Shown here: one piece after another, positions 1 through 64,000 of the stretch
How positions within the stretch are numbered: position 1 is the stretch's first letter
Layout: every line of letters begins with the position of its first letter
Source of the DNA: an uncultured Clostridia bacterium
GTDB taxonomy: Bacteria; Bacillota; Clostridia; Christensenellales; CAG-917
DNA: 64,000 bases
NCBI GenBank assembly: GCA_944349635.1
Contig: CALVNH010000001.1
Location: forward strand, 148,385-212,384
Direction of reading: 5' to 3'
Program-made: the position numbers and the translations under genes
Notes under the pieces: model-generated
The model's input: only the letters and a program-made list of their open reading frames with translations
What the model was told of the DNA's origin: nothing
Databases searched by the model: none

Positions 1-486
1 CTTGTCCACGGTGCAGTCGATACCGTGAGGCGTAACTCTTCCTTCCGCAACGCTCTTTTCCACGGAGCGGACGGCTTCCGCCATGAGAGGACGGAGCGAG
101 GTGTAATCGCCCTCCGCGCCCTCTTTCAGTTTTTCGACGTCGAACAGTCCTTCCGCGCCCAGCACGGGACTTTTGGCACCCGTGACCGTGGCTTTGAGCA
201 ATGCTTTCAGATTGTGATAGTCGTAGACAAGAAGAAAAGCGTCCAAAGCTCCGTCGACGTTGAACTCGCGCAAGAGCGCCGCAGCGGCTTTTTCCTCCGC
301 TTCGATGAGTCTGTCCGCGCTCACGTTGTCGCCGGACGCCGACGCTCCGAAACCGGACTCCGCCAAAATCTTCTGAAAATCACGCACGGAGGCAGCCTCG
401 GTCAGCCTTTGTAACTGCTGCTGCCCCAGAAGCCGCGACTCCATGGATTTTATTCTGGCGTTCTGAAAGATGAATTTATCCGACAT
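1..486 (-). CDS. ntpC: V-type ATP synthase subunit C (N-terminal part, runs off the left edge)
   Basis: This is the first 162 codons of the C subunit, the central-stalk socket that docks the rotor shaft of the V1 sector onto the membrane K ring. The translation begins MSDKFIFQNARIKSMESRLL; the 'NARI..M.SRLL' opening followed by an all-helical sequence is typical of the AC39/NtpC family, whose members are about 330-350 aa, so roughly half is visible. The ATG at 484-486 lies one base beyond the ntpE stop codon, so translation is probably coupled. The gene order F-I-K-E-C matches the Enterococcus hirae ntp operon, and subunits G, A, B and D would be expected beyond the left edge. No stop codon is seen inside the window. 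Confidence 0.88.
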   Translation of the reverse strand, partial: MSDKFIFQNARIKSMESRLLGQQQLQRLTEAASVRDFQKILAESGFGASASGDNVSADRLIEAEEKAAAALLREFNVDGALDAFLLVYDYHNLKALLKATVTGAKSPVLGAEGLFDVEKLKEGAEGDYTSLRPLMAEAVRSVEKSVAEGRVTPHGIDCTVDK

Positions 487-487
487 A

Positions 488-1063
488 TCAACCGAAAAGT
501 TTCGTTGCCGTTTCCGACTCTTTTTCGTCGCGGAGCAAATCGAACTCCACTTCGAGGGTGAGGTTCTTGTCCACACCGTTGCCCGAAAGCACTATCCCGC
601 CGTCAAAATCGCCGATTTCGGGGTTTAACGTGAGTTTTATGCCCTTCTTCCCTGCGATTTCGTCAATCAGCTTCTTTGTGACTATTCCCTTTTCTCTTGC
701 GGAAACTGTGACTGTGTCACCGTCCTCGGCGCACTGCAACATTCCGCATATCAGTTTTTTGTATGCGGTTTTGTCGAGGTTTGCCGCCTTTTCGCGCGCC
801 ATGCGGAATGTTTCGTCAAGCATTGCCGATTTGGTTTCGAGCAACAGCTTCTTTGCGTCCAGTTCCGCAACCGTGGCGGAACGCTCCGCCACGTCCTTTA
901 CGGCGCGGTCGATGTCGCTTTTGTTGGCCGCAAGATAGCTTTTGCACTGTTCCGCCGCAAGTGAAATGATTTCGTCGGCTTTCTTTTCCGCCTCCGAAAC
1001 CGTGGCTTTGGCCTGTGCTTCCGCTTCGGAAATGATTTTTTCTATGATGGCTTCTTTCGACAT
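488..1063 (-). CDS. ntpE: V-type ATP synthase subunit E
   Basis: Peripheral-stalk subunit of the V1Vo ATPase (191 aa). It pairs with subunit F (NtpF type) to form the stator that keeps the catalytic head from rotating with the shaft. The N-terminal 100 residues are a charged, Ala/Glu/Lys-rich helix (MSKEAIIEKIISEAEAQAKA) suited to a coiled coil. The C-terminal half is more globular and ends with the family-typical acidic beta segment (DGGIVLSG, then LEVEFDLL). The start ATG at 1061-1063 follows the ntpK stop by one base. Length and operon position fit the family. The function is from established knowledge of NtpE; the sequence contains no catalytic residue to check. Confidence 0.9.
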   Translation of the reverse strand: MSKEAIIEKIISEAEAQAKATVSEAEKKADEIISLAAEQCKSYLAANKSDIDRAVKDVAERSATVAELDAKKLLLETKSAMLDETFRMAREKAANLDKTAYKKLICGMLQCAEDGDTVTVSAREKGIVTKKLIDEIAGKKGIKLTLNPEIGDFDGGIVLSGNGVDKNLTLEVEFDLLRDEKESETATKLFG

Positions 1064-1064
1064 A

Positions 1065-3583
<2,519 letters not shown>

Positions 3584-3586
3584 AAA

Positions 3587-3904
3587 TCAATACTTACTCA
3601 AAAACGCCGTGAGCAGTTCGTCCGCCGCGGCTTCCATACGCTTCTTTCCGGACGAGGCAAGTGCCTTTGCCTTTTTCGCGCCCTCTTCGAGAATCTCCGC
3701 ACGCCGCGCTTCCGCCTGCTTTTCCGCAGCGGCAACGGCGGCCTTCATGTCCTCTTTGCAAAGTTCGGCGGTCAGCTTCTTCTGTTTTTCGGCTTCCGCT
3801 TCGGCGGCAAGGACGATTTCCTTCCCCTTTTGGAAGGCTTCCCTTCTTATTTCCTCCGCGCGGGCTTCCGCTTCGCTTATTTCGCGCAATACTTCTTCAA
3901 TCAT
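3587..3904 (-). CDS. ntpF: V-type ATPase peripheral-stalk subunit (NtpF/G type)
   Basis: A 105-aa almost wholly helical protein (MIEEVLREISEAEARAEEIR) rich in Ala, Glu, Lys and Arg, with heptad character along its length. It is the small stator partner that wraps around subunit E; archaeal-type naming calls it subunit H or G, and E. hirae calls it NtpF. Identification relies on length, composition and its place between rpiB and ntpI, which matches the first position of the ntpFIKEC order. AGAGGAAAT precedes the ATG at 3902-3904. Such short coiled coils are weak evidence alone, but the context is strong. Confidence 0.82.
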   Translation of the reverse strand: MIEEVLREISEAEARAEEIRREAFQKGKEIVLAAEAEAEKQKKLTAELCKEDMKAAVAAAEKQAEARRAEILEEGAKKAKALASSGKKRMEAAADELLTAFLSKY

Positions 3905-3912
3905 ATTTCCTC

Positions 3913-4365
3913 TTATTTGAAGTATTTGTTTTCTATGTCGGCAATCATATCCAGACGCTTCTGATGACGACCGCCTTCATACTCCGCGTTATACCATGCT
4001 TTTACTATATCCTGTGCTTCTTCGGGAGTAATTACTCTGCCGCCCAACGCGATTATGTTGGCGTTGTTGTGACGCTTGGTCATTTCCGCCATGAATACGT
4101 TGGTGGTGACGGCGGCTCTGATGCCTTTGACTTTGTTTGCGGATATGGAAATGCCGATTCCCGTGCCGCACATCAGAACGCCCGCGTCGCATTCGCCCGA
4201 AGCCACTGCCTCCGCCACTTTCAAACCGTAGACCGGATAATCCACGGAGGACTCGTCGTAAGTACCGAAATCCACCACTTCCGCACCGAGTGCTTCAAGC
4301 GCGGCGACAACTGCGGGTTTGAGAACTATTCCGCCATGGTCACAACCGACGGCAATCTTTTTCAT
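3913..4365 (-). CDS. rpiB: Ribose-5-phosphate isomerase B
   Basis: A 150-aa cytoplasmic enzyme of the RpiB/LacAB family that interconverts ribose 5-phosphate and ribulose 5-phosphate in the non-oxidative pentose phosphate pathway. Diagnostic features are the N-terminal MKKIAVGCDHGG with the catalytic-site Asp-His, the nucleophile cysteine in MCGTGIGISISANKVKGIRA, and the RHNNANIIALGGR loop. The length is normal. It is the first gene after the promoter at 4396-4424 and is followed 8 bp later by ntpF, so it seems to be co-transcribed with the V-ATPase. There is no obvious functional reason for that pairing. The site GGGAGG precedes the ATG. Confidence 0.95.
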   Translation of the reverse strand: MKKIAVGCDHGGIVLKPAVVAALEALGAEVVDFGTYDESSVDYPVYGLKVAEAVASGECDAGVLMCGTGIGISISANKVKGIRAAVTTNVFMAEMTKRHNNANIIALGGRVITPEEAQDIVKAWYNAEYEGGRHQKRLDMIADIENKYFK

Positions 4366-4395
4366 TAGGATAATCCTCCCGAACGTATTATATAT

Positions 4396-4424
4396 ATTAT
4401 ACAGTATTATGCGCGCGTGTGCAA
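4396..4424 (-). promoter_or_regulatory. Vegetative promoter for rpiB-ntpFIKEC
   Basis: On the minus strand, TTGCAC (4419-4424) is followed after exactly 17 bp by TATAAT (4396-4401). Predicted transcription starts near 4390, giving a leader of about 25 nt with a GGGAGG ribosome site before rpiB. The perfect -10 and standard spacing make this a good SigA-type candidate. Confidence 0.72.
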
Positions 4425-4754
4425 TACGAATTTCAAAATAGGAACACCCGCTTTAAGGGGTGTCCGTCGGCTTCCGACCACAATGCGATTCCGCATTCTG
4501 AAACAACCGACGCCGCCCGAAACAACGCTTCGCACGGATTTCGGAGTGGCAACGGGAGGTCCCCTCCGCAACAAACCGAAATTTTGCATTTGCGGACCAA
4601 ATCGTTTGTTTGGAATCCCTCAAATTTTCCAATTCGTCTGCGGCTTGTCTTCTGCTCTGTATATGCTCGTGCGGTTTTCGGACAAAACACGCATTCCTCG
4701 TGTCCGTTTCCGCATTACCGCTCTCTTACAACGTATAAACGGCTCTTCGGCGAA
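4425..4754. other. 330-bp stretch without a recognisable gene
   Basis: Lies between the terminator of the giant surface-protein gene and the rpiB promoter. Open frames in it are short, lack ribosome sites and match nothing I know. The only structure noted is an imperfect hairpin near 4440-4463 (GGAaCACCC pairing with GGGTGTCC around a short loop). It could be an upstream regulatory region or the remnant of a lost gene. Confidence 0.5.
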
Positions 4755-4787
4755 CAAAAAACCCCGTCCGTGCAATCGGACGGGGTT
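4755..4787 (-). terminator. Rho-independent terminator of the giant surface-protein gene
   Basis: A perfect 11-bp stem AACCCCGTCCG/CGGACGGGGTT (4760-4770 with 4777-4787) around a 6-nt loop, followed on the minus strand by a run of T. It sits about 20 bp after the stop codon at 4808. Confidence 0.9.
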
Positions 4788-4807
4788 CCGTTTGTTAGTC
4801 GCTAATA

Positions 4808-7800
4808 TCAGCGAATGCCGATAATCGGCGGTTTCTTCTTCTTGCCCACGACGCGAGGTCTGTCGGACACGGGAGGCGCTGCGGGAGCTTCGTTTACAGG
4901 CACGGATTCTTCAATGGTTTCCACATCGCTCATATCGCCCGCATAATCCGCGGCAAGGTCTTCCGTCACCACGATGGGGTCGGGCTCTTTGCTCTTGTGC
5001 TTCTTCGCGGCGACAATAGCAAGAATGATTGCAAGCAATACCAGCACGCCCGCGATGATGATGAGCGCCCAAATCCAGTAAGGCAATCCCGCAAGAAGGT
5101 TGAGGCTCTCGATTCTCACGAACAACAAGTCGCCGAGATACTCGGTGGTGTAGTAGATATAACCGTTCACAACCTCGTAATCCGTGATTTCGACAAGCTG
5201 TTTTGCGTTGTTGACGTAATAAACCTTGCAGTTTTCCATGTCTGCAACCGCAGCGGGAATCCTGACGCTCATGGTCACGGCGTTGCCCGTGGTGTATACC
5301 TGCTTGAAGCCGTTGGTAAGTTTGATTTCGACATATCCGCCCAGAGTGGCTTTCTGGTTGTCCGTCTTGACAGTGTTGTCGACGGATGCCTGCGCATCTG
5401 CCCACGTTGCGTCTTTGGACGTATTTGCGTTTCCGGACTGATAGATTTCCAGATAAGTGAGTTTGTACGGAACGGTCGTCTCTCCGCCGAGATTTATGGT
5501 TGCATTGACGTTGTTGTCGTCCTTGGCCTGCACGCTCGACATCACGACGGTCATTATGCCGGAGCCGCCGCTCACGGTGAAGTTGTTGTCTGCGTAAACG
5601 ATGTTGTAGTTGTATTCGCCCGTCTGAGTTACGCTGGTGTACTTGTTGCCGTTTGCGGAGTATTCGACGGACAGTTTCGACGCATTGAATCCGGGCACGC
5701 CTTCGGGAGCCACGTAGGTATAGTTGACACCGTAAGTCGCACCTTCGACGTAATTGTGTTTTTTGTTTTCAACGCCCGTAATCGTGATTACCGCACGTCC
5801 GACCGTGACTTTGCCGGAAACCTTGTCGATGACCTGATAGTTGTTGAGAGGTGCTGCCGCGGTATCGTACAGCATCGTTACGTTGTAATCGCCCGCATTG
5901 ACCATCGCCGTTGCACCATCTGCGAGAGCGATTTGCAACGCGTTGTAAACGGATTCTTCTTCACCTGCGACCACACCGTCGAACACCAGGCTGTCCATAT
6001 CGATATAGAGTTCGTTTCCGGTATAGGTGAACGTCGCGCCGACGGAAATTGTGAGCGTTCTGGGGGTGACGGTGAGCGTACCCGCTTCGACCACTGCGGA
6101 AATGTTGTAGTTCTCGTCGAATCTTCTGACCACTTCGATGACGAAGCCGTAGGTGCCGACGTCTTTTGCGGAAGTCACAGTTTCCACACCCTGCGTCCAG
6201 TTGATGTTGAAGATGTACTCGTCTGTGTACTCTTCTTTGAGACCGTTGATGACGGAGAACGCGAAGTCTCTGTCGTTTACTGTACCGTTGTAAACCAGAC
6301 TGGGCGCCTTGTCCGAGAGCGACAATCCCGACAGCACGGGCAATTTCACGAAGACTTTGCACACCGCGGAAGTGTTCTCCACAAGGTTGTAGTTTGCCGC
6401 ATAAGAAGCTTCGGGGTCAATCTGGACTTTGAACGCATAGTACTGTCCGGCAGCCAAATCGTCCGTTATCTTGGTAGGTCTGTTGTCGGCGACACGGTTG
6501 TATGCCGAACCGTCGAAGAAATACAATCCGAATGCGGGGGCCGTAATGGTGACTGTCTTCGCGCTGTCACCTGCAACGAATCCGCTGTAAGCGAACTGCA
6601 TGGCAGGCAGAGTCGTATTGCCGTATTCGACGAGTGCGCCGTATCCGGAAGGAGCATCGGTTTTTGCAACGAAGCTGACCGTGAGGTTGGCCTTGTCGAC
6701 GACGATTCCTACTCCGCTCTGCGCGTAAGTGTACACAAAGTTGGTTGCGGTGCCCTCAACGCCGTCTATGGTGTAGGTGCCGACGGGAGACTTGGAGCCC
6801 GCCTGCGTGAGCACGGTCACCTTGCCGAAAGTGCCGGACAGCCTGACGTAATTTCCTGCGTCGTCATAAACGAAGGTGCCGTTTTCGTAAGAATACAGTC
6901 TGCCGACGGGTACTGCTGCCATGTTGAAGGCAGTTGCGTAATCCGCGACGTCCATATAACCGTAGCCTGCCGCATCGACGATGATTTCGACGCCGTTATA
7001 GACCAGTTTATAGGAATAAGTGCCGGTTCCGCCGTAGGTATAGTGGAAAGCGTTGTCCGCACTTGCGGGATTCATGACCACGTCGAGTTCCACGGGAGTG
7101 ATGGTGCCCTTGTTTCTGATGAGCACGCTTTCGACGGTATAGTTGGAGGAATCGACGGTGACGAATTCTCCGCTTGCCGTCATGACTTTAAGCGAAGTCA
7201 CGGTGAACTGCAGGGACTTGTTGGTGCCCACGTCGGGAGTATCGAACATAACGGTGTAACTGCCGATTACGAATCCGTAGTTGCCCTGCAACGTCAAGGT
7301 GAAGTCTTCATCGTTGAAGTTGACGAACAGACTGTCGTCATAGCTCTTCTCGTACATGCCGCCGGTGCCGTTGACTGCCACGGTGAACACCACCTTGACG
7401 GGAACGATGTTACCGACCGCGGTCACCGTATTGAGTTTTCTTTCCTGAGAGGTGCCGGAAGAGGGCTTCGCGGACAGCAGATACTCTCCGTTTGCGGCAA
7501 CCGCCACCACGGAGGCCTTGTCTGCGGCATTGACGGAAGACACCGCGTAAAGGGTGCTTTGCGCCAGTTCGTAGATGAATTTGCCGTCCTCTTCCTTTAC
7601 CAGGGTATAGCCTTGTCCGAGCTTGACGGAGCTTGCAAATTGCGTGATTTCGTAGTTGCAGACACTCTTGGTGGTCAGGCTGATGCCGAAACCTTTACCG
7701 TAAGCGGTGCCCGCCTTGCCGTTCGCACCCGAGAGAGTGTCATACGCCGCGGCGTAAACCTCGATTCCGTACAGAGCCTTATCCGCATCCGTCACGAAGC

Positions 7801-10800
7801 CGCTCAGGACATAGCCCTTGCCGTTGTCGTAATATCCTTTGTAGGTGATGCCGTCATAGGTTCTGCCGGTATAGTTCTTGTCGGGCAACGAAAGCTCCAC
7901 GGTAAGAGGCGCGGGAGTAATCGAAGCGGACAGTCCGCTGATAACTTTATCCTTGATTTCGAAAGTAAAGCTGTTCTGCACTCCTTGCGCGGTCGCATCG
8001 GAAGCGTATTCGGGTCTCAGACCGATTGCTATGTCTCTTGCGCTGAGATTGCGGTAAGTTCCGACGTTCGCGGAAGTAAACTCGACAAAACAGCTGATTG
8101 CAAGATACTTGCCGTAGTCCGTTCCGACGATTGCGCCGAAATCGACGGGTGCGATTGTCGCGCTCTTGGTTCCGTCGTAAACCTTGTTCTCGACTTTCAA
8201 GTCGTTGATGGTGATTTCGACGCTTCTGGGCAACAGTTCCGCCGCCTGAGCCAGCGTGCCTTCGCGCGCCGACGCGAAGTCGATGCTCAGAATCTTTCCG
8301 TTGAGAGTGAAGTTGCTTGCGCTGACGCCGCTGTAGTCACCGACACGGACAAGATTGAAGTTGGAGTATTTGACGTCGTGCATGTACGTCACGCCGTCCG
8401 TACCGTTCTGAACCTGAACGAATCTCCATTCCTTGTTGTTTGCGATGTCGTAGTACACATACGTCGCGCCGTCCTTGATTGCAAACGTCGCAAGCTGTGC
8501 GTCGAGACCTTCGAAGCTGTATTTGCCGTCCGCATAGAAATAAGCGGTTTTGAGTGTGGGAGCCGTCTGTCCGAAGGTTGCGGAATGGAATTCGATGCTG
8601 AGGTTGAGCGGTATGGGCAGAATCTTGAATTCTTTTGTCGCCGCAGACTCGTTGATGGCGTCGAGGAAACCTTCCGCAAACACATAGTTGGGGCTGGTTA
8701 TCTCAGCCTTCGTAAAGGACAGACCGACCGTACCGACAGCGTTGCCGTCGACGTTGACGTTCGGACTTTTTGCGGTAAGTTCGAACACTATTCCGATAGA
8801 TTCCGCAGTGTCGCCCGCGACAAAGACGCTTTCGGAAACCGCATACTGCACGTCGACGGAAGCGGAAGCGTTATAATAGCGCTCCGTGGGATAAGTGAAC
8901 GTGACATCGTTGCTGTCGATGACAACGGGAGTAATCACCGCGGGGAAGTCCTGAATGGTGATGACCACCCAATTCTGCCCCTCGTACTCTTCCATTGCCA
9001 CGGAAACGCCCGTGCCGGGTATGATTTCGTTCGTCGCGACGAAGTAAGGCATAATCAGTTTGATTTCCATGCTGTACGTCAAAGCGTCGGCGGACGGGAA
9101 ATCGGTGGTGATGATGTGCAGCAGATACATCTCGCTGTCGAATTGCGACGTCTCGGAGAAACGGAAGTCGCCTTCGTAGACGTTGATGTCGCTGCTTCCG
9201 TCATACGCCTTCGTGAGCACGAAGTCGTCTTTGGTGACGTTCATCGGATTGATGTAAATTTTGAAATCGCCTTCGAGCACGTAAGAGTAAGAGCCGTCGC
9301 TTTCGGCAACGAGATTGCTGCCGACAAGACTATAGTTCTTTGCTTTGGTGCCTTCGAGGCGGATATTGGTGAAACGAATCCAGAGTCCGGAGCTTCTGTG
9401 TCCAACTTCCACATACGCGTCACCCTGTTTGACAACGTAATTGCCGTTGAAGTCGATGTAAATGTCACCGCCCTCTCCGTGCACGTCGCCGGTGACGACA
9501 AACTCGGCAATCTGCATTGCGCCCTGTTTCTCGGACAAGCTGTTGTAAATGACTTCGGAGTTGTCCTCGGTCCAGATTTTGTCTCTGCCTTTGACGTCGA
9601 TTTCGTCGAAATTGACTTCTTTGGGAGTAACGGTGAAGCGAATTCCGTCAAGCGCGGCGCCGTCGACTTTGAGAGTAACGTTCTTGTCGGTGCTGGTGAG
9701 TGCCGTCGAAACATAGGCTCCGTAGTACTGACCTACTTCGAGAAGCTCATTGACATTGTCGTTGTACGCCCCGACGCGGATAAAGCCGGAATCGCCGTAA
9801 AGCGCTCTGACCATCCTGCCGCTGACGGTGCCCTCGTCGAAGCTGTACCCTTCGGGAATATCCCGATACTCGTAGCTGAACACGAAAGCGTCGGTTGCGC
9901 CGTATACCTTGGAGGTCTCGTTGACGGACGGAACAACCGTGATTTCGCAAGGCTTGACGTTGACGGCAAGCGAAGGAAGCACGACGTTGTAATTGCAGTT
10001 GCCGATGTCCGTGATTTCGGTTCCGCCCACCGTCATTCTGTCGACGGTAAGAGTCACGGCATAGCCGCCCGCCTTGACGGGAGACAGTCTGTTGTAACCG
10101 TCCACGGCAACCGTCCATTCGACGGTGTCGGTGGCGGGATTCCACGTTATGGGATTGCTTCCGCCCTCACCCTGCGTCTCGACGACATCGAAATTGCCAG
10201 AAGAGTAAGCGAGAACGGTTTCGTAATCAAACTGCTTACCGAACACCGCGTCGAGAATCGCACTGTCCTTGATTGTAATGGTAATAGTGTTCTTGGTGGG
10301 GTCATACGTGACGGTAACTGTCACGTTCTCGTCAAATACGACCGCGATGTTGTCGTTGCCGACAATGGTACCCTTCCTGATGTAATACGCAACGTCGGGG
10401 TCGACGACTTTCTCTACTTCCGCTTTCTGTCCCGCGGCTTTGAGTTCTTCGAGATACTCGGCGTCGCCTGCCTTGACGGCGGAGAAGGTATCGTTTTCGT
10501 ACGTCGTGAACTTGATGCCGTCGACGTCCGTCTGGCGAACTATCGTCTGCCCCTCATCGGGCTTGACGTAAATGGTGCGCTGCGTGACGACGAGCGCTCC
10601 GCCCTCGCCGTTGAATTCGAGAACGAAGTTGGCGGAATCGAATCCGAGCACGTCTGCGTGCGCCTGATTGTAGACGTATCTGCCCACGTTTTCACCGGCA
10701 ACGCGTTCGAATGCGGATGCCGCCACGGAGGCAGCGTCACCGGACTCGACGGCGTTGGCGAAAATGTGACCGAGTTCGAAAGAAGGATTGTTGCCGTCCG

Positions 10801-13800
10801 AAACGTCCACGACGTAAGTGAACAGAACGACAGGGTCGGCATCGCCGTAGACTTTGGTCGTGTCGGACGCGGTGACCGTCACTTTTCTCTGCGTAATGAC
10901 ATAGCCTTTACCTTCGTCGTAAACGGGTATGTAGTTGGTGAACTGAGCGTTTCTCTCTCTCGCTATCGCGTAGCTGCCGACCTGAACGTAACCGTTTTTG
11001 ATGACGGGGTCCTTAATCTTGTAAAAGCCGGGCTTATAGCCTGCGATTTCGGATTCTCTGCCCGCCTCCCACAACTGTCTGTCGGCTTCCACAAAACCGC
11101 TGATTTCGAACGTGAGGTGCGAATCGCGTCCGCCTTCCACGGTGCTGCCTACCGCAAAGCCGTAAACGGAAGTTCCGGACGCTTTTATGGTCAGGCTGAT
11201 TTTTTTGATGTTAAACGCCGTCTTCCTTATAGGAATAGTATTAACATAGAATTTAGTATAATCACTATATTCGTCCTTGAATCTCAGAGTCACATAGTAG
11301 GTGCCCGCATTGACGGGACGCCCGATTTCCTCGGCGTCCTCGGTCTGCCCTGCATAGAACGCCATTTCGAGATACTGTTCCAAAGAACCGGCGGTGAACG
11401 TCATGACGACGGGTTCACCCGTATAATCGAAAGAGTTGCCGCTGATGGTTGCGGTTTCGGGCTTGCGGAAAGTGAAGATGAGCGACGCAGTGATGTTTCC
11501 GTCCTCACCGGGAGTGCCCAAAGCACCGAATCCCGTGCTGCCGAAAGCGTAAACCAGATTGCTCTCTTCCTGGTCGGCAAACTTCAACACACCTTCCTTC
11601 ACGACCGAATTGGTATGGAAGTGGGTATGCGAATCGTAACTTATGTGCAAGTCGTTGCTTGTCGACGAGTTGTTCTGGAAATAGATTCTGTTTGCCGTGT
11701 CCTTGGTTCCGACGAAAATTTCGTAAGGAGCAAAGCCGTTGAGATTTACGGACAGCGTGACGCTCTCTCCTCTCTTGTAACTTCCCTCGTATCCGCTGAA
11801 CTCGGGCAACCCGGTCGAGAAGTGCTCGACGTACTCGGAATCGATGGAAGGAAGCAACACATAGTTGTTCGCGTCGACAAGCAGCGTATAAATGCTGGTC
11901 GCGCTCACGTTGCCCGCCTGGTCCACAACGAACATGAACACGCCTTTGAGCCCCGCGGTGTTGAAGAAGTCCATATTCGCGATGACTGTTCCGGAATAAG
12001 CGGCTGCATTTTTGATAAAGGAATTTGTGTCGAAGCCCAGTCCGTTGAAGAAGGCCGCGTAATCGGTGGCGGAAGCCAGTCCCGATTCGAATGCGGCACG
12101 GAAGCTGTCGGCTTCTTCCTGCGTAGCGAAATTCTTGACGCCGAAATACAACTTGATGAGGTCACTGTATTTTCCGGAACCGTCATCGAGGAAGCCGGAA
12201 ATGTAATAATCCGCATTCCACGCGTCCGTGAACCACGTTGTCGGGACGGCAACCGTACCATCAGCGCCTTTGCCGTTGACGAATTCCGCAGTTTGTCCGC
12301 CGAAATCGGGGTTGGCAGGCGCCGTAGTGTCGACGCGCAATGCAACCTGCTTCGTGTCCTGATATACCCAATCGCTGTCCGTTGCGTTGATGTGAGCATA
12401 CGAGGACGTGTTCTCATACAGGTTGATATCGTTACCCGCACAGACGTTTATCGCCGTCGCAAAGTCTATTATGGTATCGCGGGGGTCCACCGACACAATG
12501 AGATTGCCCGCTTGCGTTGTCAGAGTGAGACCGTTACCGTAGGAATTGTAGTCCGCGACTTCCGCTCCGTCGATGGTGACTTTGACAATCTCTCCGTCGC
12601 TGTTCAGGAACACCCTGTACTGAGCATTGCCCGTTCCCGAACTCTTGGGCGCCGTAAAGCCTATGATATTACCCGAAATGTTGTTCACCGCCAAATCGAC
12701 TGTCAGTTTGAGTATGTCGTTCGCCCATGCACCGTTTGCGGAAGAGAGAATCTCCTTTTCGCCGAACGCGAGTTTGAACGTCACGTCGGGCGTGCCGTTG
12801 TCCACTCTCATCAAATAGCTGACGGGAGTTCCCGCGTTGCCTGCAAAGTCCAGCACATAGAATGTGAACATATAGTAGCCGGACCCGCTTACGGCATTGC
12901 CCGAAAGACTCGGCACCGTATAATCGGACTGACCCGTGAGCTTCGCCTTTCCGGTCTGGAAATCGTAATCGAATTTGCAGTTTGCGACCGTAGTGCCCAC
13001 ACCGAAAGGAAGTTTCGTCTTCAGCGTTGCGGCATTGTAGGTGTTCGGAGTATAGAATCCGTCTCCCGCGGAAGGCAACGTCGCGGAATACTTCACGTCG
13101 AAGAACCACAGTTGCGGCACGCCGTCCACGTTGGCGGAACTGGCGCTCAACGACTGGGTGAGATTATAGAAGAAATCCGCCGAGGCAAAACCGTCGGGAG
13201 AGAGATTTGTGCTGTAATTGTTGTTAATCGAATAGGTCGGCGCACTGCCTCCGTTCGTATCGATACCGCTGACGGTATAAGTAAACGCCTTTGAGCTGTT
13301 GCCGTAGTCCGTAACCGTTACGGGCACGGTGGCGTTTTGGTAGAAATAGAGATTCAGCGTGGACTGTACTCTGTTGGTTTTCGAAATTTTTGCATAGCCC
13401 ACTTTTGCTCCGTCAACGTAGAAGTCGCCCGCCAACGTCGAACCGTACAGATTGAACGTCGTGTCGCCCACCTTGATTGTCTTGATACCTGAGGCGAGAT
13501 TGGTATTCGCTGTTCCCGACGTGGCACCCAACGTAAAGTAATTCATGTAATCCGTCAAGGTGACGGAAGTGCTCTTATAGTGCGTGGGTATTCCGCTCGC
13601 CTGCAACGGCGTCGAAGTATACGAAGCGAGTTTGATGTTGGAAATCGAGTTGGGATTCTGCGCACCGACAAATTCCGAATCGGTTGCGTTTTTCAGAATA
13701 TTGTTGATGAGATTGTTCGTGTTGGTATCCGAAAGATTCCCGGAAACGGGCCAATCCCCGCTCGTTGAACTCGTTCTGTAAGGAGTGGTGGTGCCAAACG

Positions 13801-14647
13801 AGGTGACCTGAGGAGAAGCACCGTCGGCTATCGACAAAGAAGCGCTGTCGGAGAAGGATTTGAGAGAAACGGTATAAGTGACGGTAAGATTTTTCATCTT
13901 TACTTCGCCCTTATACCACCAGCCCATTGAGCTCGTGCCTCTCATGGCAAACGCAATGAGAAGGTTGGGATAATCCTTGGTAAGAGAAGTTTCGGAAGTG
14001 AACTTCTGCCACTTCTCGTCTCCGCCAGACCCGTCGCAATCTTCGTAGCCTACGGTTCTGTCATCGGCTGCGGACTTGCCCCACATTGCCTCTGCGTCAT
14101 AGGCCTGTGCAGTGCCGAAAGCTCCCATGCCGGACCAGTTACCCACATAGCCCTTGTAAATCTCGGCGGTAGCCTTTGCCTTAACGGAAATGTTGTCATT
14201 CTGCAACAGAGTGGAAACAAACGGCGAAGTAGTCAAATTGACGGCGCCGGAAACAACGTAAGGCGTTTTGGTTATGTAATCGTTCGACCTGACAAAAACC
14301 TCGTTGTTTGAAGCCGACGCGATTTCCGCAGATACCGAGGTACTGCCCTGAACATGAGCACTGACATTGCTGGTCGTATAATTCGTGTACTTGACAGTCA
14401 GGGTCCAACTCGTTGCGGAATTCATCTGAAATTTGAAATTTGCGGGGGACAATTCCGTATCGCCCGCCATAATGGCACTTCCGCCGGCGTCGACCGCAAA
14501 TGCCACATTACCGCTCCCGTTGGCGCCGACGTCGAAAACGCCGCCTGCAATTATCACGGAGAAGACCACCGCGAAACAAATGGCAAGCAGAACGAAGCGC
14601 GTCGTGGAAACAAAGAAGTTCCTGGAGCTGCTTTGAGTTTTTCTCAT
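4808..14647 (-). CDS. Giant secreted MBG/YDG-repeat surface protein with C-terminal membrane anchor
   Basis: A protein of about 3279 aa. An ATG at 14645-14647 preceded by AGAGGTGGG is preferred over the in-frame start 42 bp upstream, because it places a classic signal peptide at the N-terminus (basic MRKTQSSSR, then FVLLAICFAVVFSVIIAGG). The body is a long series of beta-rich modules of about 80-120 aa with signatures such as KVYGDADP, KVYGATD, KVYDGTKSA, KSYDDSL, LVYNGTVN and FTYTGNELY. These resemble the MBG and YDG repeat families of bacterial adhesins. Residues around 3189-3215 (PYWIWALIIIAGVLVLLAII) form one membrane helix, followed by a tail of about 64 residues that is acidic, then Pro-rich, and ends in KKKKPP. 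There is no LPXTG. Likely role: cell-surface adhesion or scaffolding; the ligand is unknown. It is monocistronic, with its own promoter and terminator. Confidence 0.85.
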   Translation of the reverse strand: MRKTQSSSRNFFVSTTRFVLLAICFAVVFSVIIAGGVFDVGANGSGNVAFAVDAGGSAIMAGDTELSPANFKFQMNSATSWTLTVKYTNYTTSNVSAHVQGSTSVSAEIASASNNEVFVRSNDYITKTPYVVSGAVNLTTSPFVSTLLQNDNISVKAKATAEIYKGYVGNWSGMGAFGTAQAYDAEAMWGKSAADDRTVGYEDCDGSGGDEKWQKFTSETSLTKDYPNLLIAFAMRGTSSMGWWYKGEVKMKNLTVTYTVSLKSFSDSASLSIADGASPQVTSFGTTTPYRTSSTSGDWPVSGNLSDTNTNNLINNILKNATDSEFVGAQNPNSISNIKLASYTSTPLQASGIPTHYKSTSVTLTDYMNYFTLGATSGTANTNLASGIKTIKVGDTTFNLYGSTLAGDFYVDGAKVGYAKISKTNRVQSTLNLYFYQNATVPVTVTDYGNSSKAFTYTVSGIDTNGGSAPTYSINNNYSTNLSPDGFASADFFYNLTQSLSASSANVDGVPQLWFFDVKYSATLPSAGDGFYTPNTYNAATLKTKLPFGVGTTVANCKFDYDFQTGKAKLTGQSDYTVPSLSGNAVSGSGYYMFTFYVLDFAGNAGTPVSYLMRVDNGTPDVTFKLAFGEKEILSSANGAWANDILKLTVDLAVNNISGNIIGFTAPKSSGTGNAQYRVFLNSDGEIVKVTIDGAEVADYNSYGNGLTLTTQAGNLIVSVDPRDTIIDFATAINVCAGNDINLYENTSSYAHINATDSDWVYQDTKQVALRVDTTAPANPDFGGQTAEFVNGKGADGTVAVPTTWFTDAWNADYYISGFLDDGSGKYSDLIKLYFGVKNFATQEEADSFRAAFESGLASATDYAAFFNGLGFDTNSFIKNAAAYSGTVIANMDFFNTAGLKGVFMFVVDQAGNVSATSIYTLLVDANNYVLLPSIDSEYVEHFSTGLPEFSGYEGSYKRGESVTLSVNLNGFAPYEIFVGTKDTANRIYFQNNSSTSNDLHISYDSHTHFHTNSVVKEGVLKFADQEESNLVYAFGSTGFGALGTPGEDGNITASLIFTFRKPETATISGNSFDYTGEPVVMTFTAGSLEQYLEMAFYAGQTEDAEEIGRPVNAGTYYVTLRFKDEYSDYTKFYVNTIPIRKTAFNIKKISLTIKASGTSVYGFAVGSTVEGGRDSHLTFEISGFVEADRQLWEAGRESEIAGYKPGFYKIKDPVIKNGYVQVGSYAIARERNAQFTNYIPVYDEGKGYVITQRKVTVTASDTTKVYGDADPVVLFTYVVDVSDGNNPSFELGHIFANAVESGDAASVAASAFERVAGENVGRYVYNQAHADVLGFDSANFVLEFNGEGGALVVTQRTIYVKPDEGQTIVRQTDVDGIKFTTYENDTFSAVKAGDAEYLEELKAAGQKAEVEKVVDPDVAYYIRKGTIVGNDNIAVVFDENVTVTVTYDPTKNTITITIKDSAILDAVFGKQFDYETVLAYSSGNFDVVETQGEGGSNPITWNPATDTVEWTVAVDGYNRLSPVKAGGYAVTLTVDRMTVGGTEITDIGNCNYNVVLPSLAVNVKPCEITVVPSVNETSKVYGATDAFVFSYEYRDIPEGYSFDEGTVSGRMVRALYGDSGFIRVGAYNDNVNELLEVGQYYGAYVSTALTSTDKNVTLKVDGAALDGIRFTVTPKEVNFDEIDVKGRDKIWTEDNSEVIYNSLSEKQGAMQIAEFVVTGDVHGEGGDIYIDFNGNYVVKQGDAYVEVGHRSSGLWIRFTNIRLEGTKAKNYSLVGSNLVAESDGSYSYVLEGDFKIYINPMNVTKDDFVLTKAYDGSSDINVYEGDFRFSETSQFDSEMYLLHIITTDFPSADALTYSMEIKLIMPYFVATNEIIPGTGVSVAMEEYEGQNWVVITIQDFPAVITPVVIDSNDVTFTYPTERYYNASASVDVQYAVSESVFVAGDTAESIGIVFELTAKSPNVNVDGNAVGTVGLSFTKAEITSPNYVFAEGFLDAINESAATKEFKILPIPLNLSIEFHSATFGQTAPTLKTAYFYADGKYSFEGLDAQLATFAIKDGATYVYYDIANNKEWRFVQVQNGTDGVTYMHDVKYSNFNLVRVGDYSGVSASNFTLNGKILSIDFASAREGTLAQAAELLPRSVEITINDLKVENKVYDGTKSATIAPVDFGAIVGTDYGKYLAISCFVEFTSANVGTYRNLSARDIAIGLRPEYASDATAQGVQNSFTFEIKDKVISGLSASITPAPLTVELSLPDKNYTGRTYDGITYKGYYDNGKGYVLSGFVTDADKALYGIEVYAAAYDTLSGANGKAGTAYGKGFGISLTTKSVCNYEITQFASSVKLGQGYTLVKEEDGKFIYELAQSTLYAVSSVNAADKASVVAVAANGEYLLSAKPSSGTSQERKLNTVTAVGNIVPVKVVFTVAVNGTGGMYEKSYDDSLFVNFNDEDFTLTLQGNYGFVIGSYTVMFDTPDVGTNKSLQFTVTSLKVMTASGEFVTVDSSNYTVESVLIRNKGTITPVELDVVMNPASADNAFHYTYGGTGTYSYKLVYNGVEIIVDAAGYGYMDVADYATAFNMAAVPVGRLYSYENGTFVYDDAGNYVRLSGTFGKVTVLTQAGSKSPVGTYTIDGVEGTATNFVYTYAQSGVGIVVDKANLTVSFVAKTDAPSGYGALVEYGNTTLPAMQFAYSGFVAGDSAKTVTITAPAFGLYFFDGSAYNRVADNRPTKITDDLAAGQYYAFKVQIDPEASYAANYNLVENTSAVCKVFVKLPVLSGLSLSDKAPSLVYNGTVNDRDFAFSVINGLKEEYTDEYIFNINWTQGVETVTSAKDVGTYGFVIEVVRRFDENYNISAVVEAGTLTVTPRTLTISVGATFTYTGNELYIDMDSLVFDGVVAGEEESVYNALQIALADGATAMVNAGDYNVTMLYDTAAAPLNNYQVIDKVSGKVTVGRAVITITGVENKKHNYVEGATYGVNYTYVAPEGVPGFNASKLSVEYSANGNKYTSVTQTGEYNYNIVYADNNFTVSGGSGIMTVVMSSVQAKDDNNVNATINLGGETTVPYKLTYLEIYQSGNANTSKDATWADAQASVDNTVKTDNQKATLGGYVEIKLTNGFKQVYTTGNAVTMSVRIPAAVADMENCKVYYVNNAKQLVEITDYEVVNGYIYYTTEYLGDLLFVRIESLNLLAGLPYWIWALIIIAGVLVLLAIILAIVAAKKHKSKEPDPIVVTEDLAADYAGDMSDVETIEESVPVNEAPAAPPVSDRPRVVGKKKKPPIIGIR

Positions 14648-14734
14648 AATCCCACCTCTTAATCCCTGTCGCCCGCTCTTGTACATCACGCATACGCGCG
14701 TGTGCGCTCACGAGCGAAAATTATTCGTAATTAT

Positions 14735-14763
14735 ATTATCACAGCATTTCCGTCATTCTTCAA
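14735..14763 (-). promoter_or_regulatory. Promoter of the giant surface-protein gene
   Basis: On the minus strand TTGAAG (14758-14763), 17 bp, then GATAAT (14735-14740), in an AT-rich island. The predicted start gives a leader of about 80 nt that includes a small GCTC/GAGC hairpin but no riboswitch I recognise. Confidence 0.6.
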
Positions 14764-14880
14764 CTGTTAATTTTTGTTAATTTATAATGGAGTATATTTT
14801 AACTTAACTGCCGTACAAACGCCGTCACGCTCCCCTTTCAGTTTGTGCGACGTGCCCTCGTTTCATTCCGGAAGGAAGCG

Positions 14881-14918
14881 AAAAAAAGAGCCTCCGGCGT
14901 TTTGCACGACAGAGGCTC
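14881..14918 (-). terminator. Terminator of the acyl-CoA ligase gene
   Basis: GAGCCTC (14888-14894 as read on plus) pairs with GAGGCTC (14912-14918), followed on the minus strand by seven T. It lies about 60 bp after the stop at 14977 and separates this gene from the promoter at 14735. Confidence 0.8.
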
Positions 14919-14976
14919 CTGCAAATTTAATGTGGTTAGATTGCGGAAAACCGACAATGGGCAGAGTTAGTTGCAC

Positions 14977-16623
14977 TCAGCTTTTGCGCAGCTCCGTACG
15001 GCGGATTTTGCCCGAAATGGTCTTGGGCAATTCGTCCACGAAATCGATGACGCGCGGATATTTGTAAGGCGCGGTAAGGTTTTTCACGAAGGTCTGAATC
15101 TCTTTTTTGAGTTCTTCGCTTGCGGTGTAACCTTTTGCAAGCACAATCGTTGCCTTGACAACCTGCCCTCTCGTCGGGTCGGGCACGCCGGTGACCGCAC
15201 ATTCCAGCACCGCAGGGTGTTCCATGAGCACGTTCTCGATTTCGAAAGGCCCGATGCGGTATCCGCTGGACTTGATTATATCGTCGGTGCGCCCCACGAA
15301 GAAGAGGTATCCGTCTTCGTCCCTGTACGCCATATCGCCCGTGTGATAAAGCCCGTCGTGCATTGCTGCGCGGGTGTTCTCCTCGTCACCGTAATACTCG
15401 CGGAACAGACCGTAAGGTCTGCCGTTGCTCACGTCCACACATATCTCCCCCGCTTCTCCCATGGGGATATCGTTTCCGTTTGCGTCAATAAGGCGCAGTT
15501 TGTATATGGGCGTGGGCTTGCCCATACTGCCGGGCTTCGGCGTCATTCCGACAAGGTTTGCAATGGTAAGCGTGGTTTCCGTCTGTCCGAAACCTTCCAT
15601 AAGGGTATGTCCCGTGGCGGCTTTCAGTTGATTGAACACCTCGGGGTTCACGGCTTCTCCCGCCGTGGTGATATACTCCAAGGAACTCAAATCGTGTTTG
15701 CTGAGGTCTGCCTTTATCATGAAGCGGTAAATGGTGGGGGGTGCGCAGAATGTGGTTATGCGGTACTTTTCAATCATTCCGAGCAACTTTTCCTGGTCGA
15801 ATTTCTCGAAGTCGTACGTAAAAATGCACGCTCCGCAAATCCATTGTCCGTACAGCTTGCCCCATACGGCTTTGCCCCAACCCGTTTCGGAAACCGTGAA
15901 GTGAATGCCGTCCTTGCGCACGTTGTGCCACCATTTCGCGGTGAGGAAATGCGCAAGTGCGTAAGTGTGCTCGTGAGCGGCGATTTTGGGATAAGCCGTG
16001 GTGCCCGACGTAAAATACATCAGCATCAGTTCGTCGCGCATGGGACAGCTCTCGTCCGTAGGACGAGGATACACTTCCGAAAAGGCTTTGACTTCGTCGG
16101 TGTAGGAATGCCAGCCCTCCTTCGTGCCGTTGGCGACGATTTTGACTTTGAGTTGCGGACAACGGTTCGCCGCCGCTTCCGCCTCGTCAATCACGGTGCC
16201 GGAAGCCGTGCAGATTATGGCTTTGACGCCAGCCGCGTCGAAGCGGTACACAAAGTCTTTCTCCTTCAACTGGTCCGTTGCGGGAATGCAAATCGCACCG
16301 AGTTTGTGGAGGGCTACAATGATGGGCCAGAATTCCCAATGGCGACGGAGAACGAGAAGCACTCTGTCCCCCTTAATAATGCCGAGGGATTTCAGATAGT
16401 TTGCCGTCTGTGCGGATTTGCGCATCATATCGCCGAAAGTGAAGATTTTTTCTTCTCCGTCTGCGGACACCCAAATCATGGCTCTTCTATCCGGCTCCTC
16501 GGTGCCGTAGTAGTCGACCACGTCGAAGCCGAAATTGAAGTTGTCGGGGGCATGGAAGTCTATTCCTTCCAACATCCCGTTTGCATCAACTTTTTCGGTC
16601 AGAAATCTTTGGTACAGTTCCAT
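14977..16623 (-). CDS. AMP-forming acyl-CoA synthetase (medium-chain type)
   Basis: A 548-aa ANL-superfamily enzyme that would activate a carboxylic acid with ATP and join it to CoA through an acyl-adenylate. Visible core motifs: YFTSGTTAYPK (A3 phosphate-binding loop, about residue 212), GFGQTETT (A5), YHTGDMAYRDEDGYLFFVGR (A7-A8 hinge) and PKTISGKIRR with the catalytic lysine (A10). The overall pattern, including the N-terminal DNFNFGFDVVD opening, fits the medium-chain acyl-CoA ligase (MACS) group rather than acetyl-CoA synthetase. The A3 loop has Ala where Gly is usual (GTTA instead of GTTG). The substrate cannot be read from sequence; candidates are short or medium fatty acids or aromatic acids. 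It stands alone, downstream of pckG on the same strand. Confidence 0.87.
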   Translation of the reverse strand: MELYQRFLTEKVDANGMLEGIDFHAPDNFNFGFDVVDYYGTEEPDRRAMIWVSADGEEKIFTFGDMMRKSAQTANYLKSLGIIKGDRVLLVLRRHWEFWPIIVALHKLGAICIPATDQLKEKDFVYRFDAAGVKAIICTASGTVIDEAEAAANRCPQLKVKIVANGTKEGWHSYTDEVKAFSEVYPRPTDESCPMRDELMLMYFTSGTTAYPKIAAHEHTYALAHFLTAKWWHNVRKDGIHFTVSETGWGKAVWGKLYGQWICGACIFTYDFEKFDQEKLLGMIEKYRITTFCAPPTIYRFMIKADLSKHDLSSLEYITTAGEAVNPEVFNQLKAATGHTLMEGFGQTETTLTIANLVGMTPKPGSMGKPTPIYKLRLIDANGNDIPMGEAGEICVDVSNGRPYGLFREYYGDEENTRAAMHDGLYHTGDMAYRDEDGYLFFVGRTDDIIKSSGYRIGPFEIENVLMEHPAVLECAVTGVPDPTRGQVVKATIVLAKGYTASEELKKEIQTFVKNLTAPYKYPRVIDFVDELPKTISGKIRRTELRKS

Positions 16624-16784
16624 TTATGTTGTTCCTTTGGGCTTTTGCCCGTAATTTGATGACTGATTATTAAAACCGGAATGTATTTCTTCACAGGTCC
16701 GAAACCCGTGCAAATAACACACTCGATTCTCCGTTGCCCGAACCGCTCGCGCGTGTACTCAAAGGAGATTGTCTGGATATTTAA

Positions 16785-16816
16785 TCAATCCTTGCCGCCG
16801 CGGCGGCAAGGATTGA
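16785..16816. repeat. Perfect 32-bp palindrome between pckG and the acyl-CoA ligase gene
   Basis: TCAATCCTTGCCGCCG at 16785-16800 is followed directly by its exact reverse complement, with no spacer. As RNA it would fold into a stem of about 14 bp with a tetraloop. It lies about 35 bp after the pckG stop. The T-run expected for a minus-strand terminator (16816-16821) comes before the palindrome, not after it, so this is not a standard intrinsic terminator. It may be a processing hairpin, an mRNA 3' stabiliser or a dimeric protein site. Confidence 0.8.
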
Positions 16817-16851
16817 AAAAACGCATTATGCGGTCAACCGCTTTCTCTTTG

Positions 16852-18621
16852 TCAGTCGAGGTTTGCTTTCAGAGTGTCCAGTTCCTTGCGGAGTTCCGCG
16901 GGCAGTTTGTCGCCGAATTTTGCATAGAACTGTTCGATGCCCTCCGCGTCCTCTTTCCAGAGTTCCTTGTCGACGGTGAGCAGGTTTGCCACGTCTTCCG
17001 TGGAGAGCGAGGTGCCTTCGAGGTCGATGTCTTCGGGACGGGGCACATAACCGATGGGCGTCTCCACCGCGTCGACGGTGCCTTCGGTACGACGGATAAT
17101 CCAGTCGAGCACGCGCATATTGTCGCCGAATCCGGGCCACAGGAAGTTGCCGTTTTCGTCGGTACGGAACCAGTTGACGTTAAAGAACTTGGGTTTCTTG
17201 CTGACTTTTTTGCCCATATCGAGCCAGTGCTGGAAGTAATCGCCCATGTGATAGCCGCAGAAAGGCAGCATTGCCATCGGGTCACGACGGACGACGCCGA
17301 CCGCTCCGCTTGCCGCCGCCGTGGTTTCGGACGCCATAATGGAGCCGACGAAAACGCCGTTCGCCCAGTCTCTGGCTTCGTACACCAACGGTGCGGTCTT
17401 GGCTCTTCTGCCACCGAAGATGATTGCATCGAGCGGGACGCCCTGCGGATTTTCGAATTCGTCGGAAATGCAGGGGCAGTTCTTCGCGGGAGCCGTGAAA
17501 CGGGAGTTGGGGTGTGCGCCCTTCACGCCGTTTGCTCTGTCCTCTTCCGTCCAGGGATTGCCCTTCCAGTCGATGGCGTTCTTCGGAGGATTCTTGTCGA
17601 GACCTTCCCACCAAACGGTGTTGTTTTCGAGATTGTGCACGACGTTGGTGAAAATGGTGCCCTTTCTCGTCGTGGCAAGCGCGTTGGGATTGGACTTCGC
17701 GTTGGTGCCGGGCGCGACTCCGAAGAAACCGTTTTCGGGGTTGATGGCATAAAGTCTGCCGTCCTTGCCTACTCTTATCCACGCGATGTCGTCGCCGACC
17801 GTATGAATCTTGTAGCCCTTGTCAGCGAATTCCTTGGGAGGAATGAGCATGGCAAGGTTGGTTTTGCCGCACGCGGAGGGGAATGCCGCCGCGATATATT
17901 TGGTTTCGCCGTTGGGTTTTTCCAGACCGAGAATGAGCATGTGTTCCGCAAGCCAGCCCTCGTTTCTGCCCTGATAGGAAGCGATACGGAGAGCAAAGCA
18001 CTTTTTGCCGAGAAGCACGTTTCCGCCGTAACCGGAGTTGACGGACATAATGGTGTTGTCTTCGGGGAACTGGCAGATGTATCTCTTTTCTTCGTCGATG
18101 TCCGCTTTTGCGTGGAGGCCGCGCACGAAATCGTCACTGTTGCCCAGCGTTTCGAGAACTTTGCTGCCGACGCGGGTCATGATTGCCATATTGAGAACGA
18201 CGTAAATGCTGTCGGTCAGTTCGATACCGATTTTGGAGAAAGGAGAACCGATTGCGCCCATGGAGAAAGGAATGACGTACATAGTCCTGCCCTTCATTGC
18301 GCCCTTGTAGATACCTTTGAGAAGTTCGTACGCCTTGTCCTTCTGCATCCAATTGTTGGTGGGACCTGCGTTTTCTTCCTTCTCGGTGCAGATGAAAGTG
18401 CGACCCTCGACGCGCGCGACGTCGTTGACGGCGGTGCGATGGAGATAGCAACCGGGCAGCAACTCTTGATTGAGCTGAATCATTTCACCGGTAGCCATCG
18501 CCTCTTTTCTGAGGGATTCGAGCTGCTCTTCGGAACCGTCGATGAGAACGACCTTGTCGGGCGTGCAAAGCGCGACGCTGTCGTCCACGAACTTCTGAAC
18601 TCCTTTGTTGTCAAATTTCAT
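16852..18621 (-). CDS. pckG: Phosphoenolpyruvate carboxykinase (GTP)
   Basis: A 589-aa cytoplasmic enzyme that interconverts oxaloacetate plus GTP with PEP, CO2 and GDP. In anaerobes it often runs towards oxaloacetate. GTP-type signatures are the P-loop FPSACGKTNLAML (kinase-1a), the metal-binding HTVGDDIAWIR (kinase-2) and NPENGFFGVAPGTN. Length is normal for this class (about 600 aa) and unlike the ATP class. The start is the ATG at 18619-18621 (MKFDNKGVQKF) with GGAGGTAATC immediately upstream; the open frame extends another 132 codons upstream, but that stretch lies in the leader and past the promoter. The gene has a near-consensus promoter and is probably strongly expressed. Confidence 0.96.
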   Translation of the reverse strand: MKFDNKGVQKFVDDSVALCTPDKVVLIDGSEEQLESLRKEAMATGEMIQLNQELLPGCYLHRTAVNDVARVEGRTFICTEKEENAGPTNNWMQKDKAYELLKGIYKGAMKGRTMYVIPFSMGAIGSPFSKIGIELTDSIYVVLNMAIMTRVGSKVLETLGNSDDFVRGLHAKADIDEEKRYICQFPEDNTIMSVNSGYGGNVLLGKKCFALRIASYQGRNEGWLAEHMLILGLEKPNGETKYIAAAFPSACGKTNLAMLIPPKEFADKGYKIHTVGDDIAWIRVGKDGRLYAINPENGFFGVAPGTNAKSNPNALATTRKGTIFTNVVHNLENNTVWWEGLDKNPPKNAIDWKGNPWTEEDRANGVKGAHPNSRFTAPAKNCPCISDEFENPQGVPLDAIIFGGRRAKTAPLVYEARDWANGVFVGSIMASETTAAASGAVGVVRRDPMAMLPFCGYHMGDYFQHWLDMGKKVSKKPKFFNVNWFRTDENGNFLWPGFGDNMRVLDWIIRRTEGTVDAVETPIGYVPRPEDIDLEGTSLSTEDVANLLTVDKELWKEDAEGIEQFYAKFGDKLPAELRKELDTLKANLD

Positions 18622-18796
18622 GATTACCTCCGAATGCGGACGGTGTCCGCAAAATGTAATTTCACGTTTAGGGGAAAACCCCTTCAAAGCGTTGCGGCTT
18701 TCCGCGGTTCGGCATCGACACCGAGTCGGCACCGTAAAACAATCGCAGACGGGCTCGGACACACACGCGTGCTCCCGTGTGCCGCATCGTTTATAA
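18622..18796 (-). promoter_or_regulatory. Long, structured 5' leader of pckG
   Basis: About 170 nt separate the predicted transcription start from the pckG ATG. The leader contains GGGG-TTTT-CCCC and, directly before the ribosome site, TGCGGAC-ACC-GTCCGCA (7-bp stem, 3-nt loop). There are further GC-rich inverted segments upstream. No known riboswitch class was recognised. The position next to GGAGG would allow control of translation. Confidence 0.45.
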
Positions 18797-18825
18797 ATAA
18801 TACAACCAAAGCAATAATGTGTCAA
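18797..18825 (-). promoter_or_regulatory. Strong vegetative promoter of pckG
   Basis: On the minus strand a perfect TTGACA (18820-18825), 17 bp, then TATTAT (18797-18802). One mismatch in twelve consensus positions with ideal spacing. Confidence 0.85.
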
Positions 18826-19819
18826 CCGAAAAAAGTTCCGATAACGTTGCCGTAAACCGGGAAGAAACATCGACATTCGCTGAAACATATCGCCCTCTCC
18901 GAAAAAGCCATTCCGTGTTCCCCCGAAAAAAAAAGGCGCGGATTCGTGCAACGTAGCGGACGAAAACACGACGATGCGAGCCGAGAAAGACAAATAGGCA
19001 ATGAAAGCCGCAAACACAAAGATTGTTAGTCATCGATAAAGCATAAAACAAAGCCTTTTCGAGTGTTAATTGTCATATAACATCGAAAAATCGACGAAAA
19101 ACCGGCATTTTGCCCAAACTTAACCGGAAAAACCCTTGTTGTTGCTCCTTTTCGGACGGTTTTACGCCTTTCGGCGCGATTTTTCTCTCTGCGGACGGCT
19201 ATGCGCTCATTTCTCACTTATTGCGTCAAAACAGACGCATATCATGCTCTCCCGCCGTTTTCTGCGTTTCATGAAGACTTCGGGCACCAATACGGCGTTT
19301 CCGTGCAGAAATGCGAATTCGCGGCTCAGAACAAATTGGCATTACGCATTTTCAGAAGTATTATGCTTTTCGGAACTTTTTAGAGAAGTATTATATTTTA
19401 TCCGCTCTTTTCAGAGGACTTTTCGAAAATGTTTTACAAAAACAAATCAAAACAATAATACTTGACCGGTTTTTTTCGCTCTCGAATTTTCCCGCATTCA
19501 CGCTTCGCTTCTTTTCGGTCTCCTGAACCCAATCGAACAGAAAACGTCGTCTCAAAAGCCTGTTATGTAATCAGTCGGATGTTTTTTCTTTTTTTGCCGA
19601 CCTTTGGAACGGTACGTCCTTTGTTAATGCACTGTTTCATATATTGTCCTCGCAAAATGCCCTTTTTCTTCTTTTATTTCCCATTGTCCGTCTGTTTTCT
19701 CTTATTTCTCCAATCGGAAAGTTTTGCCGTCGTTCGTGCGGTTTTTCGCCGTTTCGAGACTCGCGCGCGCTTTTCCGCACGCACGGCTTTCTTCCTTGCC
19801 GCCGTTCTTGGGTTGCATC
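18826..19819. other. 1-kb divergent intergenic region, no convincing gene
   Basis: Lies between the outward-facing pckG and M20-peptidase promoters. It is more AT-rich than its surroundings. It has short open frames without ribosome sites or recognisable products. The 11-mer AGAAGTATTAT occurs twice about 40 bp apart (near 19345 and 19385). It may hold decayed coding sequence or an unrecognised small RNA. Confidence 0.5.
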
Positions 19820-19848
19820 TTGAAAAAGTGCGAAAACAAAGTTATAAT
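19820..19848 (+). promoter_or_regulatory. Promoter of the M20 peptidase gene
   Basis: TTGAAA (19820-19825), 17 bp, perfect TATAAT (19843-19848). The predicted leader is about 80 nt, up to the ATG at 19936. Confidence 0.8.
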
Positions 19849-19935
19849 CTCTTATATACGGAATACCAGATAAATTGCGTTTTACCCTTCTTTTTTACGA
19901 GACTTTGCAATTTATCCCGAATCATGGAGGTGCTT

Positions 19936-21411
19936 ATGTCTTCCGACGTTATAGGCGCAATCGCAGGCGGTTGCATTGCCGCGCTGATTGTTCTTTTCTT
20001 CCTCGTTCTCGTTTTGCGAACTTTGGCAAACCGTCCCGAAAAGGCTCCCGGCAAAGCTTCCGATTTGCCGCAAATCGACAAGGACGCCGCCGTGCGACAC
20101 CTGCGCGAAGCGGTGCGAATACCGACCGTTTCCATGGTCGAGGATTACGCCGACAACGTTCAGCCCTTCATCGATTACCGCAACTGGCTGGAAAAAACCT
20201 ATCCCCTTCTGCACGCCGCCGCAGAGCGCACAATCATAGAAGGGTACAGCCTCATTTTCAAAATCAAGGGCACCGATTCTTCCCTCAAAGGCGGCTGTTA
20301 TCTCAGTCACATCGACGTGGTTCCCGCGCCTGCGGACGGGTGGGAACATCCGCCGTTCGAAGGCGTGCTTACGGACGACGGCTACATCTACGGCAGAGGT
20401 TCGCAAGACATGAAAAGCCACATGATTGCTTTGTTGGAAGCCGTGGAATACCATCTGGCACATGGCAGAAAGTTCGCACGTGACCTCTATCTCTGCTTCG
20501 GTCACGATGAGGAACCCGGCAACTCCACCAGCGGCGCCGCCAACATAGTCCGTCATCTTAAAGCGCAGGGGGTTGAAATGGAATTCGTCATCGACGAAGG
20601 GGGCACCGTGCTTGACGGAAAACTGTTGGGAATTCCTCACACCGTGGCGCTCGTCGGCGCGTGCGAAAAAGGCAACGGTGACCTCGAACTCGTGGTCAGG
20701 AAGTCGGGCGGGCACGCGTCCAATCCCAAGCCTCCCACGGCGGTAGGCTTGTTGTCCGAAGTCGTGGCGAAAGTCGAGTCACACCCCATGAAAACCCGCT
20801 GGACACCCATGACGAAGGAAACCTTCAAAGCCTTGTCGCCGTACTGCAAAGGCGCGTTCAAATTCGTGCTCACCAACCGCGACGTCTTTGCTCCCCTGCT
20901 CAAATTCGTGTTCACCAAAGTCGCTCCCATGACCAACGCACTCGTCCGCACCACATTCGCCCCCACGATGCTCTGGGGCAGCGAAGCCCGCAACGTCATT
21001 CCCAAAGAGGCACGAGCCAACATAAACTACCGCATGATAACGGGCGAAAACGCCGACGACGTCAAAGCCTATCTTACAAAACTCGTCGGAAAGAAAGCGG
21101 AAGTCAATCTTTTGTCCTATTCCGACCCGTCGCCCGAAGCCGACGTTCATTGCACGGCGTACGAAAGGCTGCGCGACACGATAACGGAAACTTTCGACGA
21201 TATCGTCGTAGCTCCTTACATGTTCATCGCGGCGTCCGACGCGCGTTTTTACAATCCGCTCACCGACAACGTCTTCCGCTTCGGACCTTTCATCAACACG
21301 CTCGACGACCAGTCGAGAATACACGGTATCAACGAAAGACTGCACGTAGACCAGCTGGAAAAAGCCACACAGTTCTTCGTGAAGTGCCTTGACAGAATGC
21401 TTGCGGAATAA
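19936..21411 (+). CDS. Membrane-anchored M20 family metallopeptidase (PM20D1/CPS1-like)
   Basis: A 491-aa di-zinc amidohydrolase. Start ATG 19936 is chosen because GGAGG sits six bases before it and it leaves a single N-terminal helix (IGAIAGGCIAALIVLFFLVLVL) that anchors the enzyme. Metal and catalytic residues are visible: His and Asp in SHIDVVP, the bridging Asp in GRGSQDMKSH, Glu-Glu in GHDEEPG, Asp in FVIDEGG and a late His in SRIHGINERL. The large insertion and N-terminal anchor resemble yeast carboxypeptidase S and PM20D1, which hydrolyse or form N-acyl amino acids, rather than DapE or PepV. The exact substrate is unknown. Monocistronic with its own promoter and a downstream hairpin. 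Confidence 0.88.
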   Translation: MSSDVIGAIAGGCIAALIVLFFLVLVLRTLANRPEKAPGKASDLPQIDKDAAVRHLREAVRIPTVSMVEDYADNVQPFIDYRNWLEKTYPLLHAAAERTIIEGYSLIFKIKGTDSSLKGGCYLSHIDVVPAPADGWEHPPFEGVLTDDGYIYGRGSQDMKSHMIALLEAVEYHLAHGRKFARDLYLCFGHDEEPGNSTSGAANIVRHLKAQGVEMEFVIDEGGTVLDGKLLGIPHTVALVGACEKGNGDLELVVRKSGGHASNPKPPTAVGLLSEVVAKVESHPMKTRWTPMTKETFKALSPYCKGAFKFVLTNRDVFAPLLKFVFTKVAPMTNALVRTTFAPTMLWGSEARNVIPKEARANINYRMITGENADDVKAYLTKLVGKKAEVNLLSYSDPSPEADVHCTAYERLRDTITETFDDIVVAPYMFIAASDARFYNPLTDNVFRFGPFINTLDDQSRIHGINERLHVDQLEKATQFFVKCLDRMLAE

Positions 21412-21434
21412 ACGACGCACAAAACGACACGATG

Positions 21435-21465
21435 ACAGGAGGGCTTCGGCTCTCCTGTTGTTTAT
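21435..21465 (+). terminator. Terminator after the M20 peptidase gene
   Basis: ACAGGAG (21435-21441) pairs with CTCCTGT (21452-21458), with an inner GC pair closing a TTCG loop, followed by a T-rich TGTTTATGTTG tail. About 25 bp after the stop codon. Confidence 0.72.
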
Positions 21466-21690
21466 GTTGCGCAAGCTCTTTTTACGCACATCGTGAAAAT
21501 GCCGATGCCCGCGGATGCCGATAACACAAGCACCGAGACACTCGGAAAAACGAAAGACGCACAAAACCGACAAACCGAACCCCCAAACGGAATTAAAGCC
21601 CGAATGCGCTCGGATTGCCAACCGAAATAGTGTCTGTATTTTCGTCAGCCGCAACACTTTGTGCCCGTCAAAAAATTTCCGATAAAGTCT

Positions 21691-21719
21691 TGAATTGTCA
21701 TACAAATAATGATAAAATC
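21691..21719 (+). promoter_or_regulatory. Promoter of the DUF4364 gene
   Basis: TTGAAT (21691-21696), 17 bp, TAAAAT (21714-21719). The start codon lies about 45 bp downstream of the -10 element. Confidence 0.65.
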
Positions 21720-21763
21720 CTATTCCCGTCGGAAATAATCGGAAAGAAGAATAGGAGGGGACA

Positions 21764-22303
21764 GTGGATTACAATCAGGACGGCGTTTCCGCGCGCCTGG
21801 ACAGCAAAGTTCAGAAGCTGATAATCTTGTTTGTATTCGACAGGATGGCAATTCCTTTGTCGGAAGCCACCCTTTTGGACGTTTGCACCTCCGACAACAA
21901 CTGGCTGAGCTATATGGACTGCAAACAGTACCTGAACGAGCTCATCGAAACCAACCTTCTTTACCGCGTACCCAAAAGCGACTGCATCAACATAACGCAG
22001 GACGGCATAGGCTGTCTCGCGCTTTTCTTCACACGCATTCCTTCCTCCATAAGAGACGACATCAACGTCTACGCCCGCGAAAACAGAATGCGTTTCAAAA
22101 AGCGTCAATCCTATTTCTGCGATTATTCCAAGAACGCCGACGGCACTTACACCGTGATTATGAAAATCAACAGCGACATCGCAACGCTGATGGAATTGAA
22201 ACTGGTCGTCGCCAACAGGCAACTTGCGAAATATCTGTATAAGAGCTGGGTGGATAAGGCGTCACAGACCTACGCGCTTATTCACGACACTTTGTTGGAC
22301 TGA
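21764..22303 (+). CDS. DUF4364 family protein (winged-helix, probable regulator)
   Basis: A 179-aa cytoplasmic protein of the clostridial DUF4364 family. The N-terminal half (residues about 15-90) reads as a winged helix: KLIILFVFDRMAIPLS, then a recognition-helix region MDCKQYLNELIETNLLY and the wing NITQDGIGCLALF. The C-terminal half is the family beta domain. GTG at 21764 is taken as the start because AGGAGGGG lies just before it and no ATG is nearby. The family has no established target; a transcription-factor role is inferred from the fold. It stands alone with its own promoter. Confidence 0.8.
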   Translation: MDYNQDGVSARLDSKVQKLIILFVFDRMAIPLSEATLLDVCTSDNNWLSYMDCKQYLNELIETNLLYRVPKSDCINITQDGIGCLALFFTRIPSSIRDDINVYARENRMRFKKRQSYFCDYSKNADGTYTVIMKINSDIATLMELKLVVANRQLAKYLYKSWVDKASQTYALIHDTLLD

Positions 22304-22702
22304 TTGCTTCCGCGGAAGTCAACCGCGTTTTCCCACACACAACCCAGAATTCCGACACACTTACCGACACACTTATCGTGTTCCGCCGAGAAGAACCGCA
22401 AAACACCCTCGCAGAGCACAAATCGTGTTTTTACAAAAAAAATCGCGCACGGAACGTCAACAGGAGAAAACCGACGGAACTCACAAGGCGTCGGCAATCC
22501 GCACGACGCATAACGAAAGCTCGAAACGTCTGCGGAAAAACGTTCTTGAAATTCCACGCTCGACACGGAGCGAGTCCGGTCGCGGAAGCAGCTCGCGGCG
22601 GACGCTCGACGGCTTTTCCCGACGAGCCGCACAGCGGAACACGCGAGTGCGCAAAGCAATGCGGCGTCCAACGTATGACGACACGGCGTCAGCGACAACG
22701 AA
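22304..22702. other. 400-bp stretch without a recognisable gene
   Basis: Follows the DUF4364 stop. Open frames on both strands are low-complexity, Arg/Ser-rich and lack ribosome sites. A 12-bp unit CCGACACACTTA is repeated twice in tandem near 22351-22374. It ends at the bidirectional terminator at 22703-22732. Confidence 0.5.
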
Positions 22703-22732
22703 AAAAAGCCCTTCCTTGCGGAAGAGCTTTTT
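22703..22732. terminator. Bidirectional terminator between DUF4364 and the MDR dehydrogenase gene
   Basis: AAAAAGC-C-CTTCC, loop TTGC, GGAAG-A-GCTTTTT: a near-symmetric hairpin with T-runs on both strands. It serves the convergent genes ending at 22303 (+) and 22846 (-). Confidence 0.85.
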
Positions 22733-22845
22733 GTCTGTCTGAAAAATTTTCGGGTCCGGTCGGTTTTCGGGTTCGGTCGATGTCGCCGTCAGGAACGCGA
22801 GGGTAAAGCCGCGGGCTACGAGTGCTCACGGATGCTTTGCGACAC

Positions 22846-23832
22846 TCAGTCCACGGAAACGACTATCTTGTTGTATTGGTTGGGATATTTCGCACACTGT
22901 GCCACCATTTCGGGCACATCCTCGAAATCTATGCGGGAATTTATGAGTCCGTTGGTTTTGATTATTCTGTTTGCCAACAGATTTATTGCGGACGACATTT
23001 CGCCGTATCCGTCGGCAACGCCCATCAGCCTCAGTTGTTTCGAAAGAATGACGCCGGCGTCGATGTTGTGTCCCGCACGCACGGAATAGCCCGCTATCAC
23101 CACTTCGCCTTTGTCCTTGACCAGACGGAAAGCGCAGTTGAACGGCACTCCGTCGCCGACATACACCGATGCCTCCGCCATGCGTCCCCCCGTGATTTCT
23201 TCGACGCGGCGTTCCAGGTTGTCGTAAGTCGGATTCAGCGCGTAATACACGCCCCAGCTGCTTGCAAGCGCAAGTTTTTCGGCGTCGAGGTCCACCAACA
23301 CGGGAATCATCTGATAGTAAAGAGTGAGTTGAGACAATATAAGCCCCAGAGTGCTTGCGCCGACTATGACGACAAAGTCTCCCTTGTCGACTTCGAGGCT
23401 GTTGAGCACATTGTTCGCAAGAGCGACATACTCGGCAAACACCGCCTCGTCATCCGGAATGCCGTCGGGAAGCGCATAGACGTTGTCGGCGGGAACGGAA
23501 GCGAAATCGCTGAGCAGTCCGTCCGTATCCACGCCCAACACACGCACGCGTTTCACGCCGTGTTCCTCGTACTTGACGAACGGACTGACCACCACGCGTG
23601 AGCCCATTTTCAGACCCAGGTTGTCGTAATCTTCCGACACATAGGCTATTGCGGAGTGTCCCGGCACGGTAAGATTGGGATTCTTGTCAACGGAATCGGA
23701 AGCGAAATAAGCAAAATCGGTGGAAGAAATCGCCACCTTTGAGAGCTTGACTTTGACCTCGTCGTCGGACTTGTGCAGAACGCTCTCGACAAGTTTGATG
23801 CGTTCAAGGCACTCGATATGCCAGGACTTCAT
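22846..23832 (-). CDS. Medium-chain dehydrogenase/reductase, apparently without zinc ligands
   Basis: A 328-aa protein with the MDR two-domain plan: a GroES-like N-terminal half and a Rossmann C-terminal half (VVIVGASTLGLILSQL, about residue 165; acidic strand end LVDLDAEKL). The start is the ATG at 23830-23832 with GAGGTG upstream. In classical alcohol dehydrogenases the catalytic zinc uses a Cys in the GxCGSD loop and His-Glu in GHE. Here the loop reads AISSTDF and the second site GHSAI, and the four-Cys structural zinc lobe is missing. It may therefore be a zinc-independent, quinone-oxidoreductase-like enzyme, or an enzyme that has lost classical activity. The substrate is unknown. It has its own promoter inside the gap after rng. 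Confidence 0.78.
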   Translation of the reverse strand: MKSWHIECLERIKLVESVLHKSDDEVKVKLSKVAISSTDFAYFASDSVDKNPNLTVPGHSAIAYVSEDYDNLGLKMGSRVVVSPFVKYEEHGVKRVRVLGVDTDGLLSDFASVPADNVYALPDGIPDDEAVFAEYVALANNVLNSLEVDKGDFVVIVGASTLGLILSQLTLYYQMIPVLVDLDAEKLALASSWGVYYALNPTYDNLERRVEEITGGRMAEASVYVGDGVPFNCAFRLVKDKGEVVIAGYSVRAGHNIDAGVILSKQLRLMGVADGYGEMSSAINLLANRIIKTNGLINSRIDFEDVPEMVAQCAKYPNQYNKIVVSVD

Positions 23833-23904
23833 ATTCACCTCGCCCTTCCGGAATCGACGCCGCACGGCGCCGCAGGCACATGCGTTCCTGTCCGGACGGA
23901 AATA

Positions 23905-23933
23905 ATTTTAACACAAATCGCCGTTCTGCGCAA
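23905..23933 (-). promoter_or_regulatory. Promoter of the MDR dehydrogenase gene
   Basis: On the minus strand TTGCGC (23928-23933), 17 bp, TAAAAT (23905-23910), starting only about 10 bp beyond the rng stop codon. The leader is about 65 nt and GC-rich. Confidence 0.55.
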
Positions 23934-23943
23934 GTGCGCACGC

Positions 23944-25404
23944 TCAATACAGCAACCTGGCGCAGGAAGGCAACGTGAGCACTTTGTCGTCGAGCCCGCG
24001 AATTTCGAAAGCGTCCCGCTTGACGGATTCGTCGGGAATCATATAAATGCGCTTGCCCTTCCACAGTCCCGCCGTCTCTCTGACCATTATTTTGTAATTG
24101 AAAACACAGTCACACACGGACGGGTTCAGGCGTACCGTATATGCGGAATGTCTGTGCACCAGCGTATAATCTATCAATTCGTCGCGCAGATTCAGCGCAA
24201 GGTGCGCCCCCGACACGACGCGCCCGCCCATACAGTCCGGACACGCGTCCAGCATAAAGCTGTCGGCAGGCAGACGGGTGCGCTTGCGCGTGAGTTCCAC
24301 AAGCCCCAGGTTGGTCATGGACACGACCGACGTTTTCAATCTGTCCTTTTTCAGTTCCGCGCGCAGAAGCTCCACGACGGCACGCTTGTGTTCGTCCTGC
24401 TGCATATCTATGAAATCAATGATGACGATACCGCTGATGTTCCTCAACCGCAGTTGTTTGGCAATGGTCACCGCCGCAGCGCAGTTGGTTCTGAACACGG
24501 TGTCCTCCAAATCCTTGGAGCCGACGTAACGCCCTGTGTTGACGTCGATTACCGTAAGGGCCTCCGTCTTGTCGATTACGATGTACGCGCCGCCCTCCAC
24601 TTCGACCCGACGTTCCGCAAGTTTGTCAACCTGCGCCGCAATGCCGTAATGGCGGAAAATGTTTCTGTCCCCGCCGTAGATTTCGATTTTCGCGTCGCCG
24701 ACTCTGCCCGCCAGCATATCCGCTAGTTCCGCTTCGTTGACGACGACTCTGTCCATGTTCTCGCCGTGAATATCCCTCACAACTCTTTCCAGCAACTGAG
24801 CTTCGCGAAAAACAACGGAAGTGGGAAGCGCAGAATCGTAACTCCTTTCAACGGCTTTCCATTGTTCGGCAAGCACGGCAATCTCGTCGGTAATATCACA
24901 ATCTCCCGCGTTTATCGCCGCAGAACGCACGATAAACCCCATGTTTTGCGGACAAACGGAATCAATCAGTTCTTCCAGATAGCGACGCCTCTCCTCGTCC
25001 TCGATTTTGCGGGATACGCCTCTGAAACGGTTCTTCGGCAGCAGCACCGTGTAATAGCCCGGCAATGTGATGTCGAGAGTGAGTCTTGCGCCCTTCATAT
25101 CGAACTGTTCTTTGACCACCTGACACATAACCGTGTCGCCCGGCGACAGCTTAGGCAGACTTTCGGACGCGCGCTTCTTCTCGTCGCCGTCCTCACCCAC
25201 GTAAAGGAATCCGTTTCTTTCCAGTCCGATGTTGACGAACGCGGCTTTCATTCCGCCCAGCACGTTTTCCACCTTTCCTTTGTAGATGTTGCCGACGTGT
25301 CCGCGAGCGGAAACGTGCTCCGCCAGAAATTCAACGAGTTCCCCGTCTTCGACAAGCGCGGCACGCACGAAGAAAGGATTGTAATCGATGAACAAACTTT
25401 TCAT
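23944..25404 (-). CDS. rng: Ribonuclease G (RNase E/G family)
   Basis: A 486-aa endoribonuclease that would cut single-stranded AU-rich RNA, including rRNA precursors and mRNA. Domains in order: an S1 RNA-binding fold (residues about 35-120, starting GHVGNIYKGKVENVLGGM), the 5'-sensor/RNase H-like part, and the DNase I-like catalytic part. That part has the metal-binding Asp in VIDVNTGRYVG and a second Asp in IVIIDFIDM. Then comes the zinc-link CPDC motif (ACPDCMGG, about residue 405), which joins two subunits. The length matches RNase G and leaves no room for the long RNase E degradosome tail. It follows TIGR03936 on the same strand, the usual clostridial neighbour, but rplU and rpmA do not follow. 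Confidence 0.93.
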   Translation of the reverse strand: MKSLFIDYNPFFVRAALVEDGELVEFLAEHVSARGHVGNIYKGKVENVLGGMKAAFVNIGLERNGFLYVGEDGDEKKRASESLPKLSPGDTVMCQVVKEQFDMKGARLTLDITLPGYYTVLLPKNRFRGVSRKIEDEERRRYLEELIDSVCPQNMGFIVRSAAINAGDCDITDEIAVLAEQWKAVERSYDSALPTSVVFREAQLLERVVRDIHGENMDRVVVNEAELADMLAGRVGDAKIEIYGGDRNIFRHYGIAAQVDKLAERRVEVEGGAYIVIDKTEALTVIDVNTGRYVGSKDLEDTVFRTNCAAAVTIAKQLRLRNISGIVIIDFIDMQQDEHKRAVVELLRAELKKDRLKTSVVSMTNLGLVELTRKRTRLPADSFMLDACPDCMGGRVVSGAHLALNLRDELIDYTLVHRHSAYTVRLNPSVCDCVFNYKIMVRETAGLWKGKRIYMIPDESVKRDAFEIRGLDDKVLTLPSCARLLY

Positions 25405-25481
25405 TCCGAATCTATATCCTTAAAATTTTATATCGCACAAAAGACGCAAAACGCTCCGACCGCTGCCCGTGCCCGCAGTTC

Positions 25482-26126
25482 TCAAACTGTCGGAAACGAC
25501 GACAGATAGTCGTCGACGTCCCGCAAAACGCCGTTCTCCGCGCGGACGTATTGAGCAAGTTTCAGAGTGTCGGGAAGCGCTCCCGCGCACAGTCCTTCGC
25601 GACGGAATGCGTCGAACACCCTGTCTGCACGCAAAGTCACATTGCCCGCCGCCAGAGTCAGCACCGTCAACCCGTCCTTCTCGGACACGCCGAAAATGCG
25701 TTCGGTTGCGTCCTCACATACGGTTTCACCCTTTTTGCTAAACTCGATTCGCAGTCCTTTCTCCGCGGCGTAACTGCCCACCGGACACGGGAAAAGATAG
25801 TCTGCGGCAACTATTCTGCCCGCCAAGTTGGGATTGCCCGCCACGTCGAAGCTTTTCACCGCACGCATATCGGCACCCACCGCCGCATTGTATCTCTCCA
25901 TCACCTCTTCCGCGGACATATCCGTGTCTATGGCAACGTACTCCGCAAGAGAGCCCACTCCCACGGAACAAGGCGGAGAAAAGAACACGAGAGCGTGAGG
26001 ATTGAACCCCTGCGAATATTTAACCGGAATTTCCGCGCGTCTCAAAATTCGTGCCGCCTGACGCAGAACGTCGATGTGAGAGACGAAACGGGCGTTGCCG
26101 AGGCGCAGATATTTCAGAACTTTCAT
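25482..26126 (-). CDS. TIGR03936 radical-SAM-linked protein (DUF2344)
   Basis: A 214-aa protein of the DUF2344 family, found next to, or fused with, TIGR03960 radical SAM proteins. The start is the ATG at 26124-26126, which overlaps the TIGR03960 stop as ATGA. Diagnostic stretches are YLRLGNARFVSHIDVLRQAA at the N-terminus and the following RRAEIPVKYSQGFNPHALVF. No catalytic motif is known. Strict co-occurrence suggests the two proteins act together on RNA or a ribosomal component, since rng and ribosomal-protein genes are the usual neighbours; that is inference. Confidence 0.88.
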   Translation of the reverse strand: MKVLKYLRLGNARFVSHIDVLRQAARILRRAEIPVKYSQGFNPHALVFFSPPCSVGVGSLAEYVAIDTDMSAEEVMERYNAAVGADMRAVKSFDVAGNPNLAGRIVAADYLFPCPVGSYAAEKGLRIEFSKKGETVCEDATERIFGVSEKDGLTVLTLAAGNVTLRADRVFDAFRREGLCAGALPDTLKLAQYVRAENGVLRDVDDYLSSFPTV

Positions 26127-27889
26127 ATTATCGTGCACCTCCCAAGCTTGTTTGCGCCGCACCCGTTGCAACCCTCGCGGCAATTCTTCGTAGTCACGCC
26201 GAGGTAGGCGAGTTCGCGTTGAGCTTTGAGATATTTCTTGCTTACGCCCGTATCGATGAAATCCCACGGCAAATCGGCGTCCGGGTCGATGGCGCCCGTA
26301 AAACGGTTTATATCCGCGCCGCAGTCGGCAAAAGCCCGCGTCCAGGCATTCCAGTCGAACTGCTCCGTCCAGCTGTCGAAACGCGCTCCCGACTCGTAGG
26401 CGCGGACTATGACGGCGGACAGGCTGCGGTCGCCGCGGGCAAGAGCCGCTTCCAGAACGGACGATTCCGCACCGTGCCAGGAGAACGTCACGCCCTTTAT
26501 CGCACGGAGTAATCCGCGCAGATAGTTTTGTTTTCTCAACATCTCTTCCATGGAAATCTGCGCTTCCCATTGGAACGGCGTGCAGGGCTTGGGAATGAAC
26601 ACCGCGCAACTTACGGACACGGTGAGATTCCTTTTGCCCGTGGTCGCGACGTACAGCCCGCGCAGACGGCGGCATATCTCGGCTATACCCGCGATGTCCT
26701 CGTCCGTTTCGGTGGGAAGACCGAGCATGAAATAGAGTTTGACGTTGGAGTATCCCGCCTCAAAGGCCTTTCCGATGTTGTCGATTTCCGCGTCGGTGAC
26801 GTTCTTGTTGATGACGTCGCGCAACCGCTGTGTGCCTGCTTCGGGCGCAAAAGTGAGCGAACTTCTTCTTGATTCCTGCGCCATTTCGCCGCTGAAACTG
26901 GAAAGTCTGAGACTGGGCAAGGCAAGATTTACATGCTTGTCGTGCACGAAACCGCGCAGTCTGTCCATAAGCTCTTTGAGCCCGGAATAATCCCCCGTTG
27001 ACAAAGAACACATGGAAATCTCGCCGTATCCCGTGGACTCCACCGCCTGCTTTGCGTATTCGGCGCATTTTTCGGCACTGCGCTCTCTTATTGGTCTGTA
27101 ATAGTACCCCGCCTGGCAGAATCTGCAACCGCTTGCGCAACCGCGGTAAAGTTCCAACGTCACGCGTTCGTGCACCGCCTCGACGTTGGGCACGAGAGGA
27201 TTGACGGGATACACGGAGTTCTCGAAATCGGCAACCACGGCCTTGACCACGGTTTCTCCCTCCTCGTGAAGGGAAGGAACATACACGCCCCCAATCTTTT
27301 TTGCTTCTTCCAGAACGCGCCTTTTGCTCCACCCTTTGCTTTTTCCCTCCTCGACGAGGCGCAAAAGCGCGAAGTCCACGCCCTCGCCTTCTCCTACCAC
27401 GACGCAATCGAAGAAATCGGCAAACGGCTCGGGATTTACGGCACAGGGACCGCCCGCGATAATCAAAGGGAAATCCTCTCCTCTGTCGCGGGAATAAAAC
27501 GGAATGCCCGCAAGGTCGAGCATATAAAGAATGTTTGTATACAACAATTCGAACTGCAATGAGAATCCGACAACGTCGAACTCTTTGAGCGGAGTGCCGC
27601 TTTCGAGAGAAAGCAGAGGAATGCCGTTCGAGCGCATTTTCTCGGCAAGGTCGGCTTTCGGCGCGTAACAACGCTCCGCGGCGTAATCTTCGTGCGCGTT
27701 GATTTCGGAATAGAGAATCTGCAAGCCGAGATTGCTCATTCCTATTTCGTACAAATCGGGAAAACAAAAACAGAATCTGGCTTTGACGTTGCCGGATTTT
27801 TCGGGTGTGTTCCACTCGCCGCCCGTGTAACGGGCAGGCTTTTCCACTTCGGGAAGAAGCGAAATCAATCTATCTCTGAAACTTTTCAT
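26123..27889 (-). CDS. TIGR03960 family B12-binding-like radical SAM protein
   Basis: A 588-aa radical SAM enzyme of unknown substrate. The N-terminal 200 residues form a B12-binding-like domain without an obvious cobalamin His (for example VVGFSLQFELLYTNIL). The radical SAM domain starts with RGCASGCRFCQAGYYYRP: Cys-x3-Cys-x2-Cys to hold the [4Fe-4S] cluster, about residue 255. The C-terminus has extra cysteines (NCREGCNGCGANKLGRC) that could hold a second cluster. The length is usual for the family. It belongs to an operon glcK-TIGR03960-TIGR03936-rng; the gap after glcK is only 40 bp. Confidence 0.9.
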   Translation of the reverse strand: MKSFRDRLISLLPEVEKPARYTGGEWNTPEKSGNVKARFCFCFPDLYEIGMSNLGLQILYSEINAHEDYAAERCYAPKADLAEKMRSNGIPLLSLESGTPLKEFDVVGFSLQFELLYTNILYMLDLAGIPFYSRDRGEDFPLIIAGGPCAVNPEPFADFFDCVVVGEGEGVDFALLRLVEEGKSKGWSKRRVLEEAKKIGGVYVPSLHEEGETVVKAVVADFENSVYPVNPLVPNVEAVHERVTLELYRGCASGCRFCQAGYYYRPIRERSAEKCAEYAKQAVESTGYGEISMCSLSTGDYSGLKELMDRLRGFVHDKHVNLALPSLRLSSFSGEMAQESRRSSLTFAPEAGTQRLRDVINKNVTDAEIDNIGKAFEAGYSNVKLYFMLGLPTETDEDIAGIAEICRRLRGLYVATTGKRNLTVSVSCAVFIPKPCTPFQWEAQISMEEMLRKQNYLRGLLRAIKGVTFSWHGAESSVLEAALARGDRSLSAVIVRAYESGARFDSWTEQFDWNAWTRAFADCGADINRFTGAIDPDADLPWDFIDTGVSKKYLKAQRELAYLGVTTKNCREGCNGCGANKLGRCTII

Positions 27890-27929
27890 CTCGATTACGC
27901 CCGAAACAACGTACGGACGGAAGCGCGCC

Positions 27930-28880
27930 TCAGTCTTTCATCGTGAGAGCGGCGGCTCCTATGATACCGGCGTCGTTGCCGAGAGTGGCGGCGACAACGC
28001 GAATGGGCGGATTGAACTCCGCACCGTAAATATTCCGTGCGACGTACTCCTGCAAAGGTTTGATGAGCGTATCCCCTTCCTTTGAGATTCCGCCGCCTAT
28101 GATAAACACTTCGGGATAAAGCAGGTTGGCAAGGCTCACAAGCCCCATTCCGATGTACTTGATATATCTGTCAAGCACGCGTTTCGCCACTTTATCGCCC
28201 ATTTTTGCCGCGATAAACACGGTTTTGCCGTCAAATCCCTGCTCTGCCGCAACCTTGTTGAGCAGACTTTCGGGGTGCTTTTTCATCGCCGTTTCAGTCT
28301 GGCGCAAGAGAGCGCTTGCAGAGGCGTACGCCTCGTAATGACCGCGTTTGCCGCAACCGCACATCGCACCGCCGATTCCAATCTGAATGTGCCCGCCTTC
28401 CGCACCTGCGGATTTGTTGCCCGTTATCAGCCTGCCGTCCGCAACGATACCCGTGCCCAATCCCGTGCCCAATGTCACGGTCACGCTGTTGCTTGCGCCG
28501 TTGCCCGCGCCGAACAGAGTTTCGGCAAGCGCGGCGCAGTTGGCGTCGTTGCTTATTCTGATGTTTTCGAAGCCGAGGTTCTTTTTCAGAATGCCCACAA
28601 CGGGGGTATCCGCGAAATTGATGTTGCAACAGTATCTGACAACGCCTTCCGCGTCGTTGACGGAACCCGGCGAACCCAACCCTATTCCGCAGATGTCCGC
28701 AAGAGAAAGTCCCTGCTCCTCCAACAGCCCGCGGATAAGCCGTTCTATGTCGCCGACGATTTCTTCCGAAGGCTTACGCGCCTGCGTGACAACGGTCTTT
28801 TTCGCGAAAATGTGCCCATTCTCGTCGGTAATGCCTGCCTTTATGGACATTCCTCCAATGTCGACACCGATGTAACGCAT
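27930..28880 (-). CDS. glcK: ROK family glucokinase
   Basis: A 316-aa sugar kinase that phosphorylates glucose with ATP to glucose 6-phosphate. Features: phosphate-binding loop YIGVDIGGMSIKAG at the N-terminus, catalytic Asp in ISNDANCAALAE, glycine-rich TLGTGLGTGI, sugar-binding EGGHIQIG, and the ROK zinc motif. That motif reads CGCGKRGHYEAYAS, so the usual third cysteine (GC.E) is histidine; His could still bind zinc. The C-terminal IIGGGISKEGD adenosine site is present. The length fits glucokinase rather than the longer DNA-binding ROK repressors. It is the first gene after the promoter at 28939-28967. Confidence 0.92.
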   Translation of the reverse strand: MRYIGVDIGGMSIKAGITDENGHIFAKKTVVTQARKPSEEIVGDIERLIRGLLEEQGLSLADICGIGLGSPGSVNDAEGVVRYCCNINFADTPVVGILKKNLGFENIRISNDANCAALAETLFGAGNGASNSVTVTLGTGLGTGIVADGRLITGNKSAGAEGGHIQIGIGGAMCGCGKRGHYEAYASASALLRQTETAMKKHPESLLNKVAAEQGFDGKTVFIAAKMGDKVAKRVLDRYIKYIGMGLVSLANLLYPEVFIIGGGISKEGDTLIKPLQEYVARNIYGAEFNPPIRVVAATLGNDAGIIGAAALTMKD

Positions 28881-28938
28881 AACTCCTCCGCAAAGTCGCG
28901 CGTCGGACGCGCGAACGTGAAAGCATATTTATGCAGTA

Positions 28939-28967
28939 ATATTATCCCAAACCGACGGGAAAGTCAA
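28939..28967 (-). promoter_or_regulatory. Promoter of the glcK-TIGR03960-TIGR03936-rng operon
   Basis: On the minus strand TTGACT (28962-28967), 17 bp, TAATAT (28939-28944). A 7-bp inverted repeat (ACAGCGC at 28970-28976 and GCGCTGT at 28984-28990) lies just upstream of the -35 and could be an operator or the 3' hairpin of the upstream gene. Confidence 0.7.
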
Positions 28968-29034
28968 GGACAGCGCGCAAACAGCGCTGTTACGCAAAAT
29001 CAGCAAGCGCAAAAATGTCATTGCTCGGAAACGG

Positions 29035-29985
29035 TCACTTGAATGAACGGCGTCCGCGCCCCCTTCCTCGCTCGTTCACACGGGTTCCGATTCTGCCCGA
29101 CAAAGCCGTTCCGCCGACAACCGCGGACTTCGGATTGGCGGTTTCCGCAAGGCACTCCCCGAGAGTCGCAGACAGTCTGTGTCCGGCCGCAAAAGTTCTT
29201 ATCCGTTCTTCGGAGAGTTCGCAGAGAATTTCGGGCGGAGCCGAAGACATCACTCCTTCGCGGGCGGAAACGACGCAAAACACCGTGACGGAACGGCTGT
29301 TCACGTGATGAAACAGTCGCGCGAGAGGAATTTCCGACGACACATACACCCGTTTTTCCGTGACGCCCAAAGCATAGTTTTTGGATGCGTAGGCAAGCAC
29401 GCTGCGATACGCTTCGTTTGCCGAACCGCTCGTCGCGCCGTAAAACAGGAAAACGGCAATTATTCCGAGAGTGGGATTGAACACGGTGAAACACGACACC
29501 ACAAAGCCGGCAAACAACACCACCGCCGTCACCGTGCCTGCAATCTGCATGCCTTTTACGGCTTTCAGTCTGTTGCGTGCGAGTCCGAGAACGACGCGCG
29601 ACCCGTCCAAAGGATAGACCGGCAAAAGGTTGAAGAGCGCAATCGAAAGATTCGCGTAAAGAAAGGGACGAGTATAAGGATAGACGGACGGTGCAAGCCA
29701 CCACAACCCCAGTGTTGCGACTGCGAAAAAAAGGTTCGCAAGCGGACCTGCAATGCCCACGGCTATCGCCGAAACCGAATCCAGCTCGTCGTCGGCGCTC
29801 ATCATTGCTCCGTACGGCAAAAGAACCACACTGCCAAGCGTGTAGCCCCTGATTCTCGCGACAAGCGCGTGCCCCGCCTCATGCAGGCATACCGCGGCAA
29901 AAGCGCACAGAAAAGCCTGCGCCCTGCCCAGTGCAACCAGCACAAGGGCAAGTGCGAAAAAGAGCGGATGTATTCTGAATTTCAT
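29035..29985 (-). CDS. Site-2-protease-type M50 metallopeptidase (SpoIVFB-like)
   Basis: A 316-aa polytopic intramembrane protease. The zinc site is HEAGH in the first helices (VCLHEAGHALVARIRG, about residue 35) and the distant Asp in LLPVYPLDGSRVV (about residue 125). Five or six membrane helices are visible, and the C-terminal 90 residues are soluble and end in a very basic RGRGRGRRSFK. SpoIVFB of Bacillus cuts pro-SigmaK in the forespore membrane. The match in size, motifs and min-gene neighbourhood supports an equivalent role here, but this is inferred. The start ATG overlaps the stop of the preceding small gene by one base (TGATG). Confidence 0.82.
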   Translation of the reverse strand: MKFRIHPLFFALALVLVALGRAQAFLCAFAAVCLHEAGHALVARIRGYTLGSVVLLPYGAMMSADDELDSVSAIAVGIAGPLANLFFAVATLGLWWLAPSVYPYTRPFLYANLSIALFNLLPVYPLDGSRVVLGLARNRLKAVKGMQIAGTVTAVVLFAGFVVSCFTVFNPTLGIIAVFLFYGATSGSANEAYRSVLAYASKNYALGVTEKRVYVSSEIPLARLFHHVNSRSVTVFCVVSAREGVMSSAPPEILCELSEERIRTFAAGHRLSATLGECLAETANPKSAVVGGTALSGRIGTRVNERGRGRGRRSFK

Positions 29986-30254
29986 CAGAACAGCGACGCT
30001 AAGACATTACCGATTTGTCCCACGGTTTCCGTGACGGTGCTTGCTCTGAAAAGTCCCGCAAACAAAAATCCCAGCGACACGAACACGCCGATGGTAACGG
30101 GCACGAGAGCTACGTCGAGAATGTCCCAGCCGCGTTTTCCTTCCGAAGAACGCAACGGACGTCTGATGCGCTTGCGGGTGTGTCCCACTTCGTTGCATAC
30201 GATATTGTTTTCGGTTACTTCGACATCGATTTTTTTTGTCTGGTCAAAATCCAT
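29985..30254 (-). CDS. Small single-helix membrane protein in the SpoIVFA position
   Basis: An 89-aa protein of unknown family. ATG 30252-30254 has GAGGTGG upstream. Residues 1-50 are charged and probably cytoplasmic (IRRPLRSSEGKRGWD), followed by one hydrophobic segment (VALVPVTIGVFVSLGFLFAG) and about 20 residues outside. It is translationally coupled to the SpoIVFB-like gene. In Bacillus subtilis this slot holds spoIVFA, a 264-aa protein with one helix and an outer LytM domain that restrains SpoIVFB. This protein has the helix but no such domain, so a partner role is only a positional inference. Confidence 0.7.
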   Translation of the reverse strand: MDFDQTKKIDVEVTENNIVCNEVGHTRKRIRRPLRSSEGKRGWDILDVALVPVTIGVFVSLGFLFAGLFRASTVTETVGQIGNVLASLF

Positions 30255-30372
30255 AAATCCACCTCGCATAAACCCTATGCCGCTACCGCACGAATTATGC
30301 GCCCGAACAAAGTCCCGCCGCCGCGACGCGGATACAAATCGCGTTTTTTAAATTTATACGAAAAAACTCCCG

Positions 30373-30630
30373 TCAGATATCGGGTTTCGGCAAATCGCAG
30401 GTGGTCTCGAACCGCTTTACGCGGACGGCGGTAGCCGCAACCGTGATTTCGTAATTGCCGTCGTCGTCCGGCTTCACGCCCACGACGGGAGGCGCGGCAA
30501 GGTCGAAATAGTCCGAAAACACACGCGAAACGTCTCCGTTCAATGCCGACATAAATCCTGCGTGAATTCCCATTTTGTCACGGGCGAGAATGGCTTTCAT
30601 TCTGTCGGCAATCTCTCTGGACGCCCTCAT
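30373..30630 (-). CDS. minE: Cell division topological specificity factor MinE (divergent)
   Basis: An 85-aa protein. The N-terminal segment SREIADRMKAILARDKMGI matches the MinE anti-MinCD helix (clostridial pattern S.E.A..RL..IL..DR). The C-terminal part (GNYEITVAATAVRVKR) fits the beta strands of the topological domain. MinE activates MinD ATPase and drives its oscillation or polar restriction. The central helix region is poorly conserved. ATG 30628-30630 is chosen over the GTG two codons upstream because that GTG lies inside AGGAGGTG. The ATG overlaps the minD stop as ATGA. Confidence 0.75.
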   Translation of the reverse strand: MRASREIADRMKAILARDKMGIHAGFMSALNGDVSRVFSDYFDLAAPPVVGVKPDDDGNYEITVAATAVRVKRFETTCDLPKPDI

Positions 30631-31379
30631 TGCCACCTCCTTCTGCGGAATCGGGGATATCTGATTTCCGCATAGTTCTTGGTGCGGTTGGCGACGTTGT
30701 CCGCAAGCAACGCATACGCTTTTTCGGACAGCGCGAAGTCGGGCACTCTGCCCAACTGCTGATAGAGCGTGATACAGTCGTCCTCCGGAATCACGCCTAT
30801 GGCGGGAAGATGCAACAGTCTTGCGATGTCCTCTGCGGGCATCATCTCCCCTCTGGCAACCATGTCGGGACGCATTCTGTTCACAACCAACGAAACGTCG
30901 TCGAGACGGTAACCCGACAACAGCGCGACCACCTTGTCCGCATCCCTGATTGCCGAAGCCGACGGCGTTGTCACGACAATGGCTTCCGACGCCGCGGATA
31001 CCGCACGGTGAAAGCCGTTTTCAATCCCTGCCGGACAGTCGATTATCACGAAATCAAAATCGGAGAGGCTTTCCACCACTCCCCTGAACGCCTGCGCGGA
31101 AATCAGCTTGCTGTCACGCGACGACGGCAGCACCCTCAATGTGCTGTCCTTGTCGGGTACCAGCGCCTGAAACACGCGACATTTGCCCGACAGCGCGTCC
31201 CCGATGTCGTAAACGACCCTGCTCTCGATGCCGATTACGACGTCCAGATTGTTGAGCCCCACATCGGCGTCCACCAGCACCACTCTGAATCCCATGTCGG
31301 CGAGTTTTCTGCCGAGAGAGGCCGTGACGGTGGTCTTTCCGACTCCGCCTTTCCCGGAAGTAACCACGATTTTTCTCAT
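30627..31379 (-). CDS. minD: Septum-site determining ATPase MinD
   Basis: A 250-aa ParA/MinD-family ATPase that binds the membrane as an ATP dimer and positions the division septum. The deviant Walker A SGKGGVGKTT is at residues 8-17, followed by LVDADVGLNNLDVV (switch I) and FDFVIIDCPAGIENGF (Walker B/switch II). The C-terminus (AEIRYPRFRRRRWQ) is short and strongly basic and would act as the membrane-targeting tip, although it lacks the usual hydrophobic face. No ribosome site is visible before the ATG. No minC is adjacent; minE follows directly. Confidence 0.92.
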   Translation of the reverse strand: MRKIVVTSGKGGVGKTTVTASLGRKLADMGFRVVLVDADVGLNNLDVVIGIESRVVYDIGDALSGKCRVFQALVPDKDSTLRVLPSSRDSKLISAQAFRGVVESLSDFDFVIIDCPAGIENGFHRAVSAASEAIVVTTPSASAIRDADKVVALLSGYRLDDVSLVVNRMRPDMVARGEMMPAEDIARLLHLPAIGVIPEDDCITLYQQLGRVPDFALSEKAYALLADNVANRTKNYAEIRYPRFRRRRWQ

Positions 31380-31419
31380 AATGCGAGTGTAACGTGTGCC
31401 CTCGCGCGATGACGCGGAT

Positions 31420-31449
31420 AATATGAAAAATTACGGCTTTTTTTGTCAA
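31420..31449 (-). promoter_or_regulatory. Candidate promoter of minD
   Basis: On the minus strand a perfect TTGACA (31444-31449), 18 bp, then CATATT (31420-31425). A better -10 hexamer, TATTAT, lies at a poor 20-bp spacing. The divergent degV promoter is only 15 bp away. Confidence 0.5.
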
Positions 31450-31463
31450 ACGCGCTCCGCGCC

Positions 31464-31492
31464 TTGAATAACCCGTCCCGAAGTGCTATCAT
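31464..31492 (+). promoter_or_regulatory. Promoter of degV and the aldo/keto reductase gene
   Basis: TTGAAT (31464-31469), 17 bp, TATCAT (31487-31492). The leader is about 50 nt and ends with ACAAGGAGG before the degV ATG. Confidence 0.65.
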
Positions 31493-31546
31493 TTAAACAA
31501 TCCGAGGCTGTCGGGGGTTTCCCCGACACCCTTACAAGGAGGTTTT

Positions 31547-32446
31547 ATGGAATCATTTGCAATTACCACCGACATGACGGCGGATATGCCCGAAGGATAT
31601 TTCGCCGACGAAAAAATCGACATTGCGCCCATGCCTTTCGTCCTTGACGGCGTGGACTACTGCGGGGAGAATCTGCCCACATACCACGAGTTTTACGACA
31701 AACTGCGGGCAGGTGCCGTGCCCAGCACGTCCCAGACTTCGGCATTCGAGACAGCCAAAATTTTCGAAAAACACCTGAAAGAAGGCAAAGACGTCCTGCA
31801 CATCTCTTTTTCTTCCGGAATGAGCGGAAGTTTCGACAACGTGTCCAACGCCGCAAAGGAACTTATGCGCAAATACCGCAACAGACGCGTGCTCGTGCTC
31901 GACAGCCTTTCGGGTTGCGGCGGCGAAGGTCTGATGGTGTATTACGCGGTAAAAATGCGGGCGGCAGGCAAGTCGATTACGGAAATCTACGACTGGCTGT
32001 TCGCACGCAGAATGAACTTCAACCACTTTTTCATCGTAGAAGATTTGGGCACCCTTTACAGAAGCGGCAGACTCAGCAAACTGGAAGCGGCAGTGGGAAC
32101 CATTCTCGGAATCAAACCCTTGCTGGAACTCAATCACAGCGGTAAAATAATGCCCTTGCTGAAAGTAATGGGCAAGAAAAAGGCGTTGGCCTGCATAGCG
32201 GAGCAGGTGGAAAAATACTGCAAACCCGAAGAAAACGATTTTATCCTCGTGGAGCACGGCGACGACATCGAAGGCGCAAAGGTGCTTGCCGCCAAAATCA
32301 CGGAGTTGCTCCCCGACATACCGATAAGATTCTGCAACGTAAATTATCTGGTCGGCTCTCATGCGGGACCCGGCGCGCTTGCCGTGTTCTTCTGCGGAGG
32401 AGAACGCCCCCGTTTCATCAATATGCCCGCCAAACTGACGAAATAA
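31547..32446 (+). CDS. DegV family fatty-acid-binding protein
   Basis: A 299-aa soluble protein of the DegV/FakB family, which holds a single fatty acid and presents it to a FakA-type kinase for phosphorylation. Family marks: ITTDMTADMP at the N-terminus, SFSSGMSGSFDN (the Ser-rich loop near the carboxylate, about residue 85), FIVEDLGTLYRSGRLSK and a late SHAGPGALAVFF. The length is slightly above the usual 280. No fakA is in the window. It has its own promoter and ACAAGGAGG ribosome site, and the aldo/keto reductase gene follows. Confidence 0.9.
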   Translation: MESFAITTDMTADMPEGYFADEKIDIAPMPFVLDGVDYCGENLPTYHEFYDKLRAGAVPSTSQTSAFETAKIFEKHLKEGKDVLHISFSSGMSGSFDNVSNAAKELMRKYRNRRVLVLDSLSGCGGEGLMVYYAVKMRAAGKSITEIYDWLFARRMNFNHFFIVEDLGTLYRSGRLSKLEAAVGTILGIKPLLELNHSGKIMPLLKVMGKKKALACIAEQVEKYCKPEENDFILVEHGDDIEGAKVLAAKITELLPDIPIRFCNVNYLVGSHAGPGALAVFFCGGERPRFINMPAKLTK

Positions 32447-32483
32447 AGCCGCACGGGACGTTTTGCCCGAAAGGAAGCGCATT

Positions 32484-33338
32484 ATGTTTCTTTCTCCTTC
32501 AGACTGTTTTACTCTGAACAACGGAGTACGTATTCCATGCCTCGGGTTCGGCACCTACCTGACGCCCGAAGGAGGCGTCTGCGTGGACAGCGTAATCACC
32601 GCTCTGCAATCGGGTTACCGCCACATAGACACCGCGGAGTTTTACGCGAACGAAACAAGCGTCGGAAAAGCCGTTGCCGAAAGCGGCATTCCCCGCGATG
32701 AAATCTTCGTCACCACGAAACTCTGGAACACCCACCAGGGCTACGACAGCACGCTGTACCGCTTTGACGAATCCATGAAAAAACTGGGGCTGGAAACTCT
32801 GGACCTCTACCTCGTTCACTGGCCCATGGCGAAAGATTTCATTGCGGACTATCCCAAACAGTTCCTCGCCACGTGGCGCGCTTTCGAAAAACTCTACGAG
32901 GACGGACGAGTTCGCGCAATCGGGGTTTGTAACTGTAAAAAGCACCACTTAAACGTCATATTAGACGAATGCAAGGTTGTCCCCGCAATCAACCAGATAG
33001 AGTTTCACCCGGGAATAATGCAGACGGAAGCCGTGGAGTTTTCCAAGCGGAACGGCATTGTCGTGGAAGCCTGGTCGCCTCTCTGTCGGGGGCGCGCTTT
33101 CGGAAGACGGGAGCTTGTGAGCGTCGCCGAAGCGCATGGCAAGACGCAGGCGCAGGTGCTCTTGCGTTGGTGCCTGCAAAAGGAGATTCTGCCCTTACCG
33201 AAATCCGTGACGCCCGAACGAATACGCTCCAACGCGGAAATCTTCGATTTCGCGTTGACGGCAGAAGAAACGGCTCTCATCGACTCGATGGACGGTATCG
33301 GCAGGATTGGCAGCGACCCCGACGAAGCCAAATACTGA
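32484..33338 (+). CDS. Aldo/keto reductase
   Basis: A 284-aa NADPH-dependent reductase with a TIM-barrel fold. The catalytic tetrad is visible: Asp and Tyr in HIDTAEFYANE (about residues 47-52), Lys in VTTKLWN and His in LVHWPMA. The C-terminal cofactor segment PLPKSVTPERIRSN binds the NADPH phosphate. It groups with the DkgA-like enzymes that reduce keto-gulonate and small aldehydes; the substrate is not determined. ATG 32484 is used because AAGGAAG lies at the right distance. It is 37 bp after degV and most likely co-transcribed, ending at the bidirectional hairpin at 33406. Confidence 0.9.
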   Translation: MFLSPSDCFTLNNGVRIPCLGFGTYLTPEGGVCVDSVITALQSGYRHIDTAEFYANETSVGKAVAESGIPRDEIFVTTKLWNTHQGYDSTLYRFDESMKKLGLETLDLYLVHWPMAKDFIADYPKQFLATWRAFEKLYEDGRVRAIGVCNCKKHHLNVILDECKVVPAINQIEFHPGIMQTEAVEFSKRNGIVVEAWSPLCRGRAFGRRELVSVAEAHGKTQAQVLLRWCLQKEILPLPKSVTPERIRSNAEIFDFALTAEETALIDSMDGIGRIGSDPDEAKY

Positions 33339-33405
33339 GCACTTCAATCCGTTACCGTGGTACTTGTTGAGCACAACGAGCCGCGAACTTTCAAAACGCA
33401 ATGAA

Positions 33406-33427
33406 AAACGCCGCAACCGCGGCGTTT
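33406..33427. terminator. Bidirectional terminator between the aldo/keto reductase and mreB-like genes
   Basis: AAACGCCGC (33406-33414), loop AACC, GCGGCGTTT (33419-33427). The minus strand continues with TTTTT and the plus strand with a T-rich tail. It lies between convergent genes, though 150 bp from the minus-strand stop. Confidence 0.75.
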
Positions 33428-33579
33428 GTTTATGGCTTTTCATTGTTATTTATCGCTTTGCATTGTTGTGAGAACCGTTTCGCTTGTTCTCCGTCAACCG
33501 AAGCAGTTGCCGCCGGAAATCGTTGTCGCGTGCGTGAGCGAAGCAATCACTCTCGCGACAATTTCTATTCACGACAACG

Positions 33580-34578
33580 TCAATCCAGTCTGACTCCCAG
33601 AAGGTCGCTCAGAAGTCCTCTGTCTTCCAGAAATTTCGCGCCCCCTATCGCCACGCAGTTTTCCCCGTCGTAAAGCGGAGTGAGCGGCAGTTCGAACGCC
33701 TGTTCCATATACTCGATGAGCCCGGGAATGTGGCTGGAACCGCCCGTCACGAATATGCCTTTGCGCAGAATTTCCGCGGCGAGTTCGGGCGGAGTCTGAT
33801 TGAGCACGTTCATAATCACTTCGATTATGTCGTCCACGAGAGGCAACACGGCGTCACGCATATCCGCCGCGGTGATACACACGCTCTTTGGCGTGCCGTC
33901 CTTTCCGCCGCCGCTGACGGCGTAACTGCCTTCGTCGTTGAGATAGAACGACAACGCGTTCTTTTTGAGTTTTTCCACGGTGTATTCGCCGAGTTTGACG
34001 CCGTAAAGCATATAGACTTTGTCAATGATTGCCGCATTGAAAGCGTCGCCCGCGATGTTGACGGAAACGCCGCAGGCAATCCCGTGATTTGTCACTGCCG
34101 CGACTTCGGTCTTTCCGCCGCCGATGTCGACGAACAAACCGCCGATACTCCCCGTATAAGCCAGCAGAGAAAGAGGAGACTCCACAAGAGTGACTTCCTT
34201 TATTCCCGCTTTGACGAGGCACTTTTCCACGGCTTTTCTGTCGCTGTTGGTCATGGAACAGGTGATGCTGACGATTGCCTTGATTCTTGGCGGAACGACT
34301 GAGGACGGAATTATGCGTTTCAGGAAATGTTTCATCAAAAGCACGAACATCTCGTCGTCCGCAATGAGCCCTTCCCTCACCGGGGCGATGAGTTTCGCTC
34401 CGCCCAAAGATGTGGAAATTATGCTTTCCGCACGGTAACCCGCCTCTCTTATTTCGTAGCGGTCGCGCACTTTCTGCGCGAGGGCTATTGCGGGCTCGCG
34501 CAACACAAGTCCTATGCCTCGCTGATATATCGTAACGAATTTACTTCCAAGGTCGATTGACAATTCTATTGTCGTCAT
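33580..34578 (-). CDS. MreB-like actin homologue (divergent paralogue)
   Basis: A 332-aa protein of the MreB/Hsp70 actin superfamily. The phosphate loops are recognisable but changed: LSIDLGSKFVTIYQRGIG (phosphate 1) and GLFVDIGGGKTEVAAV (phosphate 2), and the adenosine motif IFVTGGSSHIPGLIEYM is intact. The connecting region (KAVEKCLVKAGIKEVTLVES) matches the MreB pattern RRAIRESA..AGAREVFLIE. MreB filaments guide cell-wall synthesis during elongation. Divergence, and the absence of mreC and mreD next to it, suggest a paralogue rather than the main MreB. The start is coupled to the end of maf, with AGAGGTG inside maf. Confidence 0.85.
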   Translation of the reverse strand: MTTIELSIDLGSKFVTIYQRGIGLVLREPAIALAQKVRDRYEIREAGYRAESIISTSLGGAKLIAPVREGLIADDEMFVLLMKHFLKRIIPSSVVPPRIKAIVSITCSMTNSDRKAVEKCLVKAGIKEVTLVESPLSLLAYTGSIGGLFVDIGGGKTEVAAVTNHGIACGVSVNIAGDAFNAAIIDKVYMLYGVKLGEYTVEKLKKNALSFYLNDEGSYAVSGGGKDGTPKSVCITAADMRDAVLPLVDDIIEVIMNVLNQTPPELAAEILRKGIFVTGGSSHIPGLIEYMEQAFELPLTPLYDGENCVAIGGAKFLEDRGLLSDLLGVRLD

Positions 34579-34579
34579 T

Positions 34580-35158
34580 CTACACCTCTGTGTTCTTCAG
34601 TATTCTTGCCAGCCTTTCCAGGGGCAACCCCACAATGTTGGAATAACTGCCCTTGTAGCTTTGCACGACGACGCCCTCCTGAATGGCGTAGGCGCCCGCC
34701 TTGTCGTAAGGCTCGTACTCGTCGACGTAGCGTTCCGTTTCCTCCGACGCAAGCTTGCGAAACTTCACCGCGGATTTCACCGAAAACGTTCGAACGCGTC
34801 CGCCTTTTATCACCGTAACGCCGGTGAAAACGTGATGAGTTTTGCCGTTGAGTGCGGAAAGCATTTCGATAGCTTCCGCACGGTTTCGAGGTTTACCGTA
34901 TATTTTCCTGCGATAAACCACGGTATCGGCGCCTATTACCGTTTTCTCCCCGCTGTCTTTCAGCGCTGCGACGGAGAGGGCTTTCGCCTTCGAAAGCTTC
35001 CGCACAAGTCCGCGCGGAGTCAATGCTTTCGTCGCACTTTCGTCTATGTCCGCAGGCAGAATTTCGAAACATTCGCAGATTTCTGCAAGCAATTCTTTTC
35101 TTCGGGGCGAAGCGCTTGCCAGAACGGTGGGCTCAGAGTATTTCCAGGTTTTTACCAT
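34580..35158 (-). CDS. maf: Maf family nucleotide pyrophosphatase
   Basis: A 192-aa enzyme of the Maf/YhdE family, which hydrolyses dTTP/UTP or modified nucleoside triphosphates and in Bacillus slows septum formation. Signature motifs: VLASASPRRKELL (about residues 12-24), VIGADTVVYRRKIYGKPRNR, and YEPYDKAGAYAIQ with the conserved Asp-Lys-Ala-Gly. The specificity loop after KPRN suggests the pyrimidine group, but this is uncertain. The gene overlaps the end of ppx by 26 bp and is followed after one base by the mreB-like gene. Maf next to mreB is an ancient arrangement. Confidence 0.93.
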   Translation of the reverse strand: MVKTWKYSEPTVLASASPRRKELLAEICECFEILPADIDESATKALTPRGLVRKLSKAKALSVAALKDSGEKTVIGADTVVYRRKIYGKPRNRAEAIEMLSALNGKTHHVFTGVTVIKGGRVRTFSVKSAVKFRKLASEETERYVDEYEPYDKAGAYAIQEGVVVQSYKGSYSNIVGLPLERLARILKNTEV

Positions 35159-36647
35159 AGGCAGCCTTGAAATCCGCCGCGGCAGAAAGAGCGTCCTTGA
35201 CTTCGAGCGAGCAATCGCCTTCCGTCTCCGTCTTGACTATGACGCTGTCACCCAGCACGTCGCAGGTAATACCCGTGATTACGCCGCTCTGGCTGCGGTC
35301 GAAACTCTCCGCAATACGCAGAATCACGCTGAGCTTGCGCATGGCGTCCACGTCTTCGGGAGTGAGCATATCCTTGTACTTTATAATGTCCTCTTTGACG
35401 ATTTCGTTTTTGCGGTGTCCCGCGGCGACGAATGCCGCCAGCACCAAATCCTTGTGCGGCACGCCGTAGAGGTTGCTGTTCAAAATGATGTAGCAGGAAT
35501 GCTGTTCGTGATGATAATATTTGATTCTCATTCCCGTGTCGTGCATGAGAGCGGCGATTTTCAGCACCCTGACATACATTCTGGGCATTTTGTGCAAAAC
35601 CTTGAGTTGTTTGAAAAGCTGTATGCACAAGTTGTAGACGTGCTCTGCGTGAGGAACGTTGACGTCGTAGTACTTCATCTGTGTGTGAAGGGCGTGTCCG
35701 AGAACATCGGTCAACGGTCTTTCGTTTACGCCGGGAACGGCATATCTGAACATCGCACCTTCGCGCAGGCCGCAGCCGCTTATCGTAATTTTCTGGAAAT
35801 CGAAGCGCGACAGCACGGTTTTTATGACGGCAAGCGAACTGGGGAAGATGTCCGCTCTGCCGCTGGAAAGCCCCTTGATTTTCATCGTGGAATCGAGGTC
35901 CAGTTTGCGTATGGTGGAATAGATTCCGTCAAACTCCTGCACGGGGATTTCGTAACCGTGAGTCATGTTGAAAGGATATTTCCTGACCATGCGGCTGATT
36001 CTTCCGAGATTGCGGAAAGCACCGCCGACGCCCACGAAGTTGGTGTCGGGTTCCACGCTGTCCAACCAGGAAATCTTGTCGAGTTGTTCGCCGATGAACT
36101 CTTCTATCTTCGCCGCGCGCGTTTCGGGCTCGTTGCTGTAACTCTTGAACAAATCGGTGAGAGTCACCGTGCCGAACGGCAGGGTTTCGTAATGGATTAG
36201 GTTCCTTCTGTTGTAATAAATGAGATTGGTGGAGCCGCCGCCCATTTCCATAATCAGACCTTTCGGAATGTCCATGGAATTGATGACGCCCTGATATACG
36301 AGCATTGCCTGTTCTTCCACGCTCAGCACCTTGATTTTGATGCCGCAGGTCATGGCAACCTCGTCGAGAAAACTCTTCTGGTTTTTCGCACGGCGCACGG
36401 CAGCCGTGGCATACGCGAAAATCTTGTCGACGTGGTTAGCGTCGCAAAGCCGCCTGAACATCGTCAGCGTCTTTATCGTCTGTGCTATGCGCTGGGGCTT
36501 GATAATGCCGTCCCAGTCCATATCCTGTCCCAACCTTACCGTCTCTTTGAGTTCGTCGAAGACGACGAAATATCCCCCCTCAAGGATGTTGACCAACACA
36601 AGTCTTGCCGAATTTGAACCGAGGTCGATTACAGCGATTTTTTCCAT
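35133..36647 (-). CDS. Exopolyphosphatase/guanosine pentaphosphatase (Ppx/GppA) with HD domain
   Basis: A 504-aa enzyme. Residues 1-300 form the actin-fold Ppx/GppA domain (IAVIDLGSNSARLVLV, then IMEMGGGSTNLIYY); it would release phosphate from polyphosphate or convert pppGpp to ppGpp. Residues about 310-500 form an HD-like helical domain (HAEHVYNLCIQLF, then IAALMHDTGMRIKYYHHEQH), as in the longer Ppx enzymes. Whether polyphosphate or pppGpp is the main substrate cannot be read from the sequence. AAGGAAAGGAG precedes the ATG. It is the first gene of ppx-maf-mreB-like, 100 bp after rnfB; read-through from rnf is possible since no clear terminator separates them. Confidence 0.9.
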   Translation of the reverse strand: MEKIAVIDLGSNSARLVLVNILEGGYFVVFDELKETVRLGQDMDWDGIIKPQRIAQTIKTLTMFRRLCDANHVDKIFAYATAAVRRAKNQKSFLDEVAMTCGIKIKVLSVEEQAMLVYQGVINSMDIPKGLIMEMGGGSTNLIYYNRRNLIHYETLPFGTVTLTDLFKSYSNEPETRAAKIEEFIGEQLDKISWLDSVEPDTNFVGVGGAFRNLGRISRMVRKYPFNMTHGYEIPVQEFDGIYSTIRKLDLDSTMKIKGLSSGRADIFPSSLAVIKTVLSRFDFQKITISGCGLREGAMFRYAVPGVNERPLTDVLGHALHTQMKYYDVNVPHAEHVYNLCIQLFKQLKVLHKMPRMYVRVLKIAALMHDTGMRIKYYHHEQHSCYIILNSNLYGVPHKDLVLAAFVAAGHRKNEIVKEDIIKYKDMLTPEDVDAMRKLSVILRIAESFDRSQSGVITGITCDVLGDSVIVKTETEGDCSLEVKDALSAAADFKAAYGKNLEIL

Positions 36648-36748
36648 ACTTTACTCCTTTCCTTGCGGAATATTTGTTTACGGTTTGCGCCCGGGGAATA
36701 CCGAAGACGCAAACGCGGATTGCAACCGTCATTCATGCTTTGTCGGAA

Positions 36749-37567
36749 TCAGTCGCAGGATTTTATACACTTTGCCGGGCACTTCGACGCGCACAGCCCG
36801 CAGCCCGAACACTTCGAATAGTCGATGACGGGCAGATTGTTGACAAGCGTTATGGCTTGTTCCGGACAGTTCTTCGCACACAGTCCGCAGCCCAGGCACC
36901 CGTTTGCGCACATCGCCTTGACGTCCTTGCCTCCTCTCAGGCAGTTGGAACAGGCAATGTAATACTTCGCCGTGGCGGGAATGCGTTTGATGAGCCGCTT
37001 CGGGCAAGCCGTGATGCACTTGCCGCACGTTATGCACTTTTCTCTGTCCACAACGGCATAACCGCCGTCACGGACGTCGATTGCGTGTTCGGGACAGGCG
37101 TCCGTACAGGAACCCATTCCCAGGCAACCCCAGGGGCACACTTTTCTTCCGCCGCCCAGCAGTTCCATACTGCGGCAGTCACCGTAGCCCATGTATTCGT
37201 ATTTGTCCACGGCGGCGTTTCCGCCGTTGCAGGCAACGACGATTTTCGTGGCTTCCACGTCGACGGCCACACCGAGAATCTCTCCGATGACACGTTTCTC
37301 TTCAAGAGCAGTCGCGGAACACGAATTGATGTCCGCCTTACCCTCTGCCAGAGCCTTTGCAAAAGCGTCGCACCCCGCATAACCGCAGGCTCCGCAGTTG
37401 GCTCCCGACAGATGTTTGCGGATTTCCACCGCTTTTTCGTCCTCTTTCACCGCGAGTTTTTTTCCAAGCACCGCAAGCAGCACGCCGAACACCAACGCAA
37501 GTCCCAGAAGCGCCAGCGTCGAATAGAGAATGGTCATGGGATTGACGGCTGATAAGATTATCGACAT
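36749..37567 (-). CDS. rnfB: Rnf complex ferredoxin subunit RnfB
   Basis: A 272-aa iron-sulfur subunit that takes electrons from reduced ferredoxin. An N-terminal membrane helix (TLALLGLALVFGVLLAVLG) is followed by a [4Fe-4S] domain with GANCGACGYAGCDAF and several cysteine clusters. These include CPWGCLGMGSCTDACP, KCITCGKCITACP, CANGCLGCGLCAKNCP and KCSGCGLCASKCP, enough for about six clusters. The length is typical of clostridial RnfB. It is last in the order rnfCDGEAB, 12 bp after rnfA. Confidence 0.95.
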   Translation of the reverse strand: MSIILSAVNPMTILYSTLALLGLALVFGVLLAVLGKKLAVKEDEKAVEIRKHLSGANCGACGYAGCDAFAKALAEGKADINSCSATALEEKRVIGEILGVAVDVEATKIVVACNGGNAAVDKYEYMGYGDCRSMELLGGGRKVCPWGCLGMGSCTDACPEHAIDVRDGGYAVVDREKCITCGKCITACPKRLIKRIPATAKYYIACSNCLRGGKDVKAMCANGCLGCGLCAKNCPEQAITLVNNLPVIDYSKCSGCGLCASKCPAKCIKSCD

Positions 37568-37579
37568 ATTGCGTCCCTC

Positions 37580-38164
37580 CTAAATCATTCCCGAAAACGC
37601 GGTGAACGCCAGGCTCATGATGGAAGCCGTGACGAGTGTAATCGGAAAGCCTCTGAAAGGCTTCGGAATGGATTCCACGTCCATTCTCTCGCGTATACCC
37701 GCAAGCAGCAGTATGGCTATCGTGAAGCCCACTCCGCTGAACACACCGTTCAGGAAGGATAGCAACAGGCTCTCCGCAGCCGCCACCCCGTAGCTCTGCA
37801 CGTTGAGAATGGCGACGCCCAACACCGCGCAGTTGGTGGTGATGAGCGGCAGATACACACCCAGCGCGCTGTAAAGCGACGGCATGAATTTTTTGAGAAT
37901 CATCTCGACCAGCTGCACCAACGCGGCTATGACGAGAATGAACGCTATGGTCTGCAAATACTCTATTCCCGCCGCCACGAGCAGCTTTTGAACCAGCCAC
38001 GTGAATATGGACGCTATGCCCATGACGAATATAACGGCGAGCCCCATACCGAGAGCCGTGTCCGTCTTTTTGGACACACCGAGGAAGGGACAGCACCCGA
38101 GGAACTGACACAACACGAAGTTGTTGACGAACACCGCACCTATAATGAGAAGAAAGTATGTCAT
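37580..38164 (-). CDS. rnfA: Rnf complex membrane subunit RnfA
   Basis: A 194-aa membrane protein with six helices. The family opening MTYFLLIIGAVFVNNFVLCQ carries the cysteine that, with its RnfE counterpart, holds the intramembrane iron-sulfur centre (NFVLCQFLGCCPFLGV). A second conserved site is LPLITTNCAVLGVA. RnfA and RnfE are homologues inserted in opposite orientation. The ATG overlaps the rnfE stop as ATGA. Confidence 0.95.
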   Translation of the reverse strand: MTYFLLIIGAVFVNNFVLCQFLGCCPFLGVSKKTDTALGMGLAVIFVMGIASIFTWLVQKLLVAAGIEYLQTIAFILVIAALVQLVEMILKKFMPSLYSALGVYLPLITTNCAVLGVAILNVQSYGVAAAESLLLSFLNGVFSGVGFTIAILLLAGIRERMDVESIPKPFRGFPITLVTASIMSLAFTAFSGMI

Positions 38165-38964
38165 TTGTCCGCCTCCTCACCTTTCGCGACGGCAGATACC
38201 GCCGCGTCGGACACGCCCGCGTCCTCAGCCGCACGCTTTTCCTCGTCCTCTTTCACGATGCCTTCGATGAGACTGTCAATCACTTTTCCCTCCTCTTCGT
38301 GGCGCAAGGCACGTTTTGCCGCCGCCTTGTCGGAGAGATGGTTGATTGCCGCCATCAGAATGCCGAGCGTGAGAAAACCGCCCGCGGGAAGCACGAACAC
38401 TCCCATTGCGTAATCGGGTAGGTTGCCGAGTTCGACGCCGAACTCCACGTCGCCCAACGACCCGACAAAGAACGTGCCCGACCCCAGGAACTCTCTGATG
38501 AAACCTATCAGCATGAGCGCAAACGTAAAACCGAGTCCCATTCCCAGGCCGTCCAGAACGGAGTCGCCCACTTTGTTGATGCTGGCAAAAGCCTCCGCAC
38601 GCGCAAGTATTATACAGTTGACGACTATGAGCGGCAGGTATATGCCGAGCGCGTCGTAGAGCGCGGGCACGAACTTGCGCAGAAGCATTTCCACAATCGT
38701 GACGAAAGTGGCGATGATGAGCACGAATGCGGGAATTCTCACCTTGTCCGGAATGACGTTGCGCAACATGGAAACCAGCATGTTGGAGCACACCAGAACA
38801 ACCGTCGCGGCGAGCCCCATGCCCAGTCCGTTGAACGCGCTGGTTGACACGGCAAGAGTGGGACACATTCCCAGCACCAGGCGGAACACGGGGTTTGACG
38901 CCAGAATGCCGTTTGCAACTATTTTGCCCTTTGCACGGGCGTCGAATTTCAGTTCACGCGTCAT
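38161..38964 (-). CDS. rnfE: Rnf complex membrane subunit RnfE
   Basis: A 267-aa membrane subunit, homologous to RnfA. The conserved cysteine segments are VLGMCPTLAVSTSAFNGLG and LPLIVVNCIILARAEAF. Six helices are followed by an unusually long, charged cytoplasmic tail of about 55 residues (HEEEGKVIDSLIEGIVKEDE and onward, Ala/Glu-rich). Most RnfE proteins end soon after the last helix (about 200-210 aa), so the tail is an addition of unknown role. Overlaps both neighbours by ATGA. Confidence 0.95.
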   Translation of the reverse strand: MTRELKFDARAKGKIVANGILASNPVFRLVLGMCPTLAVSTSAFNGLGMGLAATVVLVCSNMLVSMLRNVIPDKVRIPAFVLIIATFVTIVEMLLRKFVPALYDALGIYLPLIVVNCIILARAEAFASINKVGDSVLDGLGMGLGFTFALMLIGFIREFLGSGTFFVGSLGDVEFGVELGNLPDYAMGVFVLPAGGFLTLGILMAAINHLSDKAAAKRALRHEEEGKVIDSLIEGIVKEDEEKRAAEDAGVSDAAVSAVAKGEEADK

Positions 38965-39629
38965 TGGTTCACCCCCGCACCGTAATTATTGAAAGCATAC
39001 ACCGCGGCGTTGACGGCGTTGTTGACGGCATTTGAGGTTCTCGTCGCGTTGCTTACGGCGTCCACGCCGTTTTCGCCTTTGCCGTTCAACTCGAAATTCT
39101 GGATTTTCGTTATGTCGACGCCTATATACTTTGCCTTGTTCGCATCCATTACTTTTTTGAAATATCCCGCCGTTTCGGACTGTGAATACTCTTCCAAGTC
39201 TTTGATTATGCCTTCCGCGGAAATGTGCACGAGAAGTTCGACGGTACCGCCCTTCGCCCCGCTGCCGGAAGCGCGGTAAACGTAGGCGACGTCGTTGCCT
39301 TCCGCGTCCTTTACGACATAGCAGCCCAGCACTTCGTCCTTTCCGCCGGAATTGACGAGCCGCTCCTCGGATTTGACGACGAGCGAGGAATCGACTCCGT
39401 AATACTTCGCCACCTGAGAAATTATCATGGCGTCGGGGTCGACGTAAGTCAGCCAGTTCATAACGCCCAACAGCACGCCGGCGACGACGGCAATGAGCAC
39501 CAGCACCACGACGCACATAACGACGTCTTTGGTGACGAACTTCGGTTTCTTCAGTTCGGGCGACGAAACTTTTTCCGCGGATTCGGAGGAAAGCACGGTT
39601 TCGGGCACGAAATCGGGTATGTTACTCAT
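38961..39629 (-). CDS. rnfG: Rnf complex flavoprotein subunit RnfG
   Basis: A 222-aa subunit with an N-terminal cytoplasmic segment of about 40 aa, one membrane helix (DVVMCVVVLVLIAVVAGVLLG) and an outer FMN-binding domain. The covalent FMN site is the Thr in DAVSNATRTS, which fits the flavin transferase pattern (S/T-x-A-T). Electrons pass from this flavin towards RnfC. The ATG at 39627-39629 is used, because the in-frame GTG nine bases upstream lies within AGGAGGTG. It overlaps the rnfD end by 8 bp. The ApbE-type transferase that attaches FMN is not in the window. Confidence 0.94.
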   Translation of the reverse strand: MSNIPDFVPETVLSSESAEKVSSPELKKPKFVTKDVVMCVVVLVLIAVVAGVLLGVMNWLTYVDPDAMIISQVAKYYGVDSSLVVKSEERLVNSGGKDEVLGCYVVKDAEGNDVAYVYRASGSGAKGGTVELLVHISAEGIIKDLEEYSQSETAGYFKKVMDANKAKYIGVDITKIQNFELNGKGENGVDAVSNATRTSNAVNNAVNAAVYAFNNYGAGVNQ

Positions 39630-40731
39630 TCCCCTCACCTCCTTCCGCGACGGCAGCTTTGGCTGCCTTTTTGGCGGCGGCTTTTTCCTTAATTCCGTTC
39701 AACATATCCCTGACGGATTTTTCGGGAGCACCGAAAGTTCTGACTTTTATACGTTCGAGCAAAGGCGTGACCACGTTCATAAGAAGAATGGCAAACGAAA
39801 CGCCTTCGCTCATTGTGCCGAATTTTCTTATCACCACGGTAAGGAAGCCCAATCCCAGACCGTATATGACAACGGCAACGGCGGATTTCGGAGAAGTGGC
39901 ATAATCCGTTGCCATGAAGACGGCACCGAACACCAGTCCGCCGCCCAGCATGTACGTCCAGACATACTCGCCGACGTATTCGCTGCCCGCAAAGAAAATC
40001 GCGGTGAACACAGCAGTGGACGCAAGATAGATGAGTGGGATTCTCACGTCGATGACCTTGCGCACGGCAAGATATATGCCGCCTATAAGCACGGCAAGAG
40101 TGCTGACCTCGCCCGCGCTTCCGCCTATTCTTCCCAGGAACATATCCAGCGCGTTGAGTCCTTCCGCGGGGTTTGCGCCGCTCGCGATTGCGTCCTTAAC
40201 GCCTTTGAGAGGAGTTGCCGTCGTAATCGCGTCGGGAAGATTGATGTTGACGCCCTGCGTAAAGTAAGCAAACAGATTCGCTCCGTCGGAAAGGTCAATC
40301 GGCTTCACGAAGCTTGTCATAACGCCCGTCCATGCCAGCATGAGAAAGATTCGGGCGGTAATTGCGGGGTTGGCAAAGTTCCTGCCTATGCCGCCGAACA
40401 GCATTTTGACGACGATTATGGCGAATGCCGCTCCCACCATGGGCACGTAAAACGGCACAACGGGCGGCAGATTGAGTGCGAGAATTATTCCCGTCACCAC
40501 CGCCGACAGGTCTCCCACCGTCTGCTTTTTCTTGGTTATCACATTGAACAGCCACTCGAAAAACACCGCGGACGCCACGCACAGCAGGGTGACGAACAAC
40601 GGATAAAAACCGTATATCAGCACCGACGCCAGCACTGCGGGACACAGCGCGATTATGACGTCCAGCATAATGGTGCGCGTTGTGGACGGCGAAGTGATGT
40701 GGGGAGAGGAAGAAACTATGTATTTGCCCAT
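39622..40731 (-). CDS. rnfD: Rnf complex membrane flavoprotein subunit RnfD
   Basis: A 369-aa polytopic subunit of the NqrB/RnfD family. The covalent FMN attachment site is the Thr in AITTATPLKG (S/T-x-A-T pattern). Other conserved parts are ALNLPPVVPFYVPMVGAAFA and GRNFANPAITARIFL. About ten helices; the C-terminal 40 residues are a charged Ala/Lys tail. The start is the ATG at 40729-40731 (MGKYIVSSSPHI). It overlaps the rnfC stop by one base (TGATG); the longer open frame upstream is inside rnfC and is not used. Confidence 0.95.
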   Translation of the reverse strand: MGKYIVSSSPHITSPSTTRTIMLDVIIALCPAVLASVLIYGFYPLFVTLLCVASAVFFEWLFNVITKKKQTVGDLSAVVTGIILALNLPPVVPFYVPMVGAAFAIIVVKMLFGGIGRNFANPAITARIFLMLAWTGVMTSFVKPIDLSDGANLFAYFTQGVNINLPDAITTATPLKGVKDAIASGANPAEGLNALDMFLGRIGGSAGEVSTLAVLIGGIYLAVRKVIDVRIPLIYLASTAVFTAIFFAGSEYVGEYVWTYMLGGGLVFGAVFMATDYATSPKSAVAVVIYGLGLGFLTVVIRKFGTMSEGVSFAILLMNVVTPLLERIKVRTFGAPEKSVRDMLNGIKEKAAAKKAAKAAVAEGGEGNE

Positions 40732-42023
40732 CACTTTATCCCCCTTTCGCGGATTGTCTTTTTGGCAAGTCTGAACGCCTGCACGAGAGGACGTTTCGCG
40801 GGGCACACGTAGCTGCACACGCCGCATTCCATGCAATTCGCGACGCCGAGCGCAGCCGCCTTTTCGAAATCCTTGGCGATGACTGCCCTTTCCAGGTCGC
40901 GCGGCAACAAGAACATGGGACAGTTGCGAATGCAACGTCCGCAGTTGATGCACTGCGTGGGCTCCATCATATTGAACTGTTTTCTCGTGAGGAAAAGAAG
41001 GGAGGATGTCCCCTTTGTGCAACAGGCACGAAGGTCCGCCTGCGAAAATCCCATCATGGGACCGCCGCTTATAACCTTGCCCGTCTCCTCTTCGGGAACG
41101 GACCCCCTGGTCTTTTCGTATACAAAGGAATATGTCGTGCCCGTTCTCACCCGATAGTTGCCGATGTGTTCCACGCCGCCGCCGCTCACCGTCATGGCAC
41201 GCATATAGAGAGGCTCTCCGAGAAGCACGGCACGCGCCGTCGAATACGCGGTATGCACGTTGTCCACCACGCAACCGACGTCCATGGGCAACCCGCCCGC
41301 AGGTACTTTGCGGTGCGTGACTGCGTAAATGAGCTGTTTCTCCGCGCCCTGCGGATATTTGGTTTTGAGTTTCACGACCTCGACGCTTTCGGGGCAAGCC
41401 TCGGCAAGCGCTTTGATTGCGAGCGGTTTGTTGGACTCGACGCCGATGTACGCCTTGTCCACGCCCAACGCCTTCATCAGCAAAAGCACGCCCTTCACCA
41501 CTTCGTCCGTACACTCCACAAGCAAGCGGTAATCGCAGGTTATGTAAGGCTCGCATTCCGCGGCATTGATGATGAGAGTGTCCACGGGTTTTGACGGCGA
41601 AAGCTTGACGTGCGTGGGGAATGTGGCTCCTCCCATGCCGACAATGCCCGCCTCTTTGACTCTGGCAACGATTTCTTCCTTGGAGGGATTTTCGAGAGGA
41701 GTCAACCCCGTCTTTTCGTATTTGAAATCGTTTTCGACGACGATGTGGTCGCACTTGCCGCCCGTTGCCGTGGGCAAGGAAACAATACCCTTGACCGTAC
41801 CGGACACCGAGCTGTACACCGGTGCGGATACAAAACCGCCGCTTTCGGCGATGAGCTGTCCTTCCTTCACGGTGTCGCCTGCGGCAACCACGGGTTTGGC
41901 GGGTGCGCCTATGTGTTGCGACAGGGCGAAATACAAAATTTCCGGCACCTCGAAATCAACGAGTTGCCTGTCCTCCGTTATTTTGTTGGCGGGAGGGTGC
42001 GTTCCGTGTCTGAATGTCTTCAA
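40731..42023 (-). CDS. rnfC: Rnf complex NAD-binding subunit RnfC
   Basis: A 430-aa cytoplasmic subunit with FMN- and NADH-binding parts homologous to complex I NuoF (GIVGMGGATFPTHVKL glycine-rich loop, about residue 130) and two [4Fe-4S] motifs, CINCGRCIRNCP and CMECGVCSYVCP, near the C-terminus. It passes electrons between ferredoxin-side subunits and NAD. The start codon is TTG (42021-42023): the translation MKTFRHGTHPPANK lines up with the RnfC N-terminus, CAGAGGT lies just upstream, and there is no ATG near. It is the first gene of the operon behind a strong promoter. Confidence 0.95.
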   Translation of the reverse strand: MKTFRHGTHPPANKITEDRQLVDFEVPEILYFALSQHIGAPAKPVVAAGDTVKEGQLIAESGGFVSAPVYSSVSGTVKGIVSLPTATGGKCDHIVVENDFKYEKTGLTPLENPSKEEIVARVKEAGIVGMGGATFPTHVKLSPSKPVDTLIINAAECEPYITCDYRLLVECTDEVVKGVLLLMKALGVDKAYIGVESNKPLAIKALAEACPESVEVVKLKTKYPQGAEKQLIYAVTHRKVPAGGLPMDVGCVVDNVHTAYSTARAVLLGEPLYMRAMTVSGGGVEHIGNYRVRTGTTYSFVYEKTRGSVPEEETGKVISGGPMMGFSQADLRACCTKGTSSLLFLTRKQFNMMEPTQCINCGRCIRNCPMFLLPRDLERAVIAKDFEKAAALGVANCMECGVCSYVCPAKRPLVQAFRLAKKTIRERGIK

Positions 42024-42094
42024 GTGATAACCTCTGAACCGTATTTCCGTATTGAACTGATATCGGCAAACATACCGATAAAGGATTTTTAATA

Positions 42095-42123
42095 ATTATA
42101 AGGCATAATCATTATAAAGTAAA
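42095..42123 (-). promoter_or_regulatory. Promoter of the rnfCDGEAB operon
   Basis: On the minus strand TTTACT (42118-42123), 17 bp, perfect TATAAT (42095-42100), in an AT-rich patch. The leader is about 65 nt. Confidence 0.72.
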
Positions 42124-42218
42124 TACCGAATATTTCGGAGAAAGTCCTTTTTTGCGCTTCTGACGTCGCGAAAAAATATTTTTCTTTGCCACAACGCGCT
42201 GACCCGCATCGCGAAAAA

Positions 42219-42593
42219 TCAGCCCGAAGTCAACCGCAGAGCTTTTGCCGTGAGAGAAATCACGGCAATCGCCACCAGAAAACCGCCGAACAGTTTTCCC
42301 AGAAGTTCGCCCGAAACGTCCGCAGCGAAAGCGGACGTGACCGCCGATGCGGCAACGGCGGCAGGCAAGACGGCAACAAGAGATTTCCAGTCCGCAAGTC
42401 CGTTGCCCGCGTGCACCGCCAAAGCCGCCGCACCTGCCGGCAAAAACGCCACGAGGTTGGCAAACTGTGCCGTGAGCTGCCCCACCCCGAGAGCCAACAC
42501 CAAAAGAGGAATGGTGAGCGTTCCTCCGCCCATTCCCATACCTGCCAGGATACCGCCGCAAAGCCCTGCGAGAAACAGCCACAACATCTTCAT
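42219..42593 (-). CDS. Half-size TSUP (TauE/SafE) membrane protein, first of a pair
   Basis: A 124-aa protein with four hydrophobic helices, equal to one half of a TauE/SafE transporter. The family signature GGILAGMGMGGGTLTIPLLV is at residues 13-32. Full TSUP proteins (about 250 aa) are an internal duplication and export sulfite, sulfoacetate or related anions. This and the next gene upstream look like the two halves as separate polypeptides that would pair in the membrane. GGAGG precedes the ATG at 42591-42593. The substrate is unknown. Confidence 0.8.
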   Translation of the reverse strand: MKMLWLFLAGLCGGILAGMGMGGGTLTIPLLVLALGVGQLTAQFANLVAFLPAGAAALAVHAGNGLADWKSLVAVLPAAVAASAVTSAFAADVSGELLGKLFGGFLVAIAVISLTAKALRLTSG

Positions 42594-42667
42594 TCTTCAA
42601 CCTCCGCCGTTTTTGCTTTTAAACCGTTTTTTGACAAAACAGACGTTTTATCAATATTTTTTGTTTT

Positions 42668-42683
42668 ATAAACGCACGTTTAT
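42668..42683. repeat. Short palindrome in the gap between the two TSUP genes
   Basis: ATAAACG-CA-CGTTTAT, a 7-bp inverted repeat in AT-rich DNA, lies 30 bp beyond the stop of the upstream TSUP gene. It could be a regulator site or chance. Confidence 0.35.
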
Positions 42684-42712
42684 GCGCTTATATGTCAAAT
42701 ACAATCTTTGCG

Positions 42713-43132
42713 TCACAACATCATTTTAAGCCCCGCGAAAAGCATCAGACCGTAAAACAGAAAGTCCAGTGCCGCCACGGAAATCTTTTTGAGAAAGAGC
42801 GCGCCCAGCACGCTTCCTGCCACCACACCCGCAACCGTTGCCGGCAGCGCCGACGCGTCGAATCCGCCCTTGAAAGCGTAAACGACGGATGCAATCGCAC
42901 ACAGCGGAAGAATGAGGGCTATTGCCGTGGCGTGAGCCTTTTTCTGCGGCAACCCCGCAACCCAGGTCAATACGGGCACGGCAAGCATTCCGCCTCCCGC
43001 GCCGAACAATCCGTTCACCGCCCCCACGACGGCTCCCGCCAAAGCAAGCAAAACGCCCGCGCGCGTTCTTTCCTTTTTGCTTTTCACGGCGTATTTGCCC
43101 GCCGTCAACAAATTTACGGAGTAAGTTTGCAT
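42713..43132 (-). CDS. Half-size TSUP (TauE/SafE) membrane protein, second of a pair
   Basis: A 139-aa protein with a basic N-terminal segment of about 25 residues and four helices. The signature GAVNGLFGAGGGMLAVPVLT (about residues 37-56) is the counterpart of the glycine-rich loop in the neighbouring half. AAGGAGACGGA precedes the ATG at 43130-43132. It is transcribed before the 42219-42593 gene, with a 120-bp gap between them. A working transporter probably needs both proteins. Confidence 0.8.
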   Translation of the reverse strand: MQTYSVNLLTAGKYAVKSKKERTRAGVLLALAGAVVGAVNGLFGAGGGMLAVPVLTWVAGLPQKKAHATAIALILPLCAIASVVYAFKGGFDASALPATVAGVVAGSVLGALFLKKISVAALDFLFYGLMLFAGLKMML

Positions 43133-43220
43133 TCCGTCTCCTTTACCGATGCGGCTCGCGTCGGTTTCTCTGCGTCTTCGGGTATAGTTTTATAAATTTG
43201 CGTGAAATTATGAAATACGT

Positions 43221-43249
43221 TTGCAAATTGACGGTTTATGTTATAGAAT
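43221..43249 (+). promoter_or_regulatory. Promoter of the repeat lipoprotein gene
   Basis: TTGCAA (43221-43226), 17 bp, TAGAAT (43244-43249). The leader is about 70 nt up to the ATG at 43327. Confidence 0.5.
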
Positions 43250-43326
43250 AATCAAGCCTATATTTTCACATATACGCGCAAGCGCAAACGCGCATTGTCT
43301 TGAAATTAAGTTACGGAAAGGTAATT

Positions 43327-46300
43327 ATGAACAGAAAAAAGAGACTTTCTATTTTAGCTTTGGTTTTGTGCCTCGTCGTCGCTTTCACCGCAACCTTGCT
43401 CGTTGCCTGCGACGACAACAAAAACGACGATTCCTCCAAAACGGAAATCACCGCGACGGAAAACTTGTTGATTTCCAACTCGGATTTCAAGGTCATCTCG
43501 ACTTCCGGAAATTATCCCCGCACGATTACGGACTGGACGGGTGCCAAACTGCACTCCTCCTCCAATCTGGCCAATGACATAGTGGCGGGTGCAATCAGCC
43601 TCGACAAGGCTCTTTACGACGCCAACCGCAAGTTCTGGAACGATAACGGAGCTGCGGACGGCAACGGCAACACGCTCTACTCTCTTCTGACCGCGGGACG
43701 CACGCTCGACAGCGACGTCGCTCTCAACAACGTCCTCATGATTTACGCCCCCGTGGAAAAATTCGCGGACGGCAACGGCAACTACGGTCCCACAGCTTAC
43801 GGCTATACTTCCGCCACGTTCAATCTCGACAAGGGCAAATATTACAAACTGTCCGTCGACGTTCTGACTTACAACATCGCCGGCGTTCTCGACAAGGATG
43901 GCAAACCCGTGGAAGACAACGTCCCCGGCGCGAGAATTTACGTCTCTTCTTCTACCTACGCCGAATTCAGCGGCATCGACACCAAGGGAGAATGGAAAAC
44001 CTACGACATCTATTTCGAAGCGGCGGCAAATTCCTCCTCTTCCCTCACCGTCAACCTTTCCCTCGGCAAATACACTTCATCTTATGACGACGGACTCACC
44101 ACGGGCTATGCGTTCTTCGACAACGTGACGCTCACCGAACTCACCGACGAAGAGGGCGGACTCACCGCCGAACAGCAATACGACAAAGCCGTCGCGGACG
44201 AACTGGAAAACAACGACGCTCTCCAGACCACCACGCTAAAAGTTCCCAACGGCCGCTTTGATTATACATCTACGGCAATCGGCTCCGTTTCCACCACCGC
44301 AGTGCCCTACAACTGGACCAGAAAGACCGGCAACTCCACCGGTTCCGACAGCGCTCCCACTTCCGCGGAACGCAAGCTGGGTGTCATCGACGTCGCGCAA
44401 TTCGCGTCGCAGTACACCTCTTTTGCAAGCAGTTACTACCTTTCCGACAAGACCTCGTTCAATCCCGCCAGTTATATGGACGAAATAGTTTCCGACATAG
44501 TTCTTCTTCCCGAGGGCACCGTCGGCACCAACGTCTATATGATGTCGCAGCAGCTCATGACCTCGCAGGGTATACATTCATCCCGCCAGATAGTCATCGA
44601 GAAAAACAAGTTCTACGCCCTTTCCGTCAACGTCTTCACGTTCAACATTTTCGGCGCAGGTGTCAATCTGTTGCTCACGGGCTCCGGAGAGGACATCGTC
44701 ATCGAAGGAATTTCCCGCAACCTGCTCGACGCCACGATTGCCTACGGCAAGGACGTCACCTCTTCCGATTACGAGTCCGCAACGGGCAAAACCACCGGCG
44801 GCTGGGTGACGTACACCTTCTATATCCACGGCAATCAGTATCGCGATATGTCCTACAACATGGAGTTCTGGCTCGGCACGGACGGCACTTCCGACAACAC
44901 GGAAGTCAAATTCGACAAATACAGCTCCTCCGGCACCGCCACCTCCACCACCACGTATAAAGCCAACGGCACTTTCTCCACGGGCTGGGCTTTCTTCGAC
45001 GAACTCAAACTCGACGAAATCGACGCCGCGGCTTACGAAGCCGTCACCGTCACTCCCGCCTATACCGCCGACGCTTCCGGCGGAGAAACGGAGCTCAAAG
45101 TCGACCTTGCCACGGAAAATCTCTTTACCGCAACCGATTTCAACCACGGAATCAGCGGTGACTTCACCGTGGTGCAGAAACTCAGCAACGGCTACGACAA
45201 CTCCACCGACGGCACTCCCGCGGGCTTCAAGGTCTACACCGATTCCGAAGCTTCCGCTCCCGTCGTTTCCCCCGACATCGTGAAAGCGGGCGTCAAAACT
45301 CTCCCCGACACTCCCTACGACACGGTGAGCGACAAGGGTATAGAAATCGTCGCGTCCGAGAACACGATGTTCGGCTACAAGACCGACTCGTTCGCAGTGC
45401 CCGCAAACAGTTTCTACCGCATCTCGCTGTGGGTCAAGACCGTTGACGTGCAGTCCACTTCGGGCATCTATGCAAAACTCATGCAGGTGAAGACCGACGA
45501 CGAGGACGACAAGGAGCTTGCCGCTTTCAGCGCCGTCAACACTTCCGAAGTCAAGGATTACAACGGCTGGACGGAACTCACCTTCGTCGTGCGCGGAAGC
45601 GCCGAAAAAGCAGAGAATCTCTATCTCGTCATCACTCTCGGAACGGGCACCAAGTGGACGTCCTCCACTCTCGCAAAGGGTACGGCTTACATCGGCAACA
45701 TGAGTCTCACCAAAATCACCTATTCCGACTATAACGGCTCCACCGCGGGCACATACCTCAAAAAAGCCAACCTCGCTTCCGAAAAATCCTACGGCTTCAC
45801 CAACGGCGGCTTCGACAACATCGATTTCGAGAAAATGGAAGAAGCTCTGAGTGCAAGCGAGAATCCCGACGGCACACTTCAACAGTCCGGAAAACCCGGA
45901 ATTCCCTCCGGTTGGACCCTCGACAACAAGCAGCCCGACGATGCCGCAACCGACAATCTCGTCGGCGGCATACTCGAACTCGTCTATGACGACTCCTCTT
46001 CCGCATGGAAAGCGGGCGCTCAGATTTCCTCCGTGTTTGAAGGCAACGCAGACGCGCTCTCGTTCTTCAACACTCTGTACGACGGCGCTCCCGCTCTTGC
46101 CAACGGCGCACCCAACGTGCTCGTGCTCGCGGGCAAGAACGCAGGCGACAACTTCGTCGCGGGATACACTTCCGACAGCTTCTCGCTGTCCGCAAGCACC
46201 TGCTACACGGTGAGCGTGTGGGCAAAGGCACAAGCCGGCACCAAAGCCATGATTTTCCTGCAAGGCGAACCCGGCGGCAACGAAATCAGCGGACTCGGAC

Positions 46301-47715
46301 TCACCCGTTACTTCTCCTTCACGGGAGACGGCAACTGGCATCAGTACACTTTCAACATTCAGGTTGGACTCTCCTCCGTCTCGCTCAAACTCGGTCTGTG
46401 GCTGGGTGAGAACGGCGACATCACCGGAAGAACCGCCAACACCGACAACGCCGCCTCCTTCAAGTCCTCCGGCATCGTCGTCTTCGACAGCGTGTCCAAA
46501 CGCGAAATGACGGAATCCGATTTCGAAGCGGTGGAAATCAACGACGACAACAAGGAATATACCAGAAAGATTTCCTTCAACACCGACAGCTTCGACCCCG
46601 CCTCCGACACCGCGGAAGACCGCAGCGAGCTCACCACTCCCAACGGATGGACAGATACCGTCGGCACCGACCAGGAAAGAAAAAATTCCAAATACGGCGT
46701 GCTGTATGCCGACGAGGAATATCTCGAAACGGACAGTGACGGCTATCTCACTCTCTTCGGCCCCGAACTCAAAGCCGACGACTTCACCGTAACACCCGAA
46801 GAAATCGCGGAAGCCAGAAAGAACAACCCCGACAAATATCCCGAATCCGTCGACGACAGCGTCGTGATTGCCGACCTCAAAGCCGACAAGCTTGCCAAAG
46901 CCAAGGCGGACAGAATGACCACTCTCACCGCCATCCTCGGCAACGGAAATTTCGACGGCAAAAACATCCTTGCAATCAACAACACGGCGGACAGCGCGTT
47001 CTATTACGCCTCCTCTTCTTACACGCTGAAAGCCGAAAAGGCGTATAAGATTTCCGTGCGCGTCCGCGCATACGGTATCGGGCACCTCAACGGCACGGAA
47101 TTCACCGCGGCGACAACCGGCGGCGCGTACGCCGAACTCTATCTCGGCACCGCCAACGAAAGCGACAGTCCCATGCGCCTCGACGGCATCGGCACCGTGA
47201 GAGAGGGAGCATGGACGACGTACACATTCTATGTGCTGGCTCCCGACACGGACGTCACGGGCGTTAAACTCAGACTCGGTCTCGGACTCTACGACGCCAA
47301 TGACGAGAGCAAACTGGTCAGCGGATACGCTTTCTTCGACGCCGTGACGGTCGAAACAATCACCTACAACGAATTCGACCAGCTGTACGCCTCTCAGGGT
47401 GACGACGCCGATTTCGACAAGACCACCGGTACGGCGGCAATCAGAATCCTGCCCGAACAGTCTTCTCAGGGCGACACCGACAAGGACGACGAAGCTACGG
47501 CGGAAACCCCCGACAACAAGTTCAATCTCGACAATCTGTGGTGGATGATTCCCACTATTCTGCTCACCATAGCCGTCATCGCGGTTGTGATAGTATTCTT
47601 CGTCAAGAAGTACAGAAAGAAGGCCGAGAAGGCTTCCAACGACGTGGTTGCGGACGCTTCCTCGCAGAACAACCTCTCCAGAAAGAAGAACGAATACGAC
47701 GACTTCAACGAGTAA
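43327..47715 (+). CDS. Large lipoprotein with five jelly-roll-like repeats and a C-terminal membrane helix
   Basis: A 1462-aa surface protein. The N-terminus is a lipoprotein signal, with the lipobox LVAC at residues 25-28 and Cys28 to be lipidated. Five repeats of about 200-250 aa follow (near residues 45-270, 300-565, 595-800, 824-1062, 1079-1348). Each has an N-terminal N.dF/NG.F start, a W in the first third, a middle segment like YYKLSVDVLTYNI, then G.W..Y.FYI, and ends with a TGYAFFDNVTL-type strand. This is the layout of carbohydrate-binding jelly-roll modules (CBM4/9/22-like), so glycan binding is likely but not proven. Near the C-terminus a membrane helix (MIPTILLTIAVIAVVIVFFV, about 1407-1426) is followed by a tail of about 36 charged residues. 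No catalytic domain is visible. Own promoter and terminator. Confidence 0.85.
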   Translation: MNRKKRLSILALVLCLVVAFTATLLVACDDNKNDDSSKTEITATENLLISNSDFKVISTSGNYPRTITDWTGAKLHSSSNLANDIVAGAISLDKALYDANRKFWNDNGAADGNGNTLYSLLTAGRTLDSDVALNNVLMIYAPVEKFADGNGNYGPTAYGYTSATFNLDKGKYYKLSVDVLTYNIAGVLDKDGKPVEDNVPGARIYVSSSTYAEFSGIDTKGEWKTYDIYFEAAANSSSSLTVNLSLGKYTSSYDDGLTTGYAFFDNVTLTELTDEEGGLTAEQQYDKAVADELENNDALQTTTLKVPNGRFDYTSTAIGSVSTTAVPYNWTRKTGNSTGSDSAPTSAERKLGVIDVAQFASQYTSFASSYYLSDKTSFNPASYMDEIVSDIVLLPEGTVGTNVYMMSQQLMTSQGIHSSRQIVIEKNKFYALSVNVFTFNIFGAGVNLLLTGSGEDIVIEGISRNLLDATIAYGKDVTSSDYESATGKTTGGWVTYTFYIHGNQYRDMSYNMEFWLGTDGTSDNTEVKFDKYSSSGTATSTTTYKANGTFSTGWAFFDELKLDEIDAAAYEAVTVTPAYTADASGGETELKVDLATENLFTATDFNHGISGDFTVVQKLSNGYDNSTDGTPAGFKVYTDSEASAPVVSPDIVKAGVKTLPDTPYDTVSDKGIEIVASENTMFGYKTDSFAVPANSFYRISLWVKTVDVQSTSGIYAKLMQVKTDDEDDKELAAFSAVNTSEVKDYNGWTELTFVVRGSAEKAENLYLVITLGTGTKWTSSTLAKGTAYIGNMSLTKITYSDYNGSTAGTYLKKANLASEKSYGFTNGGFDNIDFEKMEEALSASENPDGTLQQSGKPGIPSGWTLDNKQPDDAATDNLVGGILELVYDDSSSAWKAGAQISSVFEGNADALSFFNTLYDGAPALANGAPNVLVLAGKNAGDNFVAGYTSDSFSLSASTCYTVSVWAKAQAGTKAMIFLQGEPGGNEISGLGLTRYFSFTGDGNWHQYTFNIQVGLSSVSLKLGLWLGENGDITGRTANTDNAASFKSSGIVVFDSVSKREMTESDFEAVEINDDNKEYTRKISFNTDSFDPASDTAEDRSELTTPNGWTDTVGTDQERKNSKYGVLYADEEYLETDSDGYLTLFGPELKADDFTVTPEEIAEARKNNPDKYPESVDDSVVIADLKADKLAKAKADRMTTLTAILGNGNFDGKNILAINNTADSAFYYASSSYTLKAEKAYKISVRVRAYGIGHLNGTEFTAATTGGAYAELYLGTANESDSPMRLDGIGTVREGAWTTYTFYVLAPDTDVTGVKLRLGLGLYDANDESKLVSGYAFFDAVTVETITYNEFDQLYASQGDDADFDKTTGTAAIRILPEQSSQGDTDKDDEATAETPDNKFNLDNLWWMIPTILLTIAVIAVVIVFFVKKYRKKAEKASNDVVADASSQNNLSRKKNEYDDFNE

Positions 47716-47751
47716 GGTAAAAACCGTTTCGGACAACGTGCCGAATGCAAC

Positions 47752-47784
47752 AAACCGCCGTTCTTAAAGGACGGCGGTTTTTTT
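47752..47784 (+). terminator. Terminator of the repeat lipoprotein gene
   Basis: AAACCGCCGT (47752-47761) pairs with ACGGCGGTTT (47771-47780) and seven T follow. About 35 bp after the stop codon. Confidence 0.92.
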
Positions 47785-47895
47785 GTCGGAACAGACTTCC
47801 CTCACGGGAAAGAAATGTCGGATTTTTTCCGCACACTCGCCGCGCGCGCTCATTATCTCCGCCTTGCGGGCATATACTCCCTTCGAGGCGAAACA

Positions 47896-49503
47896 TTGAA
47901 CGGTACTGTAAAATCTTTTTCCATAGTCACGGGTTTTTCGGTTGCTACGCGACTGCTCTCTTTTCTGTTCAAGATATGGATGTCCCGCAGCCTGGGCGCG
48001 GAAGCCGTCGGGCTGTACCAGATTGCCCTCAGCGTGCTGTTGCTGTTGTTTTCCCTGACCGCGGGCGCGCCGACGGTACTTTCGCGCAAAGTGGCGGAAT
48101 GCGCGGCACGAGGCGATATCGCGCGTCAGAACTCCCTGACCACGGCGTCGCTCCTGATGGGACTGGGCGTCTCCGTCGTGATATGTGCGGCGTTTTACGC
48201 CTGCTCACGATTTCTGGGAGGAATCTTTGCCGATGAAAGGTGCATTCCGATATTCCTTGCCATGCTCCCCGCCCTCATCGTTTCCGCAATCTACGCTCCT
48301 CTTCGCAGCTGGTTCTGGGGAAGAAAAAACTTTCTCTCATTTTCTTCGGCGGAACTTCTGGACGAAGTCTTGAAAATAGGCTTTTCCCTGCTCTTTGCGG
48401 GCGGCATCTTCGCCTCTCTCTCGGGAGCACAGGGCGTGGCTCTCGCCTTCGTGCTCTCAGACGCGGTATGCACGATTGTGCTTGCCGTGATGTTCTTCAA
48501 AGCGGGCGGACGGATTGCCGCACCGAAAGGCGCAAAGGAACTGATTTCCGCCACGGTGCCGCTGTCGTCAATCCGCATTCTCACCTCCCTCTCCGCCTCA
48601 CTCACCGCACTTGTCATTCCCAAACGCCTTGTCGCGGGCGGTCTCAGCGTGGCTCTCGCCACAGCACAGTACGGAAGAGTTGCGGGCATGGCTCTTCCTC
48701 TCATAATGGCACCCGTAACGGTGATTTCCGCACTGTCCGTGGTGATGATTCCCGACATCGCCGCTCTGGCTTCGCAAGGCGATTTTGCCAGAATACGCGC
48801 AAAAGCGCAGACGTCGTTGTTGTTTGCCGCGCTGGTTTCCTCCTTCTTCTTTGCCGTGTATGTTCCTCTGGGACGGGAACTCGGCGCCTTTTTCTTCGGT
48901 GACGCGGAGGCGGGCAAATTCGTCTCCTACGCGGCGGCGATAATTTTCCCTCTGTCGCTCTGTCAGGTGACAACGCCAATACTCAATTCTCTCGGGATGG
49001 AACGCGTCTCTTTTGCAAGTTACATTGCGGGACTCGTGTGCATGCTGCCATGCATTTTCTTCTTGCCAGAAGTCATCGGCATATATTCCGTGGGAGTCGC
49101 CAGCGGACTGGCATTTACGGTCACTGCCGTAATCAATTTCGCCGTGATTTCGAAAAAACTCGGAAAACCCGAAGGATTCGGCAAAGTGGCGGGCGTGTGC
49201 GCGTTTTCCGTTCCGCTCGCGTTGCTGGGGCTCTTTACGGGGAAACTGGTCTCTCCGTATCTCGGCGACATGGTCACCGTGCTTGTGCTAGGGGTGTACG
49301 TGGCGTTTTTCTATTTCGTGTTCGTGTCCGCTTTCGGGATAGTCGACATAAAAGCTTTCTTCTCCGCCGCCGTTCTGCCCTCGTCGGGAGCGGGAATATT
49401 CACGCGCCGACGCCCCGAACGGAAACCGACGTCCGAAAAATGCTCGGCACGTTCACGCAAGGGAAATGCCACCGGCCCGCACGGGAAGAAAGAACGCCGC
49501 TGA
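47896..49503 (+). CDS. MOP-superfamily lipid flippase, SpoVB/MurJ-like
   Basis: A 535-aa membrane protein with about 14 helices of the polysaccharide-export/SpoVB family. The opening GTVKSFSIVTGFSVATRLLS and then SRSLGAEAVGLYQIALSVL match the SpoVB N-terminus. Relatives move lipid-linked glycans, including peptidoglycan precursors, across the membrane; SpoVB acts during spore cortex formation. TTG at 47896 is preferred (GAGGCG upstream and alignment with the family). An ATG at 47815 would add 27 residues with a poor ribosome site. The C-terminal 40 residues are basic and soluble. DUF421 and DUF4363 genes follow on the same strand. Confidence 0.8.
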   Translation: MNGTVKSFSIVTGFSVATRLLSFLFKIWMSRSLGAEAVGLYQIALSVLLLLFSLTAGAPTVLSRKVAECAARGDIARQNSLTTASLLMGLGVSVVICAAFYACSRFLGGIFADERCIPIFLAMLPALIVSAIYAPLRSWFWGRKNFLSFSSAELLDEVLKIGFSLLFAGGIFASLSGAQGVALAFVLSDAVCTIVLAVMFFKAGGRIAAPKGAKELISATVPLSSIRILTSLSASLTALVIPKRLVAGGLSVALATAQYGRVAGMALPLIMAPVTVISALSVVMIPDIAALASQGDFARIRAKAQTSLLFAALVSSFFFAVYVPLGRELGAFFFGDAEAGKFVSYAAAIIFPLSLCQVTTPILNSLGMERVSFASYIAGLVCMLPCIFFLPEVIGIYSVGVASGLAFTVTAVINFAVISKKLGKPEGFGKVAGVCAFSVPLALLGLFTGKLVSPYLGDMVTVLVLGVYVAFFYFVFVSAFGIVDIKAFFSAAVLPSSGAGIFTRRRPERKPTSEKCSARSRKGNATGPHGKKERR

Positions 49504-49563
49504 ACCCCGATTCTCACAGAAACTCACTCCGCCGCGCATAAAAAAACGTACTTTAATCAAAAT

Positions 49564-50316
49564 ATGCGTATGCTGAGTTTGTTCGTCAGGTGTATTGTCA
49601 TATATTTCTTCCTGCTGGTGGCGATGAGACTGATGGGTAAGCGCCAACTGGGAGAGCTGCAACCCTTCGAATTTGCAATAACCTTGGTGGCAAGCGAGCT
49701 TGCCTGTATTCCCATGGGCGACCCGACGATTCCGATAATTTACGGAATAATTCCCGTGTTCACGCTTTTCCTCGTGCACATCATAATGACAAAACTTGCC
49801 GTCAAGAGCTTGCGTTTCAGAAAGGTGCTCAACGGCAAGCCCGTCATCGTCATCGAAAAAGGCAACATTCTGCCCGACGTCCTCAAAGAGCTCAATATGA
49901 CGATAGACGACTTGCTGGAAGCCTTGCGCGGAAACGGCTATTTCAATCCGGGAGAGGTAGAATACGCGATTGTGGAAACCAACGGCACTATGACGGTTAT
50001 GCCGAAATCGGGCAACAAACCGCTCACGCCCGCCGACATGAACATGAAACCCGAACCCGCCAGCATTCCCGTGACCGTGATTATGGAAGGCAACTTCATG
50101 GGCTCCAACCTGGTCGAACTCGACAACGTCTACAAACAGCGCGTTCTCAAACTGCTGTCGGGCATAGGTCTTGAACAGAACGACGTGCTGCTCATGCTGG
50201 TAACGGGCGACGAAGTGTTCGTTCAACCTTACAAACGCGACAGCATGACGGTGTTCTTCAATTCACGGGAAAACAGCGAGGAAAAAACGGAAGCCGCGGC
50301 GGAGGGCAAATTGTGA
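49564..50316 (+). CDS. DUF421 (YetF-like) membrane protein
   Basis: A 250-aa protein. Three N-terminal helices (IVIYFFLLVAMRLMGKR; the adjoining LGELQPFEFAITLVASELA is a family mark) are followed by a cytoplasmic domain. The domain has the conserved NGKPVIVIEKGNI and a segment like DDLLEALRGNGYFNPGEVEYAIVETNG. YetF-type proteins in Bacillus affect spore germination; the biochemical role is not settled. The gene ends in GTGA shared with the DUF4363 gene, so the two are coupled. Confidence 0.85.
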   Translation: MRMLSLFVRCIVIYFFLLVAMRLMGKRQLGELQPFEFAITLVASELACIPMGDPTIPIIYGIIPVFTLFLVHIIMTKLAVKSLRFRKVLNGKPVIVIEKGNILPDVLKELNMTIDDLLEALRGNGYFNPGEVEYAIVETNGTMTVMPKSGNKPLTPADMNMKPEPASIPVTVIMEGNFMGSNLVELDNVYKQRVLKLLSGIGLEQNDVLLMLVTGDEVFVQPYKRDSMTVFFNSRENSEEKTEAAAEGKL

Positions 50317-50690
50317 AAAGGTTTGTTTTGGCTCTTGTCATTCTTGCCGTGATAGTGGCGGCAGGCGCAACGGAAACGGTCTACATCGACAAAGTGTTCG
50401 GCGAACTGAACGACCGTCTGTCGGCTTTGGAAGTCGCCATAAAATCTCCCGAGGACGACGCTCTCGACGAGGTTGCCGAACTTACGGACTGGTGGGAAAA
50501 GAAAAGGAAAGGTCTGGAAATGTTCACCTATTCCCCCGATATGCGCGCTTTCTCCGTGGCGCTTGCGGAGACCGAAGGCTCTTTGGAGTGCGGCGACGAC
50601 ATGAACGCACTGAGCAAATGCCAGTCGCTCATCACCATGGCGAACAACATTCACTGCGTGCTGGACTTCAACGTGGCGGACATCATCTGA
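50313..50690 (+). CDS. DUF4363 family protein
   Basis: A 125-aa protein with an N-terminal hydrophobic anchor (FVLALVILAVIVAAGATE) and a helical outer domain with the pattern WWEKKRKGLEMFTYSPDM. It starts at a GTG overlapping the DUF421 stop (GTGA), with GGAGGG six bases upstream. DUF4363 is regularly paired with DUF421 in clostridia; function unknown. Its 3' end overlaps the convergent murC gene by 8 bp, with no terminator between them. Confidence 0.8.
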   Translation: MKRFVLALVILAVIVAAGATETVYIDKVFGELNDRLSALEVAIKSPEDDALDEVAELTDWWEKKRKGLEMFTYSPDMRAFSVALAETEGSLECGDDMNALSKCQSLITMANNIHCVLDFNVADII

Positions 50691-52104
50691 CCCGATTTCC
50701 CAGAATGTCTTTCAACGCATATATGTCTCCCGCCCCCAAGAAAATTATCATATCAAACGCTGAAGCGTGTTTTTTGACATAATCGACAGTTTCTTCCGTC
50801 GATTTTGCATTGTAAAGTTTGCATTTCGGAAATTTTGATTTGATATTTTCCGCAAGCGCGGAGGTGTCCGCCCCTGCGGAAACACTTTCGCGCGCCGCAT
50901 AGGTAGGCATCAGCACGAGATTGTCGCGGCTGCCGAGAACCGCCGTGAAATCGTCCATATACCGCGCGGTTCTGGAATATGTATGGGGCTGAAAAACGGC
51001 AAGCACCTTCCCGTATGTGTCGGCAAGGCTCAGCGCGCAGTTCAGTTCCGTGGGATGGTGTGCATAGTCGAAAACGATTTGCGCGCCCGAAAGTCTGCCC
51101 GCGAATTCGAATCTGCGGCGCACTCCCGCAAACGTGGACAAGGCTTTGCAGGCTTCCGTCGGGTCGGCTCCCAACGCCGCGGAAAGAGCCAGAGCAAACA
51201 CGGCGTCTTCCAGATTGTGATGTCCGCGCACGGGCAGAAACAGCGAAAGTATGCGCTCTCCCGACACGACTGTCGCCGTTTGCCCCTCCGTGCATTCGAG
51301 AACTCTCGTAACTCTGTATGAACAGATGTCTCTTCTTTCATACGAGCGTACTTTCCCTTCGCACGGACCTGATCCTTCCGCCGTTTCCGTTTCGTCGGTG
51401 CTCTCGTTTGCATATATGTCGATATGTGCATTCGTGCATAACTCGGAATCCGCTCCGTGAATCACGGTAAGAGGACATTTTTCGACAAATTTCGCAAAAA
51501 CCTCCTTGACTTCCGAAAGGTCCGAATAGCTGTCGGGATGGTCGCACTCGATGTTCGTGACGACGGCAATATCGGGCGAAAGCGCCAGAAGATGACGTTT
51601 GTATTCGCAGGCCTCCGTCAGAAAAATTCCGCACGGAATCTTTCCGTCCGAGGGAAACACGGTCAGATTGCCCCCGTCGGCGGGTTCGCCGCCTATGTGC
51701 GCGACGAAAGCCATGCCGCATTCTTTCAGGATATGCGCGGTCATCGCCGTAACGGTAGTTTTGCCGTGAGTTCCCGCCACGGCCGCCACGGTGTCGAAAC
51801 AATTCGCGACACGCGCGAGAAAGTCCTGTCGCTCCGTGACTTTTATTCCTTCTCGCCGCGCACGGGACAACTCACCGTCCGTCTCGGGCACGGCGGAAGA
51901 ATAGATTACTTCGTCCGCAAAGGGAATTATGTCCTCACGGGTGCCGGCGTAAACCTCCGCACCCTTTCGGCTCAACTCACGCAGACTTTTCGAGAACACT
52001 CGGTCGCTGCCGCTCACACGGGCGCCGTTCAACAGGCAGAATTCGGCAAGCGCACACATACTGACGCCGCCCACGCCTATGAAATGAATCCTTTTACCTT
52101 CCAT
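50683..52104 (-). CDS. murC: UDP-N-acetylmuramate--L-alanine ligase
   Basis: A 473-aa cytoplasmic ligase that adds L-alanine to UDP-MurNAc with ATP, the first step of peptide-stem synthesis. Domains: an N-terminal Rossmann domain (RIHFIGVGGVSMCALAEF), the central ATPase with AGTHGKTTVTAM (about residue 112), the metal and substrate site TNIECDHPDSY, and the C-terminal domain with FDYAHHPTEL and VFQPHTYSRT. It starts at ATG 52102-52104 (MEGKRIHF); an ATG three codons upstream (52113) is equally possible. Neither has a clear ribosome site. A further in-frame extension to 52254 has no family support. It is divergent from spoVG. Confidence 0.94.
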   Translation of the reverse strand: MEGKRIHFIGVGGVSMCALAEFCLLNGARVSGSDRVFSKSLRELSRKGAEVYAGTREDIIPFADEVIYSSAVPETDGELSRARREGIKVTERQDFLARVANCFDTVAAVAGTHGKTTVTAMTAHILKECGMAFVAHIGGEPADGGNLTVFPSDGKIPCGIFLTEACEYKRHLLALSPDIAVVTNIECDHPDSYSDLSEVKEVFAKFVEKCPLTVIHGADSELCTNAHIDIYANESTDETETAEGSGPCEGKVRSYERRDICSYRVTRVLECTEGQTATVVSGERILSLFLPVRGHHNLEDAVFALALSAALGADPTEACKALSTFAGVRRRFEFAGRLSGAQIVFDYAHHPTELNCALSLADTYGKVLAVFQPHTYSRTARYMDDFTAVLGSRDNLVLMPTYAARESVSAGADTSALAENIKSKFPKCKLYNAKSTEETVDYVKKHASAFDMIIFLGAGDIYALKDILGNRVR

Positions 52105-52270
52105 GCCGAGCATACTAAAATATATGCCGTGAAAAAAAATTGCGTACTTGTCCCCTTGCTTTCCCGCATACGTCAAATCCAGACCCCGCTTCCTTTCTTT
52201 TCGAGCCTGTTTTCCCGTTCGCTTTTCCGTCCGATTCCGACTGCTTGCGGGCAAACGGAAATTTTACGTA

Positions 52271-52299
52271 TTGTCAAAACGGAAAAACTGTTGTATTAT
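52271..52299 (+). promoter_or_regulatory. Promoter of spoVG
   Basis: TTGTCA (52271-52276), 17 bp, TATTAT (52294-52299). The leader is about 35 nt. It looks SigA-like; I see no clear SigH element, although spoVG is SigH-controlled in Bacillus. Confidence 0.7.
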
Positions 52300-52339
52300 A
52301 TAGACACAGCTTTAAGTGAAAGCGAAAGAGGGGATGATT

Positions 52340-52612
52340 ATGCTCAACATCACAGACACCAGAATCAGGCTTGTCAAACGCGACGACGGAAAACTCCGCG
52401 CCGTGGCTTCGGTGATTATCGACGACTGCTTTGCCGTCCACGACATCAAAATCATCAGCGGAGCCGAAGGCGATTTCATAGCAATGCCTTCCAGAAAAAC
52501 TCCCGACGGGGAATTCAAGGACATCGTCCACCCCATCAACACGGAGACAAGAGAACTTTTGCGCGAGAAAATTCTCGCCGCGTACAGGAACGCACTCGCC
52601 GCGGAAGAATAA
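52340..52612 (+). CDS. spoVG: Regulator SpoVG
   Basis: A 90-aa RNA/DNA-binding regulator known to affect septation, sporulation and virulence genes in Firmicutes. It matches the family over its full length: MLNITDTRIRLVKRDDGKLR, then ASVIIDDCFAVHDIKII and the invariant FIAMPSRKTPDGEFKDIVHP. ATG 52340 is chosen because AAAGAGGGG lies six bases before it and the protein then starts like other SpoVG proteins. A GTG at 52316 and an ATG at 52334 are in frame but would sit in or before the ribosome site. Monocistronic. Confidence 0.95.
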   Translation: MLNITDTRIRLVKRDDGKLRAVASVIIDDCFAVHDIKIISGAEGDFIAMPSRKTPDGEFKDIVHPINTETRELLREKILAAYRNALAAEE

Positions 52613-52639
52613 TTTTCTTTCCGCCTTTTTCGGAGAAAA

Positions 52640-52686
52640 ACGACCTCCCGGTACGACGATATCGTCGCACCTCAGGTTGTTTTTTT
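52640..52686 (+). terminator. Terminator of spoVG
   Basis: Outer stem ACGACCT (52640-52646) with AGGTTGT (52674-52680), containing an inner 14-bp palindrome CGACGATATCGTCG, followed by a run of T (52680-52686). Confidence 0.8.
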
Positions 52687-52840
52687 GTCGAACTTGCTAC
52701 ACTGCACACCCGGGAAAAGCGCGCTTTTCTCTGTTTTGCTCTGCCTGACCGCGCAACGGAATTTCTCAAGAAAGGAGCTCTCTCTCCCCGTTCTCGTCAT
52801 TGTCGTGCACTCCGCCGCGGGAAGCGCCTTGTTTCACGAA

Positions 52841-52873
52841 AAAAAATACGCCGTGGAAACGGCGTATTTTTTT
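52841..52873 (-). terminator. Terminator of the ligase/GlpA/AGPS-like operon
   Basis: AAAAAATACGCCGT, loop GGAA, ACGGCGTATTTTTT: 14-bp stem, T-runs on both strands. It lies about 25 bp after the stop at 52897. Confidence 0.88.
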
Positions 52874-52896
52874 CTGAAAATTTTCTCGGAAAAAGC

Positions 52897-54612
52897 TCAG
52901 AAGTTGTCGGGGTGCTTGTCGAGCGCAAGCGTGCCTCCCGCGTTGAGCAATCCTTCCGGGTCGAAATAGGCTTTCAGGGCCTTGAGCAGCTTCATCTGCT
53001 CTTCGCCTATGGAACCGGGCAGGAACGGTGCGAACAGTTTTCCTATGCCGTGGTGATGGCTGAGTGCGGCACCCGATTTCATTATTGCTTCCAGAATCGA
53101 AGAATGATACTTCTTGAATGCGTCGAGGTCCGTCGTCTTGATGACAAAGATGAAATAGAGGTTCGCCCCTTGCGGATAGCAGTGCGAAATGTGCGTCGTG
53201 CAGATGGCGTCCGGCCACTGTTTGACGGTCTTGCGGACGTCCTGATGCACCTGCGCCATATTGTCCCAGTTGACCGCGCATTCCAGCGTATCGATGATAA
53301 TGCCGTAGTCCTGAATGGTATCGCGCATATACGGGTCGGAGAATCTGCCGTGCTCCCAGGACGTGGTGACGTAACCGGTGAGCGACATTCCGTTATATTT
53401 GTGGGCGATTTTGCGGACGTTTTTGACGATGTTTTTCTGCAAACCGTCCTCGCCGTCGGCGAAACCGAGCAACAGACATCTCTGACTGGGCTTGAATCCT
53501 TTTGCGGAAAGCAAGGCATTCAGGGGGCTGTCGGCGATGCCGTACATATGCATCATCATATCGGTCTCTTCCGCGTCGGAGAGCCTGAACACGGACGGAT
53601 AGCCGAACTCACCCTGCATGACTTCCCTCATTGCCGCCATACCGTCCTCCCATGTGGGGAACATATACGAGAACTTGCGGTGTTTTGCGGATTTCTTGAA
53701 CACCTTGAGCGTGACCTCGGTGAGCACGCCGAAGGTGCCCTCGCTGCCCATCATAATCTGGTCGATGTTGGGACCGGTGGCTTTTCTGGGGGCGGAATCG
53801 GTACGGATTCTGCCCACGGGTGTGACATATTCCTGACAGAGCACGAGGTCTGCCGCGCAACCGTAATAAGTGGAGTTTTGTCCGCTGCCGCGAGTAACCA
53901 CCCAACCGCCGACGCAGCTGTATTCGAAAGACTGCGGAAAATGTCCGCAGGTCAGTCTGTGCTGAGCGCCGAAGTTTTCGGGTGCGTTGTTGAGGATTTC
54001 TTCCAGTTGCGGACCGCTGATGCCCGGCTGAACGGTGATGGTCTGGTTGATTTCGTTGAACGCGATGACTTTGTTGAAGTTCTTGCGCAAATCGAGAATC
54101 ATGTTCGGCCCTTTCATACACTCGGTACCGCGCGTCACGCTGGAACCGCCGGCATAGACATACAGATAAACTTTGTGTTTTTTGGAGAAAGCGACGAGTT
54201 TTTCGACATCTTCCGTCGTGGAAGGATAAATTACCACGTCGGGCAGGTTCTCCACTATGCCCTTTCTCAGACGCATGATGTCAATCATGGTTTTTCCGTA
54301 GCAGACCTGCAAACGGGTGAATCCGTCCACGGACACGTTGTCTTCGCCGACGATTTCCGCAAGTTCTTTGAGCTGAGCGTCGGAAAGGCGACTGGGCGTA
54401 TCGATTTGCGCCACTTCGTTGCCGACGTCTACCATCTTCTTGAAGTCGTCGTCGGTCAGGTGAAACTGCTTTTTAATCAGCTTGTATAACCCTTCTTTGG
54501 GTCTCTTGTAGGCGGCGGGGTCGCCCCATTTCATAACGGAGCGGAAACTTTTTTCAACCGGCGGCTCCGTAATCCATTCGGGTTCGAATTCTTTGTAAGG
54601 TTTGGTTGACAT
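52897..54612 (-). CDS. FAD-binding oxidase family, alkylglycerone-phosphate synthase homologue
   Basis: A 571-aa VAO/PCMH flavoprotein. The FAD domain is marked by VVIYPSTTEDVEKLVAFS and YVYAGGSSVTRGTE, followed by MIMGSEGTFGVLTEVTLKVF-like sequence. The C-terminal cap carries PYMRDTIQDY, TLECAVNWDN and the triple-histidine SHHHGIGK (about residue 517). Alkyl-DHAP synthase (AGPS), the ether-bond-forming enzyme of plasmalogen synthesis, has the same order: Y.RD with the catalytic Arg, ETS.PWDR, then SHHHGVGK. No covalent-FAD His is evident. D-lactate and glycolate oxidase relatives lack the HHH motif, so AGPS-type chemistry is favoured though untested. ATG 54610-54612 has AAGGAG six bases upstream. 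It is last in a five-gene operon. Confidence 0.83.
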   Translation of the reverse strand: MSTKPYKEFEPEWITEPPVEKSFRSVMKWGDPAAYKRPKEGLYKLIKKQFHLTDDDFKKMVDVGNEVAQIDTPSRLSDAQLKELAEIVGEDNVSVDGFTRLQVCYGKTMIDIMRLRKGIVENLPDVVIYPSTTEDVEKLVAFSKKHKVYLYVYAGGSSVTRGTECMKGPNMILDLRKNFNKVIAFNEINQTITVQPGISGPQLEEILNNAPENFGAQHRLTCGHFPQSFEYSCVGGWVVTRGSGQNSTYYGCAADLVLCQEYVTPVGRIRTDSAPRKATGPNIDQIMMGSEGTFGVLTEVTLKVFKKSAKHRKFSYMFPTWEDGMAAMREVMQGEFGYPSVFRLSDAEETDMMMHMYGIADSPLNALLSAKGFKPSQRCLLLGFADGEDGLQKNIVKNVRKIAHKYNGMSLTGYVTTSWEHGRFSDPYMRDTIQDYGIIIDTLECAVNWDNMAQVHQDVRKTVKQWPDAICTTHISHCYPQGANLYFIFVIKTTDLDAFKKYHSSILEAIMKSGAALSHHHGIGKLFAPFLPGSIGEEQMKLLKALKAYFDPEGLLNAGGTLALDKHPDNF

Positions 54613-54632
54613 AATCTTCTCCTTATTTGTAT

Positions 54633-54968
54633 TCAATAAATTGTCGCCGTGGCGATTAAGTTGACGTCAGTCCCCGCAACGGAGGACAAAACGACGTCGC
54701 CGCGACGGAGTTTTTCTGTTACCGTAACCGCGTTGACGGCTTTCATCAGTTCGCCTATCTTCGCCTTGGGTATTTCGCCGTCGGTGCGGACGGGAAGCAC
54801 AGGCATGCTGTCGAACACCGTTGCGACGGTGCTGCATACGGTGCGCATCGGGCAAGTGGTTTCCGCAAGCGCGAAAGCCTCTCCTTTCTTACAGGTATTG
54901 CCTTTCACAACGCCGTTTTCGACGGTCATTCTGCAACCTTTCGGGCATACTATGCACACAAGTTCCAT
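54633..54968 (-). CDS. DUF1667 small cysteine-rich protein
   Basis: A 111-aa protein whose N-terminus carries VCIVCPKGCRM, then GNTCKKG and TTCPMRTVC, a cysteine pattern suited to an iron-sulfur cluster or zinc. DUF1667 genes are commonly found with FAD-dependent glycerol-3-phosphate dehydrogenase genes and probably serve as the electron-transfer partner. One base separates its start from the preceding stop, and the AGPS-like gene follows after 20 bp. Confidence 0.88.
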   Translation of the reverse strand: MELVCIVCPKGCRMTVENGVVKGNTCKKGEAFALAETTCPMRTVCSTVATVFDSMPVLPVRTDGEIPKAKIGELMKAVNAVTVTEKLRRGDVVLSSVAGTDVNLIATATIY

Positions 54969-54969
54969 A

Positions 54970-56217
54970 TCAGTTCTCCTCCAACTCGACAGAAACGGCG
55001 GAATCCGTTTTCAGACCGAAAGCGGAAAAATCGATTTCCACGCGTTGCATCTCCGGCGGACGCAGAAAAGCGAATTTCTTTTTGTACATTTCCCTTCCGT
55101 CCACCGAGATTTTCAGAGTGCCCTTGTCCATATCCTTTACGGAGCGGAAGAAGAACACCACTCTGTCGCAAGGTTTTGCAAGGTCTATGCGGTGCGGCAC
55201 AAAGGACAAAAGCCCTTTCCCGCGCTCTATTCGCACACACTCCCCCGAAGATTTACGTTCAGCCGCCGCCGCGCCTGCGTCCGCCGCACATTCGGAAACG
55301 TAATCCACAAGGTCGAATACGTTGAGCGCGTTGCCCGCAGAGAACACTCCCTCCACTGACGACATATACGTCTGGTCGCAGTCGGGTCCTTTGGTGAAAG
55401 GATTTATCTTCACACCGAGGCTTTCGGCAAGTTCGTTCTCGGGAATCAATCCCACCGACAGAATGAGGGCGTCGCATTCGATTATTCTCTCCGTGCCTTT
55501 GACGGGCTTCATCTTGTCGTCCACCTGCGCTACTTCCACGGCAGTCAGTCTGTCCGCACCGAAAACCCTTGTCACGGTGTGGGAAAGGTGAAGCGGAATG
55601 TCGAAGTCGTGAAGGCACTGATGAATGTTGCGCGTAAGTCCGCTGGGCTCCGGCTTCACTTCGTAAACGCCTTCCACTTCCGCACCTTCCAGGGTGAGAC
55701 GACGCGCCATGATGAGTCCGATGTCGCCGCTGCCCAGAATCACGCATTTCTTCGCGGGCAATTTGCCCATGAGATTGACGTAATTCTGCGCCGTGCCCGC
55801 CGTGAACACGCCTGCGGGACGCGTGCCCTGAATGAGCACTTGTTTCGCCGTTCTCTCGCGGCACCCCGTGGCAAGCACGACGGCTTTCGCGCGGAATTTG
55901 CTCATACCGTCCCTACCCACGCAATCGATGTCGAACACGTTTCCGTTCCTGCGCATACGCGTCACGAACGTGAGCGTGTATGTATCGATGTCCAGCGACT
56001 TCACGGTGTCTATGTATCTTTCGGCATATTCGGGACCTGCGAGTTTTTCACCGAAGCGTATAAGCCCGAATCCGTCGTGCACACACTGTTTCAGAATGCC
56101 GCCCAACCTTGCTTCTCTTTCGAGAACGGCGACGTGCGCGCCCTTGTTGTGAGCGCTTTCGGCAGCCGCAAGCCCGGCAGGTCCGCCGCCTATGACGATG
56201 ACGTCGTATTCTTTCAT
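54970..56217 (-). CDS. FAD/NAD-dependent oxidoreductase (pyridine nucleotide-disulfide type)
   Basis: A 415-aa flavoenzyme with two dinucleotide folds: FAD (YDVIVIGGGPAGLAAAESA, residues about 4-22) and NAD(P) (CVILGSGDIGLIMARRL, about 155-171). It also has the ATG box VVLATGCRERTA. A second conserved FAD segment, SSVEGVFSAGNALNV, is present, and the C-terminal 100 residues form a beta domain. Such proteins sit beside GlpA and DUF1667 in clostridia and Thermotogae and are thought to pass electrons between G3P oxidation and NAD. ATG 56215-56217 overlaps the previous stop as ATGA. Confidence 0.88.
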   Translation of the reverse strand: MKEYDVIVIGGGPAGLAAAESAHNKGAHVAVLEREARLGGILKQCVHDGFGLIRFGEKLAGPEYAERYIDTVKSLDIDTYTLTFVTRMRRNGNVFDIDCVGRDGMSKFRAKAVVLATGCRERTAKQVLIQGTRPAGVFTAGTAQNYVNLMGKLPAKKCVILGSGDIGLIMARRLTLEGAEVEGVYEVKPEPSGLTRNIHQCLHDFDIPLHLSHTVTRVFGADRLTAVEVAQVDDKMKPVKGTERIIECDALILSVGLIPENELAESLGVKINPFTKGPDCDQTYMSSVEGVFSAGNALNVFDLVDYVSECAADAGAAAAERKSSGECVRIERGKGLLSFVPHRIDLAKPCDRVVFFFRSVKDMDKGTLKISVDGREMYKKKFAFLRPPEMQRVEIDFSAFGLKTDSAVSVELEEN

Positions 56218-57953
56218 TTGACACCGCCCTCCCCGTTGTTTTTGGTATTGCCGAAGAGAATGTAACTCCCTTCGTCGCCTTTGAGCACCTGTTCGGGTGC
56301 GATTCCCTCGTGTTCGGCGATGATTTTCACGACCAGCGGAGAACAGAATCCGCCCTGACATCTGCCCATACCCGGACGCACGCGACGTTTGATTCCGTCC
56401 ACGGTGCACACCTTGAGAGGCGACTCCAGCGCGTCGATTATCTCGCCTTTGCTCACTTCCTCGCAACGGCAGACGATTTCGCCGTAATCGGGGTTGGAAG
56501 CAATGTACCGCGCCCTGGTTTCGTCGTCGGCGTCCGCAAGCCGCGGAGTGTGCTTCCTGTAAGGATTGAAGTCCGCTTTGTCCGTCGCGCCCAGCATATC
56601 CTTTACCCAATCACGGATATCGCAGGCAATGGCGGGTGCCGCGGTAATGCCGGGGGACTGAATGCCCGCCGCCTCTATTATGTTCTTCGTGAAGATTCCG
56701 CGACGGACAACGAAGTCCTCTTCGTACGTCGCCGCCCTGACGCCGGAAAAATATGTGATGATGTCCGCAGTTGAGAGCTCTTCCGCCGCAACTTTCTGTT
56801 TTTTGATGATGGCGAGTATGTCTTCCAGATTGGTCGTGGTGTCCTCTCTGTACGGCTGCTCTATTGCGTTTGGACCGACAAGCACGTTGCCGTCCACTGT
56901 GCGCATTACGCCGCCGCCCTTGGTATGCCCCACCGCCGCGTTGTTGTCTTCGCGCGCACTTGCGGGCAATGGAGCGAAATAGCTCCTCGCAAAGGACGAC
57001 AGCGCATAATACGCCTTTTTCTTGTCCAGAATGAGGTCCGTCCCTTTACGGGGGTGAATGGTGAAGGTTCTGTCGCCCGCCATATCCGCTATAATGTCGC
57101 TGAAAGCGCCCGCGGCGTTGACCACGATTTTGGGATAAACCGTGCCGCGGTTGGTTCTGACGGCCTTGATGACGCCGTTTTCCACGTCCATACCCTCCAC
57201 CATGGTGTTGAGGGAAATGCGCGCGCCGTTTTCCACGGCGTTGTCGGCAAGAGCTATGGTAACCTTATAAGGAGAAACCACTCCGCCCGTCGCCATATAC
57301 ACGGCACCCGTAAGCCAGGACGGGGGCGTGGGTTCCAGTTTTTTCATTTCCTCGGGCGTAACGAAGCGCATACGCGGAATGCCCAGCAATCTGCCTTTGA
57401 GCAACATGAGCGGCGCGATTATACGTCTTTCCCACACGGTGCTGAACATGAACGTCTGCGCCCAGCGTTTGAGGTCGCACCCCAACTCCTCGGCAAGCTG
57501 CGTGTAATACTCGTTGCCGCGAAGCACGTAATGCAGTTTCTGCTGACCCTTGTGCAAATCGATGCCGACGTGAATGCAACCGTCGTTTCTGGACGAGGCG
57601 CCCGTGGCGACGTCGTTGGCTTTTTCGACGAGAAGCACGTCGACGTTCAGTTTGCTGAGTTCCCTCGCCGCCGCACAACCCATGATTCCGCCGCCTATGA
57701 CCAGCACGTCGGGAGTGGCGCCGTCGATTGCGCCGTCGCGCAAAGACGGAGCCTTGACCTTTTCGCAAAAGCCTTTGAGCCTGATGTCGTTGAGCACGCC
57801 CAGAGAGCCCTTGTCGACTGCCGCAACTCCGCAACGGTAGACGACGTCCCAGCTGTCCGCCTCGCCCGTCAGGCGCACGCAACCGCGGTACTCCTCGACT
57901 TTCGCGGAGGGCAGAATCTTATGAACTCTCTTTGCAACAGCTTTCAAATTCAT
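56214..57953 (-). CDS. GlpA-like FAD-dependent glycerol-3-phosphate dehydrogenase with N-terminal BON-like and C-terminal [2Fe-2S] domains
   Basis: A 579-aa enzyme. Residues 1 to about 65 look like a BON-type domain (VEEYRGCVRLTGEADSWD), which ordinary GlpA lacks. The dehydrogenase domain starts at DVLVIGGGIMGCAAARELS (about residue 82) with family marks ATGASSRNDGCIHVG and NAAGAFSDIIADMAG. The C-terminal part has CRCEEVSKGEI and GRCQGGFC, the bfd-like [2Fe-2S] cysteines. It would interconvert glycerol 3-phosphate and DHAP. No glpK, glpF or glpP is nearby, so the gene does not look like part of glycerol catabolism. GAGGT lies before the ATG; the 5' end overlaps the ligase gene by 35 bp. Confidence 0.87.
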   Translation of the reverse strand: MNLKAVAKRVHKILPSAKVEEYRGCVRLTGEADSWDVVYRCGVAAVDKGSLGVLNDIRLKGFCEKVKAPSLRDGAIDGATPDVLVIGGGIMGCAAARELSKLNVDVLLVEKANDVATGASSRNDGCIHVGIDLHKGQQKLHYVLRGNEYYTQLAEELGCDLKRWAQTFMFSTVWERRIIAPLMLLKGRLLGIPRMRFVTPEEMKKLEPTPPSWLTGAVYMATGGVVSPYKVTIALADNAVENGARISLNTMVEGMDVENGVIKAVRTNRGTVYPKIVVNAAGAFSDIIADMAGDRTFTIHPRKGTDLILDKKKAYYALSSFARSYFAPLPASAREDNNAAVGHTKGGGVMRTVDGNVLVGPNAIEQPYREDTTTNLEDILAIIKKQKVAAEELSTADIITYFSGVRAATYEEDFVVRRGIFTKNIIEAAGIQSPGITAAPAIACDIRDWVKDMLGATDKADFNPYRKHTPRLADADDETRARYIASNPDYGEIVCRCEEVSKGEIIDALESPLKVCTVDGIKRRVRPGMGRCQGGFCSPLVVKIIAEHEGIAPEQVLKGDEGSYILFGNTKNNGEGGVK

Positions 57954-59457
57954 TGCTTAACCTCACATAATCCATTTTGCCGATATTTGTACGCGGCAGC
58001 TCGTTCAGGCATATCACGAAACGGGGTTCGTGCCACCTCGAAAGCTTGTCCACGATACGCTCTTTCAGGGCTTTGATTTGCGCATCAGGCAATTTACCCT
58101 CTATAAAAAGCGCGATAAACGGTTTTTCCTGCACTTTGACTTCGATTGCGGCACACACTTCCGCAAAACCTTCCTCCGTTGTGACGCGCTCTATTTCCGA
58201 CGGAAACACGTTCATCCCGGAAATTTTGATGAGTCTCTTTTTCCTGCCCGCGAAATACAACACGCCGTCCTCGGAAGCTTTGAAATAGTCTCCCGTTTTC
58301 AGCCACTTTTCTCCGTCGATTTCCGTGAAGGCGTCCTGCGTGGCTTTGTCGTCGCCGAGATATCCCGTCATCATCTGGTTGCCCGCAAGCAGAAGTTCTC
58401 CCACCTCTCCGGGAGCGGCTTCGCTGCCGTCGTCGAGAACTATCCTGCATTTCATGTTGAGCAAAGGCTTGCCCACCGCCGCACCGCCGACCTTGCGCGG
58501 AGAAAGCACGCACACGCTGCCCGTCTCCGTCAACCCGTACCCGGGAGACATGACACACGACGAACCCGCCTCTTTCATGCGTTTGTCGAACCGCTTCTCC
58601 AACTCCGCGTCCACGGCGTCGCCGCCGACGTACACGTTTTCCAGACACGATACGTTTTTGCCTTCGAAACCTTTGGTGTTCAGCAGTTTGTTTATCATTC
58701 TCGGCACGGCAATCACGGTTGTGATTCTGTGGCGGGCAATCGCCTTCACCACCCTTTCCGCCTTGAACACGGGCATTATCACGGGCGGCATATCCGTGCA
58801 TATCGAGGAGTGCAACCCCACCAGAAGCCCGAAGCCGTGAAACATGGGCATGACGACCAACATTCTGTCCTTCTGCCCGAAGTTGTTTTCTGAGAGGGTT
58901 TCCAGAAGATTCTTGGTGAGCGCGTTGACGGCCGCCGCCGAAAGCACCACCGTTTTGGGCACTCCCGAAGTCCCGCCGGAGCGCATATACACGGCAGGCT
59001 CCGAACCGTCGCCCGAAAACGCGGAAAACTTTCTTCCGCGTGGCAATCCGATGTAACCGTAAGCACCGAAAGGACACACGATTTTGCGCACGCCTTTCAG
59101 CCCCTTGCCGAGTTTTGCGAAATTCACGTCGGAGAGAAAAACTGCTTTCGGCTTCTGTTCCTCCACGGCTTGCAAAAATTCGCCTCTCTCCATAAGAGGG
59201 TGAATCATAGAGGCGACGGCGCCTATCCTCGACACCGCGTAAAACGCAACTATACCCTGCTCAATCGTAGGCAACGCTATCATCACGACATCGCCCTTGT
59301 TTATTCCGAGAGCGGCAAGTCCCGCCGCAACGCGGTCTGTTTCCTTGAAAAAACGGGGATACGAAAACTTCTTTGCGCCGCGTATAAACGCCACTCCGCT
59401 CTTGTCGGGGCGATACGCGCGCATAAAATCGAAAATCGTGTTTTTCTCCGTTATCAT
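57919..59457 (-). CDS. AMP-dependent acyl ligase (ANL family)
   Basis: A 512-aa acyl-activating enzyme. The A3 loop reads RSGGTSGVPKTVVLS (TSG-x-PK kept). Next come PGYGLTETGSVCVLS (A5), the A7-A8 segment WLKTGDYFKASEDGVLYFAG then RKKRLIKISGMNVFPSEIE, and PRTNIGKMDYVRL with the A10 lysine. It resembles long-chain or aryl acid ligases and O-succinylbenzoate-ligase-like proteins; the acid is unknown. As first gene of the operon it may supply acyl-AMP or acyl-CoA to the downstream lipid-like enzymes. ATG 59455-59457 starts only about nine bases after a TATAAT box, with no ribosome site, so the mRNA may be leaderless. Confidence 0.85.
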   Translation of the reverse strand: MITEKNTIFDFMRAYRPDKSGVAFIRGAKKFSYPRFFKETDRVAAGLAALGINKGDVVMIALPTIEQGIVAFYAVSRIGAVASMIHPLMERGEFLQAVEEQKPKAVFLSDVNFAKLGKGLKGVRKIVCPFGAYGYIGLPRGRKFSAFSGDGSEPAVYMRSGGTSGVPKTVVLSAAAVNALTKNLLETLSENNFGQKDRMLVVMPMFHGFGLLVGLHSSICTDMPPVIMPVFKAERVVKAIARHRITTVIAVPRMINKLLNTKGFEGKNVSCLENVYVGGDAVDAELEKRFDKRMKEAGSSCVMSPGYGLTETGSVCVLSPRKVGGAAVGKPLLNMKCRIVLDDGSEAAPGEVGELLLAGNQMMTGYLGDDKATQDAFTEIDGEKWLKTGDYFKASEDGVLYFAGRKKRLIKISGMNVFPSEIERVTTEEGFAEVCAAIEVKVQEKPFIALFIEGKLPDAQIKALKERIVDKLSRWHEPRFVICLNELPRTNIGKMDYVRLSNEFESCCKESS

Positions 59458-59465
59458 ACGTATCA

Positions 59466-59495
59466 ATTATAATTCGCGCGCGCAATGCCAGTCAA
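59466..59495 (-). promoter_or_regulatory. Promoter of the ligase/GlpA/AGPS-like operon
   Basis: On the minus strand TTGACT (59490-59495), 18 bp, perfect TATAAT (59466-59471). Transcription would begin at about 59459, next to the ATG at 59457. The spacer is a GCGCGCGC-rich block. Confidence 0.68.
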
Positions 59496-59601
59496 TACGC
59501 AAATGCCCGTCAATTCGGGATAACGCCACAAAAAAAAGTTTTTGTTCAATGTATAAAGCCCTGCGGGCATGTCAATAATCGTGGCAAATGGAGGTAATGC
59601 T

Positions 59602-60258
59602 ATGAGCAAAATGACAGCTGCCGCAAAAAAAGTCGGCGCATTTATGAAGAAAAACGCTTTTTATCTTCTCATCGTGCTCTGCATAGCGTCGGTGGCAACG
59701 GTCATTGCGCTTGCAGCCACGGGAGATTTCGGTCCTTCGGACTCCGGCACCCCGGTAATCAATCCTTCTCCCGACGATTCGGGACAGAACACCGACACCG
59801 ACCCCGACGACTCCGACAAGGACCCCGCACCCGACAAGGAAACTCTCTCCTTCCAGTGCCCCGTGAACGGTACTGTTTCGCAGGAGTACAGTGACACCGT
59901 TCTGGTCTGGAACGAAACTCTCGCACAGTTCCAGGTGCACGCCGGTGTTGACTTCGTCGCCGACGACCTCTCCGTGTTCGCATCGGAAAAAGGTACCGTT
60001 AGCGAAGTCGGCTACGACTATCTCAACGGTCACTACGTCACGGTGGACCACGAGGACGGCTATCAGACACGTTACTATTCTCTCGACGAGAATTTGCAAG
60101 TGGAAAAGGGCGACACCGTGGTGAAAGGACAACTCCTCGGCACAATGTCCGCCTCCCGCGGTTCAGAAAGTCTCGCAGGCAACCATCTGCATTTCGAAAT
60201 GAGCAAGGACGGCAAGACCGTGAACCCCCTGGAAGTGCTCATTCTCGAAGAGAAATAA
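59602..60258 (+). CDS. Membrane-anchored M23 (LytM) endopeptidase, SpoIIQ-like
   Basis: A 218-aa protein with an N-terminal membrane helix (AFYLLIVLCIASVATVIALA) and an acidic, Pro/Asp-rich linker (about residues 45-75). A LytM domain follows, with an intact zinc site: His and Asp in VHAGVDFVADD, and the HxH in GNHLHFEMSKDG. GHYVTVDHEDGYQTRYYSL is the central family stretch. Size and layout fit SpoIIQ, the forespore half of the SpoIIQ-SpoIIIAH channel. As in clostridia, the zinc ligands are kept, unlike Bacillus SpoIIQ. A general cell-wall hydrolase is the alternative. ATG 59602 has GGAGG seven bases upstream. No clear SigF promoter was found. Confidence 0.82.
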   Translation: MSKMTAAAKKVGAFMKKNAFYLLIVLCIASVATVIALAATGDFGPSDSGTPVINPSPDDSGQNTDTDPDDSDKDPAPDKETLSFQCPVNGTVSQEYSDTVLVWNETLAQFQVHAGVDFVADDLSVFASEKGTVSEVGYDYLNGHYVTVDHEDGYQTRYYSLDENLQVEKGDTVVKGQLLGTMSASRGSESLAGNHLHFEMSKDGKTVNPLEVLILEEK

Positions 60259-60359
60259 TCTTTGTCTCTCACCGCCGCTCCTGCGGCATGGAAAACACGG
60301 CAAAGCAAACACCATGATTTCATCCGATTCCACCTATGATGAAATAATCTCCCCCCTTA

Positions 60360-60397
60360 CCGAAAGACGCGGCGTAATCGCCGCGTCTTTCGGTTTT
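60360..60397 (+). terminator. Hairpin terminator downstream of the M23 gene
   Basis: A perfect 15-bp stem CCGAAAGACGCGGCG/CGCCGCGTCTTTCGG with loop TAAT, then TTTT on the plus strand. It lies 100 bp after the M23 stop. The minus strand has no T-run, but the hairpin could still mark the 3' end of the convergent symporter mRNA. Confidence 0.75.
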
Positions 60398-60420
60398 CAG
60401 CTGTTCGCATTTCCGACAAT

Positions 60421-62139
60421 TCATTTTCTCTCCGAGCCGCAGTCCGCGCTTGCTTCCGCGCACACTCCGCAGCTCTCTTCCGCCACGGGCTCCGTCGCTT
60501 CTCCTGCGACGTCTCCGACGGCTTGTGCTCCCGCTCTGCTCCGACGCACGTATTCGTCCTTGTCGACGTCGGGAAACACCGTGGAAATCAATTCCGCACT
60601 CACCCTGCATTGCTTATCGAAAATCAAACTGAACACGGGCGTCACTATCATGCTTGACGCCATTGCAAGCACACCGATGAACGGGCTTTGTCCTATGCCC
60701 GCTTTGAACGCCTCACCGAAAGTCGGGTCGCCGCCGGCGGAACGCAGGACGTAATATCCAAGTCCTATTATCAGCGAGAACGTCAACGCAATGCTGAACG
60801 CCATCGAGGCATACGCTCCCGCCTTGTTTGCTTTTTTGAAATACAGCCCGTAGACGTAAGGTCCGATGAAACAGCCCGCTATCGTGCCCCAGCTCAAACT
60901 CATCATGCTGACAATAGCGTCCACTTCGGCAATTGCAAGAACCGCCGACAGCGCAACGAATACCAAGCACAGCACGCGGATGAGAATGTTCAGATTTTTT
61001 TCGGGAGCGGATTTTCTGATGTAACCTTTGTAAAAGTCGACCGTCACCGTGGAACTGGACGACAGACTGAGTGCCGCAAGCGTGGACATCGAGGCGGAGA
61101 ACAGCAGAACGATTATTAATCCCAAAAGTGCCGAGGGAAGATTGTTGACCAGCATTTCCGGCACGAGTTTGTCGTAATTGCCGTCCGGGACGGTGTCCAC
61201 GAAACGGGTTATCATACTGCCCATAAAATACGCGCCGCAACCGACAATCGCGGAAAAGACGGTGGAAATCACCGCGCCTTTCCTTATGGCGGCGTCATCC
61301 TTTATGGCATAGAACTTGTGAATGGACTGCGGCAACCCCCACATACCGAACGAGGTGAGGCAAATCAACACAATCACGCTGAACATCTGGTTGTTGAGGA
61401 AAGTGCCGCCTTCGGGAGTCACAGGATTCGGAACGAGAGTCAGCGACGGGTCGTTGAAGAGCGCGCCGAGTCCCTCCCCCCAGTTCATCTGCGGGCTGCC
61501 GAGCAACATAAACACCGTTACCATAATCCCGACAATCATTATCATGCCCTGTATGAAATCGGTGATGGTGGTGGCGAAATATCCGCCCAGGAACAGATAG
61601 AGCGCAGTCAGCGCGGCGAGAATGAAAATACACCAGTCGGCTCCGATGCCGAGAGCGGCGTCGAAAATGTAGCCCATTCCCTGATACACAGATGCGGAAT
61701 AAGGCAACAGAAACACGAATATTATAAGCGCCGCCACGAGCTTGATGTATTTGCTCTCATAGCGTTTTTCGAAGAACTCCGGCATTGTGCGCGCCTGCAA
61801 CGCGGTAGTCATGGCCTTGGTTCGCCTTGCCAACAGCAACCACGCGGCAAGCGTGCCGATGAGCATGTTGCCGATGCCTATCCACACGGCGGAAAGACCG
61901 AAATTCCAACCGAACTTGCCCGCATATCCCACGAAAACAACGGCGGAAAAATATGTGGCGCCGTATGCGAAAGCGGACAACCAGCCGCCCACCCCTTTGT
62001 TGGCAAACATAAAGCCTTCCACGCTCACGCTCTTTCTGCGCGTGACAAGCGCGACGGCAAGAATGACCGCCATATAGACACCGAAAATCAGCCACTGCGG
62101 CCACACGGTATTTTCCGTTGCCGATAAAATCAAGGGCAT
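60421..62139 (-). CDS. Sodium:solute symporter (SSS family)
   Basis: A 572-aa membrane protein with about 13 helices of the SSS/LeuT-fold family (PutP, PanF, SGLT relatives). Family features: LSAFAYGATYFSAVVFVGYAG in helix 2, WGLPQSIHKFYAIKDDAAIR, and the FSASMSTLAALSLSSSSTVT segment, whose paired serines form part of the sodium site. The substrate (amino acid, vitamin, carboxylate or sugar) is not evident. The C-terminal 60 residues are a soluble tail rich in Ala, Glu and Cys. ATG 62137-62139 is chosen for the GGAGGTGAGGAA upstream, over the ATG six codons earlier that lies on the ribosome site. Confidence 0.92.
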   Translation of the reverse strand: MPLILSATENTVWPQWLIFGVYMAVILAVALVTRRKSVSVEGFMFANKGVGGWLSAFAYGATYFSAVVFVGYAGKFGWNFGLSAVWIGIGNMLIGTLAAWLLLARRTKAMTTALQARTMPEFFEKRYESKYIKLVAALIIFVFLLPYSASVYQGMGYIFDAALGIGADWCIFILAALTALYLFLGGYFATTITDFIQGMIMIVGIMVTVFMLLGSPQMNWGEGLGALFNDPSLTLVPNPVTPEGGTFLNNQMFSVIVLICLTSFGMWGLPQSIHKFYAIKDDAAIRKGAVISTVFSAIVGCGAYFMGSMITRFVDTVPDGNYDKLVPEMLVNNLPSALLGLIIVLLFSASMSTLAALSLSSSSTVTVDFYKGYIRKSAPEKNLNILIRVLCLVFVALSAVLAIAEVDAIVSMMSLSWGTIAGCFIGPYVYGLYFKKANKAGAYASMAFSIALTFSLIIGLGYYVLRSAGGDPTFGEAFKAGIGQSPFIGVLAMASSMIVTPVFSLIFDKQCRVSAELISTVFPDVDKDEYVRRSRAGAQAVGDVAGEATEPVAEESCGVCAEASADCGSERK

Positions 62140-62334
62140 TTCCTCACCTCCGGACATAGGCGCATATATTCATCGGCGCATACGTCCGCAACTTCTCTCC
62201 CAACACCGCAACGCACGGTTGCGCATAAGGACATCTCCGTCCCTGTACATTTGCAATTATGTTCAGATGCGGCGGTATCGATGTTTTATCCGAAAAAAAC
62301 ACATGTTCATCTGTGCTTTCGTGCAAACGAAAAA

Positions 62335-63123
62335 TCAGACGAGCATGTCCGGAATATCTCTCACCGCTTCTATCACGTAATCGGCTTTGACTGCCGATTT
62401 CTCCGCGGCTTCCGCCGTGGTCTCGCCCGTCAGCACCAGCACGGACACGAAACCGCAGTTCACGCCGAACGCCACGTCGGTGTAAAGCCTGTCGCCCACC
62501 ATCGCAATCTTGTGCGGCGGCAGATTGTATTTCATCGCGATTCTCTCCCCCGCAGTGATGTGCGGCTTGCCCATAATGAGGTCGGGAGTTCGCCCGACGG
62601 TCAGCCGGATGGCTTCCGTCATAGCGCCTATGTCGGGCATCGGACAACCCTCCGCGGGGCAGAAATAGTCGGGGTGCGTGGCAATATAAGGCAGCCCCGC
62701 GTTTACGAATTTGCAGAATTTGTAAAGTCTGTCGTAAGTCAGGGACGTATCGAAACCGATTACGGCAAGGTCGGGATTTTCCTCTTCTAGCTGTATCCCG
62801 TACAGCGCAAACTCCGCCCGAAGTCTGTCATTGCCGAGCAGAAACACTTTTTTCCCGCGGTAATGGTCGAGCAGATATTCGCAAGTGACCTGCCCGCTGG
62901 TATAGATTTCGTCGGCATAAACGCGCAGTCCCATGTTGTTGAGCCGCGCAATATAATCGGTGTGCATTCTGGAAGAATTGTTGGTGAAAAAACATACCCG
63001 CTTGTTCATTTCCCGCAAGCGGTTGACAGCGGCAAAAGAACCCTCGATTTCGCGGTCGCCGATATACACGGTGCCGTCGAGGTCGAAAAGAAAAAGTTCT
63101 ACGTCTTTGATGTTTTTTTCCAT
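62335..63123 (-). CDS. HAD-IIA family sugar/glycerol phosphatase
   Basis: A 262-aa phosphatase of the NagD/AraL/PGP group. The nucleophile motif is FLFDLDGTVYIGD (about residues 11-23), with FFTNNSS as motif II, LIMGKPH as the motif III lysine, and IAMVGDRLYTDVAFG as motif IV. These enzymes remove phosphate from small sugar or glycerol phosphates and act in metabolite repair. It lies 44 bp after the dehydrogenase-like gene at the right edge and is probably co-transcribed with it; GGAG precedes the ATG. Confidence 0.92.
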   Translation of the reverse strand: MEKNIKDVELFLFDLDGTVYIGDREIEGSFAAVNRLREMNKRVCFFTNNSSRMHTDYIARLNNMGLRVYADEIYTSGQVTCEYLLDHYRGKKVFLLGNDRLRAEFALYGIQLEEENPDLAVIGFDTSLTYDRLYKFCKFVNAGLPYIATHPDYFCPAEGCPMPDIGAMTEAIRLTVGRTPDLIMGKPHITAGERIAMKYNLPPHKIAMVGDRLYTDVAFGVNCGFVSVLVLTGETTAEAAEKSAVKADYVIEAVRDIPDMLV

Positions 63124-63167
63124 AGTGCTCCGAATATCCGTCGTATCCCGCGCCCGTCACGCCGTGT

Positions 63168-64000
63168 TCAGGCAAGCATTCTTTCGCAGAACCCCGTCGC
63201 CGAAACGTAATGCAGCAGTCCTTTGCAGGTTGCTCCCGCGAGTTTCATCGCGCACAACATATCGTGCACGGTGAACGCCCTTTTGAGCCAGTAGCCGGCG
63301 TCGGCATAAATGCGACGCCATCTTCTTTCGCAGGAACGCATATCGACGGCGTTGAGCCGTTCCAGCAAATCCAGGCGGTATTCCCCTAATATATAGTTTA
63401 TTCTAAAATAACTGTTAGTATCGAAAAAGTCAAACGAATGAGTCAGGTTTTCGCGCGCTTCTCCCGTAAGGGATTTCATCTCGTCCAAAAGGGCGTCGCA
63501 ATCGGGAGGCGGCAGAGTGTCGATTGCCAAAGACGACAGAAAAGAGGAATAAAACACGTTGAGCGCGCACGCCGCCGGGAAGAGATATTCCCCGAACAGT
63601 CTCGGCTTTTTTCCGCGTTTTTCGGCAATGAGAGAAAGAATACGCGCCATAATGTCGCAAGGATACGCGTCCTCTCTCATTCCCGCCCCGCAGTCCAGCA
63701 GGCAAAGTGCCAGTCCGAGTGCGCCGGCGTCGGCGGGCGGAAGCGACAGTGCGGGTCTGCGAGGCAAACGTTCAGCCATTACTTTTTCTCGAAACCCGTC
63801 CTCGAACCTTTTCAAAGGTTCCGAGAAGGCAAAGCCCCAGCCCGCCGCCAGCCTGTCGTCGGAACAGTTGTCCAGAATGTCCTCGTCGAGGTAAACCTGC
63901 GTCACACCGCCGCCTTGCAAGAACGAGTTCCCGTCGGGATAAGCAATCACCAGCACACATTCCACGCCGAGTTCCGCCGCAATCTTTTTGGCGGCTGTCG
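63168..64000 (-). CDS. C-terminal part of a divergent iron-alcohol-dehydrogenase-like protein (5' end beyond the window)
   Basis: The frame stays open through the right edge. A GTG at 63963-63965 has no ribosome site, and the codons upstream of it (AAKKIAAELGVECVLVIAYP) read as a normal helix and strand, so the gene most likely starts outside the window. About 277 residues are visible. The order resembles the sn-glycerol-1-phosphate/glycerol dehydrogenase fold: the KKIA.ELGV strand, then VYLDEDILDNCSDDRLAAGWG (compare V.VDTDI...P.R...AG.GD), a helical second half with FGEYLF where HGE is expected, and a late AFTVHDMLCAMKLAG (compare R.TVLDL). The expected metal-binding histidine looks replaced. 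The assignment is tentative; it may be an inactive or altered relative. Confidence 0.42.
   Translation of the reverse strand, partial: TAAKKIAAELGVECVLVIAYPDGNSFLQGGGVTQVYLDEDILDNCSDDRLAAGWGFAFSEPLKRFEDGFREKVMAERLPRRPALSLPPADAGALGLALCLLDCGAGMREDAYPCDIMARILSLIAEKRGKKPRLFGEYLFPAACALNVFYSSFLSSLAIDTLPPPDCDALLDEMKSLTGEARENLTHSFDFFDTNSYFRINYILGEYRLDLLERLNAVDMRSCERRWRRIYADAGYWLKRAFTVHDMLCAMKLAGATCKGLLHYVSATGFCERMLA

Follow-up and report, generated by a model that had tools for sequence, protein, structure and literature searches.

What does a bacterial operon do that joins an alkylglycerone-phosphate-synthase-type (AGPS) flavoprotein to relatives of the anaerobic glycerol genes? The question is raised by five closely packed minus-strand genes, which span positions 52897-59457 of a 64,000-nucleotide stretch (the window) of contig CALVNH010000001.1 from an uncultured Clostridia bacterium (assembly GCA_944349635.1). 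The gut receives ether lipids from host, diet and microbes, and in strict anaerobes we know of no established route to ether lipids other than PlsA. All five frames are open in the window sequence and, together with the Pfam matches, they bear out the gene order and tight spacing given in a preliminary description that had proposed an ether-lipid operon (Table 1). The ligase and GlpA-like genes overlap by 35 bases and the GlpA-like and oxidoreductase genes by 4, while gaps of 1 and 20 bases separate DUF1667 from the oxidoreductase and the AGPS-like gene, respectively. Since the same gene set is found in dozens of loci, the arrangement is above chance. The −10 element of the nearer promoter-like site (59495-59466) stops just 8 bases ahead of the ligase ATG (59457), pointing to a leaderless start or to use of the farther site; the consensus scan found 13 sites versus 3.7 expected. 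The terminator-like hairpin (−20.4 kcal/mol over 63 folded bases) was absent from the list of a separate terminator scan.

Table 1. Features of the operon and its flanks (positions in the window).
Feature	Position	Strand	Details
AMP-forming acyl ligase	57919..59457	-	512 aa; Pfam PF00501
GlpA-like FAD dehydrogenase	56214..57953	-	Pfam PF01266 + PF04324
FAD/NAD(P) pyridine-nucleotide oxidoreductase, GlpB position	54970..56217	-	PF07992 (best of 14 Pfam)
DUF1667	54633..54968	-	111 aa; Pfam PF07892
AGPS-type flavoprotein	52897..54612	-	571 aa; Pfam PF01565 + PF02913
Promoter-like site TTGACT-18-TATAAT	59466..59495	-	consensus scan only, 11/12 match
Second promoter-like site	59575-59548		consensus scan
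Terminator-like hairpin	52839..52874	-	16 pairs, A/T runs on flanks; either strand possible

The product of 52897-54612 belongs with the AGPS type and may catalyse acyl/alkoxy exchange on DHAP. AGPS itself is known for biosynthesis. The window protein is 32% identical to guinea-pig AGPS, a value of 33% being obtained for Dictyostelium AGPS. AGPS is its top PDB match both by sequence (phmmer, 222/214 bits; next match 76 bits) and by fold (Foldseek E 4.9e-36, TM 0.78, versus 1.3e-24 for the next), with 29-32% identity over 507 and 452 residues. One tree placed the window clade and AGPS apart from four GlcD-side rows (100/99) and a second separated them from two such rows (100/100), both with long-branch warnings. 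The best NCBIfam model was glcD, far under its cut-off at 124 of 568 bits, and no AGPS model was among the NCBIfam matches. The motifs quoted in the preliminary description were recovered as YMRD (428) and SHHHGIGK (518), with ECAVNWD where AGPS has ETSAPWD. Sequence search, fold, pocket residues and both trees thus agree on AGPS, and rule out the D-lactate or glycolate dehydrogenase that had been named as the alternative.

Fourteen AGPS positions were compared across 85 operon rows (83 distinct), using guinea-pig numbers. Eight are identical in every row: the catalytic Arg419, Tyr578 and His615-617, together with His300, position 304 and Arg515. Positions 300, 304, 309, 367, 469, 471, 511, 515 and 568 were picked as what we take to be AGPS sites; residues at 309, 469, 471, 511 and 568 are unlike those of guinea pig in most or all operon rows, and 367 is kept in 69 of the 85. 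Dictyostelium AGPS also departs from guinea pig at 469, 511 and 568, and R419H and Y578F are represented among the AGPS mutants in the PDB. The enzyme therefore shares with mammalian and Dictyostelium AGPS (EC 2.5.1.26) its fold and His300, Arg419, Arg515, Tyr578 and His615-617. It differs from them at six of the 14 positions, in its place in a bacterial operon with a GlpA-like protein, an oxidoreductase, DUF1667 and an associated FGGY kinase, and in that no GNPAT relative was found in operon carriers.

The neighbouring dehydrogenase genes relate the set to glycerol metabolism. The Firmicutes anaerobic glycerol operon glpK-glpA-oxidoreductase-DUF1667 (loci L138 and L139) contains three homologous genes in identical order, but it has a true GlpK, a GlpA that lacks the N-terminal domain and falls on another branch, and no AGPS within the stretches read. 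The AGPS-linked set is thus paralogous to the glycerol operon. In all 73 operon rows the GlpA-like protein carries at least 81 residues ahead of the FAD domain, versus 2-18 in five canonical proteins, and has (T/S)KGG(G/A), GKG being found in the five canonical GlpA. The N-terminus (about residues 3-59) forms an alpha-beta-beta-alpha-beta domain, called BON-like on the basis of this order in the model and of sub-threshold Pfam matches (E 0.08 for the window and 0.06 for L040, with no match for L041), while the C-terminus is a BFD [2Fe-2S] domain. Operon GlpA-like proteins form a branch apart from canonical GlpA, and all NCBIfam glycerol-3-phosphate models score the window's protein under their cut-offs. 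His128, Lys345, Arg406 and Ser433, presumably the active-site residues of glycerophosphate oxidase/dehydrogenase (GlpO/GlpA), are kept in all 78 rows, operon and canonical, aligned to 4x9m. We propose that this protein is an alkyl-glycerol-3-phosphate dehydrogenase/alkyl-DHAP reductase, with the FAD/NAD(P) oxidoreductase as its electron-transfer partner and DUF1667, which has CxxCxxxC near its N-terminus and further Cys later, as its iron-sulphur partner.

Across genomes, 71 of 80 loci from Clostridia, spirochaetes and Thermotogota have the GlpA-like, oxidoreductase and DUF1667 genes close to AGPS, and DUF1667 is linked in 76. The joint conservation of five genes, put forward earlier as a check, therefore holds for four of them. 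The ligase accompanies the operon in only 8 of the 80 loci (it also occurs in G034, G014 and G015) and does not belong to the core set. Its best NCBIfam model is a long-chain-fatty-acid-CoA-ligase subfamily, under cut-off at 236 of 476 bits, and its best PDB match is a 4-coumarate-CoA ligase. The earlier statement that a kinase is absent is true at the locus and misleading genome-wide: an FGGY kinase lies ~167 kb from the operon in the window's genome, adjoins AGPS in 60 of the 80 loci and is encoded elsewhere in the genome in 9 of 10 genus genomes. It thus belongs to the system, and one locus (L085) has kinase and AGPS with no GlpA nearby. Among 11 carriers outside the genus with no same-strand kinase, seven had no kinase match at E <= 1e-60. 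Four operon kinases were scanned; they reached 129-157 bits on the GlpK model (cut-off 590), scored best on xylulokinase and stayed under every curated cut-off, that of xylulokinase included. In the tree, operon FGGY kinases occupy a branch separate from GlpK; where GlpK has its Arg-Glu, an Arg is kept in all 64 operon kinases compared and an Asp is present in 62 of them.

These findings bear on plain glycerol use, in which GlpA, GlpB and DUF1667 would oxidise glycerol-3-phosphate and the FAD oxidase would be an accessory or a misnamed dehydrogenase. The retained glycerophosphate-oxidase residues are compatible with it, as is the lack of a canonical GlpK in the window's genome (G000; best 163 bits versus the 590 cut-off), and carriers of the analogous Pseudomonas operon that lie outside Pseudomonas and lack glpD and glpK would fit (PMC8151288). 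However, a different contig of the window's genome (L135) encodes another GlpA-type protein, this one canonical, together with an oxidoreductase and DUF1667; a second DUF1667 occurs in 16 of 19 carriers, 11 of the 19 have a GlpK above cut-off besides, and the operon kinase is on its own branch. Deletion of the Pseudomonas operon left glycerol growth unchanged, although its authors allow for redundancy (PMC8151288). We consider plain glycerol use very improbable.

The theme of the gene set is probably ether glycerolipids. Our best explanation, held tentatively, is that the set, as a paralogue of the glycerol operon, works on ether glycerolipids in the direction of salvage or cleavage. The divergent FGGY kinase would phosphorylate 1-O-alkylglycerol, the GlpA-like/oxidoreductase/DUF1667 complex would interconvert 1-O-alkyl-glycerol-3-phosphate and 1-O-alkyl-DHAP, and the AGPS-type flavoprotein would swap alkoxy for fatty acid (alkyl-DHAP + fatty acid <-> acyl-DHAP + fatty alcohol), the ligase perhaps activating the fatty acid. 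Protein families, pocket conservation, linkage, glycerol-operon paralogy and kinase association are observed; we infer the substrates, the role of the ligase and the direction, including reversal of AGPS in vivo. The six AGPS positions that vary, the seven carriers with no kinase match and locus L085 speak against this explanation. More doubtfully still, anaerobes might in this way cleave or recycle glyceryl ethers without oxygen: kinase and dehydrogenase would make alkyl-DHAP, reversed AGPS would free the fatty alcohol and the backbone would re-enter metabolism. The favoured direction would be an oxygen-free counterpart of alkylglycerol monooxygenase (AGMO), which is oxygen-dependent and, according to a 2021 review, the sole known enzyme breaking down alkylglycerols (PMC7911779).

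The gene set is better accounted for by salvage or cleavage of alkylglycerols than by de novo formation, because kinase and dehydrogenase would supply the C3 phosphate and C2 ketone needed by AGPS chemistry and because a GNPAT/PlsB relative (GPAT_C, the acyltransferase family searched) was found in 0 of 23 carriers, with a positive E. coli control. In a peroxisome-like synthesis, as envisaged earlier from fatty acid and DHAP, AGPS would turn acyl-DHAP and fatty alcohol into alkyl-DHAP, the GlpA-like complex would reduce it and the ligase would feed acyl-CoA. The retained catalytic residues suit this route, and so do three published sources: eukaryotes combine AGPS with alkyl-glycerone-phosphate reductase and alkylglycerol kinase (PMC7911779), the AGPS homologue MXAN_1676 has a minor share in Myxococcus alkyl-ether formation (PMC9131029), and the Pseudomonas authors propose this direction (PMC8151288). 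Yet the kinase would be left without a job, and DHAP and long-chain alcohols were excluded as plasmalogen precursors in the anaerobes studied (PMC9702350). The fatty-acyl-CoA reductase family PF07993 does not discriminate, matching 20 of 20 carriers and equally 14 of 14 controls. We regard de novo synthesis as unlikely. The Myxococcus MXAN_1676-1674 operon likewise has an AGPS homologue (~42% identical to human AGPS), but its partners are of FAR1/GNPAT-like and NAD-dependent epimerase type and it serves aerobic synthesis (PMC9131029).

The anaerobic PlsA/PlsR plasmalogen route also yields ether lipids in anaerobes, by enzymes unrelated to those of the operon. PF09989, which we take as the marker of PlsA, was found in none of the 36 genomes of the window's family, so that the expected absence of plsA stood there; the operon as an alternative to PlsA did not, since 13 of 20 carriers match PF09989, which also speaks against synthesis. 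The idea that the operon substitutes for PlsA was rejected on this co-occurrence. Eleven of the 13 matches lie in frames of >900 aa, and the remaining two sit in ~330 aa frames and may not be PlsA. Over 60 relatives, operon and PF09989 were not significantly associated (p 0.26). PlsY (PF02660) is missing in 10 of 10 genus genomes, but 20 of 21 operon-less family members also lack it (p 0.56 within the family), so a bypass of absent PlsY was rejected and dropped as support for synthesis.

The closest described parallel, compared here by description, is Pseudomonas aeruginosa PA3026-PA3024, which according to PMC8151288 unites in one operon a GlpD homologue, an FGGY kinase and an FAD protein put forward as the enzyme of the AGPS step. 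Overproduction of GliR raises PA3026-PA3024, the lipid kinase PA3023 and the phospholipase C PA3464; the authors lean to synthesis, from glycerol to alkylglycerone phosphate, and report carriers outside Pseudomonas without glpD and glpK (PMC8151288). Unlike the window's operon, this regulon has a GlpD-type dehydrogenase, an AraC regulator and the co-induced lipid kinase and phospholipase C, and DUF1667 is not mentioned in the part of PMC8151288 available. Among the open-licence titles listed, none dealt with an AGPS/GlpA-like operon in Clostridia, and no activity, lipid or growth data for it were found. If salvage or cleavage is correct, anaerobes of the gut and the environment would have, in a widespread operon, a way to use or recycle ether lipids that needs no oxygen. 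DUF1667 and a so far uncharacterised FGGY kinase would gain a role, and the unassigned PA3026-PA3024 operon could be tested with one substrate class. If the operon runs forward, strict anaerobes too would make ether lipids through AGPS.

Relatives on plasmids bear on the nature of the substrate. An AGPS-like match was present in 85 plasmid records, of which we examined nine, hand-picked and not random, plus one E. coli chromosome. Of the nine plasmid loci, two have a glycerol-3-phosphate dehydrogenase and a lipid kinase, two have a kinase and an SDR, four have no kinase and no dehydrogenase of the glycerol type, and one lacks annotation. E. coli ygcE-ygcW-ygcU and sets in Enterococcus and Priestia resemble the operon in combining an FGGY kinase, a dehydrogenase and an AGPS-like flavoprotein; MFS transporters accompany two of them and an ABC transporter lies near the third, with Etf in two of the three. 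The AGPS catalytic residues are not exclusive: ygcU-type proteins have them, as do four further plasmid proteins. Because such pockets occur beside SDR, Etf and transporter genes, the pocket is no proof of a lipid substrate. The operon could accordingly serve catabolism of a small, non-lipid glycerol-like or ether compound as a variant of ygcE-ygcW-ygcU, with kinase and dehydrogenase acting before the AGPS-type protein splits or oxidises the phosphorylated ketone. This reading, which we judge rather unlikely, draws on the recurrence of these sets with transporters, on the 7 of 8 compared pocket residues that ygcU-type proteins have, on an Etf-linked AGPS-like protein as near to the window protein as guinea-pig AGPS (32.5% and 32.1%), and on the best, sub-cut-off models of the scanned kinases (xylulokinase) and the flavoprotein (glcD). 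Against it, the ygcU-type proteins fall in a separate clade (100/100) and lack Arg515, which the window clade and eukaryotic AGPS have, and the dehydrogenase in their sets is an SDR. Arg515, singled out post hoc once the alignment had been inspected, occurs in 85 of 85 operon rows, 0 of 5 ygcU-type, 2 of 2 actinobacterial and 1 of 4 other plasmid proteins. Lipid kinases in the actinobacterial and Pseudomonas sets also argue against a non-lipid substrate: in Tsukamurella and Streptomyces the AGPS-type gene lies beside a glycerol-3-phosphate dehydrogenase, a TetR and a diacylglycerol/YegS lipid kinase.

The five genes named in the preliminary description, running on the minus strand from an AMP-dependent ligase through a GlpA-like dehydrogenase, an oxidoreductase and a DUF1667 protein to a homologue of alkylglycerone-phosphate synthase (AGPS), were all found as described in frames, order and Pfam families. 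They lie in a genome of 1.35 Mb (89% complete), in which the window spans C1:148385-212384; of the named organisms among the fetched loci, Candidatus Limadaptatus stercoravium (L026; 87% over AGPS), placed by NCBI in Clostridia, is the closest. Since neighbouring genes overlap by 35 and 4 bases or are separated by only 1 and 20 bases, and a terminator-like hairpin of 16 pairs is present, the layout fits a single transcript. The promoter assignment is weak because the better-scoring site almost abuts the start codon, its -10 box stopping 8 bases short of the ligase ATG; this suggests either a leaderless mRNA or promoter use at a site further upstream. The best PDB match of the ligase is 4-coumarate-CoA ligase, and a fatty-acid substrate is putative.

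Coordinates of the operon and of related features (unprefixed positions refer to the window; L numbers are fetched loci and C1 is the contig of the window)
Feature	Coordinates	Remarks
AMP ligase	57919-59457	minus strand
GlpA-like protein	56214-57953	minus strand
Oxidoreductase	54970-56217	minus strand
DUF1667	54633-54968	minus strand
AGPS-like protein	52897-54612	minus strand
Terminator-like hairpin	52874-52839	missing from terminator-scan output
Best promoter-like site and ligase ATG	59457-59495	
Upstream promoter-like site	59575-59548	
FGGY kinase, window's genome	C1:374802-376322	about 167 kb off; groups with operon kinases; locus L125:8764-10356
HAD-type hydrolase	L036:9793-10431	between AGPS and ligase
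Split GlpA-like gene	L029:2976-4830 / L109:3976-5830	two frames
ygcU-type locus	L115:962-9526	R419, Y578, HHH kept; R515 not
ygcU-type locus	L116:2674-9401	as L115
ygcU-type locus	L142:7031-12610	as L115
ygcU-type locus	L143:5222-9011	as L115
ygcU-type locus	L145:2637-11092	as L115
AGPS-like plasmid clusters, closely similar	L148:552-10708, L149:1-11416	Aminobacter, Pseudorhizobium

Judged by sequence and predicted structure, the last gene of the operon is AGPS-type. Its product retrieved Dictyostelium and guinea-pig AGPS from the PDB with 222 and 214 bits (phmmer), the next family being glycolate oxidase (76 bits). It shares 32.1% identity with guinea-pig AGPS over 452 residues; the Dictyostelium and guinea-pig enzymes share 33.2%. 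The NCBIfam scan returned no AGPS match, its top model being glcD, whose cut-off of 568 bits lies above the 124 bits reached. We compared 14 positions of guinea-pig AGPS, chosen from recall, across 85 aligned operon proteins (83 distinct). Eight of them (His300, Ser304, Arg419, Arg515, Tyr578 and His615-617) were identical in all 85, including the sites of the R419H and Y578F mutants represented in the PDB. The other six (309, 367, 469, 471, 511 and 568) were not identical across the operon proteins, and Dictyostelium AGPS itself deviates at three of these. The AlphaFold2 model (pLDDT 84.9) matched mammalian AGPS best in a fold search (E 4.9e-36; lactate dehydrogenase, 1.3e-24). Two trees joined the operon, eukaryotic and other AGPS-like proteins apart from the GlcD-side sequences (support 100/99 and 100/100), with the operon proteins as a separate clade (100/100); few GlcD-side sequences were included, both trees carried long-branch warnings, and they do not settle the placement of eukaryotes relative to the operon clade. 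The earlier assignment to AGPS rather than to D-lactate or glycolate dehydrogenases is borne out by phmmer, fold search and trees; the first refuting outcome named in the preliminary description, a phylogenetic placement with those dehydrogenases, did not come about.

Relatives of this protein scoring above 600 bits were present in 18 of 60 kin genomes (21 at a looser threshold), including all ten of the genus, and in 2 of 119 genomes drawn across the phylum, one of them the window's own. The species collection held at least 578 confirmed stretches, 80 of which were retained as a linkage sample in which contig ends cut some loci. Among these 80, AGPS was linked to GlpA-like protein in 73, to oxidoreductase in 78, to DUF1667 in 76 and to all three in 71. 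A same-strand FGGY kinase was found nearby in 60 (48 upstream, 12 downstream), and a TetR-like gene in 28, upstream on the opposite strand in 23 (two examples Pfam-checked). An AMP ligase was near AGPS in only eight loci, upstream in three and downstream in five, the latter with 28-30% identity to the window ligase. Three relatives in the window's family (L107, L108, L114) encode ligase, GlpA, oxidoreductase, DUF1667, kinase and AGPS in a single run. One carrier of the operon, Eubacterium callanderi (L041), is cultivable. The downstream ligases belong to MAGs named Lapin (L033, L036, L039, L045, L074); the cluster of the HAD-type hydrolase of L036 also spans five loci, not necessarily the same five. 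One relative has a split GlpA-like gene, either a true break or an assembly error.

No kinase lies within the operon in the window's genus, and nine of its ten genomes encode one elsewhere (the remaining genome is 79% complete). A further 18 loci lack a same-strand kinase; of 11 whose genomes were searched, four had a kinase (in L079 a divergent neighbour) and seven gave no match at E <= 1e-60. Four operon kinases scanned fell below every curated FGGY cut-off. At the site of the Arg-Glu pair to which a role in GlpK is ascribed, however, operon kinases retain Arg in 64/64 and have Asp in 62/64.

Gene content and sequence indicate that this is not a glycerol operon. A second DUF1667 occurs in 16 of 19 genomes carrying the operon, and a true GlpK above the cut-off in 11 of 19. 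Among six second sets examined, two (L138, L139) combine GlpK, GlpA, oxidoreductase and DUF1667; three (L135, from the window's genome, L136 and L140) have the last three and no adjacent GlpK, and GlpA was not seen in L137. Canonical GlpA, a separate branch in the tree, lacks an N-terminal domain, with 2-18 residues ahead of the FAD domain (5 sequences), whereas operon GlpA has at least 81 (73 sequences). All 73 keep His128, Lys345, Arg406 and Ser433, and have (T/S)KGG(G/A), preceded by an insert of variable length, where canonical GlpA has GKG. Residues 1-60 are modelled as alpha-beta-beta-alpha-beta (pLDDT > 95), the order seen in BON domains, and two of three proteins tested gave sub-threshold BON matches.

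In the AGPS substrate, C2 is a ketone and C3 bears a phosphate, and kinase and dehydrogenase would be the enzymes that give an alkylglycerol these groups. We favour a route in which alkylglycerols would be taken up, phosphorylated by the kinase, oxidised by the glycerol-3-phosphate-type dehydrogenase and passed to an AGPS-type ether/ester exchange. Because the dehydrogenase step could in principle run either way, salvage into membrane ether lipids would also be covered. In the described reaction of AGPS, a fatty alcohol takes the place of the acyl group on acyl-DHAP (PMC9471318). Eukaryotes have a counterpart of the kinase in alkylglycerol kinase (EC 2.7.1.93) and one of the dehydrogenase in alkyl-glycerone-phosphate reductase (EC 1.1.1.101) (PMC7911779). 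De novo ether-lipid synthesis by the operon is less favoured, because DHAP is already available, making kinase and dehydrogenase superfluous for its start, and because the DHAP acyltransferase it requires is missing in its GNPAT/PlsB form (GPAT_C relatives in 0/23 carriers). PF09989, the marker for PlsA, was lacking throughout the window's family (0/36 genomes) but occurred in 13 of 20 carriers. PlsY (PF02660) was present in only 3 of the 36; its absence from the genus was dropped as a clue to the operon since most operon-less family members equally lack it. The scarcity of PlsY and the negative GPAT_C result both bear on how glycerolipid synthesis begins in the window's genome and its kin.

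A Pseudomonas analogue and a myxobacterial AGPS are already published; no paper title or experiment on the operon in Clostridia was found in the open-licence literature. In Pseudomonas, PA3026-PA3024 encode an FGGY kinase, a homologue of GlpD and an FAD protein to which the AGPS step is tentatively assigned; overproduction of the regulator GliR raises them jointly with a lipid kinase and phospholipase C, and deletion left growth on glycerol and in the tested BIOLOG plates unaffected (PMC8151288). The authors draw a route from glycerol to alkylglycerone phosphate, leave the function unassigned, and report carriers outside Pseudomonas without glpD/glpK (PMC8151288). On plasmids of Tsukamurella and Streptomyces, an AGPS-type gene that keeps all eight residues is accompanied by TetR, a lipid kinase of the diacylglycerol/YegS type and glycerol-3-phosphate dehydrogenase.

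The ygcU-type flavoproteins keep seven of the eight residues, Arg515 being found in 0/5. One is 32.5% identical to the window protein, on par with AGPS, and its best PDB match is also AGPS (164 bits). They are linked to Etf genes (L115, L116, L142, L145; confirmed in the first two) or to SDR genes, the latter with an FGGY kinase (L142, L143, L145). Escherichia coli (ygcE, ygcW, ygcU), Enterococcus and Priestia combine kinase, SDR and ygcU-type protein with transporters nearby. These sets look like small-molecule catabolism by a kinase, a dehydrogenase and an AGPS-like protein, and by analogy they keep such a function in contention with the lipid reading of the operon. In E. coli and Enterococcus, the gene for a glycerol-3-phosphate responsive antiterminator is also close by, at most about 7 kb away. 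Four of nine plasmid records examined had no kinase and no dehydrogenase of the glycerol type. The Aminobacter and Pseudorhizobium plasmid clusters join an AGPS-like flavoprotein to glutathione transferase, adenylate-forming ligase, aldehyde dehydrogenase and GMC oxidoreductase, a combination that we take to resemble polyether degradation sets.
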